Assembly: GCA_023078555.1 (NCBI GenBank)
Contig: CM041200.1
Coordinates: 8,765,528 to 8,829,527, forward strand
Origin: Ulva prolifera
Lineage: Eukaryota; Chlorophyta; Ulvophyceae; Ulvales; Ulvaceae
DNA: 64,000 nt
Direction: 5' to 3'
Notes under the pieces: model-generated
Seen by the model: the letters and a program-made list of their open reading frames with translations, nothing else
What the model was told of the DNA's origin: nothing
The model's database searches: none
Program-made: the position numbers and the translations under genes
In this document: one piece after another, positions 1 through 64,000 of the stretch
How the letters are laid out: the number at the start of each line of letters is the position of its first letter
How positions within the stretch are numbered: position 1 is the stretch's first letter

Positions 1-5
1 ACACA

Positions 6-68
<63 letters not shown>
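1..68. repeat. CA dinucleotide microsatellite
   Basis: Near-perfect run of alternating A and C from the window edge to base 68, with one CC interruption near base 11. It probably continues outside the window. Confidence 0.98.
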
Positions 69-70
<2 letters not shown>

Positions 71-1192
71 CGTCGCGGAGGTGATCATGCGTTCACGGTC
101 CGCTGTGGCGTGCCTGCACGTTCTCTGCACAGGAGCCGCAACTACATGAGCGTGGATGGTGGCTACAGGGGTGCGCACCATTGGGATCAGGGGCCGCGGC
201 CATGTCCGCACGGGTAGCAGGGGCAGCGAGGCCCGCGGCGCCGATGAGGGCCAGCACCAGCCTGCTCGAAACACCCATCGTTGAGATCCTGCAGCTGGCG
301 CAGATCCAACTGAAGTGGATGTGAAACGTTCATCAACATGGCCCATTTGCACGCCAGCAACAGTTCTCAATTGCGAATCGTGGTGGCCCACTCTGTGGGT
401 GCAACACAAATGTGTCCACATGGGTGCAGGTGCCGGATCCGATGGACGGCAAAGTTTGACCCAGCTAGGTGTTTCACCCAGCTGCAATGCGAAAGCACAT
501 GCCACCACCGAGACGGATTGGTACCAATTTTTGGAAGGGCGACAACAACTGCCTGAAGTTCACACCATGGACACCTGAAGCAGCCTCAAGATTGCAGTCG
601 CATGAATTCTTAAATCTACAATGCGTTGATATCAGCTGCAGCCGCAGCTATGCATCAACAGCTTTCAAAGCATGTGCACGAACTTGCAACATGGTGCACA
701 GCATGTGCACTGCTGTCGGTCAAGTGGGCTGGTGTCTGGTGCAAGTGAACGGCGTGTGGTGCGTGCTCTAGCCAGATTGCACATCTTGGAGCTGGCGAAC
801 GAGATAGCGAGCTGCCAGAAATCACCGTTCGTCACCGGGACGGTAGTCAGAGACGGTGGAAAGCGCTCGCGCACTCGCACACATGCACGAGCTCTATCGC
901 AGGACGCCTTCAGGACGCCTTAAGCTTGCAGGCGCGGGAAAGGCATAATGCTCACCACGGCCGTCCACGTCACCGTGTGCGCACACCGTTCATCACCTGA
1001 TCGTTCGCGCTAACCTCGCCAACCTAGCTGGATGCCGCATTCCTGGCTTATGTATGAGCACGTTCGCACCGAACCGTGCCTCAATCTTGAGAGTTGCGGA
1101 AGCGCAAGGTCAACTCTCACAAATTCATCCCAACTGCGTTTTTACGGAACACAGAGAGATCCCACACAGGAAGCATATGCTTCTCGCAGCAG
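69..1192. other. No recognisable gene
   Basis: Open frames on both strands are short (about 100 codons or less), with no recognisable motif and no exon chain that keeps phase. I see nothing functional here. Confidence 0.5.
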
Positions 1193-1207
1193 CACTCGCT
1201 AGCGGGC

Positions 1208-1340
1208 TGTGTTACAAAAGTGTGAACGGGAGAAAACAAACACTGAAACCGAATCTCATCCGAATCAACATCAACATACACTCACACAAGCACACGAACA
1301 CTACAACCGCACTCACAACTCAGTCCGGCCGGATCACGTC
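1208..1340 (-). mobile_element. LINE/SINE 3' tail, family B, copy 1, with 15-bp TSD
   Basis: In sense (minus) orientation the copy ends with the family B terminus, CGTTCACTTTTGTAAC-like. It is bracketed by a perfect 15-bp direct repeat, CACTCGCTAGCGGGC, at 1193-1207 and 1341-1355. Copies share the 3' end and differ in 5' extent, as expected of target-primed reverse transcription. No coding part is seen. Confidence 0.85.
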
Positions 1341-1355
1341 CACTCGCTAGCGGGC

Positions 1356-2200
1356 ATATTGACCAGCGCAAGAGTGGGAGACGGGTCGGCAGGCCGGCTC
1401 GTGCAGCGATCGTTAGCCATCGGGGCAGTCGCAAAAGCACCTGTATCTCCGAGATAGCTGTTGAAATCCGATCGAAACGATATCCGAGGCGCTGCGCAGA
1501 GGCTAGGTAGTGCTCCTCTCGAGAATGACGTACACGCCGCTTGCTTCCGCTGACTACTCCCTTGAAGCAATTGCTCAAGGGAAAGCTATCGATCGAGTCT
1601 GTCAGGAACCGCCGAGCTCGATCAGCTCGACGATGTGCGCTGGGCAGTCGAGAGTGAAGCTGTCCGCAGCCAACACTCTGGAGACAATGTATCGCATGCG
1701 GCTCCCGCAATGGCCCAGGCTCTGAATGAGAACAGATCAAGGCCAGCCCGGCGCGGAGGTATATACATGCTGCGCCAATTGATTAATTTGTCGCGGTGCT
1801 CATGCTTGAGACGCTGGCGAGCCCACCGAGGATGCGGATGCACCGGCGCGAGACCGGTGAATCCAGTGCACATGCATATGCGGCGACGCGTAGGGTGAAC
1901 TACCGGCGGCGCCTGTGCGTGTTTTGTGCCCAATCCTATTCAGCCAACCTCGGCCGCAGTATCACGTTATGCATCAGAAAGTCAATCCAAGCGCCAGACC
2001 GCCGAATGGCCGTGACGGGACGGAGGAACGATGCTCGGCGTCCAGCAAGCTTGAGAGGCGGCCATAGCATGGGCGTGAGGTCCATCGTGTGATTGACGGC
2101 CGCGGCAGCGCGGAAGCACCAGGCATACGCATGTGCACAAGTTTGGAGCTGATGCAGGACACGAGATCTCTGGCTAGAGTGACTCAGGCTAAGGGGGCGC
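1356..2200. other. No recognisable gene
   Basis: Only short, mutually overlapping open frames with no family resemblance. Nothing else seen. Confidence 0.45.
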
Positions 2201-2247
2201 GTCCGTGCTGCAAGGACAAGATCGGAAAGGCAGGGGGCAGCACGGAC
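2201..2247 (-). repeat. Family A LINE-tail fragment forming a hairpin
   Basis: Contains a diverged copy of the family A end (plus strand TGCAAGGACAAGATCGG, then AAGGCAGGGGGCAGCAC). The fragment is bounded by an 11-bp perfect inverted repeat, GTCCGTGCTGC at 2201-2211 and GCAGCACGGAC at 2237-2247. No TSD seen. Confidence 0.5.
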
Positions 2248-3632
2248 CCGAATATGCTGTACATGACAGGCCCCTTCGTATATTCTCCCTGATTTGTGAT
2301 TGTTTGAGCACATTCACTGTTCTGGACCACTAGCTGGCAGTGATTGCAATTGGCAGGTCACAGTGGTGACGGAAGAGTGAACACACCCTCAAACAAAAAC
2401 CGTGAGACATATGCATATCCCACACGCAGCACCAAGCTTGGTGCTCGCAGTGGCACCCACAGTTCGCCCAGCGAAGTGAGTTCATGGCGCAATGACAGAG
2501 GATGTAGGAATAAGAGTCACAGCTGCGTGTCATCCACCTGGCCATCTGCAGATGGGCTGGTCTTGACAGCTGTGGACGTGCAGATCTGCTCGAGCTCTGC
2601 TGCACTCGATGTGAGCTGATTCTGTGAAGTGATGTGGTGCCACTTGCGCACACCCACGCGTGCACATTGCCATGAACCCGCATGTCCACATTGAATGCTA
2701 TGGCAGGCTGTGACCACAGCAGCGTACGAACTGATGCGAAGAGGAATGGTCGCCTGCAATTGGCCATGGCAGTCGACCACATGACCACGGAGGTGTTTTG
2801 GGGGGAATTGCGGGCCCGGGTCGCGGGTGCAGGAGTGCCTGATCTGCACTGACCAGCCATCATGATGCAGCCTAGGCTGGCAAGAAGCACAGCACCTGCA
2901 GAGTGCATAGTTCCTTGCACCTCATCGCAGCTCACACGATCTGGGAACTGCCTGCATTCACGTCACTCGGTGTGAAAACATGTACCTGAAAAAGGGCATG
3001 CATGGAGGTGTGGCAGCAGCCATTAATATTGCATGCATGCAGGATGAGAACTGGGCCCCCACGCTGCTCAGCTTCACACCTGACCGTGCACGGCCGTGAC
3101 AGGCTTACAGTCCCCACGTGCAGCCACCCTGGCAGTGCTACCAGCTTCTCTCCGACTTTGACATGGCGACACCACAACTGCCAGGGAGATGCAATGCCCA
3201 CAGCCGTTGTTTTGCCAGCTTGACAACTCCGGTGTGTACCGGCCCCAGCATGCTACTGGTACAGCGTGGCAAGGCATGCACATGGCAGGCCTCATGGGAC
3301 GAACTACATCCTCAAGCAGTGAGGGATAGCACAGGGGTGAAGGAGCTGCGGGGGTCCACCGGGACTGAGAGTGTGTGCCACCATCGGGGGAGGTTGAGCA
3401 AGCTGAGCAAGCAGATCCGAGCAAGGTTAACTTGAACTGAGCAGGACACGGCCGGGCGGGAGTTCCAGGTCACCTTGACTTCACCCTGCTTCCGGAGCAA
3501 GCTGCGCGTGCGCAGCAAGGATAGAATTCGTCACGCTGGAACTTGTGAAGCTGGAGGCCCAGTGGCATGGCCTCCCCGCGCTCGCAAGGGAATCCCTCAG
3601 AACGTTTGGTAGGAGCTGTGATGCAGTGAACA
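2248..3632. other. No convincing gene
   Basis: A 201-codon minus-strand frame (2330-2935) is the longest open stretch. Its translation is rich in Cys, His and Ser, shows no family motif and has no exon partners, so I do not call it. Confidence 0.4.
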
Positions 3633-3646
3633 ACCGGAATGTGCGT

Positions 3647-3721
3647 GTGTGAGTGTGTGTTGGAAGATGATTCGGATCAGATTCGGTTTCAGTGCTTGTT
3701 TTCTCCCGTTCACTCTTTTGC
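3647..3721 (+). mobile_element. Family B LINE tail, copy 2, with 14-bp TSD
   Basis: Carries the family B core GATTCGGATCAGATTCGG and ends TTCTCCCGTTCACTCTTTTG. It is flanked by the perfect 14-bp direct repeat ACCGGAATGTGCGT at 3633-3646 and 3722-3735. Strongly 5'-truncated. Confidence 0.85.
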
Positions 3722-3735
3722 ACCGGAATGTGCGT

Positions 3736-6091
3736 TTATGAGGCAGGTCACACCACCACTACTGCACGGGTACAGCAACCATCGCGAATCACCACATAAA
3801 TGCTGTCCCCAGAACGCAGGGAAGTGCCCTTTTCAGAGCAGCCGCGCTGCAGAGCAGCTGTTATGGCTCGGCGCAGCGTGGCAGCGAACTGCCATGCGCA
3901 GAGCATCTTGCATGCGGGCCTCCCGCCGCTCGTTCGCCATCATGCTTCACGCCTGAGCGCCGGGCCGCCCCACTCCGCCCGCCTCGTGCCGTCTTCCGCC
4001 AGCTCCCGCTGTCCGGCTCACGGATTCTTCCCCCCCTCCGGCCTGCCGTCAACGGCCTGCCGTCGACGATGCCCGGGGTTGGTATGCCGGGACACACGCA
4101 GTTGCGAGGTCTGGGAGCAGTGTGCGTGGGCGCATGCATGATTTGGACTTCATGCGCGCGGATGGGATGAGGGAGAGGTCAGGGGCGCAGCCATTCCATC
4201 GAGTGAGAGCCCGGTGGGGGAAGAAGAACTCAGCATGAATCGACCATGTAGTATGAGCCACAGGAGGCTGAGACTCACTAGTACATAGTATACTTTGCAA
4301 GCAGGCAGTATAACTTGCCGTAGATGAGTCATAGTACTGATACGTCTGCAGGCCTGATGTCCCTGTACAGGAGCCACATTGCCAGCACGCAAAAGATCCG
4401 CGATTTCATATCAGATCATTGTGCTGCAGCAGATGCAATCCGGCTCGACGCACTGGTCCAGGTCGTGCTACGTCATGATATCTAGAATCTAGCCCCTAGT
4501 ACGTGTGCTGTACGACGTGGCTGCCAGGGTGATGGTGGGCATTGGCTGCGCAACCGCGTGTCCGGGCGTCATGCGTGGTCTCTGCCCGACATTCCGTGGC
4601 TACGCTGCAGCGGCCGAACCGCCGTAGCAGGAAAGCATCCGGCAGGCTATCTCATGTGCACCAGGCCCACGCCCACATCCCATGCATGCCCTCCATGCTG
4701 CCCAATTGCCAGAAGCTTACCGAAGGTCCCGACGCAGCCGCACCACGCCATGTCAGCTGCGCAGGCCCGGCTGGCTGCCACCAAGCCCCCCCGCCGGACT
4801 TCATGACCCCGTTGCGCCGCATCACGGCACACACCGACAGGATGTATACCGGGGGGGCGCCCACCACCTCAGCACTCATCCGAACTCCCAACGACCAGCA
4901 ACAAGCTGAGCACACAGCCGCTATTAATGCGCCGCACGCGAATGGTCGCAGGGGTCATTTGCATGCATTTGCACATTCTCAGTAGGCGATTGCGCGGGGA
5001 ATGGAGGACGTACCCGGTGAGGACAGCAAAAACTGCCTTGCCTGCATGATGCACCGGAAGAGGGGCAGCAGCAAGGACCTGGCATGGTGTGCGAGTGTGG
5101 TGCAACATGCTCCTCTCTGCAAGAGAGGCAGGCACCGCACAGTGTCAGAGAGAAATAGAACATCGAGACTGGTACCACGGATGCGGTGCGGAAGTCAGAT
5201 GCGAGCTTGCGCGTGATAGCAAGAACTGAGTCAGCAGCCTCTCGGAGGCAGAAGAGTTGTCAGCCTGTCGATCTATCGTTTTCAAGATGTATCATGCAGT
5301 GACTTCCGCGCCCGGCAGCGAATGGCATGAAGCACAGCGGTTCATGTCGACAACACGCCCCACAGCATGTGTTTTCGTGGTGAACGTTCTTCCGCCGGGA
5401 AATCTGCAGCCTACACCACCGACATATCCTGAACAGGCTGACATTCAGGTTGGAACGATGTGTAAAGTCAAAGCGTCAGTCTGGATCGGAAACTGTGGCG
5501 TGGTTACGCATACCACATTGTAGGTCACGAGGTCCACCAGGTAATACACTGGGGAAACTGCGGCAGCAGTACCTGTGAACCCGTGAAGTAATCGTGTGTC
5601 TAAAATTGAAAGGTGGAATACATACGTGGCGTCGTTTCCGAGTTCCTGTGCACACCAGGACAGGTGCCAGGACTTGTCCACCCTGTCCGTCAGCACATAT
5701 TCGCCAGATTATGGTTAATTGTGCCTGTGATCAGATGTCAAAACAGTCGTGCAGGTGAGGAATGCTTTGTGGGAATGGGGGCCGAGACGCAAAGCGAATC
5801 GGCAAAACAAAAATTGTACCGTAGACAACAAGGACTTGCCTTGCTCTAAAGTCGGGCCTGTCTAGCAAGACGAAGCCTCAACTTCCACCCACGTCTACTT
5901 GATCGCGCGATGTGCCGGTCAGGTAAGTATGAAGCAACTATGTCGTGTTGCTGTACTTGATAGCTGTACCCTTGACATCCAAAGAACGTTCGCTGGGGCC
6001 GGATACTGCCACGTGTCGGATGCCCAAGGCATGGTTGAGGCATGTGTTCGCAAACCGGCACCCAGGCGATGAGTGAGCTTGATGCTGGCTT
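3736..6091. other. No convincing gene
   Basis: Several frames of 80-150 codons overlap on both strands (for example 4542-4985 +), but they are compositionally driven, carry no motif and show no splice-compatible partner. Confidence 0.45.
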
Positions 6092-6105
6092 CCCGCCCCG
6101 GTCTG

Positions 6106-6223
6106 CGTGTTACAAGGACAAAGCAAGCAAGGCAGGTAGCACCGCGAGCAGCAACCAGGGGAACCGCACACCACGCAGCAAGCCACATGCAGCACACACC
6201 AACACACCCACGCATTGCCAGCA
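6106..6223 (-). mobile_element. Family A LINE tail with 14-bp TSD
   Basis: In sense (minus) orientation the copy ends GCGGTGCTACCTGCCTTGC, then TTGCTTTGTCCTTGTAACAC, the terminus shared with the longer copy at 12508-13769. It is flanked by the perfect 14-bp direct repeat CCCGCCCCGGTCTG at 6092-6105 and 6224-6237. No coding part remains. Confidence 0.85.
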
Positions 6224-6237
6224 CCCGCCCCGGTCTG

Positions 6238-8618
6238 TGCATGCCGTTGATGATTGGGCTGCAATACACAAGCATACATGCCAACAAATGTGAATGAACG
6301 CCTGCCACGTCGCACCAACACGCATCCTTCGAATCCCTCGTTTCGAAGGACCGTCTCAAGCAGTTCTCCGAAGACGTCAGACGTGACTACTTTGGAAAAA
6401 GGATCGTGAATGCGAACATCGCCGTGAGTGTAATCTAGGTGAAGTTTACTGGTGGCCTTGGCAGTCTCTCGTCCTCCGGCGTTGTCATCGGGTGCACTTG
6501 GACCCAGGGCAAGACGACCAGTGCGACGGATCGACCAGTGCGACGGACCATTGCACCTCTACATGAGCCTTCATATCCGACTGCGCCGTGTGCAAGTGTG
6601 GTCACAGCATACAGCCTTCGCGACCAGCATTTGACTGCGTGGAGCGATCTAGCATGCAGGAAGCACATGGCCTGCTGTGCCTAGGCTCGCATCTTCCCTC
6701 AACGCAGTGGAGTACAAAGTCTGAAAATGGCTAGCAATGGTGCTTCCCAGCTAGCCTTCTTGCACGGGCACTGCTGCGCTGTGCTGTGACCCTGCCAGAG
6801 CATGTGCAGTTTATTGCACACATGTAGCAGTCGCTGTGTCACACCCATCCGAGGCAGGCATAATTCTTTCTGAACCAGAAGCTGCATCAGATGTGGTGGT
6901 AGGCTACACTATATTCGTAGGCCAGGAAGCGATTGGGCCAGCGCTGCCACACCCATTGCAAGTCACTAGGCAAGAAGCAGTCCATTAGTGGCCGTGGACC
7001 ACTGGTACCGAAGTCACAAGACGGAAAGGCTGTGCTGAGGCCAAGCCTCCATCGTTGATCTGGTGTGCAGTGCACAACAACATGAGAATGACGCACAACG
7101 CATGCTGCTTTGGTTTTCCCATACCATGAAGTAACAGCTCTGTCTCACTGCGAAACATCACCTGATGCATCAGACCTCTGTCTTGCGCTAGTTCACAAAC
7201 ATGTCAGCACGCCTACATGTGCTCACGCCTGGAGTGGCTTGCAACTAAACATAGCTGACTCCACACTGGACGTGAGAATTTAAAGGTTCCGATTGAACGA
7301 TGCTGCAGCATCATATGGACTCATGGCATCGACACACGTAGCTTGTGTCATGCAGAAAGCAGTCTGATTGTCACACAACTGGATGTTTTCAGTGTCACAC
7401 GACTGGAGCAAGACTTAGCTCCTAAACCACCAAGCCTTTGACACTGATCTGAGCAGCCAGCCAGCAGCATATACTGCTAACTCAGTCTGTGATCAGTGTG
7501 TTGATCAATGCACAATGCTTCCTGAGGCATCGAGGCAACGCAATCGCATGAACGTCAGAATGAGAGCTCAAGACTTGATGTCACACTTCTACGGTGCTTG
7601 TTTTGTGCAGTGTAGCTTCCAAGAAGGCTGCCGGTGGTGTGCAGCGAGCCATACATGTCAAAACCGCTGCTGAGCCGCCCACAGCACCGCCAAATACAAA
7701 TACAACATCATTATGGGCCAGGTACAACTATAATGGATGTTCTGATTTCAATGAGCGACCGCTGGGCAGCGTTGGGCAAAACTTGTCTTTATGCCCAGCC
7801 ATGCATACGATTTTGACGGAAAGGTGCGACTTTGCCCAGCGACTTGACACAAAGGTACAGTGGCACCCAGGAGGGCCTAATTAGTCTGTAGACATTCCCA
7901 GCGCTTTCCAGAGCGTTCTGAGGTGCCCGCGCTTCCGGTGGACATGCATGAGGGCTGTGCCCACCCCCCTCCTTGCAGCTTGTAGCTGTCCTTGCGCTCG
8001 CGCGTCGGTATCGGTGTGCAGCACCAATGCCCGATCGTGACTCTCGCACCTTTTATATTCTATGGCATCGTCAAGCATTCCCGACCCCTTCGACGTCGGC
8101 GTGTGAGTGCGGTGCGAACCGCACCCCATGGCCACGTGCGCTCTGTACATGTGTGCTGTTGCCAGATGTTGCTGTGCGATGCCTGCGGTGCTACCTGCCT
8201 CTGGGATTTCCTTCATTCCTTCCAGAAAGGGCATTAGAGAGTCTGACAGTCCTGAATGTGTCCCCGATTGCGGGCTCCTGCGGGCGCATCTGCATTCTGC
8301 TGCTCCCTTGGGGAGCCAGAACGAGTCCATAGCTAGACTCATGCTCTCCTGAAAGTTGGGGTGTTTAGTAGCGTCTGCGTTGTGTGGCAGCTTGCAGCTA
8401 GCGAGGTTTTTCTTGTCCCCTCCACCGCGATGGTGCCCGCACCGGATCGAGCCGGGCAGGTCTTCCCTCACCGTCATCCCGAAAAGGAGCTCAAGTCCCC
8501 ATTTTGATCAATGAAAGGCTTTTGTCGTGGCTGCCACCTTGTGCAAACGACCGCTGGACAGCGCGCCCTGTACTAGGTGCAAGGGCACTTTGCCAGTCCA
8601 GACCTCGAAGACGAGACC
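6238..8618. other. No convincing gene
   Basis: No frame here keeps a recognisable domain. A minus-strand frame of 198 codons (7881-8477) overlaps the dispersed repeat at 7984-8050 and a partial family A motif near 8188-8203, so it is probably repeat-derived. Confidence 0.45.
7984..8050. repeat. Dispersed repeat D, copy 1
   Basis: About 67 bp closely similar to 14590-14657; both contain GCGCGTCGGT followed by ACCAATGCCCG. In the second copy the repeat supplies the start codon of the F-box/ApaG gene. Only two copies seen. Confidence 0.7.
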
Positions 8619-11600
8619 ATGGAATCTGCTGGGACATTACCGCGTCGTATTGTAAGAGCCCGCTCTACTTGCCTTCGGCAGATGACAGTCACGGAGCAGT
8701 GGGAACACATCTCGCTGAAACCACGATTCCTGCGTACATGGTTCTCAATCAGTCTGCTCGTTGAAGCGATAATTACTGCCGTTGTCTACATTTGGGGCTG
8801 GGCTGCGGCAGGTCAGCCCTTCGTCGTTGCTGTTCCTGCCGTCGCGCTTGTTGCGGTAGTGACGGGAGTTGTCTTGGCTTGTCATTTTCACGGTCCGATA
8901 CCCCATGCTACGATACTGTGCCCGGCATACAGCTTGTTGAAGTTATACATAGTGGTTTGCCCTTTCATCCAAAAGGTCCAGAATGTGCGCCCTCATCTCT
9001 CAGCCTGCTGAGTTTGCAAGTGGCTGTGGCTGCTTGTTCGATGGCCTGCGATCAGGAACAATGGGCACACGTCAACAGAAACAGCATGTACCGCTGATGG
9101 GTCAGCAAGATGACCTACTTGTCCTGCAGAGACCGTGGGGAAGTTGGAGGTGTCACATTGCAGCTGGAGTCATCAGCACGTTCATGATGCATTTTCCGTG
9201 CGTGGTTTCGACGGAGTCATGGCAGAGGTCGCCGCATCGCCTTTTGGATGTCCGCTTGGATGTGGCGTTCTCGGGTGTGGCTGCTATCTGTAGGCATCTT
9301 GACAACATCATTGATATCGACATGGGCACCTTTCTGCTGGACCAGGTATGCCAGCATGGCCTACCAGACTCTCCTCCAGGATTGTTGCCACGCCAGCACA
9401 TGCACCTTGACATGAGGCTTTACCTGCATATTTTCCTACCGACTCGACTCTTACACGGTCAAACTCGTTCATGACAGGAGACCTGATGTCTGTGACCATA
9501 GCAAAACTGCATATGAACAGCTGAGATCGCTTCAGCTTTGGTTGTTGGTTGTCGACTGCACGGCTCTCAAATACCTGCAAATGCAGAAAACCTGCATGTT
9601 GCAAAAAATGCTTGTGCAGCCAAACACATGTGTCACCGTGACAACGACTGCCGTGCAGGCTACAGGTCCAGAGTGCAGGTCTGGCCTGCACAGCATCTGC
9701 GGCCCCCTGTGGCCACTTGCCTGCACATATCTGACCCTCAGCACCATTGAAATGCTCGTCTCCATCATTCTGACCTGCGGTGGGAAGTTCATGGCTGGCG
9801 GCACTGCTAACCTCAACAGGTGAGTGATTCGGCAGCATCAACGACAGGCGGGTTCACATGCACTTGAATTCACATGCACGTGAATGAGAACGCACTTGTT
9901 CTCGTTTTTGGATGTTTCAATGGACTGGAAGGCTACTCATAGACTCTTGTCATGTGCAGCCACCCTGCCGCATTTCCCCTCCCTGTACCTTTCATTTGCA
10001 GCGCACTGGTGGGTTTGAAGCTGGCCATGCTGTCAGGACTCGATCAATTTGTCGAGAGATGCCACCAAATGGCCTGTACAATCGTAGATTCCTCGACTGG
10101 AGTGGCGACATGACCCCAACACCTGGGAATTGCTCCACACAGGTTCAAAACAGAGTGCCAGAGGCCACAGCGCCGGCTGGTGGTCCCCATTGCACCCAGT
10201 CGTCACGGTCCGGCAAGAATTCAGAGATCCAACAGGATTTTCCCAACAAGTCGAATGGCTCGGAACGGAAGTTCGACCCACACACCAAACACCGCAGACA
10301 CGCACGCACATCTGTCCAGCACACCTTGTGATCGTATCTCTGAGGCTGCCCTCTGTGCATGCAGGGCGCGGGCGGCAGTGTACGTCGTCTCCCTGCTCTG
10401 CGAGGCCGGCCTCATCTGCAGTCACGCCATCTACTGGCGCATGCTGCGCGAGTCCCGCGGCTTCATCCCGGGCTCCGGCGTCGGTGATCCGCAAATGCAT
10501 CTCCTCCCAGCAGACAGCGGCGTCCAGATTGCTGTTGCCACCACGGCCAACACTGTCATGTTTGCTGCGAACATCTGGGGCCTGCGCCGCTCGCTCGTGT
10601 ACCTGAAACGATGGTGGAGACAGATGGTCAGGTTGTGTTTCCGGACGGGAGGTACTGACGCATCACCCCCGGACACATCTGTGCATGCCCGGCTGCGGCT
10701 CGCCCAGGTGCAGTCTGTGCACGTGTGGCGTGCTCTAGAGAACCAATCGCTCTGTGTCAATGGGGGAATGCACGTCGAGGACCTGTTGCGCCAGGACAAC
10801 AGTCCGCCGCTCATGCCACCGCCACTGCAGATGTCCCTGACATGGTCAGAGCAGATGACTGCGCTGGAAGCGCTGCGGCGCCAGCACTCCGTCCATCTGC
10901 CTCGTGGCTTCAGCTTCCTGGTCCAAGAATCCGAGAAGGGTAGCTTGCATGGCACTCATTCCGACGCTACCGAGCCCCAATGGCGCAGACAGTCACAGAT
11001 CGGTCTTTGCACGAGGTCTACTTCCCTGGCATCGATCAGAAGTTCCATCGGCTGCGGGCCCGTGAACGCTGTGACGACATCATCGGGGAATGGCTCCGGC
11101 TCGCCGTCGGCTGTCAAGCCGGTGCCGCTCGCACACAGCCGTCAGAGCAGCAATGCATTGCAGGATACTCACCCCAGCGGCACAGATTCCCCGGGCCTGG
11201 CATGGAGCGCGGTCCCCATGCACCGTGTGCCTCAGTTGCAGCATGCTTGCGTGCACACCGCTTCGCATTCGGGCGCGGCGCCAGTACAGACGGACATGTC
11301 ACCCGAGGATGGAGACACGCAGAGCGCGTTGCGTTACTTGGATGCACTGCAGAGCGCCGGAACGGACACAGGGATGAATCGATGGTGTGTGTGTGTGGTT
11401 TCCACAGCCCCTAGGCCTGCAGGGACTGTGATGCATGAGGCGCTCTGCGAAGCCCAGCCTGGTGTATGATTTTCCACATGCAGGGATCCAGGAGCTGCGG
11501 TATGCATCAGCTTCTTGGATGGGCGATTGGGGACAAGTCATGCGAGTGCAGCAGCGTCGACGTCACCGGAGCGCATCGCCATGCACCCCGCCTCTCATGC

Positions 11601-11823
11601 AGGCGCAACAGTCGATGGGTTTGAGAGGCGCTCGACGGGTTCCACCGATCTAGAGCTGGGATTCCTCTCAACGACCCGGGACAATGAGCGCAGTGTTCAT
11701 GGGCGCAGGGCACCGTCGCTGCGAGGCGCCGCGGCTCTGTCGGTGCATGCCATGTTGCGGGCGCAGCTGGACATGCAGCCGCACCCCGGCATTGGCCGCC
11801 AGTCCGCTTGGTCTGCTACTTAG
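8619..11823 (+). CDS. Multi-exon gene for a probable multi-pass membrane protein, family not recognised
   Basis: Proposed exons: 8619-8984, 9130-9345, one ending at 9819 whose start is unresolved, 10365-11384 and 11484-11823 (TAG). Two junctions are firm: the AG|GTGAGT donor after 9819 and TGCAG| before 10365 join in phase 2, and the TG|GTGTGT donor after 11384 and ATGCAG| before 11484 join in phase 2. The exon 1-2 junction (AAT|GTGCGC, CCTGCAG|) is phase-consistent but weaker. Exon 1 has two hydrophobic segments, LLVEAIITAVVYIWGWAAAG and VAVPAVALVAVVTGVVLAC. The exon ending at 9819 has one or two more (around LWLLVVDC and LSTIEMLVSIILTCGG). Exon 4 begins with AAVYVVSLLCEAGLICSHAI, a basic stretch follows, and the tail is polar and Ser/His-rich, probably cytosolic. 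A transporter, channel or receptor is possible; I do not recognise a family. Another frame is open between 9346 and 9530, so the middle of the model may change. Confidence 0.5.
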
Positions 11824-12493
11824 GGCGATGGCAGGATGATGGCTGTGCTCCCTCCGGCTGTGCCGGCATCATTGATTGCAGACAGGCTCAGCTCATACGC
11901 TCCGCCACACGTACAGGCTGAACTGCTCAGGTCTAGCCACAGGGATGCTAGCGAGCCGCGGATGGAAAATGATATGTCGACAGTAGAGTGTGTTTTGCCA
12001 ACGGCACTTTGAGCGGGAATCTTCGAACACCTCCATCGGCAGCGGTCAGGGTGTAGCTGAAGTGGTGCAGTCCGCGAGCCGTGCGGTGGCGTCGCCCTGT
12101 ATCAGGCTGCACGTGCGGGGGCGACGGGCCCATGGTGCACCACATCAGCTGCTGCCTGGGCGGCTCGTGTCTTCCACGGCAGACTGCACTGTCGTTGCAG
12201 ATTCAATGCATGATGGGTTGAGTTCAGCTGGCATGAGCATTAGCATGTGGATTTGCCATTGTGCTGCAAGCCACAAGTGAGCAGAGGTGCCGGTGGTGGC
12301 AATCTGCATGGATCATGTGGCCCGTCTACATAAAGACATATTCACCTTTTTCTCGTACTATTTTCAAGGTGACAATCCCAGCGTAACAGGGAAGTGACCA
12401 ATATTCTGGTGGGCGCCTCGGCTGACTTTGGCGCTTGTGTTGCCCAAAGACAAGCCTGCGAACCATATTCTCATGCCCAGTGCAATCAGAGCA
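11824..12493. other. No recognisable gene
   Basis: Short frames only. The right edge abuts the TSD of the LINE copy at 12508. Confidence 0.45.
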
Positions 12494-12507
12494 GGCCAGT
12501 GCTGTGT

Positions 12508-13769
12508 TGCAAGGACAAAGGCAGCAATGCGGGCAGCACCGCGAAAGAAGCAAACAGACGAAGCAAACACACAGACACGCACGCACGCGACACCCACCAC
12601 GCCCAGGAAACCCACCACCGGCGCATCAAAAGACACAGATCCGCAGACCGCCAAGCACACACCCACACACCCACAACCCAAAACCCACACACCCACGCAC
12701 AGACCCCACGGCCAACACACAACATCACAACCACCAACACCACAACACCCGCCGCCGCACGACAGGGCCAAACCCAACACACCGCTGCCTGAGGCCGCCC
12801 ATCATGGCCGCCCGATTGCCGGGGGCCGCCCTAGCCCCAAGACCCACCCCCGCCCCACCGAGCCACAGCACACCACGCCAGCCCGGCACACCGCCGCGCA
12901 GCCTCGCCGGCCCACGCCGCACCGCACCCAGGACAATGCACCGCCCAAGCCGTCTCCGCAGTCCCTGCACATGCCAACGAAGGCACCCCGCACACCCATC
13001 GGACCCGGCGTAGCCGGAGTCAGAGGCCACAAGTCGGTGGCGTCAAGCGGACGGGGCCCGAGGGGCACCCCACCGTTCAGGCCGGATGGCCTGTAAGCGG
13101 CGAGAGGTCATCAGACGGGACTGTGAGTCCCGCCAAAACTGCCTTGCCCGCGTGACGTGCCATCAGCGGGGCTGCGGCGCGCACCTGGCGCGCCACTGCA
13201 CGACAGAGCGTCGTCGAGAGATCGCGCATTGCGTTCTCCAGGAAACGCCGCCGAGAGGCCGCGCCAGACCCTGCAGCCACATCAGCAAGCCTGTTGAGGA
13301 ATGCAAAGGCGGCCGGGCCAACACGGCCGTACGTCTCATGCGTCAGCGGGACCAGCGTGAACGCGCCTGCGCCGGCCCGGCTGTACTTTTCGCGTTTGCG
13401 CCGGTCGGCGGCCTCTGCCGAGGCACCGTCGCGGAGCGCCGCGGCGCTGACGTTCGAGGAAGCCAGCGGGTGGGTGACGCACACGTCGCCGATGACCGGC
13501 GCGCCCGGGAAGAACGCGAGGATGTCGCCCCGCTGTGCGGGTCTGCGGGACCCGGGCACAGCCGGCGACGGGGCAGCTGGTGCTTGGACCGACTGCTGCG
13601 GTGCTTGCGGCACCGCCTGCGCGGTGTGGGGGGCGGCCGCACCAGCGGGGGCGTCGGCACCGGTCGCCGTTGTGGCAGCACAGGAGGACGCAAGGACTGC
13701 CGCGTACGTGAGGGAAGAGGGTGCCTGGGCGCCATGGGAGAGAGCGGGCGCGACCGCGGCGGGGGCGGG
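12508..13769 (-). mobile_element. 5'-truncated LINE, family A, with 14-bp TSD
   Basis: The copy reads on the minus strand. Its 5' part (13769 to 13077) encodes the C-terminal domain of a retroelement polyprotein. A G/T-rich 3' untranslated stretch follows (12540-13020; C-rich and G-poor on the plus strand). It ends GCTGCCTTTGTCCTTGCAA, as do the short family A tails. A perfect 14-bp direct repeat, GGCCAGTGCTGTGT, lies at 12494-12507 and 13770-13783. The TSD, shared 3' end and 5' truncation together indicate target-primed insertion. No reverse-transcriptase core is present in this copy. Confidence 0.85.
13077..13769 (-). pseudogene. C-terminal domain fragment of a LINE-type polyprotein
   Basis: Open on the minus strand to a TGA at 13077. 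After an Ala/Pro-rich lead come GDVCVTHPLASSNVSAAAL, then DRRKREKYSRAG, FTLVPLTHETYGRVGPAAF and MRDLSTTLCRAVARQ. This order (Asp-Val near the start, an RRKREKY basic patch, a VP...ETYGR-GP segment, then an arginine-rich helix) resembles a domain I have seen C-terminal to reverse transcriptases in some retrotransposons, possibly nuclease-like. That assignment is from memory and not searched. The 42.55-kb copy has the same order (VPFAVESCG, LSVSLQRGN). The 5' part of the gene is absent because the insertion is truncated, so this is a fragment and not a host gene. Confidence 0.6.
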
Positions 13770-13783
13770 GGCCAGTGCTGTGT

Positions 13784-14589
13784 GGACTGCCTGCCTGCAG
13801 GAATTTGTAAATTGAGAGGTGAGCAGACTCTTGCCCCAGGCAGCAGGGTTGTACAGTTTCAGAAGATCAGAACGGGCCCATTCCTAGCAAAGCAGTGAGC
13901 GTGATCTGTAGCAGTACCTTCTGCCTCCTGTGATGTCAGAGCATTACAGCATGTCCTTGGCCAGCCGTACCTCGAGAACAGATAGCAGCGCGCATGCTTT
14001 GCGACAGTCTTGTGGCTGGTTTGAAGATCCACACAGGCAGGTGTAGCGAGCTCGCCGAAAAGAAAACAATTTGCGTGGTCTTCCCTGCTGAAATCAGACT
14101 GCCAGAGGCCGGAAAAACGCAGTGCAGCTGGCTAGCTGGCTGTCGCTCCTGGCGCTGCTTGGGAGCGCGTGCTTGAAGAAGTATATGTCTTGCAGAACAA
14201 GGGGACCTTTCTGATTTAACGGAGCTGCAACCGTGTGAACGGTGATCGGGCGAACACATGCACTCCGCATCTCGAGACAGATGCCGACTTGAGCAGAGAA
14301 TACAGCGCATCAAATCGCTTCCGGCCTGAAGATGCACCGACGCCCGTGCACCTGACTCCGAAATTTCGTGATATAGCTGTATCAGACCAGTGTTTCCTTA
14401 ACCTTCGGAATTCGACTTCTGCCTGTCATCAAACAATTTGCAACAACGCCTGAACGCCACGTGACCACGCTCGCAGGCTGGTTCAATCATACAGCGACGA
14501 ACCAGCAGGACATGTACATAGTTGTGCAGTGACGTGATCGCTTGCTGTGGACGGCTACTTATCAGTCACCGATGCAGTAGCGTCCTTTA
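13784..14589. other. No recognisable gene
   Basis: Short frames only; this is the upstream region of the F-box/ApaG gene. I cannot point to a core promoter element. Confidence 0.45.
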
Positions 14590-14657
14590 GGCTGTCCTTT
14601 GCGCTTGCGCGTCGGTGTTGGTGTGCATGACCAATGCCCGGCCTTGACAATCGCACC
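14590..14657. repeat. Dispersed repeat D, copy 2, spanning the F-box gene start codon
   Basis: Matches 7984-8050 over nearly its whole length. The ATG at 14634 and the first eight codons of the F-box/ApaG gene lie inside it. Confidence 0.7.
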
Positions 14658-17600
14658 ATATCTTTGATCCTAGACAAGCTAGATGTGAAGGATGTGTTGC
14701 GGTGCGCATGTGTGGATACTCAATGGCGCGCGGTTGCACTGGACGAATCCAGGTGGAAGCGATACTGCGACGTCCACCTAGATGTTCAAGAGTGCGTTGG
14801 TACGTCTCCCGATGGCGTGTGAACGGGTAAATATATCTGATCCTGTTGCATTGACAGACTGATCGCTTAATCCATCGGCATGGGTATGCTGCGAATGCAG
14901 TCAGCCTGACTTCCTCTCGGGCGGTGTACAATCCGGCGGGAAAAGAAGACCACCATGTTCATATTCATATGCGCCTTGCTAGGATGCTGTTATGGAGCAA
15001 TATGCAATGCCTTCGATATGTCTTGACATCTCCGAGCCATTCTCGCTCCACACTTGCTCCACGCGGGTCCGCTGACCCACCATCACCATGGCATGCGAGG
15101 CGCATATGAAGTACATGTTGGTATGTCATCGGTGTGACTTGCAAGCGTCGGCTTTTAGTGTTGGTGTAAACGCTGTCTGTGGCCTGGTTCTTCACTCGTA
15201 CTACCATTTTTGTGCCACAGGTAGCCCTGCCTCGCCATCAGAGCAGTATGCACAGGCATGGCGCCATCTGCAGCGCAGAATAGAACAACTCGAATATATC
15301 AGTGTGGGCCAGCATGCAGATCGCCTGTGGAGCAATCAACAGCTACAAACATGGCACCAGACGTACTCACAGCACATGGCCAAGTTCGCCGGCCTCACCC
15401 TCGGACACCAAGACTGCTGCGTCGCCATCAGGTTCTGGCAGGCGGTCCGGAAATGGGCTCAAGTCAACTTCCCGTTCCTCCTCCAGACACTCAACCCAGG
15501 GCTCAAGCCGGACGTGCGATGCCCACTCCAGCCTGTGTGCCCCGACACAATCGTGCAACATGCAACAGCGCCACGGTTGCAATTAATCCCGGGTCCTGGA
15601 TGCACGAGAGTTTCCGGGTCTGCCTTGCAGCATGTTTAGAGCTGCCACGTGCCCCCAGTATATAGACCCAAATAATCGGAGCTGTTCCAAGCGACGCGCC
15701 CGACAACCCAACACTGCTGCAGAGGCAGCTCTACCCGTGTCACAACAACAAAGTCCGAGCGGCAAGTAGCACCGCAGCATCTGCATGTCCCGCAACAGAA
15801 TGCTCCATGCTCTCTGGCCACACCAAGCCCAGCATCTGGGTGTTCCAAACCGGACAGACCGGAAGAGGCAGGTAGCACCGCAGGGCGCAGGTACAGGCAC
15901 CACACACGCAAGCAACTGCTGGCATGCAACACGCCCCGGCACACCCGTGCTGCTGCAGCCCAGTATCTATGTGCATTCCGGCGCAATACATCCAGGGCAT
16001 GTAGTCCGGGTTTTTCCGGATTCGTCAATGTTCACTCAAGGACACAGCTATGCAGATGGGCTGTAGATTTACTTCATGTAGATTTAATTCACTTACAGCC
16101 GTGCATACATACGATTTGCGAGTGGATTCCGTGGACCGGCTGGTTGCCCGGCCTCTGTCCTTTGTAACTAGATGCAGTTCCAATCAGGCGTTTGTCTAGA
16201 GATGGCTTGAGCGGGGTACACTGATGGCATTGGGACTGTTGCAGGCACTCCGGGAGGTCCTCTCGCAGGCCACACACCCTCTCCCAGACGTCCTCGTCGC
16301 CCTCTACGCGATCACCGACGGCCAGACCCTCCCGGCATCCACCCCGGAGCTCACCGCCGCAATGCACACACCCCTCGACCCCCGCGCCGACCCCCCCGCC
16401 ACCGGCCCGCAGGCCATCTTCGCCGGCCTGTTCGGCAAGAACAGCGCGCACCGCACGCACGGCATCATGCCGAACTTCGCGCGCGCCGCGTCAGGGTTGT
16501 TCGCGGACCCCTGCGCGCGCGACGCGGCGCAGCAGGCGGCGTACGGCTCGATGCTGACGCGCCTGCAGCGCTCGCCGGAGCGGGACCTGTTCCTCGTGTA
16601 CAACCGCGCGCTGATCGGCATGCATGGGCCGGAGGAGGGGCTGCGCAGCGGCTTCTTCACGCTTGCGAGGTCCAATATGTGGCCGAAGAGCGTCGTGGTC
16701 GATGTGCGGAATGGGGACCGGCCCGGGGGGCCGCAGGTGCGGCGCCGCTTCCTATTGGGGTGACTATGTGCTTGCTGAGTCAGCAATATTGAATGTATCG
16801 CAGCTTGGCATTGGGGGTTGTTAGGTGAGGCTCCCTCTCCTGTTGGTGAGGCTGCGTACTTGCTGAGTCAGCAGTGGTGACTGTATCGTACGTCGGAATG
16901 GGATTCGGCAGGTGCGGCGCCGCCTCCCTAGGCCTTCTAGTGGGGCTCTGTTCTTGCCAAGTCAGCAACGCTGACTGTATTGCAGCGCGTCGCCAATCGA
17001 TTTCGTGGACGTCCACAGAGAGGTGATCAATTGTCGCCTATGCAGCAGGATCCCGCCAACCCTGCACCTATGTAGGTGCTACGCCACAACCCTGTGGAGG
17101 TGTCGTCGTACTCCGCGACCCCCGGCGCGGCGCCGCCGTCGAGCTACCCGCTCGTCGTCGACCTGGTCACCGAGCGCGGCAAGGCGCGGGCGCATGAGGC
17201 GTACCGCGAGACAGCCGCGCCGGAGCTGTGCGCGTGGCTGGAGGGCTTCGCGAGCCAGCTCAGCACGGGCCAGGCGACGGCGAAGCAGGACTACGTCGGT
17301 GCGTCGCCCCGTATTCCCACCTCCCCTCGTTGAACAGGCTGCATGCATTAGCTGTTTCCTCTGGTCGCTGCGTGGTGCGATCGAGAGTCGCGATTGCCAC
17401 GAACGCCTGCGTGCGTGTGTCGCTGCAAGGCAGGCTAGGAACATCAGACCGTGGATCCACCTGACGCATCCACTGAAGTGCAGATGTGGACTGGGTGAGG
17501 TATCTGGAGCTGGAGCCGCGGATGGACGGTGCGGCGGAGGCGGTGACGCAGGGCATCCGCGTGCGCGCCCGCGTCTGGGCGACGCCGCACGGCGGCCACG

Positions 17601-18548
17601 ACGGCAGCCTCGTGTTCTCGTACCGCGTCGAGTTCAGCCACGTCCTCGCGGAGGTGTGTGTGCCGCTTCGCAGCTGAGGGAACGTGCTACTGCTGTGCGC
17701 GAGCCATGGCAGCAGCCGCCGATGTGCGAGAGTGCATCAGTTGCACAGGCAACTCCGATAGGCAAAGGCTGTGCCAGCCTCATGCTTTACCAGGACAAAG
17801 TCGGCGAGGCGGGCAGCGCTGGAACCGCGAAAGCAGCGAGCACAGCCAGGTGCTGGTCTTGTGTGTATGGGTAGCTCTTGTCCCGGTCCCATATTCATAT
17901 ACAGACTCTGCCGGGACTATTGCAGAGTCTCCTAGCGCCACTGTTGCGTTCATCGGTCACTGCCGCTCGTGGATCCATGGCGTGTGTTGTTTGCAATGCG
18001 TTTTAGTACGCACACTCGTGCTCTGCCATGCAGTCGCCCGCGCTCCTACAAGAGCTCGGATCGACTGTACCACTACCGAAACGGGCGCAGCAGCAGCCCC
18101 CAACGCAACCCACCGCCGCCCGGCTGTGCTCATAGCACTCATTGCACGGGCACTGACATGGGCGCAACAGTAGCTGCAGCCGCAGGCTCAACAACACCTG
18201 GCTGGTCTCACCAGAATCACAGCACTCACAGCCCCGCTGCCGCTGCAGGGCGAGCCGGTGCCGGCGGGCATGGTGCGGCGCGCGCGGCTGGAGATGCGGC
18301 ACTGGGACATCTTCGGGCCGGGGCAGGACCAGCCGTGCCAGCAGGTGCAGGGGGACGGTGTTGTCGGGGAGTACCCCGTCGTGGCGCCCGGCAGCACCTA
18401 CTCCTACACCAGCATGTGCCCCGGGCACTACGGCGGCGCGATGCAGGGCTGGTTCCTGTTCCGCGAGCTGTCCCGCGACCCGGAGCAGGCGGCGATACGC
18501 GCGCTGTGCCCGCGGATCGAGTTCGAGGAGCCGGAGTTCCTGTTCTAG
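14634..18548 (+). CDS. F-box / SMI1-KNR4-like / ApaG protein (FBXO3/SKIP16-type), predicted SCF ubiquitin-ligase receptor
   Basis: Six exons, 14634-14799, 15221-15513, 16245-16736, 17076-17298, 17484-17653 and 18249-18548 (TAG), join in phases 1, 0, 0, 1, 0 to give 547 residues. Every junction is GT-AG (donors GTACGT, GTGCGA, GTGCGG, GTGCGT, GTGTGT). An in-frame TGA two codons upstream makes 14634 the first usable ATG in this frame. Residues about 4-45 form an F-box (SLILDKLDVKDVLRCACVDT then QWRAVALDESRWKRYC). Residues about 154-310 look like an SMI1/KNR4 domain (LPDVLVALYAITDGQTLP, later DLFLVYNRALIG). Residues about 395-545 are an ApaG domain: GIRVRARVW, LVFSYRVEF, and VQGDGVVGEYPVVAPG at about 481-496, the family signature, then YSYTS. 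Animal FBXO3 and plant SKIP16 share this set of domains. The F-box should bind SKP1 and the ApaG region substrates. The gene looks intact. Confidence 0.93.
16733..16986 (+). repeat. Diverged tandem repeat in intron 3 that copies the splice donor
   Basis: Two or three imperfect units fill most of the intron. GCAGGTGCGGCGCCGC, the exon 3 donor context, occurs at about 16733 and again at about 16910. TTGCTGAGTCAGCA occurs near 16773 and 16860, with a diverged version (TTGCCAAGTCAGCA) near 16953. The unit appears to have arisen by duplicating the exon end with the start of the intron. Confidence 0.7.
17783..17830 (-). repeat. Family A LINE-tail fragment inside intron 5 of the F-box/ApaG gene
   Basis: The plus strand reads CCAGGACAAAGTCGGCGAGG then CGGGCAGCGCTGGAACCGCG, a diverged copy of the family A 3' end. 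No clear TSD; probably an old insertion. Confidence 0.5.
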
Positions 18549-18679
18549 GCCGGATTGCAAACAAAGGGGGTGATCGACAACAGGTGCAGGCTGATGATCT
18601 GCAGATCGCGTGAGCGTAATGGTGACGCTTCACTGATGATGGCGAGTCGCTGCATGCTGGGAGGTTCTGATGTTTGTTG

Positions 18680-18879
18680 CGCTGGGAGGTGCCCCTGCGT
18701 GCTTCGCTGGGAGGTGCCCCTGCGTGCTTCGCTGGGAGGTGCCCCTGCGTGCTTCGCTGGGAGGTGCCCCTGCGTGCTTCGCTGGGACGTGCCCCTGCGT
18801 GCTTCGCTGGGAGGTGCCCCTGCGTGCTTCGCTGGGAGGTGCCGCAGCGTGCTTCGCTGGGAGGTGCCCCTGCGCCTGC
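18680..18879. repeat. 25-bp minisatellite, eight units
   Basis: Eight head-to-tail units of about 25 bp, each containing CGCTGGGAGGTGCCCCTGCG, begin 131 bp after the F-box gene stop codon. One unit has GGACGT for GGAGGT and one has GCCGCAG for GCCCCTG. Since 25 is not a multiple of three, all forward frames stay open with a 25-residue period; that is not evidence of a protein. Confidence 0.95.
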
Positions 18880-21678
18880 GCGGCTGGTCGCCTGGGTCGG
18901 TTATGTTGTGAATCCAGGGCCCAGGTTTGGGCTCAGACTAGCCCCGGCTGAGATGTGGTGTTGTGGTCGGCCGAACATTGACGGTCGCGGCGTGCGGGTG
19001 GCGTAGGGGTGTGTACGCCGGTGGTGGTGGTCTGGCGGTGTCTCAGCTTGCGTGGACTGCCACAGGCGTCTCATGCACCCATGCATGTTGCTTTACCCTG
19101 TCTCATCCGTGCTTCATCCCTGTTCAGCAGTGCTGTGGCGCCTCTGGCACTGCGTCACCCGGGTGCTGATGACGGAGTGTGAACGACTGAGAACTCACAC
19201 CGAGAATCTCAAGGGCAGCACGTCGACGTCCATGGCCTGAGCATGTTTGTGTGTGCCTGTAGATCATGTGTTGAGCTTGAGCCAGATGTGCCTTGAAGGC
19301 TGGCAGATCCACCATCATTCCTGGACTGCCATGCCAGTCTTGTTCCCTAAGCTGCCGTGAAGCTCGTGTTCCCAAGGCCAAAGCGTGCTGTCGCACTTCT
19401 TTGCAACGCAGCAAAACAACACAGGAAATGAAGTCCCCGCAGGCCAGCCCTGCAGGCTCATGTCTGAACCAGCTGATGTCTGAACCATACAGGCATATTC
19501 TCCGACGCCCGCGCTGTGTGGACAGTGCTCGCTACATGCAAGACGATATGTGATCATTTGTCTTCTTGTCTGTAGCTACGCATACAGTTGCTGCTCTCTG
19601 GTGCGGTAGTCAATTGATATCCTTGTCCAACAGCCATGGAAATGCCATGTGTGATACTACCGATGAGTCAACACATCCGGAAATCCGGTTGCACCGCAAA
19701 ATTCACGCAGTTTCTCGTAAGGCCCCATCACATCAGGGCTGCCCGAATTACGGAAACCCGGCCATGTCAACCCAGCCACTCTGGCACAGCAGCGAGTTTG
19801 TGTTAGAGTGTGTCATACATCCGGACAGTGGGGGCCACACCGCAGTAACAATATTGCAAATGTTCACATCACATTTTACAATGAAGAGGCATCTGTGCTA
19901 CTTCAGGCTACCCTGAAATCACCAACAAACAAGCAGCAGAAGGTCTGCCTGTGTTTGGTTGGTGTACACCACACATGGGTCCGCACACAGTACCCAAGCA
20001 TTGGATACACCACACGTACACAGTGTGAACGGCCAGGCCATTGCCACGGCCCATACTAACGCAAAAGTATACATGGGCTCCGGCATAAGACCTATATTCG
20101 GGCTGCACATATTACCCGGTGAGCTGGTAAACCACTCAGCCGTAAATGTTCAGACGATCAGATGAACAGTGCCGCCACACACCCCTGCACTAGGCAACAT
20201 AGCCAGATGCGGTGGCGACTCATCACTGACCGGCCCAATAACTTGAAGATGCGGCGATCTGTGACCCCCAAATTGGAGCTCGAGGTAGACACGAACGCAG
20301 GTAGTATTAATACGTGCAACACAGGCTTGCCGGTTCAATGCATTTCGGGCGTGCAGGCTCAGCAGGACGCCCCGCCGTCGAAGCGATCTGGCGGTGAAAC
20401 CGCGGAGCCAGTCGCAATTCCGAATGAGTCATGCTGCCATTGCCATGGGCGGCCTGCCGAGAAAGACGTGCAATCCATCGATCGAGGGATGCCGTCTGCG
20501 GGAGAAGGACTCGAAGACTAGCGCCCTCATCTCTCGAGAGGCTCAGTGAGCACTCTGAGGAGACAAAAGCCATGGCCTCTCTTGGGGCGGAGGCTGAATT
20601 ATCGGCACTGAGTGAAGCGCTGTTGAGCAACGCCCTTCGAATTCTGTGCAGGCCAGGCGGACCTCATGATAACTGCAGCTGATAACAGACAGATATATAC
20701 TGCTGCACAATGTAGAATACTACACCTTAGTAACGCAGGTGCATCTCATCCAATTCACTTCAGAAGTTCACCTGGATCAGGAGGGGTGGTACATCACTCC
20801 TTGGATCTGTTTAAACCTCCATAGCGAAAGTGGATCATCCGTCAATGCTTGGAGCATTTTGGAGCTTCCCTGTGCAACCTTGAAGAGTGGGTCGAGGTCC
20901 GCGACCTCCCCGGGTACTCCTCCACGCCCGTGCGGCTACATGCGGCCCCACTGGTGCTGGTGCTGCAAGGACGCTTTACACGCACATGTAGAGCGTGATG
21001 ACCGCCAGTGTCCAGCTAGGGCCGCCGCAGCAGTTGCCGGTGACACAGTTGTCGACCGTGCCAGCTTGACAGAAGCCCAGCGACGCGACTATGTCTATTC
21101 ACACCTGCAAGCGCAGACTCGCAGCGGTCAGCCGCTGTGCTATCGCTTAATGATGTGTTCAAGTTGAGCTGAAGGTGCCAACCCCGAAGGGGTCATTGCA
21201 TGAGGATGGCATGCGTAAACTTCCGAATGTTAATGGTGCACGTCCTCCTTGAGTGGCAGCCAACACCCGTGACATGCTGTCTTGATATCACATGGCCATG
21301 GAGGTGGATGTTTTCGCCTTGTGGGAATCGAGCTGCGTGTGGAACGCGTGATCAGTGGCACAGGGGTTTGGGGACAGCAAGCTGGCCGGAGATCATCATG
21401 ATGTAGCCGTCGCCCCACTTGCATCCACTGCCGTGCGGCGCGATGGGGGCATGGAAGCACTGGAAGGCTGATCGAGCCGTTCAAGCAGCCCCGAGTTCAT
21501 GGTACCAGCTGGCATGGTGCCGCTTGTACTCGGATACGCCGCACCATCCTGGCCGTGTTTCGGTTCCGCGGTTGTAGGTGAAGTGCTCGATGTCACAGCA
21601 GCGGTTGTGTGGACGGAATTTCGCGCATGTTTGTCAAGGTATGCAATATATAACCGGATGACCCTGGACACTGGGGGC

Positions 21679-21718
<40 letters not shown>

Positions 21719-21763
21719 AACCTAGGCTCCTTATGCGAGCGCGGGGAACAGCAGCTGCAGCGA
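18880..21763. other. No confident gene; weak exon-like stretches near 20.8-21.2 kb
   Basis: Most of this stretch shows nothing. Around 20850-20990 (+) a frame reads LEEWVEVRDLPGYSSTP then VRLHAAPLVLVLQGR, and a different frame at 21055-21160 reads LTEAQRRDYVYSHLQAQTRS. Either could be an exon of an unrecognised gene, but I cannot link them by phase-consistent splice sites. Confidence 0.35.
21681..21716. repeat. Homopolymer tract, 36 G (plus strand)
   Basis: Uninterrupted run of 36 G, directly downstream of the stop codon of the minus-strand PPR-like gene, so poly-C on that gene's sense strand. Confidence 0.95.
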
Positions 21764-24700
21764 TCAGCTGCAGTGCTGCCGGGGGCCTGTGGCGGCACAG
21801 CCGGGCAGGCGGGCCCGGCAGCACTGCAGCTGCTCGCGCTCCTGCTGCGCCACACGGTCACAGACGTCCGCCACCGCGCGCCAGCTCAGCCCCACTCCCG
21901 CCTCAAGGAGCTGGTGGAAGACGGCGATCGCGTCTGGGGCGCCGCCGTTGTCGCGGTGGCTAAGCGCGGCCTGCATGGCTGCGGCTTCCCACGCCATGCG
22001 CACGATTGGGTCGCCGTCGTACGGCGGCGCCAGCCGCGTGCCGCCGTCCGACTCCGAGCCGCCGCTTCGGCTTCGGTCGCCTCCGGAGCCTACAAGTCAG
22101 CTTGCGCAGTCAGCTTGCGCATGCCTCCGAGGCAGCCTCACAGGCGCCGCGGTGCGCAGCAGCGAACATGTCGGGCGCAAACATGCATGTGCACATGTTG
22201 ACGGTAGAATTTGTTGCACACAGTGCTCAACGCACATGCATGCTCACACGTGCATGTGCGCATACATAGGCACTGCTGCAGTGCATGTACTATGATTGTA
22301 TGCAAGGGAGCTGCAGCGGCTAGTGGCAGGTACAGACTTGCGCAAGCCTTGTAGCACTACTTTTGCTCTTCCATCCACTGCACGCAACTCGCTCGGCTGC
22401 CAGTGACATTTGTGTACCGAAGGGTGTGCGCCGTGCACACCCCAGACGTGCGCACCAACTGTGGCACTGTTCTGGCCTGTACATCTGGAAGCCAAGGCAC
22501 ATGCAGATGTGAACGCCGGTCTGTGCCCGACGCTCCACATCCGCCTTTAGCTAGCCCTATATAGGCAAGACAACACATCCCCACGGCAGACAACTCCCTT
22601 GAAGGGAAGCGGCCGCCCGGCACGTTGGACCGCCTCCTGCGGCAGGTATCATGCATGCCACACCGGTGGTGTGAGTGCTATACATGTGACCCATGCATGT
22701 GCAATCAGCGCACGCCCCTTTGTCCAGAGACTCGCCTGATCCGGGTGTAGAGGCAGCGGCGGCTGTGGCGATGAAGCAGTTGCAGCAGACGCCGCCCGGC
22801 AGCACGCCGCGGAGCTTGAATGCACACCACACTTGCGGCACATCGTAGCGCTCTGTGCCGCACGCTGTGGCTAGGAGGGACATGAAGGCGGCGTCAGAGG
22901 GCTGCCAGGCGACGTGTGCGAGGAAGCGCAGCAGCGCTGAGGCCTCAGGGCCGCTGCCGAGGCCGATGTGGGCGTCGACAAGGAGCTGGTACGCTGAGTC
23001 ATCCAGCAGCGGCACGAATCCCTGCACATGCGCCCTGCATACAACACAGACATGTCGGCTAACGGTACGTCAGGACAACTTGCCGAGAGGAGCTTCTATG
23101 GTGTTGATATACCCATAGTAAGTGGTAGTACTGCATCTGTGAGGGCCGTGTACGCCCTATGATTAGCAGGGGTGCTTGAACGTGAAAGCCTCACCCATTC
23201 TAAAGCGGAGGCTGTGCACGGGATGACAGCAGGGCGTGGCACGCTCAAATCACGGGCCACTGCATACAGGGCTGGTGACCCATGTCTATGTCCTGTTCGT
23301 ATGTGTGCGTGATCCTACGTCGTGATGGGCTGTGGATTCTCGAAGCCTTGTGCACGCTTCAAGCCTTGCACACGGAGTCCAGATCCGCCGCCAAGCAAAT
23401 CACATGATATAATATAGAGCCATATCCATGTTCTCGTGGTGCGTTCTGGCGACAGCAATTGCATTCTGATGCGTGCATGCGGGTTGGACAGTTGTTCCCG
23501 CGTGTCTACGCACACACTGGCAGACATGCATGCACAGAGGTTCAGGTTGCCAGTGGGAGGGACTCCCTCGGAGGGGCGGACCGGGACATGGCGGACATGA
23601 GTGCGCGGCCACGGGCGGCCTGGGGGGGGCTCGCGTCGCGGTACATCTCCAGCACGATGCTGCACGCCGTTCCGGCCTGTGCTGTGCCGAGCAGGTACAG
23701 CGGCGCATGCTCAAGCAGCTGAGGCATGACGCCGCCTCCATCATCCTGTATAGACACCCCTCGTGTGCCCACATCACCGCCAGATCGTGGCCGCGTTTCC
23801 GTGCCTCTGATCAGAACTTCTGATCAGATTCAACTGACTGTCACTCCACTGGTGGCACATGGCATGAAAGCGTGCCGTCCAGATAGCTGTGCCTGATGTA
23901 CTCCGAACGCCAAATGGCGACATGCATGCAGTTGAGCCATGATCTACTATAGTAGACTATGTGGCTGATAGCCAAATGTGGGTGGCTGTGGGGGCGCACG
24001 CTGAATTCGCCGCCTGCGGTGTCCGGGTCTCCACCGTCGGTTTCTGACTCAGAGCTCGAGTCTGACCCGATGAAGGCTGCCTTGATATGGAAGGTGGTGC
24101 GCGTTGAGCGGTACAGCATTGGATTCAAGCCAGCATCTCCACGATCTCCCTTGCCCGGTCCGTCATGATCATATGCAGCAGCTACAGGTGGCATATGCAT
24201 GTTGTTGTTGCAGATCAATCAACTCAAAGCACGCGTGTGCTGCTTGCGCCATGGAGTTGAAACAGGAGATGACGCCAACTCGGTGGTGCCTGTGCACTCT
24301 GTGTATGACACCGTGGTTGCTATTAAAGCTGGCAGCAGCGACACAGCTGAGCCCGCTGCGGGCTCGGCTGCATTCACCACTGCGATCAATACCAGCGTGG
24401 CTGCGCGGCATGGCAAACCTCAAGTTAAGTTACGCGGTCCAGGTGAGTGTGTGGGTAGACACACAGCGCACTGCATCGTGAACGCCTGAGGAGCCAACAC
24501 ACTAGATCCATATCGATCCCTGACACGAACCACACACACACACACATTCAACAAGACCGCCGAGACCGACAAGCAGCATCCGCTGACAAACCAACCAGAC
24601 GGAACAAAAGACACAGCAGATAGAAAGAATGGGTGCGGGGGGGGGGGGGGGGGGAGGACCTGTGCGGCATGGAACTTGCACTGCAACCAGAGGCTCCACA

Positions 24701-26238
24701 TGTCTGAGACTCTCAGTCTGGATGCGTATCAGGGCGGGTGTTGCATGCATGGCATCAGGGTCCGGGGGCCAGTAGAGGTCCTCCGCGAGTGCCTGGAAGG
24801 GGGCGGAGGGCAGCGCGCACACCAGCGCAGCCTCCGCCTCCCGCCACTGCCCCTCGCGCTGCAGCGCGGCAAGCAGGCACATGCATGTCGCGGCGTCGAG
24901 GTCGCAGCTGCGTTGAACGGCGTCAGTGTAGCACTGCAAGGGGCTGAAGCGTCACGGTGCACATCACACATTCTTTCCAAGGCGCGCATGAGGGGCACGA
25001 ATGTGCATATGCGTACGCTTGTGGCCACGCTTGGGGCTTCAGGCTGCCGCAGAAGGCCAGTCACATGCACTGTCTGTTGAAAGCAAACAAACGCACTGTC
25101 TCGCAGATATGCGGCTGCACCCATGCATGTCGCCAGAATGCGCACCTCCAGACCAGATGCCAAGTCGCCGCATTCAATCAGCAGGGGTATCAGGGTGCTG
25201 TACGTCCTGCTGTGTGGGCGCATTCCACTCTTGGTCATGAGGCCGTACACCTCCCATGCAGCACGCGCATCGCGGGCGTGGCTACAGGCCCGCAGGGCCG
25301 CGATGCCACAGTCCCGGCAGTGCCGCACGGGTAGGCCGGCCATCGCTTTGAAGACGGCAACGCCGAGGCGCCAGCGGGGCGTGCCCGCGACGCCATCAAT
25401 CAGTTTGCACAGCTTTGTTGGATGCAGGGATCGTTGCTCCAGCAGCCCCCGCAACGCTGCGGCCACGGCGGCCTCCAAGTCCACGCCATCAGCGTCCACC
25501 GGGCAGTCCTCCAGAGCGGCCTCCAGCCTTCAGCAGAAGGCTGCACCAGTTACACATGCACGTACTAGTCACACATGCACGTACTACTGTAGCATGCCAT
25601 ACAATATCAGCAGTGCTCGTGGTCGCAGTGCTGATATTACGGGAGTATCAGCACAGAGCTCAGGGCCTAACCCCACATGTGTGTTCACACCATGCAAACA
25701 TGCATTGCAGACCACACAGTGGTGTCTGACACATAGGTAGTTACCCTTTGCGCATGCACACACATGCACAAACCACCTCAGGCTGTCTGTCATCACATAT
25801 AATAATATTAATATTAATCTGCGTTGTGACCTGCTGTCACTCATGGACAAAACGAGCCAGAAAAAGCCCGCTTCCCTGAAATCAGCGATATCCGGATGCA
25901 GTGCCATGCATGTGCAGTGCCATGCATGTGCAGGGGAGCAGGCAGGCGCACTCGTGCACGGAAGCTTGAGGGCTCTGTGACGACTCCAGGCCAGAGTCGG
26001 CGAAGCCCAGACAGCGGAGCATGGCTAGGGTGTCAACAGCATCCAGGCCTACTGGCGGGACCCAGTCGCTCGAGGTGTCCTGGCGCTGCTGCGTTGACCG
26101 GTTCTCCACGCTGCGGCTGTCTGCTGTGCTACGTGCTGCGGATTCCATGCTGCGTGCTGTGGGGTGCGTGCTGCTCTCCTGCTCGTCTCCATGGCTGTCC
26201 GCGGTGCTGCGATGGGGGATTCTGTAGGGCTGCGTCAT
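21764..26238 (-). CDS. PPR-like protein gene 1 (diverged paralogue)
   Basis: Exons in reading order: 26238-25952 (start uncertain), 25527-25146, 24933 to about 24660, about 23745-23582, 23034 to about 22700 (end unresolved) and 22089-21764 (TGA). Exon 1 to 2 joins in phase 2 (donor GTGCGC) and exon 2 to 3 in phase 0 (GTGCGC, TTGCAG). The exon 3 donor is ambiguous (GTCCTC or GTGCAA). Helical-repeat signatures are clear: LGVAVFKAMAGLPV, ALRACSHARDARAAWEVYGL and MRPHSRTYSTLIPLL in exon 2, ALQREGQWREAEAAL in exon 3, and DAIAVFHQLLEAGVGLSWRA in exon 6. The PPR family usually binds organellar RNA; that role, and an organelle-targeting N-terminus, are inference. Exon order matches the genes at 33.0 and 44.0 kb, but an intron splits what is one exon there. 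The family assignment is by pattern, not search. Confidence 0.65.
24637..24654. repeat. Homopolymer tract, 18 G, in an intron of PPR-like gene 1
   Basis: On the gene's sense strand this is 18 C lying a few bases after the exon 3 end (GTCCT then C18). Confidence 0.95.
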
Positions 26239-27599
26239 TGCAGGCGGGTCCTGCACACTTGCGCCGCAGATCAGTATATATATATCACCTGCGGCGTGTT
26301 GATCACCAGCACAGGGTGCACAAAAGCAAAGAGGACAACACAGAATCACAAGAACTGGGCGGCAGCGGGAGGATGGCTTGAGCACTCACTGGCATACACC
26401 GATCGTGGGATGGATGGAAGCCAAAGAAAAAACTTCCAAACTGTGCTGCCGGTGCGGTACCCTGGCTCGTTCATCGTGCACTGCCCGCTGCAGGATATGA
26501 ATGTCAGTGTGCATAAAATAGGCATGCGCATCGTGTCAGGACGAGCACGCATGCAGCTGGTACGTAACAAGGACACAGCCGGAGTGGCCCGTAGCCCCAC
26601 CAGCTCGACAAGCTTAAGCACATCAACGGCCCAATGCATGCACGGCAGGACATCGTCACCCGCGTCGAACACGCCCGAACACACAACCTTATACGCCCAC
26701 GTCCGATCAGAGGAAGCTGATGTGTACCCCAGCTGACTTGTACCGCAAGCAGTGGTGTCTGTGTGCGTGGGTGTGGACGTGCCAGGTCCCTTGCAGGCCA
26801 CAGGCACATTTGCATCATGATGTTGTGGAGGGCTATTTGTCACAAACGGTTTTTTGGGGGATGCTGACTGCGGCTGAGAGCTGGTGTCTGCTGTGCAACG
26901 TGCATGCATGAGGTATCAGTCCTGCCATGCACGTTCCAATCCTGCAGGATATTGGGGGGGGGGGGGGGGGGGGGGTTGGTGCTGTTGCTGTGCAATGAAT
27001 ATTGTGTAGGTGCATGCTAATCGGGCACAGCGTCTTGTATCATGTTGGTCAGGTTCAACACAAGAAGTACTGTCCACTGCATGGCGTAGGCCTAGGAGCA
27101 GTTGCAAATGACAAACGGCGTAGGCTATACTAGCTCACACTTGTGGTGGAAAAAGATGAGACCTTTTGCACCACACATGTGGTGCGGCCACACGAACGAT
27201 CAGAGTACGTCGTGACACACGAGCAGGGTTCTGCGCCCCTGCAGGTCAAGACCCTTCTGCAGGGTGCTCTGGCCGTGTTGACGGCAGTGACGACGCGGGA
27301 ACATGACAGACGTCGGTGCGCATGTGGCACCCTGGACCGGGTCACCCGACGCCCAACTTGGATCGGATTGAATCGGTTGAGTTTCAGTGCCCGGGCCCCG
27401 TACGCTGCAACAGCTAGGTTGACATACTGAGCACGCCAAGGTCATGCACTGACGCACTGACGCTCTTCACCCCGATGAAGGGCACCTGTGTGCTCCTCTC
27501 TAGAGAAACCTGACCCACGTGACCGACACCGTCATGCCTCGTGCTTGTAGAAGCCAGCATGCATGACCACCGCGGTCACATATGCCATGCACCGGGGTC
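26239..27599. other. No recognisable gene
   Basis: Short unrelated frames and a 22-G homopolymer at 26954-26975. On the minus strand the C-run is followed by AATATCCTGCAG, which would serve as a 3' splice site, but I find no matching exon. Confidence 0.4.
26954..26975. repeat. Homopolymer tract, 22 G
   Basis: Uninterrupted run of 22 G outside any called gene. Confidence 0.95.
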
Positions 27600-27611
27600 A
27601 CATATGCCGTG

Positions 27612-27796
27612 AGTCTGGGCTTGTCATCTCTCGGGAGCAGGGGTTGCGGTATGATGCGGGCCTGGAGGACGCGATCCTGCCGGACTGAGTTGTGAGTGCG
27701 CTTGTAGTGTTCGTGTGTGTGTGAGTGTATGTTGCTGTTGATTCGGATGAGATTCGGTTTCAGTGTTTGTTTTCTCCCGTTCACTCTTTTGTAATA
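27612..27796 (+). mobile_element. Family B LINE tail, copy 3, one of the two longest
   Basis: Extends upstream of the core through GGAGCAGGGGTTGCGG, GACGCGATCCTGCCGGACTG and a GTGT-rich stretch, ending GTTCACTCTTTTGTAA. Flanked by ACATATGCCGTG at 27600-27611 and 27799-27810. A longer imperfect direct repeat of about 36 bp surrounds both sides, so the target itself was repetitive. Confidence 0.8.
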
Positions 27797-27810
27797 TTAC
27801 ATATGCCGTG

Positions 27811-28790
27811 CACCGGGGTCACATATGCCATGCAGTTACACTGCGGTGGCGCTGCAGCTGCGCTGGCGCTCGCGGCGGTCCAATAATCAAAACGGATTGA
27901 ACGTGTACACATTGTATTTGTTTCTTACTTTGCTGTCCGGACATTGATAGGCGCTGTGCGACCTGGTTGGTCAAGACAACGTGAATCGGAGCTGGCAGCG
28001 GGGCCTGCAAATTGGCTGCAACCTAGATCACTGTGCTTGCTACAGTGAAATACTGCTACTACCTCACATGCTTGTCGTTGAGCTAATGCAGTTGCTGCCG
28101 TGTCGGGGAGATTGCCGTGTTGATGCAGAGGCCCGTGCCCCTCCGCAAGGCCGCGTGCTTGCTGCAACACAGTTCCGTTGCAACGAAGAAGCAGTGACAG
28201 TATGCGGATGTTGGCTCGGTGTTCAGTCTATAACTGCGTCTGCGTTGCAAAAGCTCCGCAGGTGCTCGCACTGATGTTGACCTCGCCCGCGGCTCTGCGC
28301 GCCATGCAGCACCGCTCGACACAGGCAAATGAACCACAAATTCACTGTTGTTTACTACTGACCACATCCCTGTACCGTAGTGGAACCGCCGCAAATTGCA
28401 CCGCAAAGGCAATTGGTTTGCTCCAAATAGCTGCGCGTGACAGTTCTGATCGTCGCTCTAACACAACATCGCCGCAGCGCTATGACACTCAGTGTTACGA
28501 TTCAGAATGTTCATTGGCTGCTTTGTTTTTTGCCCTGACTATTACGCAACAGCTGAGCAGGTCTCTGCAGTGGTTTATTGCCAAAGTCCGAAGACAGTAT
28601 AGTGCTGGCAAGCAAGCACGCCCACATTACGCGAAAACATTGAATCAGAGCTTGCATCGCTGCTCAGCTGTCAGACAGCCAAGGCAGCTTAAGCTTGTTT
28701 TTGCAGCCCGCGCTGCCCATCGTCGTAGGCATGCACGCATCGCAGCGCTGCCTCTCTTGCAGGCCCATGCTATCTTCTTGTAGCGGAACA
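27811..28790. other. No convincing gene
   Basis: One plus-strand frame of 201 codons (28178-28783) ends in an Arg/His/Ala-rich segment. No motif recognised and no exon partner found. Confidence 0.35.
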
Positions 28791-28817
28791 GCAGACATCC
28801 GTCGTTTGTCGCTTCGT

Positions 28818-28890
28818 GTATGTTGCAGTTGATTCGGATGAGATTCGGTTTCAGTGTTTGTTTTCTCCCGTTCACTCTTTTGTAAAGCAC
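28818..28890 (+). mobile_element. Family B LINE tail, copy 4, with 27-bp TSD
   Basis: A 73-bp copy with the family core GATTCGGATGAGATTCGG, ending GTTCACTCTTTTGTAA. Perfect 27-bp direct repeats lie at 28791-28817 and 28891-28917, exactly 100 bp apart. This is the longest TSD in the window. Confidence 0.92.
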
Positions 28891-29225
28891 GCAGACATCC
28901 GTCGTTTGTCGCTTCGTTCCATGGCTGGGCACTTGCACGTTCTGGTGGCCCATGGTGACTGCTGGTGGCAAATGTCACATCCAGCTACAGGCGGTCGTCA
29001 ATTGCGCGTGACACCCACACCCACGTGCCGGCGTGACTTGAGGGAGGTATCCTGTGTCATGATTATGCAGCAACTGTAGCTCGTGGCATGGCAGCTTGCA
29101 ATGACGCTTGGACTGTCGACGAATCAGAGGGCACTGCAGCTGAAATCTCGCGGCATGATCGAGAACCTGCGGGCTCCCGACCCGCTAGCGGGGTCGCTGC
29201 CAACTGACCACCATGGTGCACCACA

Positions 29226-29274
29226 GCTTACAGAAGAGTGAACGGGAGAAGACAAACACTGAAACCGAATCTCC
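29226..29274 (-). mobile_element. Family B LINE tail, copy 5
   Basis: Plus strand reads GAGTGAACGGGAGAAGACAA then ACACTGAAACCGAATCTC. Strongly 5'-truncated; no TSD identified. Confidence 0.7.
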
Positions 29275-30811
29275 TCGTGAGAGAGTTATCATGCAGGTGC
29301 CTAAAAATGCAGACAGGTCTCGTGCTGACGTCGGCTGAGGAGGCTTACTCTTTCCGCAACGCATATGACCACCACATCGTATATCACAACAATGCGTTTC
29401 AAACGAATGCTGATTGGACAACCAGCTCTTCGACTGGCTTATGGTGCGCGAGACCCTCTGACAAACAAGGCACTCCAGCTGCATGGAGCGGCGAATTCCA
29501 GCGGCGAATTCCATCAGCGACGCGAAGTATCACTCATTTACTGCTCAGTAGGCACACAATCAGTTGATCGGCGTCAAAAGCATACCAGCTGCGCCCGCGG
29601 GTGTAGTTAGAATGGCGAGGCAGTCAGCGCTGCCCCAGCCCACGCCTTGTCACCGGTGCTACACCACCAGTCCTCGACCTGCATTCGACATTAAAGATCT
29701 AAGACCAATACAATCAAAGCTTCGAAGTGTCACGGTGAGGTGTGCGGGTGCACACATCCGCCAGATCGGTACGGCTGCATCCTCGAGTAAGCTAGCTAAC
29801 AGATCTAGATCCACGCCACATGGACGAAGCAGCGGTCACCGCAGGAGACGCTGAAGCACCATAATGTACAATGAAGCATGGAGATGAAGGTGCGTGCAGC
29901 AGCGACAGCCATCAGGAGCGCACTCACTGGCGCCAGGTGGGGTTGAGGCACCAGGACCGCTGGAGGCGTCGGTCACCGCAGACCGCGAAGGGATGTTGAA
30001 CTGTAAGCATCACAGAAGGCGTGCACACGCATATGTGCAGCCTCTGGAAGCACCAAGCGTTATCTTCGGCGACTGAAAGTTCCGCGAAGGCCAGCGGTAT
30101 CGGCGTCCCGAGTTCCAAGGGGCCACCGTAGCGGATTCCGGAAGTGTTCGTATACACAACGTGGTACGGGCCTAGCAATTCTGCTAGGCCCGAGGGATCT
30201 AGATGCGGCCGGCAGAAGATCCTCTCTTGGATGATGCTGCATGATTCGTACTTTCGGCCCATACCTTGTCGAAGATCCTGCCTCCGCGCATGCATGGCTC
30301 GGACTCGAGGCGTGGCAAGATTACATCCTCAAGCTTCAGGCGGTCACTGCAAATACAATGGGGCTGGTCCGGAATGTGAGCGGGTTCCTGGACCTGACCA
30401 GCAGTGAAACTGCACAGCAGTAAGCCCCGCATCTTCATATGCAGGCCAAGTCGCATCCAGCATGATGAGAGATCATATGCGAAACGTCTGCACAGTTGCA
30501 ATTGCCATGCCCGTGCAATTGGCAGATCTGCTAGTTGTGGAGGAGTAAACGTGGCCTCATGGCCTAATGTCACATGTCCCATGAAGGCACATCCAGAACT
30601 GGTGGCCCTGAGGTCAGCTGAAGTGGCCAGGCCTACTGATCATGAACCCACAAAGCGCCTGGCCCACCTACATCGACTGGCTAATGTGTGCCTGATGGTC
30701 CTGAGCTGACAGATCAGCAGGACATACTGTACTGGCCTCAGGTGTTGACAAACTCCTGCTGGTACAGGGCGTACCAGCCGTTAACAATTGCAGGCTCTGA
30801 GTCCCAGCCCT
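29275..30811. other. No recognisable gene
   Basis: Short frames on both strands with no motif. A local direct repeat, GCGGCGAATTCCA, is seen near 29500. Nothing else. Confidence 0.4.
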
Positions 30812-30825
30812 CACAGCCTCCAAAG

Positions 30826-30885
30826 TGCGGTTCCCGTGGTTTGTTTGTCGCGGTGCTACCTGCCTTGCTTGCTTTGTCCTTGTGA
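30826..30885 (+). mobile_element. Family A LINE tail with 14-bp TSD
   Basis: A 60-bp copy carrying GCGGTGCTACCTGCCTTGCT and TGCTTTGTCCTTGTGA. Flanked by the perfect 14-bp direct repeat CACAGCCTCCAAAG at 30812-30825 and 30886-30899. Confidence 0.88.
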
Positions 30886-30931
30886 CACAGCCTCCAAAGC
30901 AGCACCCCTGGCAGCCACAGGCAGCTCAAGG

Positions 30932-30983
30932 AGTAAAGTAAAGTAAAGTAAATCTAAATTTACTGAGCCGTATCCTATTGGAC
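30932..30983. repeat. Dispersed repeat C, copy 1, with AGTAA tandem end
   Basis: (AGTAA)4-like run followed by TCTAAATTTACTGAGCCGTA and CCTATTGGAC. The reverse complement occurs at 36846-36912. A simple-repeat end next to a conserved body suggests another retroposon tail. Confidence 0.65.
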
Positions 30984-31195
30984 ATTGACAACTCCGAGGA
31001 GTTGCCGGAGCCAAACGGTCACGGCCACCAGTGGCAAATGGCATGTGCCAGTGGAAAAGATTATATTCGAATATGTAGCAAACTGCAGGCATGGGAAAAA
31101 GCATTCCGCAAGAGAGACTCACAAGAGTGGCAGCAGGCCTTCCATGCTGGTCCGCCTAATGTTCACATGCATGTGAGTGTCGGTAGCATAGGGAG

Positions 31196-31196
<1 letters not shown>

Positions 31197-31228
<32 letters not shown>
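31197..31228. repeat. Homopolymer tract, 32 C (plus strand)
   Basis: The only long tract with C on the plus strand, preceded by GTCGGTAGCATAGGGAGA. Confidence 0.95.
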
Positions 31229-31229
<1 letters not shown>

Positions 31230-31614
31230 ACGGCGGCCACAGCAGCCGGGCCCCCCACAGGACGCCCACATGCACAGCCACACAAAAGGTGTGTACTTGG
31301 GCAAGCGTATGTGTACGTGCTCCGGATCCTGTGTGCGGTTGTTTGCAGTACCAGAGCACGGCGGGGCGGCCAGCCCCGCGCAAGCTTGTCGCGGGTATCT
31401 CAAAAAACACGACCACCCACCCAGCTGCAGCCCAACGCACTCATGCCACCGCCGCAACCAGCGCAGGCAAAACCCGGAGCTCGCAGAACGGCACGCACAA
31501 ACACCATGGCCACAATTGTTGCATGATCACAATTGTTGCAACTTCGTCACTCGACTCAGTCGCACTCCAAAGTGTTCCTGTAGGCACACACACCCCCACC
31601 CAAAAACGGGTGTG

Positions 31615-31615
<1 letters not shown>

Positions 31616-31673
<58 letters not shown>
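31616..31673. repeat. Homopolymer tract, 58 G (plus strand)
   Basis: Longest homopolymer in the window, preceded by CGGGTGTGC and followed by CTAGAGGCCTCTAG, a short palindrome. Length is likely unreliable in any read-based assembly. Confidence 0.9.
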
Positions 31674-33005
31674 CTAGAGGCCTCTAGGCCTGGGGGGCGT
31701 TGGGGTGGAGATCTAGACGTTAGTGTCTTTGTGGAGTGACTCCACTGTGACGCCGTCAAGTACCTGGCGCCAATGCACTATGTAGTGAACAAAGTACCTC
31801 GGCATGCAGCAGACATGCACGCCTGGCACCCAGGCACCCAGGCACCCTAACCCCTGCTCCTGGCGATGGAGGGGCAGGAGCAGCAGGCCTGCAATTTCCG
31901 CGTGTGGCCTGTGGGGCTGCGTTCTGCAGTGGAGATCAGAGTTGCCGACAGCTGGTTCAGTTCTGCGTCGTTGAAGCTACGCTTCTCAGCTTTGGCGCTG
32001 AACGTTTGCAGTACCGTACCCCAGGCCCGGCCGAGGCTTCGGACTCTCAGACTAGGCTACTGCCAGCCGCGGTGGCCCCAAGCCTCCGAGGCTCTGCGGG
32101 GCCAGCGCCAAGCGCAGGGGCAAGATCAGTTCCAGCCACCGGCAGCGCAGCAAGGTTTGTCCCTTGTTTTTTGGTGGGTTTTTTATTATTAGGCCCCCCA
32201 TCATTATTTTCCGTGGATTCTTGTATTTGCGTCCTCCCTGGACAGCTCCATAGGGACTGCCCCACTGCACATAAGTTTTCAGACGGCAGTATTTGCTGAC
32301 AGTAAAGCTGCGCTGAGGCGCGGGGGACTTCGTGTGGCAGTGGTCGCTTCAGCTGTGTATGACACGTATCATGCATGCATGCACCCACATTCAGCTTGAC
32401 TCCGTTTCGCAAAGGCAGAGCCCCCAATATATATAGATTCCCCCACCAGATTCACGCATATGCTGTTAGACGAAGACATACAGCGTATGCAGTTTCACGA
32501 CACTGGCCTGCACATCCTTTAAGTATGTTGGCATGCAGACCATTTTACACAGAGATTGGGGCGAGTTTCCGATTCTTGACAACACTCCATCGCACTGGAA
32601 ATGCTCTCAAGTCTAGAAAAGGTCCTGAGACACTGGCACAGTACCTCCGGACATGGCACTGCCCCCCACTCACTGTTCTCCTTCATCCTTCCACGGAACC
32701 ATCGTCCCCACCCCTCTCAGATCTCTTTGTCCTTGAGAGCCTCCTCTTCACTCACATCAATTCACATTGGATTCATAAGGGCACGTGTCCTTCTGCATAA
32801 GGACTCCGTGAAGGCGCCACGCTATGCATGAAAGGATTCGAACGTGCAGCAGTAGCACGCTGTCCCACCCGCAAAGACCTGTACCCCCTCTTCACTGAGA
32901 GGGGACACAGACCTGTGCAGGTGGAATGAGCATCTGGTCACAAGCAGACAGCCACAAGTCTGGTCCCCGCGGACGATCTCGTGCTGTGAGAACGCGCAGG
33001 GGAGT

Positions 33006-35608
33006 TCACGCGTGTTTCAACGCTTCGCCGCACACAAAGCCGGCAGCCGCCGCCGTCTGCCGCAGAGAGACACAGCACAGCGCGTCGCGCCAGGCCAGCG
33101 CCAGCACGCACTCCGAGACGATCGCCGGAGACACCGGGACGCCGGCTGCGAGGACACTCTGGAACGCCGTGACCGCGTGCTCCGGCGGGCCGTGCTGTGC
33201 GAGGAAGACGAGCAGGTCGCCGATGTCCCGCCAAAGAGGCGGGCTGGCGCAGGCCGCGGCGGACAGCGCGTGGACCTGCGCCAGTGCCTCCACACAAAGG
33301 CCTGCATAAGAGCTGGAATTGGTCAAGTACTTGGTGGAACGCCGGCCGGGTGACGATGGATGAGTTCATGATGTGACCCATCCTTGTGGGTGGGTACATG
33401 TACACACTTGAGCTCCGAGCTGAGAGCTCTGAGCCAGCCTGCACGGCGTTGCTTGAGCACGCGAGCCAATTCCTAATGGTGGTGTGATGGGGCCACAGGG
33501 GTGCCACTCAAATCAGCCGGCGACGGCGGCAAACCTGGGACGCGGCGGCGACAGGCTGCTGCGATGAGAGCACGTCGGCAGGCGTCGTCGGGCTGGACCC
33601 CGAGGGCCACCATGTGACGCCACAACGCCGCCGCCGCGGGAACGTCCCCGGCGCTGACCGCCGCGGCCATGCATTGCGCGTACACCGTGGCTGTTGCTGG
33701 CTGGAGCAGTTGTGCACAGGCGTCCAGCGCCTCGACTCCGTCAGACGACCGGCCGGCGCGGAAGTGAGCCAGCGCCAGGAAGCCGTATGACACAGCGTCC
33801 GGCTGCAGGTGGCTCACCGACCGGCCTACACTCATACTGCACACACACGCACTGTATGTAGTGAAGCATGCGCGGCTGTCAACATGTGATCGTAGATCCC
33901 GGCCTCTGGATCTGTGCCGTTTCCAGGGTCACAGCAGCGTTCTGACGTCCGCTCTGCAGGTGTTTCCCTTGGTTCAGTTTTGGGAAAGCGCCGTATCGAC
34001 ACCACCTCATGCACGCTGTGCAAGTGCTTCATTTGCGGACAGCTGCGGAGCAGAGACGAGGCCACCGGGACCACACATGTGCATTTGTCTGCGCAGTCAG
34101 TCTGGGTCTGGGGGCTTACTTGGGATCCGAATGATTGGGATCCGGATTCGAACAGGTCCGCGGCTGCGGGGCTGTACATGTATGCATCCAGAACCCTAAC
34201 TCCAGGTATAAGACGATCACAGGCGCATACATACTCGGCATCAGTTCGACACATTCGACACATTAAGACACATTAAGACTGTCACAACAATGTACAGCAA
34301 AGCTGAGTGAATCTGGATGTACTGTAAGTACGTGCTCATTGTCCACCGGACTGCCCAGTGCCACTGCCCAGTGGGCAAGGCACGTAGTGCCATCATTGTG
34401 AGTTTGCAGTTGACCGCCTTCCTGGCAGGACGGATTTACACAGTGGAGTGTCCGCTTCAGCAAGGAGGCTGTGCACTACAGCCACCTTACTGCCGCTCCA
34501 TACACAGCAGATTCAATGAACACGGCAAGTGGGCAATACGGCTGCAGATCCAGTGACTCGATTTGAATTCAGCGCTGCAGAGACCACGAGGCACAGCGCA
34601 CAGAGCAGGGAACATACTCACACGAGCAAGCACGGTGGACATTCACGAATGCTGTGCAGAGCATGGGCGGTGTGGCCTCACCTGCTCATAGCGTACAAGA
34701 ACGCCAGGGCGCGGCCCGGCTGCGGCGGAGTCGCCTCGGCGTACGCCTGCAGCAGCACATTGCAGCACTGCGTCGCCAGCGCATCCCCGGCCAGGCCTGC
34801 AGTTGGGAGATGTTTGAGTTCATGACTCTCCTTCCGGGTGCTTGAATGCCCAGACAATCCCGCTGAGACATCGCCATGAACCGGATCGCAACGGCGTCCG
34901 CTCCCCGCGGGAGCGTCCACATTCCCGAGGTTCCGCACGGTGTGCAGCAGCCCGCAGGCTGCGTCGGTGGCTGCGGCGCCGGCCGGGAGCGGCGCCGGAG
35001 CCTGTGCGACCGCCGCCGCGAGGGCAGTGAAGGGCTCGAGGTGCAGCTGCTGCGCGAGCTCGGCGAGGAGGCAGGCCTCCGCGAGGTGCCAGAGCCCAGC
35101 ACGGCGCAGCGCGCACAGCAGGGGGAGGCACGCCTGGCCATCAAGGTACACGCGCTGCCGAAAGGCCACGGTGTACGCCTGCAACCACGACCTTTGTTTT
35201 TGGCAGCACGCGACTCGAACACTGTTCTCAGGAAGCGCACCGAATCGTGCGAGGAACAGGCTACATCTGGGAGAGGTCAGACTGGGGTCACTACAACTTC
35301 ACTACAACGGTGTGTCACAAGGTGGTCCTTCAAGTTGTAGTGTAAATGCCTGCAATGCTGTGAATCGCATTGACACTGCGAAGCAACACAGGAGCCTACA
35401 AATGCGGGCCTGAGAAGTCAGCAGATTGAAGAAGCAGGAGGCAGCTGAACAAAAAGGTCAGACCGCACCCTGATCACCAGCGGACTGATGCAAACAGAGC
35501 TGAGGGTGGCTGCTCGATCCTCGCTGATTCATGCGATTTCATGCATATGCACGAGTGCGTATGACAGTACTATTCTGCACATAGTGATGCATTCACATAA
35601 AAGAACGC

Positions 35609-35639
<31 letters not shown>

Positions 35640-36607
35640 CGACACACTGCTCCCACATGCCGTGGGAGTGCAGCACTGGGAAGAGCGCCCGATACGTGAT
35701 GATGTCATGCGAGTCCGATGACTTCTCCAGCCAAACATGCATGGCACAAAACACCCGCCACGCCTCGGCCGCGTCGCCTCCGCGGCAGCACGCCCAGAGC
35801 GCCGCGTTGGCGAGCGACAGGTCCACGTCCACGCCGAGGAGGTGGAGGTGCTTGAACACGGCGAGGCCCCGCCGCCACAGCCCCGCCTTGGAATACTTGG
35901 AGATGAGCTTCGTCAGGGTCGGCTTGCTTGGACGGCACAGCGGCGCCACGGACAGCAGCGCCGCCTCGACTGCACTGTCGGTGTTGCAGCCGTCCAGCAC
36001 ACGTTGGAGCCTGCATGAGGAGGCATCCATCGGTCGCTCTGTAGATGGGAGAGCAGCCGCGCATCCCGCGCATGCTGTGCATGCTCTGCATGGCCTGCAT
36101 GCTGTGCATACTGTATTTTGCTGGCATGCACTGCATGACTTGCATGCTCTGCATGACCTGCATGCTGGGCTCTGGGCGGCTAGGCGCTTTGCCGCACACA
36201 CAGGCTGCAGATATCTCATCGATGGAGAAGAGCACATGCCTCCGAAGGTCGGAGAGCCGGTGAGGCTTCGGCTGCTGCGGCACAGCAGGCGCATGCGTGT
36301 GCTGGCGAAGGCGCCGGCGGGCGTCTGCGCCGCCGCCGCCACCACCGCGCGCAGCAGCGCCTCTGTGAAGGGCCTCTGCCGAGCGCACGGACGCCAGCCC
36401 GCCACACGCGGACAGTGTGCGGCTGGAGGCTGCCGCCGCGGCTGCGGCGCCGGCGGGGCTCGGGGGGGTGGGCGCCTCCCCAGGGGGCCCACGGCGGCTG
36501 CCTTTGGAAGCGGCAGCGTTATAACGCTGTGAGTAGTTACGCTCGTCCAGCGGAGCGGGCGGCTCTCGGCCGTGCAGGACGTCGCCCCGAGCATCGATTG
36601 GATGCAT
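33006..36607 (-). CDS. PPR-like protein gene 2, complete five-exon model
   Basis: Exons in reading order: 36607-36198, 36010-35638, 35178-34682, 33836-33535 and 33301-33006 (TGA). They join in phases 2, 0, 2, 1 to give 625 residues. The exon 2 end could be 6 bases shorter without breaking frame. The N-terminus is Ala/Ser/Gly-rich and then reads HRLSDLRRHVLF. Exon 2 has TLTKLISKYSKAGLWRRGLA, NAALWACCRGGDAAEAWRVF and IITYRALFPVLHSHGMW. Exon 3 has ALRRAGLWHLAEACLLAELA and ATPPQPGRALAFLYAMSR. Exon 4 has AVSYGFLALAHFRAGRSSDG and AALWRHMVALGVQPDDACRR. The repeated helix pairs of about 35 residues fit PPR proteins, which usually bind organellar RNA; target and compartment are not evident. Intron 2 starts with GTG followed by 26 C. 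Very similar to the gene at 44.0 kb. Confidence 0.75.
35609..35634. repeat. Homopolymer tract, 26 G, at the 5' splice site of intron 2 of PPR-like gene 2
   Basis: On the sense strand, GTG at the donor runs straight into 26 C. Confidence 0.95.
36065..36170. repeat. Degenerate TGCATG-rich minisatellite in intron 1 of PPR-like gene 2
   Basis: About ten imperfect 10-bp units around CTGCATG(C/A), such as GCATGCTCTGCATGACCTGC. It lies wholly between exons 36198 and 36010 and yields a Met/Gln-rich translation with no meaning. Confidence 0.8.
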
Positions 36608-38530
36608 GTGGACGTCCCGCGACGGACTGGACGTGCTGTATAGAGCGCTACGGGCTGCGGTGGCCGTGGTGCGTGCGGCGGGTCAGGGACATGGGGGACA
36701 CGTAGCAACCCCCTTTAGGACACCCTACATCCAATGAGCGGGTTAGCGAGAGTCGCCGCACGGCAACGCCAGAAGAGGCTTGCATTCCGGCCTGAGAGCC
36801 GACTTGCTCGTGAGTCACTGGGGCAGCTGATATGAAGTACATCTGTCCAATAGGATACATATCCGGCTCGTGAGCACGTATACGGCCCAGTAAATTCAGA
36901 TTTACTTTACTTTACATCTGCTGTGCTGGCATCTGGTATGGATGGCATCTCTCGCCATGTGACGGTGAACCACAACGCTGAGCTTGTCGCTTGTATCTCA
37001 ATTTATGAGATACGTGTGCAAGTGTTGATGTAATGCACACAGGTGTGGTGAGGCTTTTTGCTGTTTTTCAAGCGATGTTCCGCTGTGATGCTGATGTCAG
37101 TGGACTCAAAACCACATGCCAGCGAACTGGCACCCTGCAACATGCATCATGTGAAGCCCAAGCCTGGAGGCAGTGCCTTGCAAGTGTCTGCCAACGAATG
37201 AGTCTCAAGCAACGAACCCCAGTCTAGGGCACAGGGTCATGGAGCCTTCTATGCTGAGCAAAGTACGAGTGGTCATACAATGCGCAGGGCTGAACCCACG
37301 GCAGCACCGGGCCAAGCGCAGGGCTGAATAGTTCAGACAACTTCATCAAATGGTTTTCAGGACGGGGGTGCTCTGCAGGGTGCAGGGCAACGGAGTCAGA
37401 TGGCGGTTGCAGCCGAGTATGACTCATATAGGTCGGACCGATTGCTGGTCCTGCATGTGCTGAGTGCACTATAGTCTTGCACGAGGGCATAATAATGACC
37501 ACAACTTGCAACTGAATCTGTGCCTCTGACATATGCCCTGGCTGATCTCTGCAACGAGGCCTGGCACGCTTGACAGGGCATAGGCGGACCTTGGAGCGTT
37601 GATCATAGCGCCACAACGATACAGACACTGTGACAGGTCACATTGCGGTATATCTCTTGATGTGATTTGCTCTCGTGGTGTGCACAGGCCAGCGTGCGTT
37701 GCCACTCGAGCACGACAATATCTACGTGCTCCCGCAGGCTCTGCGAGCCATCTTCTGAAAGGGTGCTGCTCCCACAGTGGCTAGCCGATACAGCAATCTT
37801 CAGATAGAGCGATTCGGCTATGCAAATAACCATGCTTGCGTCTGTGTAGCAGACCATACATAGATGACTGTCGATGCGAGCTCGAGCCTGGCGTAGAGAC
37901 GACGTCGACCTGGACACTTGACAGAAACACTATCCACAGAATCAAATCTGCATGAAGGAACATGTGAAATGACAGCAGCACTTTCGCATCAGCTGCAATG
38001 TCGTGCCAATTGCGGCCCAAGAGGCCAGCTCAGCTGCCAGCTGCTGAGGGACCTTCGGTTCAAGAACGGTAGAGCTGACAGCTACTATCCGGGCAGCGAA
38101 AGGTATCAATATCGGACTACTAGTCTGGAGTCCAGAATCGGTTATCCTGCATTGCAGGAGTATGCAGCCTGCGAACCGCAGAAAGACGCTGCACTTCTTG
38201 CAACACAACCATGGTCAACCTTTACGACCGGTACCAACATATACACAGTTGGCGATGTTTTACAAACGCAAGCCGACATCGGTGCAGACATGTAAATATA
38301 TGTACCGACCATTCCCAAGGCATCGAAAGTGCCTCGTCAAGACATGCAACAGACGCCCACGTCATGGTCGATGATCATGGCACCGTGACATGCATAGGCG
38401 CCGCTCGTTCACACGCTCTAACCTGGGCTGAGAAGCGAGAGGTTCACCACCGACAGAAGACTGTGTCTACATCAAGTGCAGCAACACCCACACAGTCCAT
38501 ACAAGCAAGGACGTTCATGTGAACGGGTGC
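36608..38530. other. No recognisable gene
   Basis: Contains dispersed repeat C copy 2 and otherwise only short frames. Nothing else seen. Confidence 0.4.
36846..36912. repeat. Dispersed repeat C, copy 2, with possible 8-bp TSD
   Basis: Reverse complement of the repeat at 30932-30983, ending in TTTACTTTAC units. The direct repeat TACATCTG lies at 36838-36845 and 36913-36920. Confidence 0.65.
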
Positions 38531-38556
38531 GTGCTCACTGGGTTATTGTCAGGCTG

Positions 38557-38691
38557 CGACGCGATCCTGCCGGACTGAGTTGTGAGTGCGGTTGTAGTGT
38601 TCGTGTGTGTGTGAGTGTATGTTGCAGTTGATTCGGATGAGATTCGGTTTCAGTGTTTGTTTTCTCCCCTTCACTCTTTTGTAAGCATGGA
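38557..38691 (+). mobile_element. Family B LINE tail, copy 6, with 26-bp TSD
   Basis: Runs from CGACGCGATCCTGCCGGACT through the family core to TTCACTCTTTTGTAA plus seven bases. Perfect 26-bp direct repeats lie at 38531-38556 and 38692-38717. Confidence 0.92.
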
Positions 38692-38843
38692 GTGCTCACT
38701 GGGTTATTGTCAGGCTGTGGTGGGGCGCTGTGTGTGGGTGCTTGCTGTGACTGTCGCTGTGTTAGGGCGGATTCCGAGTCGACGTTGATGCCACCCTTCT
38801 GACGTGCGTACATTGGGCTGTTCGTGTGCTTCTTCGTTGCCCT

Positions 38844-38880
38844 CGCGGTGCTACCGGCCACTCCAGCTTTGGCCTTGTAA
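38844..38880 (+). repeat. Family A LINE-tail fragment
   Basis: Reads CGCGGTGCTACCGGCCACTC then CAGCTTTGGCCTTGTAA. Diverged; no clear TSD (only GATGCCA on both sides). Confidence 0.5.
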
Positions 38881-38946
38881 AACACGGATGCCAGGACGTT
38901 CATGCGCACAGATTTTGTGCGTGCCACACGGTGTTTGTGTATTTTT

Positions 38947-39010
38947 TTACACAAGAGTGAACGGAAGAAAACAAACACTGAAACCGAATCTCATCCGAAT
39001 CAACAGCAGC
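38947..39010 (-). mobile_element. Family B LINE tail, copy 7, with about 9-bp TSD
   Basis: Plus strand reads GAGTGAACGGAAGAAAACAA then ACACTGAAACCGAATCTCAT. TTTGTGTAT occurs on both sides (38934-38942 and 39027-39035), the second copy 17 bp beyond the recognisable element. Confidence 0.7.
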
Positions 39011-39035
39011 ACGGTGCACCGCGATCTTTGTGTAT

Positions 39036-39395
39036 ACATATCTCTTGAGATAGCTCTTGTGACGCACCTAAGGTTCGTGGTGTGACACATATCTGCAAAT
39101 TCGACGGGCTTTAGGCCTGGCAAGGGTGTGCGCGGGTAGTTGGGTACTCGTCGCTACGGCCATGCATATCGTGCAGCACGCTGACTAGACAGCCCGCACT
39201 TCGACAGCCTCCTGGTGCGCGAGACCCTCTGGCAAGATGTAGCCCCACATCGGCAGTCGATTTCCGGATCCAGGGCACAGTGGACAGACGTCTCCAAGTA
39301 ACCATATCCTGTGAGTTCATGCTCAGGCAGTGTATAGAGTCTACGTATATAGAGATAGCGCAGATTCGGGCTCTTGCATCATCGTGATGCGAGGG
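39036..39395. other. No recognisable gene
   Basis: Short frames only. Confidence 0.4.
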
Positions 39396-39411
39396 ATTTT
39401 CTCGCACCACA

Positions 39412-39466
39412 TGAGATTCGGTTTTGGTGTTTTTCTTCTTTCGTTCACTCTGCTGTAGACATACGT
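39412..39466 (+). mobile_element. Diverged family B LINE tail, copy 8, with 16-bp TSD
   Basis: Contains GAGATTCGGTTTTGGTG and TCGTTCACTCTGCTGTAG, more diverged than other copies. The perfect 16-bp direct repeat ATTTTCTCGCACCACA lies at 39396-39411 and 39467-39482. Confidence 0.85.
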
Positions 39467-39482
39467 ATTTTCTCGCACCACA

Positions 39483-40049
39483 ATCCACTGGGTTGAACCC
39501 AGATGCAGCGTCTACACGCTCGCCCACGTACGCCTTACGCCAAGCAGGACAACTGCTTGATGCGAAATACCTGTGCTCTGTGTGCTCATGAATGTTCTCT
39601 CCTGCATCACGTAGGCCGAGGAGATCGCGTACCAGATGGTCCTCGGCGCTGGGAAGCTTCGAAGTGGCACAAATTGACCAGCGCCAGTACTGCTGCACTG
39701 CAGGTACTCCAGGTGTCGCACCGCAAGTACCTGCAACCCACAGTAGAGGATGAATGACATGTATGTTGAAAGCCACGCGCGCACGGCAGCGTCGTGCTCA
39801 GGTCGACCTTCTGCGAGCACGACCATCGGGATCCGCGCACGGCAGCGTCGTGCTCGCAGGAGGTCTGCAACAGTGCTATCTCACAACAGATTTTTACAAA
39901 AGAGTGCTGGTCCACGTATGCTGCAGATGGATGCTGCAGATGCAGGCTGCTCACGAAATTCTGCTCGACAAGAACCATATAAATGCGGGCAGATTATCGC
40001 AAACAAGTCTACAGCATCGCGATGAACGATCTGCATGCCCAGCTAGGAA
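39483..40049. other. No recognisable gene; small local duplication
   Basis: GCGCACGGCAGCGTCGTGCTC occurs twice about 58 bp apart near 39780 and 39836, with an inverted GAGCACGAC between. No gene seen. Confidence 0.4.
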
Positions 40050-40545
40050 TCATCTGTGCGGGGAGCCTGCAGAAGCGCACACACTGGCGCCGGGCAATGT
40101 CGCAGCCACCGCGACTGAGCGCCTGCAGCTGCAATCTTGCAGCATGCGAAGCAGAGTGTCTCCTATTATGAAGCTGTTGGATGCGCACATGGGCATTTCT
40201 GCAGCCTGCACCCCGGCAGGGTCAAGCACTCGCTCCCTTCGCCAATTGCAAGGTCGGACTCGGAGGCGTCCAGAGTTCCGGAGGATTCCCCGTTACGAAT
40301 CCTCGAGTGCGCGTTTCGTTGATTCGAGAGATTCGGGCCGGCGCGGAGCAGACGCCTGGCCATATGCATGGATCCATGGATCATGCGGCGCAGACACCGT
40401 ATGGGCCATACATCATCTGAGGTACTATAGGAATTCACAGCTTGGATGACATGCATGGAGACGTGGCAAAATCTGAGACTCAAAATATCAGATATTCATC
40501 GATATCTCAGTATGTCAGAGATACCATCACAAAAGCATCAAACAG
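40050..40545. repeat. Dispersed repeat R, copy 1 (uninterrupted)
   Basis: About 500 bp alignable by eye with 41573-42550. Shared landmarks include CACACTGGCGC, GTTCCGGAGGATTCCC and GAGACGTGGCA. Identity is clearly below that of the recent elements, so R is older. Coding content is unclear; both copies keep similar short frames only because the DNA is similar. Confidence 0.65.
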
Positions 40546-40732
40546 CGTCAACACATACATACATTAATAACGGTGGCCAGATTGTCGTGCCTCAGGTATA
40601 CTTTGTACACAACACCGCTGCCCTCGATGTCCCTGCATGCTTGTCATGTAGAATGGTCATCGCGGTCACCCTGCTCATCTACTAGTAGTACCTCACAGGT
40701 GTGCTTCACAGAACGCGCAACATTGTATATTA

Positions 40733-40791
40733 TATTGAATTTGATTCGGATGAGATTCGGTTTCAGTGATTGTTTTCTCCCGTTCACTCTT
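40733..40791 (+). mobile_element. Family B LINE tail, copy 9, with 10-bp TSD
   Basis: Core GATTCGGATGAGATTCGG, ending CCCGTTCACTCTT. Direct repeat TTGTATATTA at 40723-40732 and 40792-40801. The target is AT-rich. Confidence 0.85.
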
Positions 40792-40801
40792 TTGTATATT
40801 A

Positions 40802-41572
40802 GATAATGTATTATGTATATATGATTGTATATATATTATATAATGTATTATACATTAACGGTAACCAGTTACTAACCACTGAGGCAGCCGCAATGGCAGC
40901 AGCATACACAAGAAAAGAACGAAAGCTGGCCACACAAAAGCCTCCGGCCCCTGCCCCCAGCGCCGCCTCAGCTGCGGGCCTGGCATGGAGGCTGTCGGTG
41001 GTGCATCTGCATACTGATGATGCATATGCCCATGATCCGGCGGCTGGCGGCGGTGGTACGGTGGCCGGTTGCTGGACATTGTTGCGCACACGGGCCCGGG
41101 CAGATTTGTGCCTGCCATACTACTACATAGGCGTGTGCATGATCATGATCAGTACCTGGCCAGAATGCTGTGCATACTATAGTATTCATCGCATGCACGC
41201 CGATCGCGCCGCATGCGCGTGTGAACTGTTGATATCAGATTATGATATCAGCACAGAGTGGCTTCCGTTCCGCATGCAGACACGACTGAGGGCGGCGCAA
41301 TCACGGTCCTGTCCACCACCGACGCCAACTGGGTGGGCATGAAGCCGGGGGGGGGGGGGGGGGGGTGGGGGCAAGTGCTGACTCAGATGGGAGGGTCACA
41401 TCGCCCGGCGGGTCACATTGCCCGGGCCGTCAAGCCGGAGGTCGGCACAGACCTCCTCTTTTACTTCATGGCCCCGGCGTCGAGGTTGGCGAGAGGGTCC
41501 ACGTCGCCGATGAGCTGCTACCATGCATATGCCCAGTGGGGCCGATCTGCATGCTCAATTGCTCAACTTAAG
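40802..41572. other. No convincing gene
   Basis: Begins AT-rich (ATTATGTATATATG-like), then a 178-codon plus frame (40806-41342) with no motif, followed by a 19-G homopolymer at 41347-41365. Confidence 0.35.
41347..41365. repeat. Homopolymer tract, 19 G
   Basis: Uninterrupted run of 19 G, then TGGGG. Confidence 0.95.
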
Positions 41573-41894
41573 TGGGAATCAGCGATGCGGCGAGCCTGTA
41601 GAAGCGTACACACTGGCGCGGGGCAACGTCACAGCCACCGCGAGTGAATGTCAGAAATCCTGCAGCATGCCAAGGACGACAAATGCAAGTAGGAAGCTGT
41701 TAATTATAAGGGCGCACCTGGCCATTTCTGTAGCCGGCACACCAGCAAGGTCAGACACCCGATTTCTTTGCCAACGTTGGAGGCGTCACGGGTTCCGGAG
41801 GATTCCCATATATATGCATGCTCGAGTGCATGTGTCGTTGATCCGGTTCGGCGCGGGGCAGACGCCTGGATCACGTGGTGTAGACCATATAAAT

Positions 41895-42347
41895 CAGAGG
41901 TGCATTAGTACGTTTCGTGGTAAAGTACGTTAACCAAAACTACGCGTATGGTACGTTGGCTCCAATCTTGGGGGGTTGAAAAGTACCCTGTATAGGCTAC
42001 ATCACTGGCTTGGCGCCTTGGGTGACTCATCGGATGGCCAGACTTGCAATTGGTAGTGCCACGGTCACTGTCATCTATGCCCAGGCACACTATTGCTGAG
42101 AATAGTACAATATACTAACAGTCAATTAGTTTATCAGGTTACTCAGGTTCATAATGCAATGCAAGGGATGTTAAAACCTCCTTTGGCCTTGTGGCTAGAG
42201 GTGCACCACGGTGCAGAGCTCTAGGCTCTCTCAAAACGCGTGAAGTCCTAAACGTACGCGCGTACTATACGCTGATGAAGTACGTTGAATAAAATACGCG
42301 TATTAAACGTACCGAAATCAAAAGATACGCGTATTCATGCAACTCTG
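41895..42347. mobile_element. hAT-type MITE with 8-bp TSD
   Basis: A 453-bp element starting CAGAGGTGCATTAGTACG and ending in the imperfect inverse (reverse complement CAGAGTTGCATGAATACG). Flanked by the perfect 8-bp direct repeat ATATAAAT at 41887-41894 and 42348-42355. CAGRG-type ends with an 8-bp TSD are the hAT hallmark. Sub-terminal TACGCGTA-like words recur at both ends. No transposase frame, so non-autonomous. Confidence 0.88.
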
Positions 42348-42459
42348 ATATAAATCATACGGTATCAGAGGAGTTCTGGGGATCCAAGACTACACAGCTA
42401 TGCACAGAGACGTGGCAGTATCCGGGACTCAAGGTATCGGTATCTCAGAATTTTAGAGA

Positions 42460-42482
42460 TACTTCCGTTCACTCTTTTGTAA
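42460..42482 (+). mobile_element. Very short family B LINE tail, copy 10
   Basis: Only the last 20 or so bases of family B (CCGTTCACTCTTTTGTAAC). GAGATAC occurs on both sides within repeat R and may be the TSD, but R is itself rich in that word. Confidence 0.5.
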
Positions 42483-42549
42483 CAAGTATCTCGGAGATAC
42501 CACTGGTATGGCCTCATAAGAGCATGAATCCGCGTCAAGAAACACAGAA

Positions 42550-42892
42550 CATAGATTTGTCGCCGGCGGCCTCGTACGTGGCCGCTGCGGCACGGGAGAC
42601 GGGGGCGACGGCGGAGCGGGCGGAGAGCAGGAAGCGGGACCGCCCCCGGCGGAATGTGCCTGATCATGCCGCGTTTCGGTGTGTTCCGTTCGCCGTCGAA
42701 TCGTGCGGCTTCATGGGCAAGGCTGACGTGAGGTTCATCGGCCAGTCGGGGGATGTGGCTGCTGCTAGAGGGCGCATCTCCAAAGGCGCGTTTGTCCAGT
42801 GGGCGCTGCGGGTGCTGTCGGTGTCATTGCAGCGGGGCAATGCAGACATGTGCCGGAAGTCTTGGCTCCGGAGTGAGCATGCTGCGCGTTAG
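42550..42892 (+). pseudogene. C-terminal domain fragment of the family A LINE polyprotein
   Basis: Frame ending at TAG 42892. It aligns in order with the fragment at 13077-13769: DLSPAASYVAAAARETGA against HPLASSNVSAAALRDGA, ESRKRDR against DRRKREK, VPFAVESCG against VPLTHETYG, and LSVSLQRGN against LSTTLCRAV. The upstream reverse-transcriptase region is absent, as expected of a truncated insertion. The adjoining ATG at 42524 lies in repeat R and is probably fortuitous. Confidence 0.55.
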
Positions 42893-43261
42893 GGCTGCAA
42901 CACGTGAGTGCGCTGCAGCTGCAAGCCCCTCGTGAGCGGCCCTGCGTTGTGGCTGGGTGTGGGAGCTGGCGGCCCTCGGCGTGGCCACAGGCAGATTATT
43001 TTTGTGTGCCCAGCGGCAGTTGCCACCGGGCGTCGGTGTGTGCGATAGAGTCGGGCTACATGCGTGCACGTGCCACGTGAGCGATTGGATTTGCCATGTC
43101 GGGGGTTGGGCGGGAGTGATGCCATGCGATGGGGTGGGGTGCCAGGGTACAGCACTATGTGGAGTGGTGGCAGCTGCTGGTGTGCTACAATCACTGTCTG
43201 TGTCACATGCATGCACGTGTATTGTGCGGTGCCACCTGCCTTAACGACTTTGTCCTTGCAA
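42550..43261 (+). mobile_element. 5'-truncated LINE, family A, second long copy
   Basis: Starts within the same C-terminal domain as the 13-kb copy, then a G/T-rich 3' stretch, then GCGGTGCCACCTGCCTTAAC and GACTTTGTCCTTGCAACA. The 5' edge is set by where repeat R stops matching. AACACAG flanks both sides (about 42541 and 43258), a weak TSD. Confidence 0.65.
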
Positions 43262-43850
43262 CACAGGCGCCTGGCTGGCGCACGCCCATGGCCATTTTCT
43301 TCTTTCATTTACACATCATGGATGTCCCTGTTCATACTTTCCGCTGTATCTGCGATGCTGCCTGTCTCGGCAACTTATGTCGAAACGCTTACATCAAACA
43401 CAATGTTCAAGAGCGACAATGCTGCAGATCACTGGATATGCTCTCAAAATTGGATGTGGTCCCATCCATTTGGACTGACAGTCCACAGTGTTAGCGAATA
43501 CTGCCAGCGGACCTGGTGCTGTCCCACTGGCACTGGTACCAGACGGGCCATGCTCATGTCAACGCATAAGCACCCCTCAATCTACTACGTTGCTACCCTT
43601 TGCTACCCTTGTCTCTGAATGCCATCTTCGAAAGCAGACAGTGCGCTGGGACACGACAGGGCGTTCTGCGGAGGCGCCGCTGATTGCAAGACATGCATCA
43701 AGGGGGGCGTACACATCCTGAGGACACTGGTAGCCATGCGGTCCTGTGCTCAACTCCTCAAAACTGAGGGGGGAGAACGGGGCTACACCTGCACAGGTGG
43801 GAGGGGAGACTCGAAGACCTCCAAACAACAGCAACATGCCTTATTCTTGC
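43262..43850. other. No convincing gene
   Basis: Two overlapping plus frames; one reads YVETLTSNTMFKSDNAADHW. No motif recognised. Confidence 0.35.
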
Positions 43851-44037
43851 GAGCCGTGCTGCGCTGCGCGGGCGCGGGGGCACTCACGCCACTTCATTGT
43901 GAGCCGTGCTGCGCTGCGCGGGCGCGGGGGCACTCACGCCACTTCATTGCAAGCCGTGCTGCGGTGCGCGGCCGCGGGGGCACTCACGCCACTTCATTGC
44001 AAGCCGTGCTGCGATGCGCGACCGCGGGGGCACTCAT
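43851..44037. repeat. 50-bp GC-rich minisatellite, about 3.7 units
   Basis: Units start at 43851, 43901, 43951 and 44001, each with CCGTGCTGCG and GCACTCACGCCACTTCATTG. The last partial unit runs into the stop codon (44034-44036) of PPR-like gene 3. On the minus strand the full units contain a donor-like GTGAGT. Confidence 0.93.
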
Positions 44038-47000
44038 GCGTACATCAGTGCTTCGCAGCACACAAAGCCGGCAGCCGCCGCCGTCTGCCGCAGAGAGACA
44101 CAGCACAGCGCGTCGCGCCAGGCCAGCGCCAGCACGCACTCCGACACGATCTCCGGAGACACCCTGATACGGGCTCCGAGGACACTCTGGAATGCCGTGA
44201 CTGCGTGTGCCGGCGGGCCGTGCTGCGCGAGGAAGACGAGCAGGCGCCCGATGTCCTCCTGAAGAGGCGGGCTGGCACAAGCCGCCGCAGACAATGCATG
44301 TACCTGTGTGACTGCCTCGACACACAAGCCTGCACACCAAGCGGCACTGTTTGAGGCGGGACTGAGTGGCATGATCAATCTGCGTTTATGGCACAGGGGC
44401 AGTGCTCTTTCAGCGCTGCGGCACCAGTGCATCGAGCTCATGTAACAGGGAGCGCATGCCTGTTCTGAGTCTCGGAATGTGGCCGTGTACGAATCATGTT
44501 GCAACAAGAGAAAGCACGGTGCCAGCGTATGGGCACACCCGCAGGCCTGCAGGGGGGTCGAACGCAATCAGGTAGGACTGCACCAGGGAAGCGGCTGCGA
44601 GAGGCAGCAGCGATGAACGCAGCGTGGCAGGCGTCGTCGGGCTGAACGCCGAGGGCGGCCATGTGACGCCACAACGCCGCCGCCGCGGCCGCATCCCCTG
44701 TGCCGGCAGCCGTGGCCAGGCATTGCGCGTACGCCGCGGCTGTTGCTGGCTGGAGCGAGCGCGCGCAGGCGTTGAGAACGTTGAGGCCGTTTGCGGTGAG
44801 GCCGGCGCGGAAGTGTGCCAGCGCGACCAGGCCATAGGCCACGATGTCCGGCCGGAGGTCGCCGGTGCGCGAGACTGTGCTCATTCTGCGCACAGGGTCG
44901 TGCTAGTATCAGCGACGGCATCGGGTACGATGAAGCAGCTGCTGGGACGCAAACGGTCTTCTCAGATACATGCAACCGCACTGCGAGGGGACTAAAATGT
45001 GAACTCTGCCAAGAAGAAACTGCGAAGTGTAGACCTGGATTTATGAACGACATGTGTTCTGCACGGATGTGATCTGCCTCATCTGCGGAACATTCCATTG
45101 AGTGCAGAGCCTGCTCTAGAGAGGCCTTACAGAAGAGGGAACAGGTGCTCGCCACAAAAACACCCGAAACCATTCGAAAAAGATCGCACATGTAGAGCCA
45201 GCAGCTTCCGCACTGCATGTATTTGCAGATGAACACGGGGCAGACATCACCACACCCCATACACACAGGAAACAGTTCATCCATGTACATACATACACGT
45301 GCATGTGCGGTGGATATCCAGACATGCATGCTGTGCAGTGCATGGGCGGTGTGGCCTTACCTGCTCATAGCATAAAGAAACGCCAGGGCGCGGGCCGGCT
45401 GCGGCGGGGTCGCCTCGGCGTACGCCCGCAGCAGCACATTGCAGCACTGCGTCGCCAGTGCATCCCCGGCCAGGCCTCGAGCTCGGACGCCAGCAAGCTC
45501 ATGACCATCTCTGTCGTCGGGCGAGCATGTGTGACCAGGGCATGCATATGCATACCCACACGCTCCCCAGGCGTCTTCAAGTTCCGGCGCCCGGAGGCCC
45601 TCAGTGCCGCCGTCGACGTGCGCACTCCCCAGCTCCCGCACAGCCTGCAGCAGCCCGCAGGCTGCGTCGGCGGCTGCATCGCCGTGCGGCAACGGTGGCG
45701 GAGCCTGTGCGATCGCCGCCGCGAGGGCAGTGAAGGGCTCGAGGTGCAGCTGCTGGGCGAGCTCGGCGAGGAGGCAGGCCTCCGCGAGCTGCCAGAGCCC
45801 AGCACGGCGCAGCGCGCACAGCAGGAAGAGGCACGCCTGGCCGTCCAGGCATGTGCCCTGTCGAAAGGCCACGGTATACGCCTACATGCACTTCTGTCAT
45901 CACGCTTGCGCTGTGCATACTGCGCATGACGTGCACACACCCTCACCAGCAACCTCAACACAAGCTTCTCTTCCTCTAGAGTACTATGCAAGCGCAGCAG
46001 CACCGAGCTGCATTCAAAGAGAACGTAAACGGAGCATGAAGCGCGGGTATTGCTCCGTGAAATGCATGGGGAACGAGACGGCAGGGGACGCACGGACACG
46101 CAGAGTTCCCACATGCCGTGGGAGTGCAGCACTGGGAGCAGCGCTCGGTACGTGATGGCGTCGGCGCAGGCGCTGTGCGCCGAGGCCTTCAGGCGCGTTT
46201 GCATGTCGCAAAACACGTGCCACGCCTGGACCGCGTCGCCGCCGCGGTTGCAGGCCCACAGCGCCGCGTTGCCGAGGGAGAGGTCCATGTCTACGTCCAG
46301 GAGGTGGAGGTACGTGAACAGCGCGAGGCCGCGGCGCCACAGCCCTGTTTTGGAGTACTTGGAGATGAGCTTCGTCAGGGTGGCCTTGTTTGGGCGGCAC
46401 AGCGGAGCCACGCACAGCAGCGCTTCCTGGACCGCACGGTCGGAGTTGCAGCCGTCCAGAACACACTGGAGCCTGCACGCAATGAGGGCAGTCAGTCGCT
46501 CATGAGCGTGTGACCACAAACGTCTCAGACGGAGTTTCGAGCTCGTTGGGCCTGTGAGTCCCATGGCGTACCGCATGCCGTTCCCCGGGCGCGAAGTAGT
46601 GTGCTGGAGTACATGCATGCTGCGGCCGTTCGGAATGCGTCTGCGCATCGCGTCACACAGCACGGTGCTGAGATCTCTCAGCACCGTGCTGTTTGCTGTT
46701 TTGTGATTTGCAGCTGTTCAGGGCGTCTTTGCCGCTGTATATGTACAACTGGCCGCCCGTTCAAAACATCACTGGCACTTGATCACGTCTGCCGCACGTT
46801 GGTCCGGCACATTGCATGCCGAGCACAGCAATTTGCAGGCCCGCAGCGCACGGGACACCCATACGACCCTTCAAGGCTGGCGACCAGCCCCACAGGCTGT
46901 TTGCTGTGCGTGCGGCCACAACGCAGAGTACAATCTTCAGACACCTTTGAATCCTGAATGTTGTACAGCATGTCCGCAACTGCACGAGCTGAGCCGGGCG

Positions 47001-47398
47001 GGCGTGTGGTGGCGTGGCGCTGGCAGTCATGCTCAACAGAAGAGTGCATGCCTTCTGAGGTCTGAGAGCCGTCGGTGAGCCGGCCGCTCCTGCAGAGTCG
47101 CCCGAGGCGGTGGCTTGTCGGCATCTGCGCCGGCGCCATCGCGGCCGTCAGCGGCTCGCCCGGCTTCGCGGTCCGGGGGCGCCGCGGAGCCCTCGCCGGA
47201 GAGCCCTCCACATGTGGACAGCGTGCCGCAGGAGGCGGCTGCCGCGGCCGCTGCGGCGGGGGAGCCCTGGACGGCTGCCGCAATGAGCCCGCTCACGATG
47301 CCGCCACAGCTGCCGATGTCGTCGGAAGCGGCAGTGTCGAGCGCGTCGGGTTGCGCGGGCGGCGGTCGGGCATGTGGGAGCTCGGCCGGTGCGTCCAT
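44034..47398 (-). CDS. PPR-like protein gene 3 (close duplicate of gene 2)
   Basis: Exons in reading order: first exon from ATG 47398 to about 47050 (3' end unresolved), then 46472-46094, 45881-45361, 44885-44584 and 44329-44034 (TGA). The last four join in phases 0, 2, 1 exactly as in gene 2, and exon 4 (302 nt) and exon 5 (296 nt) have the same lengths in both genes. Shared features include HRRLSDLRRHALF, KATLTKLISKYSKTGLWRRG, CALRRAGLWQLAEACL, ATPPQPARALAFLYAMSR and WRHMAALGVQPDDACHAAF. Exon 3 is 24 nt longer than in gene 2, in a variable linker between two conserved blocks. Intron 2 here lacks the poly-C run. I could not find a phase-2 donor for exon 1, so either the model or the gene is imperfect at that point. 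Helical-repeat RNA-binding function is inferred from the family. Confidence 0.68.
46657..46692. repeat. Perfect hairpin, 17-bp arms with 2-nt loop
   Basis: ACAGCACGGTGCTGAGA at 46657-46673 is followed by TC and then its reverse complement at 46676-46692. It lies in the first intron of PPR-like gene 3. Confidence 0.9.
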
Positions 47399-47401
47399 CA
47401 C

Positions 47402-47787
47402 ATGCTCTGTAGACCGAGGCGCGTCGTGGAGGCCGTGGTGTGAGCGGCAGGTCAGGCCAGCCAGGGTGGAGCCGCGTGTGCACGCCCTGAATCCAAGCAG
47501 TGTGTCAGGCGGTGTACGGCGTCATCAGGTTTGGAAGGCGCTTGGGCCACTGGGCCTACTGGCATGAAGAAGATTAGCATGAGCAGGTTCGCTGAGCTGA
47601 GCTTGTGGTGACGCCCATTGGACGAGAACGCTGCCACAATGCAAAGCATGCAGAATGTGCCTGCCCGTACATAACTCTTCCAGGGACAAAAGAGAATGCG
47701 ACCGTAGGATGTTGGAAGCGCTGGATCTTGTGCCATGTCCTGTAGGGATGCTGTGATGTTCGAGCAAAGACTCCTCGCAGGGCGATA
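47402..47787. other. No recognisable gene
   Basis: Region upstream of PPR-like gene 3 and left flank of the 6.4-kb element. Only short frames; possibly the gene's promoter side. Confidence 0.4.
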
Positions 47788-48476
47788 TCTGTGCCAATTC
47801 GTTAGTGTTCCAAGCCTAGGCCCCCCAGGAGAATCGCTTTTTAACATAGACAGCGTTGCCGGCCGCCGCCACCGATCACCAGGAGGGTTACAAAGACTTG
47901 ACAGCAGCTACTCGTGCGGTCGTCTGTGTCAAAGCTTTCGCAATCACTGTTTCCATCAAGCGCGCGACAGGCACATCTTCTGAACGCTTGACGAGCATAT
48001 CGAAGCCTATCAAAAACAGCAGCCTTCCAGCTCGCGACACGGCGCTCATCTGTAGCAATCTGTCGCGTCGGGCTTGGCTTCTTGGTGCTGCCATCCGAAC
48101 ATGTCGGGCTCGGTGACCGCTCGACGCCGCGGCACTGAACTTGATACGCAACCACAATGACCACCAAGCTGTCCAATTCACCCGCTTCCAAGCCCAGATA
48201 GCATCAGCTCGCCAATACCCATGTGCACGCAACAGCTCACTGCCTGGCGCTCGCTGACCGCATGCCAGCGAGAGGTGGCTGTTTTTGCCTCTGCTGATTC
48301 ATTTGACCGTTGGCAATGGCGCGCAGCTGCAGCGGGTTGCTGCCCTGATTTGTACGTGCATGGGTCTGTTCTTGCTATACGCTGAATCGCAGCGAGCCGC
48401 GATTCGCTTGCAATGCACAATACATCCGGATCTGAATGTTCGTTCTAGGCTAGGAACACTTTCGTGCACCTACTGA
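47788..48476 (+). repeat. Left 689-bp direct terminal repeat
   Basis: Starts TCTGTGCCAATTCG and ends GTGCACCTACTGA. Several short frames are open on both strands but have no recognised motif. The two ends are weakly inverse (TCTGT and ACTGA). Confidence 0.92.
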
Positions 48477-48614
48477 ACCGAATTCGTGTGGTGTGATGAA
48501 TGTGCGCGCAGAACCTCCCTTGTAATTATAAATATGACTTAGACTGGTACGCAACTTGTGTCTGCGCCAGAAACGACCTGTGTGCTTTGAACGGTAGGCT
48601 GCTCGAGCGCTGCG

Positions 48615-49525
48615 ATGAGTCACCACACGGACGACGACATGGACAGGTACGTCTGAGCAGGCGATTCGCGTTTTAGACAGCAAGTGTTAATCTGAGCGTT
48701 CACTCACGGTGATCTTCGTGGCGAGCAGTCTGTCCGACGTGTATGTGCGGATGTTCCGGTGGCAGGTTGCATACTGTCTTGCGGTGCAGCGGGCGGGAGA
48801 GCACAGACGGTGAACCTGACTGCGGCGCAGCGGACTCATCTGGTAGTGATTTGGACGAAGCTGTGGCGGAGGATTTAGACGGTGACGAACCAGTGGCGGG
48901 CGCCCATCCGCATGCAAGGTGGTCCCGCCACACGAGAGCGGTGATGGCAGCATTCTTGATGAACCAGATGACAGCTGCCGAGAGACTGCAGCTCAAAAAC
49001 AGTTCCGGGAAGGATTGGCCGAAAGGCAATCGGCAACGATGGAAGCCAATATATGATAAATTATTGGATTTGGTCAGAGAGACAGAAAATGGCAGGCATG
49101 AGGTGAAGGAGACCAATGCAAAGATACACGAGTTGGACCGTGACACCGTGAAAGAAGCAGCCAAGACATGGACATTAAGGCTGCTCAGGACAGGCAGCGT
49201 GGTGGATGCCCCCCCTCATGTGAAGGGGTACAAACATGCCAAGAACCACCCCCACCTACAAAACATTCTTGAACTCATCATGGCAGGGTATCCAGATGCA
49301 GCTGGCAATAAATGCCTCTACAGGAACCTACACGACCTTCGTGCAAGGAGGACAGAAGCATTTGCTGCAGAGTTTGACAAGCTGAGCTGCAAGACTATGA
49401 GGGGACTGTGGCTGCAACTACAAGAGCATGAACCCAAACTCATGGTGGTCAAGATCAGGATGAAGAAAGTCAGGAACGATGAGAACGTCCGAGTGTGTCC
49501 CATTTTATCTGGAATGTGTACTTGA
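48615..49525 (+). CDS. Spliced acidic/helical protein of the 6.4-kb element, possible DNA-binding
   Basis: Exon 1 is 48615-48646 (MSHHTDDDMD) and exon 2 is 48766-49525. The donor CAG|GTACGT and acceptor GTGGCAG| join in phase 2 across a 119-nt intron to give 264 residues. The N-terminal third is acidic (DEAVAEDLDGDEP). The middle is helical and charged (RWKPIYDKLLDLVRETENGR, KIHELDRDTVKEAAKTW). Near the C-terminus, LSCKTMRGLWLQLQEHEP followed by KIRMKKVRND could be a helix-turn-helix, as in transposase N-termini; that is a guess from pattern. The gene starts 139 bp inside the left terminal repeat and is followed directly by the 317-bp tandem array. I do not recognise the family. Confidence 0.6.
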
Positions 49526-49569
49526 CGCCGTTGCAATATAGTGGAATTGGCACAAAGCACACCAAGCCA

Positions 49570-50837
49570 TGCATGCCAATGCAAACACACCAGCAGCCAC
49601 CTGCACATGGACTAGACCATGCCCCACTCACTGCACGACGCTGAATCTTCTACACCATGGGCATCTTGACCTGTAGTGTAGAGTTACGAAGTTTGGGAGT
49701 CAAAAGAGCATCAGAGCACCTGGTGTGACCAATGCACAGACCACCCTGTTGGCATGTGCATCTAGTGCACCGGAGCTCCAATGAGGCTCATCTCAGAACA
49801 TACAGCAGCCAACTTTATGGTTATACAGTGTACCAAGTTTCAGCATCATCTGCATAGCCAGTGTGTCTGATCTGCACCTCCTGCTATGCATGCCAATGCA
49901 AACACACCAGCAGCCACCTGCACATGGACTAGACCATGCCCCACTCACTGCACGACGCTGAATCTTCTACACCATGGGCATATTGACCTGTAGTGTAGAG
50001 TTACGAAGTTTGGGAGTCAAAAGAGCATCAGAGCACCTGGTGTGACCAATGCACAGACCACCCTGTTGGCTTGTGCATCTAGTGCACCAGAGCTCCAATG
50101 AGGCTCATCTCAGAACATACAGCAGCCAACGTTATGGTTATACTGTGTACCAAGTTTCAGCATCATCTGCATAGCCAGTGTGTCTGATCTGCACCTCCTG
50201 CTATGCATGCCAATGCAAACACACCAGCAGCCACCTGCACATGGACTAGACCATGCCCCACTCACTGCACGACGCTGAATCTTCTACACCATGGGCATAT
50301 TGACCTGTAGTGTAGAGTTACGAAGTTTGGGAGTCAAAAGAGCATCAGAGCACCTGGTGTGACCAATGCACAGACCACCCTGTTGGCTTGTGCATCTAGT
50401 GCACCAGAGCTCCAATGAGGCTCATCTCAGAACATACAGCAGCCAACGTTATGGTTATACTGTGTACCAAGTTTCAGCATCATCTGCATTGCCAGTGTGT
50501 CTGATCTGCACCTCCTGCTATGCATGCCAATGCAAACACACCAGCAGCCACCTGCACATGGACTAGACCATGCCCCACTCACTGCACGACGCTGAATCTT
50601 CTACACCATGGGCATCTTGACCTGTAGTGTAGAGTTACGAAGTTTGGGAGTCAAAAGAGCATCAGAGCACCTGGTGTGACCAATGCACAGACCACCCTGT
50701 TGGCATGTGCATCTAGTGCACCGGAGCTCCAATGAGGCTCATCTCAGAACATACAGCAGCCAACTTTATGGTTATACAGTGTACCAAGTTTCAGCATCAT
50801 CTGCATAGCCAGTGTGTCTGATCTGCACCTCCTGCTA
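49570..50837. repeat. 317-bp tandem repeat, four units, inside the 6.4-kb element
   Basis: TGCATGCCAATGCAAACACA starts units at 49570, 49887, 50204 and 50521, and the sequence resumes at 50838 before diverging. The period is exactly 317 each time. Units 1 and 4 share variants (GGGCATCTTG, CACCGGAG) against units 2 and 3 (GGGCATATTG, CACCAGAG). Confidence 0.97.
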
Positions 50838-50925
50838 TGCATGCCCCCACATAGGGCACTGCCTGCAATGCATGCTCCCCCCCTCATGTGAGTTGTTAGC
50901 CCATATAAGCTGCAATGACCCGAGT

Positions 50926-51564
50926 ATGATCGAGGTGCAGGAGTGTGCTCGCCAAGTTTTAGGCCAAAGCCCAATGCAGTTTAATGCAGTGACTGTAGAG
51001 CCAGTGGCTGAAGAGCCCCCAACCCAAGACAACAAGAGGAAGAAAGGGCAAGAGCAGCAGGCAGGTGTTGATGACAGCTGCATGCCAAACATCACAGGAG
51101 AGTGCAGGTGGGACCCAAGCAATGGCATGAACCAGTGGTGGGTGGATGCCTTCAGTGTTGACCCATCAGCAATGGTGGAGGGTCTCACTGGCCTGTGGTG
51201 CCGTGGCACACCACAACCCATCAGGAACACCAAGTTGGAAAACGCCAGTGTGGGGACACTCCCGTTGATCCTCGTGTATATTGCTGTGCACCAGCAGTAT
51301 GGCACCTATGCTTGGTATCCCTATCATGGAGCCAGGCATGGGGCTGTCGACGAAGAGGGTGAGAAGAAAATGTTCCAAGGGTTCAAATACTGGTTTGATG
51401 ACATATCTGAGGCTGACAAGGAAGGTATCGTCCGCAACCGGTACTGCAATCAGCCAAGCGCGATTGAGGCATATCACAACAAGAGCTCGAAGGAAGAATG
51501 GGAAGCCTTCACGACGGGCAAGTTCAATCCACGATGGTTCATGGTGTGCTGCTACATTGCGTGA
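50926..51564 (+). CDS. Unrecognised ORF of the 6.4-kb element
   Basis: The open frame runs from within the end of the 317-bp array (50812). The first ATG that avoids repeat sequence and starts a plausible protein is 50926, giving 212 residues. Visible features are an acidic/lysine-rich linker (PPTQDNKRKKGQEQQ), then a Trp/Tyr-rich segment with CRWDPSNGMNQWWVDAF, YGTYAWYPYHGARHGAV and GFKYWFDDISEADKEGI. It ends FNPRWFMVCCYIA. It has the even residue balance of a real protein but no motif I know. An upstream exon is possible because AG sites precede 50926. Its 3' half overlaps the antisense nuclease-like frame. Confidence 0.5.
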   Translation: MIEVQECARQVLGQSPMQFNAVTVEPVAEEPPTQDNKRKKGQEQQAGVDDSCMPNITGECRWDPSNGMNQWWVDAFSVDPSAMVEGLTGLWCRGTPQPIRNTKLENASVGTLPLILVYIAVHQQYGTYAWYPYHGARHGAVDEEGEKKMFQGFKYWFDDISEADKEGIVRNRYCNQPSAIEAYHNKSSKEEWEAFTTGKFNPRWFMVCCYIA

Positions 51565-52206
51565 CCACATGGCAAACCACATGCACGTTGTGAACAATGC
51601 CAGCATGCTTACAATCTCTAAAGCTATACTGTCAACAGCTGAAACAAATCCACTGGCAGAGCGAGATGGCCCTTGCTGTACAGCACATATACATTCATCT
51701 GCACTCAAGCCATACACGGTAATACATGCACCAAGACATGCAATCGTTTTCTCATGATCACTTTTCACCACCCGAGATCTGGTGTGATTGTTGCCTTGCA
51801 CCTCAACAGCAACCAACGTGCACTCTGGACCTGGTGATGACAACACTAGGTCCAGCTTCAGGTTGCACCCCTCCCTATACTGTCCTCCACGTCTGCTTCT
51901 CTTCTTACCCCTGTGCACTGATGCCATCACCCTACCCTGTAGCTTCTGTGTCTCTGAGTGGAGGGGCCACTGTGTGCACACCAGGCCACAGTATCCAGCT
52001 TCCCTCAAGACTTGCAGGGCTTCAGCACCTCCACTGTCCTTGAATCTGCCATGTATCTTGCATTGACAGGGGCTTTTAGGCTTCGTCTTCAGGGGCATCA
52101 TGCACCCACACACATGACCATGGTGGTCATGGCATGGGTGCAGCTTGTAACCTTGGGGTAGGAGCTGTTGCAGCTGCTCCACCTGACAAGCACCTGCACA
52201 TTGCAC
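51166..52206 (-). CDS. Possible PD-(D/E)XK nuclease-like protein of the 6.4-kb element
   Basis: Minus-strand frame of 346 codons. The N-terminal part is Cys/His-rich (HPCHDHHGHVCGCMMPLKTK, then PCQCKIHGR), perhaps a zinc-binding unit. Next comes a block reading EALQVLREAGYCGLVCTQW. Then LKLDLVLSSPG, LVAVEVQGNNHTRS, VVKSDHEKTIACLGA and CITVYGLSA form an order of hydrophobic-Asp, Val-Glu-Val-Gln and Lys that fits PD-(D/E)XK nuclease folds with an E-x-Q variant. This is pattern inference. The frame has no ATG at its left end, so an upstream exon is likely. The last third (51166-51564) lies antisense to the neighbouring ORF and may not be coding. Transcription would be opposite to the other three genes of the element. 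Confidence 0.5.
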   Translation of the reverse strand: MQCAGACQVEQLQQLLPQGYKLHPCHDHHGHVCGCMMPLKTKPKSPCQCKIHGRFKDSGGAEALQVLREAGYCGLVCTQWPLHSETQKLQGRVMASVHRGKKRSRRGGQYREGCNLKLDLVLSSPGPECTLVAVEVQGNNHTRSRVVKSDHEKTIACLGACITVYGLSADECICAVQQGPSRSASGFVSAVDSIALEIVSMLALFTTCMWFAMWSRNVAAHHEPSWIELARREGFPFFLRALVVICLNRAWLIAVPVADDTFLVSLRYVIKPVFEPLEHFLLTLFVDSPMPGSMIGIPSIGAILLVHSNIHEDQRECPHTGVFQLGVPDGLWCATAPQASETLHHC

Positions 52207-52256
52207 ACAAAAGTTTAGCTAGAGTGCCTCTTGCAGACCTCTGACAGCTCACAGAA

Positions 52257-53210
52257 ATGCAATCTGACACAAAGAGCCACAATGACAGAACAAGGATGCC
52301 AACATGTGTGCAGACTGCAGAAGGCAAGAAGGCAAGAGCGCCAGTCTCGAGTGAACTGGCTGCTATGTTTGCCTACGCGGTACTGCCTACCATTCGGAAG
52401 CACTACAGGACAGGATGTGATGAGGCATATCAACAGCTGTGCCGAAACTTTGCAAGGGAAGCACAGATCCCCCAGCAGTATTGGGGGGCGATCACAATTC
52501 CATGCTTTTTCAGCCTGGACTGGGACACGAGACATGCCTGGCTCAGATCGGTGATCCAGCAGCCGCGAGGCGCAGACGTGGCTGGCTTCGACCAAAGGGC
52601 CGTCTCCCAACGGCTTGGTGCGCCTGCCCCGCATAAGCAAGCGAGCAACCTGCAGCTTTTCGACGAGGGCTCGAGCTCCAGCCGCGTGAGAGAGTTGATG
52701 CGCCGCGGAAATGCCCAGCACAACCGACTTCGTGACCTGCATAGGGCCATCACTCAGGACGGCTGTCACCCAGTTTTACTACGGAGATGGCATGAGTCCC
52801 TACGCAACATCAACTACATCACCGTGCATGAGCGGCAACTGATGCCGCTGTCGAAAATTTCACCCGACATTCATTCGCCGCCGGAGCACATGGTCGGAAC
52901 GTTGAAAGGAGATGTGAGGCTGAAGATTCTAGGCTTTGATCTCTCAAATGAGTTGCTGTGGCAGGGCGCGCAGTATCAGAAGTGGATCAACGATGCAGTT
53001 GTGGCGAGGGGCAACGGCCCGGAAGGTAGGAAGCACATACTGGGTTCGGTGCGAAAGCAGGTGATCATATGCAGAGTTCTGGCCGCTGATCGAGGCCAAG
53101 ACGTTCAAGTTGACGTTGTGACCGGACCGGCAGATAAGCCTGTCGTGTCAGAAACGGTCACGTTGAAGGGAACAGCTGGTGCGTGGATTCGAGACACACG
53201 CTGGACGTGA
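52257..53210 (+). CDS. Tc1/mariner-like (DDE) transposase C-terminal region, 6.4-kb element
   Basis: 317-codon frame from ATG 52257 to TGA 53210. It contains RAITQDGCHPVLLRRWHESL, then LPLSK-like MPLSKISPDIHSPPEHMVGT, then LKGDVRLKILGFDLSNELLW and RGNGPEGRKHI, ending GTAGAWIRDTRWT. ISPDIHSPPEHM parallels the SPDLNPIE block holding the last acidic residue of IS630-Tc1-mariner transposases. The Asp in QDGCHP would be the second catalytic Asp, 42 positions before the Glu. The first Asp is uncertain (FFSLDWDT is a candidate). No N-terminal helix-turn-helix is visible in this frame; the upstream gene may supply DNA binding, as a separate protein or by splicing. The frame ends 266 bp before the right terminal repeat. 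Family assignment is from motif order only. Confidence 0.5.
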   Translation: MQSDTKSHNDRTRMPTCVQTAEGKKARAPVSSELAAMFAYAVLPTIRKHYRTGCDEAYQQLCRNFAREAQIPQQYWGAITIPCFFSLDWDTRHAWLRSVIQQPRGADVAGFDQRAVSQRLGAPAPHKQASNLQLFDEGSSSSRVRELMRRGNAQHNRLRDLHRAITQDGCHPVLLRRWHESLRNINYITVHERQLMPLSKISPDIHSPPEHMVGTLKGDVRLKILGFDLSNELLWQGAQYQKWINDAVVARGNGPEGRKHILGSVRKQVIICRVLAADRGQDVQVDVVTGPADKPVVSETVTLKGTAGAWIRDTRWT

Positions 53211-53475
53211 TGCACGTTACAGCCCATCAGAGCACGCACACACCATGGAAATTACCTTGTCAGTCTGCTGAAAGAGCCTGTTGTTGTGCTCCGGCGCTAC
53301 TGCCCGCAGCCCTCTCCTCGCAACCAGTGTAACAACGAATCGGCACGCACAATAGTGCCCTCCGAAGCTGTCCAATACTATACCTCCATGTCTTTACCGG
53401 CTGCATGGTTTCACGAGGTGCATATTGCGCAATGCGGCTCCTGCATTCCAAACGCCTCAACACGCCTGAATCCCT

Positions 53476-54164
53476 TCTGTGCCAATTCGTTAGTGTTCCA
53501 AGCCTAGGCCCCCCAGGAGAATCGCTTTTTAACATAGACAGCGTTGCCGGCCGCCGCCACCGATCACCAGGAGGGTTACAAAGACTTGACAGCAGCTACT
53601 CGTGCGGTCGTCTGTGTCAAAGCTTTCGCAATCACTGTTTCCATCAAGCGCGCGACAGGCACATCTTCTGAACGCTTGACGAGCATATCGAAGCCTATCA
53701 AAAACAGCAGCCTTCCAGCTCGCGACACGGCGCTCATCTGTAGCAATCTGTCGCGTCGGGCTTGGCTTCTTGGTGCTGCCATCCGAACATGTCGGGCTCG
53801 GTGACCGCTCGACGCCGCGGCACTGAACTTGATACGCAACCACAATGACCACCAAGCTGTCCAATTCACCCGCTTCCAAGCCCAGATAGCATCAGCTCGC
53901 CAATACCCATGTGCACGCAACAGCTCACTGCCTGGCGCTCGCTGACCGCATGCCAGCGAGAGGTGGCTGTTTTTGCCTCTGCTGATTCATTTGACCGTTG
54001 GCAATGGCGCGCAGCTGCAGCGGGTTGCTGCCCTGATTTGTACGTGCATGGGTCTGTTCTTGCTATACGCTGAATCGCAGCGAGCCGCGATTCGCTTGCA
54101 ATGCACAATACATCCGGATCTGAATGTTCGTTCTAGGCTAGGAACACTTTCGTGCACCTACTGA
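53476..54164 (+). repeat. Right 689-bp direct terminal repeat
   Basis: Same sequence as 47788-48476 as far as can be read by eye, offset 5688 bp. Confidence 0.92.
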
Positions 54165-55420
54165 TATCGATATGCTAGGAACCGCGTGGCGCCGCGTTCA
54201 TGATCAGTCCCACACCCGGCATTGGAGTCAGCAGCCTGAAACGATACAGACTCGTTTTAAGAGCATGATATGAACGGTAACACCTGGTGCATTGACTTCA
54301 AGTATTCAGAGAACATGATCATGATCTTAGGCAGTTGGTAAAGCAACGATGGCAGATATCTATATGCTGGGTCATGGCTGAGGTAGCACTGCCGCACTGC
54401 ATGCACAAAACTTATGCAAAACTGCTGCTAGCAGCAAGCTCCTCGCGCAGTGAACGACCGCAGAATAGCCGAACCAAGCAACAAAGGCGCTTTGTGTCTG
54501 CCCAGCTGTCAACAAATAGGCGCCTTTCGGTGCGAGCCAGGCGTGAAGACGCGCGCGACCTCGACGTGCAGGCTGCAGCTGGGTACAAACGCTGTTCACG
54601 AGTTCTGATCCCCAGATGAACACCCTTGCAGCAAGAGATTAAACAAACGCCAAGAGAGAAAACAAACAAGAGATACCCCGGTTACATCGAGTGCAGTGTT
54701 GCGTCGACTGCATCCCACGATGCCGCAGCATTGGCACCTCCAGCAAGGGAGAGCTGCTGAAACAGAAAAACTGTGAGCCAGCCGAGCCACAAAGAACTGA
54801 TTGTTGCCTGATCTAGCGGCATTGTGGCTGACGGCATCAACTTCGATGTAGTGGGGAGCCGAGCAGTGTGCACGTCTGATGGTCAGAGCCTGTGTGCAGA
54901 CGGAAGACGGAAATTGAACATATACCAGGTGAATGCTGTCGAAAAGTTTTATGTACAGGTATGCAGAAGCATGCTATCCGCCAATCTCAGCGTCAAGAAG
55001 AAGCGGCATCCGTTGGTCAAGCCTCTAAGGCAAACACACGTCGGGCATGTCGGACATATACCAGGCCAAACCCACGTGTACAACGGTTGCTGTTGCATAG
55101 TAGCGGATGGTCCAAGTCCACACGAGACAGACAACGCGCTACTGATACAACGAGTCTGGATCGAGAGCACGATCATGCCTCGGAGCACTGCCAACGTCAA
55201 CACGCGAGAGCGGGCAGCCTTGGAGCAGACAGTCGAGACGCCTCAAGGCTGTCCGGGCTGCCCAGGGCTCGTGAGCAGTATGCCAGCCCCGAGCGTCGCG
55301 GCGACAGATTGCAGCTGCAGGCACGAGAAGCTGCATATGCAGTGAGAGCCCTAGGGAAGTCGCATGCGACTTGTCAAACGATGAAGTGACATCGACGCGA
55401 TCCCGCGTACACACATATGC
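54165..55420. other. No recognisable gene
   Basis: Overlapping plus frames of 165-173 codons (54824-55389) lack motifs and exon partners. Confidence 0.4.
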
Positions 55421-55435
55421 ATGTTCTCGATTATG

Positions 55436-55630
55436 TCTTACAAAAGAGTGAACGGGAGAAAACAAACACTGAAACCGAATCTCATCCGAATCAACTGCAA
55501 CATACACTCACACACACACGAACACCACAACCGCACGCACATTCAGTCCGGCAGGATCGCGTCCTCCAGGCCCGCATCATAGCGCAACCGTTGCTCCCGA
55601 GAGATGACAAGCCCAGACTTCCGATACATG
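55436..55630 (-). mobile_element. Family B LINE tail, copy 11 (longest), with 15-bp TSD
   Basis: Plus strand reads TTACAAAAGAGTGAACGGG through GTCCGGCAGGATCGCGTCCT to GAGAGATGACAAGCCCAGAC. It shares its far end with copy 3 at 27612. The perfect 15-bp direct repeat ATGTTCTCGATTATG lies at 55421-55435 and 55631-55645. Confidence 0.9.
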
Positions 55631-55687
55631 ATGTTCTCGATTATGGGGTTCGTGTGGCCCTCAAGTTTCTGCAGTGTGGCGATGCGT

Positions 55688-55787
55688 GTTACGGACGAAA
55701 GTCTCGACCTGTATTTTCCTGTTGATCTCATGATACACTTTAACGGGTATAAACGAGCGAACACAGGTCGAGACTTTCGTCCGTAAC
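55688..55787. repeat. 25-bp perfect inverted repeat with 50-bp spacer
   Basis: Arms at 55688-55712 and 55763-55787 are exact reverse complements (core GACGAAAGTCTCGACC). Immediately after the right arm comes a family B-like GTTCACTCTCCTGT. It could be a small inverted-repeat element or an RNA hairpin. Confidence 0.9.
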
Positions 55788-55806
55788 GAACGTTCACTCT
55801 CCTGTC

Positions 55807-58800
55807 AACATGTTGCAGAAGAGTAAACGTCAACACAGTAAAGGTTCGGTCTTTTGAGGCCCCAATCTGACAGCTCCGGTGTCAATGCGACCTCATGCAT
55901 AATCGGGGCATGGCGCGCCAGTCGGAGCCCTCACAGACCCCACTTTAACCGCCATGTCCTCACGCATGAGGTGATGCATCTTGCTGGACCTCAGATCTGT
56001 AGGATTTGGCCTGACGTCAGACGTTCGATGGGAACACGGCGCGCGATACCTTCTGAGAAACAGCCGATGGTCGTGCCAGCGTATATAAACACAGGAAACT
56101 CCGCAACAATCATAAACTATAGCTACGCAGACGACCACCATGGTAACGAGTAAATTCCTGACTCAATCCGGAGTTGTGGAGGAAGGAGGGCCGTCCGTGC
56201 AGAGACGAACAGAACAGGAAGTGATCATCGGCACCACCACAGCATTCTCGCGCGACAGCTAACAGATCTACCGGATCCAGCAACTTCAAAATCTTAGTAT
56301 CAGTATGCCCAGGCCCATGTCCTTCAACTAGCCTTCCGAGAGGCGATCCGTAGCACAATCCGATCGATGTCCGGATCCGCAACAGCCGTGCTAGCGCACC
56401 GGGCTGCCACGCTCGGTTCACAGCATTCTAACGAAAGAGTGTCCAGTGGTGATACGACATGATGTGCAGTGCCAAGCGCTGGCGTCGTTGCAGCTGCAAC
56501 TTGGACAGAGAATTCCTGCAGAAAGATTTCGAGGCGACGGCGCACCACCAGTACGGGCACCTAACGCTTGGGAGGGCCGCACAACAGGGCCCAGCTGATT
56601 GGCAGTGGCTATAATCCTAATCTATGGTAGCCAGCCGAGGGCGTGCAGTCAGCTGCATTCTGCGCTAAGGTGGGACAAACACCGGCACCCACTGCACATG
56701 CAGTGACATCAGAACTGAGTCAGCATAGCTAGAGTATAGTGCACACACGAGTATATGACAGTTGCCATTGTGAACGCAGCAAGCGTACACGTGTCGCTCA
56801 TCTCAAACGTGCGGCTGTGTTCACAAGGCTAGAGAATCGTCCAAAACAGCACCGTACAGCAAGTGTCCTCAGGGGGTCCATCTTGGGGCTGGTGCGGGTA
56901 TTCGAGCCTGGAATGCCGTCAGCTCGATCGGCCTGGTCAGCTCCAATACGCCATGGCCATGCATGGTGTAGTGAGACAGTTTGGTGTGCACGATGTAGAT
57001 GTAAGATGTGGCAGAGAAACATGTGTGGGAGCTGCGTCTCGAGAACTGTGCCGTATCACAGCGCATTCAACGGGACTCGAGAGACACACCAGCATCAGCA
57101 CTTTGTGTGCACCACACACGCACGGCAGAACTACGAGATTATAGCCTGCATCAAACTGTAAGCGCTAGCCCTAGGCTTCCGCAATCTTCTGCCGCAAGGT
57201 GCACTAGGACAAAAGGGCAGTTAGGCAACATGCCTTTCCACTGTGTCATGATCAAATCCATTACGGATCTCATGAATCGGCACCTTGGCTTTGTGTGTCT
57301 CCCATGTTGTGACAAGCCGATCACACAATGGATGCATGGCTTTGGCAGTGTGGACCAGGGCATTCCGGTGTGGATAGCACACTTTCCATCGGGATCGCCC
57401 TGGAAAGTACATAATGCATCGTGGCATGAGCCTCATACAGTACCACGCTGGCATGCATGAGATGTTCTGCCAGCATGTTAAAGTTGCGGTCCACAAGGGT
57501 GAGCAGCCTGACCATGATGGGTCAGAGACCATCTCAGCCCATGGCAGAGTGAATTGGTTTGGCTCCATGCTGGGGCAAGGGTTGACCATATTTGCATACA
57601 CCTCTCTACAACCCACATTGGGTGTGCATCACCTCTGGTCCACGGTGGACTGTCTGCACCCCTTCATACAAAGAATCACCAACATTCCCCATGCTGGGGC
57701 ATGGGTATACCAGACTTGCACACACCTCTTAGGAAAATGCTGTGGGTGTGCATCAGTTTTGGTCCATCATGGAATGTCCACCCCCCACCATGAGAATGGT
57801 CGCCCATAACTAATTACTGAGTGGTGTCCACTATGAAATAACGGCAGCCATGCGGGATTCTTGACATCACACGAAAGCCAGAATCATTTCCATTCTACAG
57901 TATACAGCGATGCATACTGGATGTGCGACATGGAGTGTGTGCAAAATTGGGATTCCACAGTGGATGGTGCATGATCATGGTGGTTCATTCACAATCACCG
58001 TACTGTGGGTGCGCATGCCGGAGATGCATCATGGTGCCAATTGTGGTTCACCCTATGCTGGTGGCCAGCAGGGCACCCAGGGCTGTTGTGTTCCCGCCAT
58101 GCCCATTAGCATGGCCACTCGTGGCAATGCTAATGGCGCATGGCAGGCTCACCTTCCTGCGTGCCGCTGCTCACTGCACCGCGTCGGAGGCTGTGAGGAT
58201 GCAATTATACCCGGTTCCAGTGCAAGGCAATGGTGCACATTGAGGTGCACACTTTGGTAAGAACATCAGCCGTTGAAGATGACAAAGGCTGGCTGGCTGT
58301 GCATGCATTCATCATGTGTCAATAACATTGCGTAGCAAGCTCAAGTCATGACAAAGTGATGATTGCACTGCGTTCGCATGCCACGCATGGCCGCAAGACA
58401 CACATCACGGATATCGGAGCACACATACAAACCTAGCTCAGCTGTGAAGGCTATGTATGTGTACTGTGTTCTGCAGCCTGGTCATGCCAGAGTTCTTGGC
58501 AGATAGAGGTGCATGGCATAGTCACACCAAATCTAATGGCGGAGATACAATACTAAAAGCACATACCTGGCTTTGAGCGGTCCTGATTTGCACCAATATC
58601 CTGCACTCAGCTGAAGTCAGTATGAGGAGCACCGTCGGTCGATCGCAGGTCACAAATGTAGTCCGGATTTAGCTTCACATTACATGGTAAAACATTACCC
58701 CATTTCAGGCAGCGCAGGCAGAGCAGCTTCAATACCTGGCGGTGACAAATGTTCAGCAGAAATTAATCTCTTGAAGCATAATATTCTTGAGTCAGGAAAA

Positions 58801-58896
58801 TTTTCACCTGCACACGATCGAGAGGTCGTAGTCTAACAACAGTCTAACAATAGTGCATATATCGTCCATCGGCTCAGAGTGGTTCCCACATGACCT
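55807..58896. other. No convincing gene; diverged local duplication
   Basis: Short frames only. A diverged tandem pair of about 120 bp lies near 57565-57785, both beginning CCATGCTGGGGCA and ending TGTCCACC-like. Confidence 0.35.
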
Positions 58897-59382
58897 TCAC
58901 CCTGCAGCTGCTAGCTTCATGTCTGTATCTGCGCATTTTACATTGACCAGATTGCGGCGTACTTGTGAAGCGACGGACAGCTCAATCAGCACCACGTCGA
59001 GCATCCGCAGGAGCTCACATCCTTGAAGAGGAAGGCGCACCGCATCACTAACCTCGAAACATTGCATGATCACCTCTGCGCTATGTGAGACGCTCCCTTG
59101 CAGAGCTGTAGTAATGCGGTGGTCAACAGTCCTTGCGTAACAATGAGGACGCTGACGTTCCGGATACCACGCAACGCTGCAGCTATCATGTACTTCTCGA
59201 CAGTGATCAAATGTGACTGCACACTTCAGCAAACGATCCGAGAGTCTGCCCGTTGGCGTTAGTGCTCTGTGTAAGCAGGAGAGTGGCTGCGCAGTAGTAA
59301 CGGGCCGCGGCCAAGCCCACGTACACCCGAAGATATGTACCAAGGAAGAGGACAATCGTCCGTGACTCCTTGCTCTTGACAT
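58897..59382 (-). CDS. Weak candidate coding frame, unrecognised
   Basis: 161-codon minus frame ending at 58897. The C-terminal two thirds have a protein-like balance (VDHRITTALQGSVSHSAEVI, LLRMLDVVLIELSVASQVRR, NLVNVKCADTDMKLAAAG). No motif, membrane segment or signal peptide is evident. It could be the last exon of an unrecognised gene or chance; no splice partner identified. Confidence 0.2.
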   Translation of the reverse strand: MSRARSHGRLSSSLVHIFGCTWAWPRPVTTAQPLSCLHRALTPTGRLSDRLLKCAVTFDHCREVHDSCSVAWYPERQRPHCYARTVDHRITTALQGSVSHSAEVIMQCFEVSDAVRLPLQGCELLRMLDVVLIELSVASQVRRNLVNVKCADTDMKLAAAG

Positions 59383-60750
59383 ATAAAGGTCGTGTGTCTT
59401 CGATCAGCACTGCCATGATCGCCGAATTGACCCCAGCGCCACATGCGCATTACTGCGACAAGCCAAATGGCGGAGGGTGCACCGCATACACCAGGAACGC
59501 CCGGACGCATGCTGCCCGCTGACGATCAGAACTAATTTGTAAATCTCATTCTGATTACAATTTCGTGCAAGGCCGTCATGCGAGTTCTGATCATGTGTGT
59601 GATGCTCGGGCAAAATGATGTACATCGTTGAGCATGCACGTCGTACTTCTCCGCCAACCTTTTTCCATCGTTATATGACAGCTGAATTGGCGATAAAATA
59701 GGTCGACAGCTTGCGCGGGCCTGAGCTGTGTACACATGTGCTGCACTCCGTGCTGGCCACACACCTGATGCAAGCTGTGGTCACCAACCAAGAGGAGATC
59801 TCTGAACCATTGCGAGTTAAGATAGTGGCCATTCTCTGAGGTATGCTGTCCTGCCCTGCTGAAGAGTGTGACATTTGGGCATATGATGGCTGATCTCACT
59901 GGTGATGTCTACCTCCGTTGCAGCCCCCTAGGCCTGATGTGAGACACAATATCATTGCATGAGGTACAGTCACATGCTTAGCATGTCTGCAAATGGCTTG
60001 ATGCCATAAATTCGAGTCGCCGTTCCAAATTGGATCATGCTGCCTCGACACCGTGATGACACCGTGATCATGTTACACGTGTGCATGACCTTGTATCTGA
60101 TGACCAACTCAATGAGATGATATTTTCTTTTGCAGGTGGAGGAAATGTGTGATTCATGCAGATCTCGGATTCCTACAGTGGCCTATTACGATCGCTGACA
60201 GGCCTGGGCAATCGTGCAACCGGGATCACCATGTGCAGAGTCATATGTGGCTAACTGCAGTCATGGCAGTCATGCAGGCATTAGGCCATTGAGGCACCAG
60301 CTGGACTAGCAGTAGTAGTGAACGGGTAGTAAGCGATTGTGGTCTGCGTGATTGCTATCAAATGTAACCTTGTTCACAGATACAAGGCGGCATGCTCTGG
60401 CATGGCCATGATTGCTTATGCACGGTGTGATGTAGTGATTTTGGAGTCTTTGCAGAAACTGCATCCAGTGCCGGCGCCATGTGTTTTGAGCCAGCCCTCT
60501 TTCTGGATCTGATCGTTGAGAGCATCGCTGAGAGCACCATCGCGGCATGTACACAAAACAACAAAGCCGCTTGAAGTGATGGCATGCCTGAATGCGTTGT
60601 GTCGTACGAAACATGCTAGAGCATGGCTGTGCATATACACTAGAAAAGCACAGCTTCACTCAATGTGCCTCATGAAACATGCATACATGTAAACCTGAAC
60701 ATGTGCAAATCCATTTCAGACCACTGTGGTATGAATCAGTCCGGCTCTGA
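59383..60750. other. No recognisable gene
   Basis: Short frames only, then the start of the satellite array. Confidence 0.4.
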
Positions 60751-63700
60751 TGCCTTGCATGTGCTTTCCAGGCTTGTATCACAATTGTGGCAGTTCCAGG
60801 TGCTCAGCAGCCAGTAGCAATGATCTGAGGCAGCCCTCCCGCAGCGATCAGGCCCTAATGAGGATCATTCCCTGCTATCAATATTGTCAGGCAGCAGCAT
60901 GGCTTTGCAGAATGTCAAAATTCGATGCGGCTACAAAGCTGTGCAGAATTGCAGCTGTTTGCGTTTCCCGAATACTCTCCTCATGCACAGAGTCACACAT
61001 TGCCACAGACAAGTGTAGGGTGAATCAAACCGAGCCAAACTTGAACAGACTATGCCATATGAATGTGAGATAGCTGGGGTAGACTTGAATCAGTCCTGCG
61101 CTGATGCCTTGCATGTGCTTTCCAGGCTTGCACCACAATTGCGGCAGTTCCAGGTGCTCTGCATCCAGTAGCAATGGTCTGAGGCAGCCCTCCCGCAGCG
61201 ATCAGGCCCTGATGAGGATCATTCCCTGCTACAAATATGGTTTGGAAGCAGCATGGCCTTGCAGAATGTCAAAATTCGATGCGGCTACAAAGCTGTGCAG
61301 AATTGCAGCTGTTTGCGTTTCCCGAATACTCTCCTCATGCACAGAGTCACACATTGCCACAGACAAGTGTAGGGTGAATCAAACCAAGCCAAACTTGAAC
61401 AGACAATGCCATATGAATGTAAGATAGCTGGGGTAGGCTTGAATCAGTCCTGCCCTGATGCCTTGCACGTGCTTTCCAGGCTTGCACCACAATTGTGGCA
61501 GTTCCGGGTGCTCTGCATCCAGTAGCAATGGTCTGAGGCAGCCCCCCCCGCAGCGATCAGGCCCTGATGAGGATCATTCCCTGCTATAAATATGGTCTGG
61601 AAGCAGCATGGCTTTGCAGAATGTCAAAATTCGATGCGGCTACAAAGCTGTGCAGAATTGCAGCTGTTTGCGTTTCCCGAATACTCTCCTCATGCACAGA
61701 GTCACACATTGCCACAGACAAGTGTAGGGTGAATCAAACCAAGCCAAACTTGAACAGACAATGCCATATGAATGTAAGATAGCTGGGGTAGGCTTGAATC
61801 AGTCCTGCCCTGATGCCTTGCACGTGCTTTCCAGGCTTGCACCACAATTGTGGCAGTTCCAGGTGCTCTGCATCCAGTAGCAATGGTCTGAGGCAGCCCC
61901 CCCCGCAGCGATCAGGCCCTGATGAGGATCATTCCCTGCTATAAATATGGTCTGGAAGCAGCATGGCTTTGCAGAATGTCAAAATTCGATGCGGCTACAA
62001 AGCTGTGCAGAATTGCAGCTGTTTGCGTTTCCCGAATACTCTCCTCATGCACAGAGTCACACATTGCCACAGACAAGTGTAGGGTGAATCAAACCAAGCC
62101 AAACTTGAACAGACAATGCCATATGAATGTAAGATAGCTGGGGTAGGCTTGAATCAGTCCTGCCCTGATGCCTTGCATGTGCTTTCCAGGCTTGCACCAC
62201 AATTGTGGCAGTTCCATGTGCTCTGCATCCAGTAGCAATGGTCTGAGGCAGCCCTCCCGCAGCGATCAGGCCCTGATGAGGATCATTCCCTGCTATCAAT
62301 ATTGTCAGGGAGCAGCATGGATTTGCAGAATATCAAAATTCGATGCAGCTACAAAGCTGTGCAGAATTGCAGCTGTTTGCGTTTCCCGAATACTCTCCTC
62401 ATGCACAGAGTCACACATTGCCACAGACAAGTGTCGGGTGAATCAAACCAAGCCAAACTTGAACAGAAAATGCCATATGAATGTAAGATAGCTGGGGTAG
62501 GCTTGAATCAGTCCTGCAATGATGCCTTGCATGTGCTTTCCAGGCTTGTATCACAATTGTGGCAGTTCCAGGTGCTCTGCATCCAGTAGCAATGGTCTGA
62601 GGCAGCCCCCCCGCAGCGATCAGGCCCTGATAAGGATCATTCCCTGCTACAAATATGGTCTGGAAGCAGCATGGCCTTGCAGAATGTCAAAATTCGATGC
62701 GGCTACAAAGCTGTGCAGAATTGCAGCTGTTTGCGTTTCCCGAATACTCTCCTCATGCACAGAGTCACACATTGCCACAGACAAGTGTAGGGTGAATCAA
62801 ACCAAGCCAAACTTGAACAGACAATGCCATATGAATGTAAGATAGCTGGGGTAGGCTTGAATCAATCCTGCCCTGATGCCTTGCACGTGCTTTCCAGGCT
62901 TGCACCACAATTGTGGCAGTTCCAGGTGCTCTGCATCCAGTAGCAATGGTCTGAGGCAGCCCCCCCCGCAGCGATCAGGCCCTGATGAGGATCATTCCCT
63001 GCTATAAATATGGTCTGGAAGCAGCATGGCTTTGCAGAATGTCAAAATTCGATGCGGCTACAAAGCTGTGCAGAATTGCAGCTGTTTGCGTTTCCCGAAT
63101 ACTCTCCTCATGCACAGAGTCACACATTGCCACAGACAAGTGTAGGGTGAATCAAACCAAGCCAAACTTGAACAGACAATGCCATATGAATGTAAGATAG
63201 CTGGGGTAGGCTTGAATCAGTCCTGCCCTGATGCCTTGCATGTGCTTTCCAGGCTTGCACCACAATTGTGGCAGTTCCATGTGCTCTGCATCCAGTAGCA
63301 ATGGTCTGAGGCAGCCCTCCCGCAGCGATCAGGCCCTGATGAGGATCATTCCCTGCTATCAATATTGTCAGGGAGCAGCATGGATTTGCAGAATGTCAAA
63401 ATTCGATGCAGCTACAAAGCTGTGCAGAATTGCAGCTGTTTGCGTTTCCCGAATACTCTCCTCATGCACAGAGTCACACATTGCCACAGACAAGTGTCGG
63501 GTGAATCAAACCAAGCCAAACTTGAACAGACAATGCCATATGAATGTAAGATAGCTGGGGTAGGCTTGAATCAGTCCTGCAATGATGCCTTGCATGTGCT
63601 TTCCAGGCTTGTATCACAATTGTGGCAGTTCCAGGTGCTCTGCATCCAGTAGCAATGGTCTGAGGCAGCCCCCCCGCAGCGATCAGGCCCTGATAAGGAT

Positions 63701-64000
63701 CATTCCCTGCTACAAATATGGTCTGGAAGCAGCATGGCCTTGCAGAATGTCAAATTTCGATGCGGCTACAAAGCTGTGCAGAATTGCAGCTGTTTGCGTT
63801 TCCCGAATACTCTCCTCATGCACAGAGTCACACATTGCCACAGACAAGTGTAGGGTGAATCAAACCAAGCCAAACTTGAACAGACAATGCCATATGAATG
63901 TAAGATAGCTGGGGTAGGCTTGAATCAGTCCTGCCCTGATGCCTTGCATGTGCTTTCCAGGCTTGCACCACAATTGTGGCAGTTCCATGTGCTCTGCATC
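60751..64000. repeat. 354/355-bp satellite array, nine units plus a partial, with higher-order structure
   Basis: TGCCTTGC(A/G)TGTGCTTTCC-type unit starts lie at 60751, 61105, 61459, 61814, 62169, 62523, 62877, 63232, 63586 and 63940, and the array runs off the window. Periods are 354 or 355; the extra base lies in the C-run before GCAGCGATCAGG. Variant classes recur in order (A at 62169, 63232 and 63940; B at 62523 and 63586; C at 61459, 61814 and 62877), so larger blocks were amplified. A frame of about 107 codons stays open in most units because 354 is a multiple of three; I read this as satellite, not a gene. Confidence 0.97.

Follow-up and report, generated by a model that had tools for sequence, protein, structure and literature searches.

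A probable composite-like DNA transposon with long terminal direct repeats in the green alga Ulva prolifera

What kind of mobile element ends in long identical direct repeats, as LTR retrotransposons do, and holds genes on both strands between them? The question is raised by a locus in a stretch of 64,000 nucleotides of Ulva prolifera DNA (contig CM041200.1; hereafter the window, whose numbering is used throughout). A first-pass annotation, made from the letters alone, had described a multigene element with apparently identical 689-bp direct repeats, TA on both sides and no retroelement genes seen, which fitted no known class and whose identical ends implied recent movement. We propose that the element is a composite-like class II DNA transposon in which two long terminal direct repeats (LTDRs) enclose an internal region (INT) with its own split DDE-type transposase and an antisense nuclease; we put the probability of this reading, including the mechanism described below, at about 0.78. 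Despite its long, LTR-like identical ends, the element most likely moves as DNA by means of its own transposase, a protein assigned here by motifs and not by a profile match.

Pairwise comparison of 47788-48476 with 53476-54164 (689 bases each) revealed 0 differences, confirming the identity of the repeats. Comparison with other copies of the family, termed F1, nevertheless sets the direct repeat proper at 687 bp (47789-48475 and 53477-54163), with ends CTGTGCC...CTACTG. ATAT, the 4-bp target duplication that brackets the entire element, supplies the additional T and A, and the flanking TA is only part of it. The four reading frames listed earlier all exist and the internal 317-bp array is real. 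The features are as follows.

47785-47788, no strand: left target-site duplication, ATAT
47789-48475, plus strand: left LTDR, 687 bp
47804-47819, plus strand: left LTDR, inverted repeat AGTGTTCCAAGCCTAG, set 15 bases in from the left end
48445-48460, minus strand: left LTDR, matching inverted repeat close to the right end
48476-53476, plus strand: INT, found in all three full-length copies
48713-49525, plus strand: open frame A, predicted exon A of the transposase gene
49569-50845, no strand: tandem array of 4.0 copies of a 317-bp unit, inside the predicted A-B intron
50809-51564, plus strand: open frame B, predicted exon B, with the candidate first catalytic D at codon 51145-51147 (WWVDAF)
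51169-52218, minus strand: predicted PD-(D/E)XK-type nuclease frame, antisense; the part common to other families is about 51646-52218
52245-53210, plus strand: DDE-like ORF4, predicted to be the C-terminal half of the transposase, with the candidate second D at codon 52518-52520 and the candidate E at codon 52884-52886
53477-54163, plus strand: right LTDR, 687 bp
53492-53507, plus strand: right LTDR, inverted repeat close to the left end, sequence as in the left LTDR
54133-54148, minus strand: right LTDR, matching inverted repeat close to the right end, sequence as in the left LTDR
54164-54167, no strand: right target-site duplication, ATAT

A whole-genome search returned 39 matches to the F1 repeat. 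Further copies with the same boundaries are among them, and full-length elements occupy three loci (the window on C5, C1:669941-681388 and C9:1120840-1127849), each element being enclosed as a whole by a target duplication. Array length is the main difference among the three copies, with 4.0 units in the window and, as calculated from element lengths, 6 in the C9 and 20 in the C1 copy; the C9 copy also has a one-base difference at the very start of INT, directly behind the left LTDR. In a survey of 22 F1 loci with both ends intact, 18 showed a perfect 4-bp duplication, without fixed sequence, and four did not, the latter counting against our reading; this is not the 2-bp TA duplication of Tc1/mariner-IS630 elements. 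The family copies and their target duplications thus establish that a multigene mobile element had been correctly recognized. Its supposed recent movement is another matter, as identity alone gives no date. The two LTDRs of a locus are identical in two of the full-length copies and in an LTDR-LTDR dimer and show 1 difference in the third full-length copy, whereas repeats from these different loci differ by 2-8, so that sequence exchange within a pair could account for its likeness. We also observed that the INT of the window is closer to that of the C9 copy and its LTDR closer to that of the C1 copy; these numbers are too small for recombination among the three copies to be claimed.

The earlier description of ORF4 as DDE-like is borne out by the comparison of families within the genome. 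The C-terminal part of frame A aligns with frames of the families called F2, D and E/F, and over five aligned sequences from four lineages five acidic residues are invariant, including the candidate first D (WWVDAF); three of them occur in the order D...DNAPxH...PDLHxxAE. The motifs SxDNAPxH and TPDLHxxAE are found in ORF4 of F2, D and E/F, with SLDWDTRH and SPDIHSPPE as their counterparts in the window. The DNAPxH and PDLxxxE-like spelling, present in three of the four lineages, presumably resembles that of Tc1/mariner-IS630 transposases. From these residues we infer that the window-group protein is probably a DDE transposase, with three candidate D/D/E positions. Pooled over four frames, the window and C1 copies differ by 15 synonymous and 9 non-synonymous changes (about 604 synonymous and 2135 non-synonymous sites; Fisher p = 2e-5), showing that the pooled frames are under purifying selection; the changes are too few in any single frame for a separate test.

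Profile searches were less favorable. None of the profiles searched (Pfam, PHROGs, NCBIfam, PDB) marks ORF4 as a transposase, and Pfam gives it no match, which counts against our reading; the best E of the ORF4 alignment against PDB was 0.49. PHROGs and NCBIfam gave no useful match for the window group, the best PHROGs match of the window frames being a family of unknown function (0.021), and DDE_3 and IS630 profiles gave no significant one. Aligned by hhalign with the mariner protein of the same genome, the A, B and ORF4 segments scored 21.5, and 60 shuffles reached 22.3. AlphaFold2 predictions from single sequences had pLDDT values of 34.7 and 38.8 and were not used.

The nuclease-like frame that had been noted on the opposite strand lies between frames B and ORF4, and its assignment to the PD-(D/E)XK type comes through its F2 homologue, which matches DUF2726 above the cut-off (E = 1e-8) and MTES_1575 below it (6.6e-7). 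The window frame itself shares residues with the other families, but reaches DUF2726 only at 0.0043, below the cut-off, which again counts against our reading. The F2 copy also has a weak PHROGs match to an HNH endonuclease (0.032), and the nuclease alignment had no PDB match at E up to 1. Sub-cut-off Pfam matches of antisense frames, such as one to a CRT-like family (0.001), were taken as chance.

The same plan recurs elsewhere in the genome in diverged families with direct repeats, D-D-E-like frames, an antisense PD-(D/E)XK nuclease and an internal minisatellite; the F1 repeat itself has no convincing similarity to sequence of the other families. Solo repeats with target duplications exist in F1, F2 and family G. 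The only multimer-like form of F1 is the LTDR-LTDR dimer, in which a CTG is common to both repeats and one CTTC duplication surrounds the whole. F2 includes a multimer of six LTDRs and five INTs, with LTDRs shared; an F2 element (ACAT) and the multimer on C1 (GTGG) are each bracketed as a whole unit, and all 11 loci fetched for F2 and its subfamily F2b have target duplications. Family G has 1123-bp direct repeats, an internal 350-bp array, further single repeats and a multimer of five LTDRs in a row inside one AA duplication. Its target duplications are 2 bp at 8/8 loci, TA in four of them, and its 369-aa transposase matches DDE_3 and IS630, both below the curated cut-offs.

In F1 and G, terminal inverted repeats were found within each direct repeat. 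In the F1 LTDR, 15 of 16 positions match at equal offset from both ends, a score reached in 1/1000 shuffles; the inverted ends of G were equalled in 0/1000 and those of the 5' LTDR of family D in 2/1000. They are weak in F2 (37/1000), and the 3' LTDR of family D, as cut, showed none (648/1000); both results count against our reading.

Could the element nevertheless be copied through RNA? Non-autonomous LTR retrotransposons come in such sorts as LARDs and TR-GAGs, and F1 might be one of them, with genes of its own, dependent for its copying on the reverse transcriptase and integrase that, for example, a copia element supplies. Long direct repeats, solos, 4-bp duplications and (nearly) identical pairs at each locus would all be expected, and this genome does contain a copia element, inserted in an F1-family repeat, whose matches include RT and integrase. 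We nevertheless consider this improbable. None of the 14 frames of at least 100 aa that touch the internal region matches gag, RT, integrase or protease, in agreement with the original statement that reverse transcriptase and integrase are not seen; as a positive control, the copia element yielded Pfam RVT_2 at once (2.1e-53). Visual inspection of the LTDR/INT junctions showed neither a primer-binding site nor a polypurine tract, both strands carry genes, and the repeats end in CTGT...ACTG instead of TG...CA and contain inverted repeats, which LTRs lack beyond TG..CA (PMC9587614). Several genes on both strands between terminal direct repeats would also suit an integrated virus or a tyrosine-recombinase element. 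This is very improbable: Pfam and PHROGs gave no capsid, packaging or recombinase match, viral contigs contained no relative of the ORF4 or nuclease alignments (nor of the mariner protein), and the 4-bp duplications point to DDE-type strand transfer. Prokaryote genome contigs likewise held no relative of the ORF4 alignment, and plasmids gave no match to the mariner protein. There are no tRNA genes in the window, and Rfam returned nothing for 47000-55000 at E up to 1, thus the repeat contains no described ribozyme family. Finally, a chance tandem duplication or an assembly artefact would account for identical ends, but its probability is negligible: it is already refuted by the three full-length copies and by solos with target duplications at unrelated sites.

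A closer competitor accepts a class II element and holds that solo LTDRs arise only by recombination between repeats, not by movement of their own. Unequal exchange is expected to give solos, and F1 and F2 both keep full-length loci. Moreover, a broken F2-like ORF4 is found 1.9 kb away from a 93% F2b copy at C3:3850202, and full-length F2b elements therefore probably once existed. The F2b solos themselves speak against this explanation, which we regard as unlikely, if considerably less so than an RNA route. Five of them are 99.4-100% identical and sit in five different target duplications, suggesting that the direct repeat moves alone; among 16 F2b copies at >=88% (40 of 112 candidates scored), none is paired and the nearest two are 162 kb apart.

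For the composite-like DNA transposon, the following mechanism may be suggested. The transposase, encoded by A, B and ORF4 as predicted exons joined by splicing, would bind the inverted ends and join them to a target cut with a 4-bp stagger. Because every LTDR carries both ends, three outcomes are possible: the whole element would move via its outermost ends, a single LTDR may move alone in the manner of a small non-autonomous transposon, or loss of INT may leave an LTDR-LTDR dimer. The nuclease would cut the DNA of the element, and the other LTDR would serve as template for repair; this may both keep the repeats identical and give rise to (LTDR-INT)n-LTDR multimers, as proposed for KolobokP.

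KolobokP elements are DNA transposons reported from animals (Kojima and Bao 2022; PMC9587614), described as unique among DNA transposons for their long terminal direct repeats. Their LTDRs are about 450 or 660 bp long with termini RR...YY, they form solo LTDRs with 3-5 bp duplications and without strong target preference, and they encode a His-Me finger nuclease on the complementary strand, downstream of the transposase (PMC9587614). The window element thus does have a known plan: LTDR-INT-LTDR with inverted ends within each LTDR (637 and 687 bp here), solos, (LTDR-INT)n-LTDR multimers, a predicted DDE transposase and, encoded on the opposite strand, a nuclease. It differs from KolobokP in its ends (CTGT...ACTG, not RR...YY), in its nuclease, of PD-(D/E)XK and not His-Me finger type and located between frames B and ORF4, in its internal minisatellite and in its host, whose antenna proteins best match chlorophyll a/b proteins, with a Euglena photosystem entry as top hit. 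The families also lack, as a shared feature, the Kolobok motif C/DxxH between the second D and the E, such strings occurring after the second D only in the F1 ORF4.

Family G, the Tc1/mariner family, shares the LTDR plan with the window family, which is set apart by its 4-bp duplications, a longer stretch from the second D to the E and a profile similarity not above shuffles. As in bacterial composite and pseudo-composite transposons, each direct repeat can be an element, but there the transposase lies inside the repeat and here between the repeats; the IS26 translocatable units, circles of one repeat plus the middle part, are discussed in PMC9587614. LTR retrotransposons have in common with the window element long direct repeats, solos and short target duplications, and are distinguished by the genes and repeat structure considered above. 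What would be new is a KolobokP-like plan outside animals, with another nuclease and two kinds of transposase in one genome. The odds are about even that two lineages, the window type (no recognized transposase, 4-bp duplication, antisense PD-(D/E)XK) and a Tc1/mariner type (2-bp duplication), each became LTR-like composites with self-moving repeats. If so, the window family would be the founding member of a new transposon superfamily, and LTDRs combined with an antisense nuclease would represent convergence, not a peculiarity of animal Kolobok. A second occurrence of the plan outside animals would mean that long direct repeats are not diagnostic of LTR retrotransposons and that automatic annotation may wrongly class such elements as non-autonomous LTR elements. 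It would also allow cases within one genome to be compared in order to study how DNA transposons acquire and maintain paired repeats.

A base-by-base comparison of the two 689-base end stretches of the window element confirmed that they are identical, as the first-pass annotation had proposed. Alignment of genome matches set the repeat unit at 687 bp, CTGTGCC...GTGCACCTACTG. The element is laid out as follows:

47789-48475 and 53477-54163: long terminal direct repeats
48476-53476: internal region
49569-50845: array of a 317-bp tandem repeat
51169-52218, minus strand: nuclease-like frame, between frame B and ORF4

The TA reported on both sides is present, but its T and A lie outside the repeat, as part of a target duplication, ATAT. 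Further copies were sought in the genome that contains the window (G000; 88.9 Mb, 44 contigs), and the search returned 39 matches to the repeat of this family (family 1) and three full-length loci. A perfect 4-bp target duplication was found at 18 of the 22 loci with both termini intact (three full-length elements, one dimer, L033, two interrupted repeats, L032 and L050, and 16 solo repeats), the exceptions being L037, L046, L047 and L053; L052 and L054-L058, which lack an end, and four short matches were left out of this count. The repeat carries inverted repeats 15 bases in from either end, matching at 15 of 16 bases, a score equalled by 1 of 1000 shuffles. In the dimer (G000:C1:4344878-4347248), the two abutting repeats show 0 differences, have one CTG in common and lie within one CTTC duplication. 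The arrangement looks like excision of the internal region at the inner ends of the repeats.

Full-length family-1 elements
Window (contig C5): repeat pair, 0 differences; array, 4.0 copies
C1:669941-681388: repeat pair, 0 differences; array, 20 units by element length
C9:1120840-1127849: repeat pair, 1 difference; array, 6 units by element length

Repeats from separate loci (the three elements and the dimer) differ from each other at 2 to 8 positions. Compared with the window, the internal region minus the array shows 37/3642 differences in the C1 element and 8/3642 in the C9 element. A Pfam scan bore out the earlier reading that no retroelement genes are seen: reverse transcriptase, integrase, gag and protease had no match in any of the 14 frames of at least 100 aa that overlap the internal region. 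As a control, the copia element inserted within repeat L032 (G000:C2:4358414-4365665) returned RVT_2 at 2.1e-53, plus rve and gag. Repeat positions 180-184 are present on either side of this insert, as a 5-bp duplication from copia insertion would give.

Protein searches recovered diverged relatives of family 1 within the same genome:

Family F2: L062, L059-L061 and L063; direct repeats of 637 bp
Family D: L064; direct repeats of 687 bp, 98.98% identical
Family E/F: L065 and L066, ~97% alike; 226 bp of the repeat pair covered in L066, none seen in L065

Over the sequence fetched, these families have long direct repeats, frames A and B, ORF4, the antisense nuclease and an internal minisatellite whose unit is roughly 72, 131 or 153 bp long. 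An F2 multimer on C1 holds six repeats in tandem, separated by five internal regions, and has GTGG at either outer end. The F2 element L062 is embedded in a satellite of ~168-bp units (L062 1-2913 and 8576-10000). L065 (family E, G000:C5:8855300-8862000) lies ~36 kb downstream of the window element on the same contig, and its 153-bp array holds an open frame of 909 aa, antisense to the element. Two relatives on C6 are degenerate, with no direct repeats seen; in one, similarity ends at the border between internal region and repeat. By analogy with KolobokP, animal DNA transposons built on the same repeat-internal region-repeat plan, for which PMC9587614 describes repeat loss, this copy may have lost its repeat.

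Frames A, B and ORF4 are predicted to be spliced into one transposase gene. They could be aligned across five sequences from four lineages, in which five acidic residues are invariant (window codons, plus strand):

51145-51147: D, VFLDA-like block of frame B
Close to the ORF4 start: E
52518-52520: D of SxDNAPxH (SLDWDTRH in the window)
52884-52886 (E codon): D and E of TPDLHxxAE

These acidic-residue strings of frame B and ORF4 resemble the Tc1/mariner signature; in a profile comparison of A-B-ORF4 with a mariner protein, the score was no higher than for shuffles. With four frames pooled, the window and C1 elements differ by 15 synonymous and 9 non-synonymous changes (Fisher p = 2e-5), a sign of purifying selection. 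The antisense frame, earlier called nuclease-like, is by its profile matches a predicted PD-(D/E)XK-type nuclease. The matches were strongest in F2 (DUF2726 1e-8, above cut-off; MTES_1575 6.6e-7, below it); MTES_1575 also matched L066 (9.6e-6) and L064 (0.0015), both below cut-off, and the window frame matched DUF2726 at just 0.0043, again below cut-off.

The solos of F2 and its subfamily F2b bear on whether the repeat moves alone. A 4-bp duplication was found at 11/11 solos fetched from the 40 of 114 candidates that were scored. F2b has at least 16 copies of at least 88% identity, a lower bound from 40 of 112 candidates scored, and the closest pair among those scored is 162 kb apart. Five F2b solos are 99.4-100% identical and have five distinct target duplications; a sixth is ~95% identical. 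Full-length F2b elements probably once existed, because a broken F2-like ORF4 is found 1.9 kb from one of the 16 copies (93% identity). For recombination alone to explain the solos, five full-length insertions would each have to be reduced and every intact donor lost. Mobility of the repeat itself is the simpler account of the F2b burst, although a donor outside the assembly may exist.

Passing from sequence to enzyme action, we infer that the predicted DDE transposase most likely works on the inverted ends of the repeats. Any left end could pair with any right end, so that the mobile unit may be a whole element, a multimer or a single repeat. Following the model given for KolobokP in PMC9587614, repair between repeats, triggered by the nuclease, may keep them identical and give rise to multimers. 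The paper reports KolobokP from seven animal phyla and terms it unlike any other DNA transposon. The window group shares its plan and its kinds of derivative, but by its termini, motif and nuclease it does not qualify as Kolobok. Among the matches listed in a literature search whose scope excludes subscription papers and Repbase, no title reported such elements in algae or Tc1/mariner.

A second case of this plan is family G, reached through a DDE_3 search. The transposase at its locus L070 (G000:C9:3140500-3150000, element 2765-8437) is of Tc1/mariner type: this 369-aa protein matched DDE_3 (7e-6) and IS630 (1.6e-17), both below curated cut-offs, and the Sleeping Beauty structure (9e-10). L070 has direct repeats of 1123 bp with 5 differences and an internal 350-bp array; the nuclease was not seen in the two frames scanned in this family. 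Family G repeats have strong inverted ends (0/1000 shuffles as good), and a 2-bp duplication, TA in four cases, was found at 8/8 loci examined among 41 matches, namely six single repeats, L070 and a C2 multimer of five repeats. Two family-G insertions, L088 (C2:6.49 Mb) and L090 (C2:6.88 Mb), occupy the same position in flanks that are nearly reverse-complementary, reflecting either a common target repeat or duplication of the locus.
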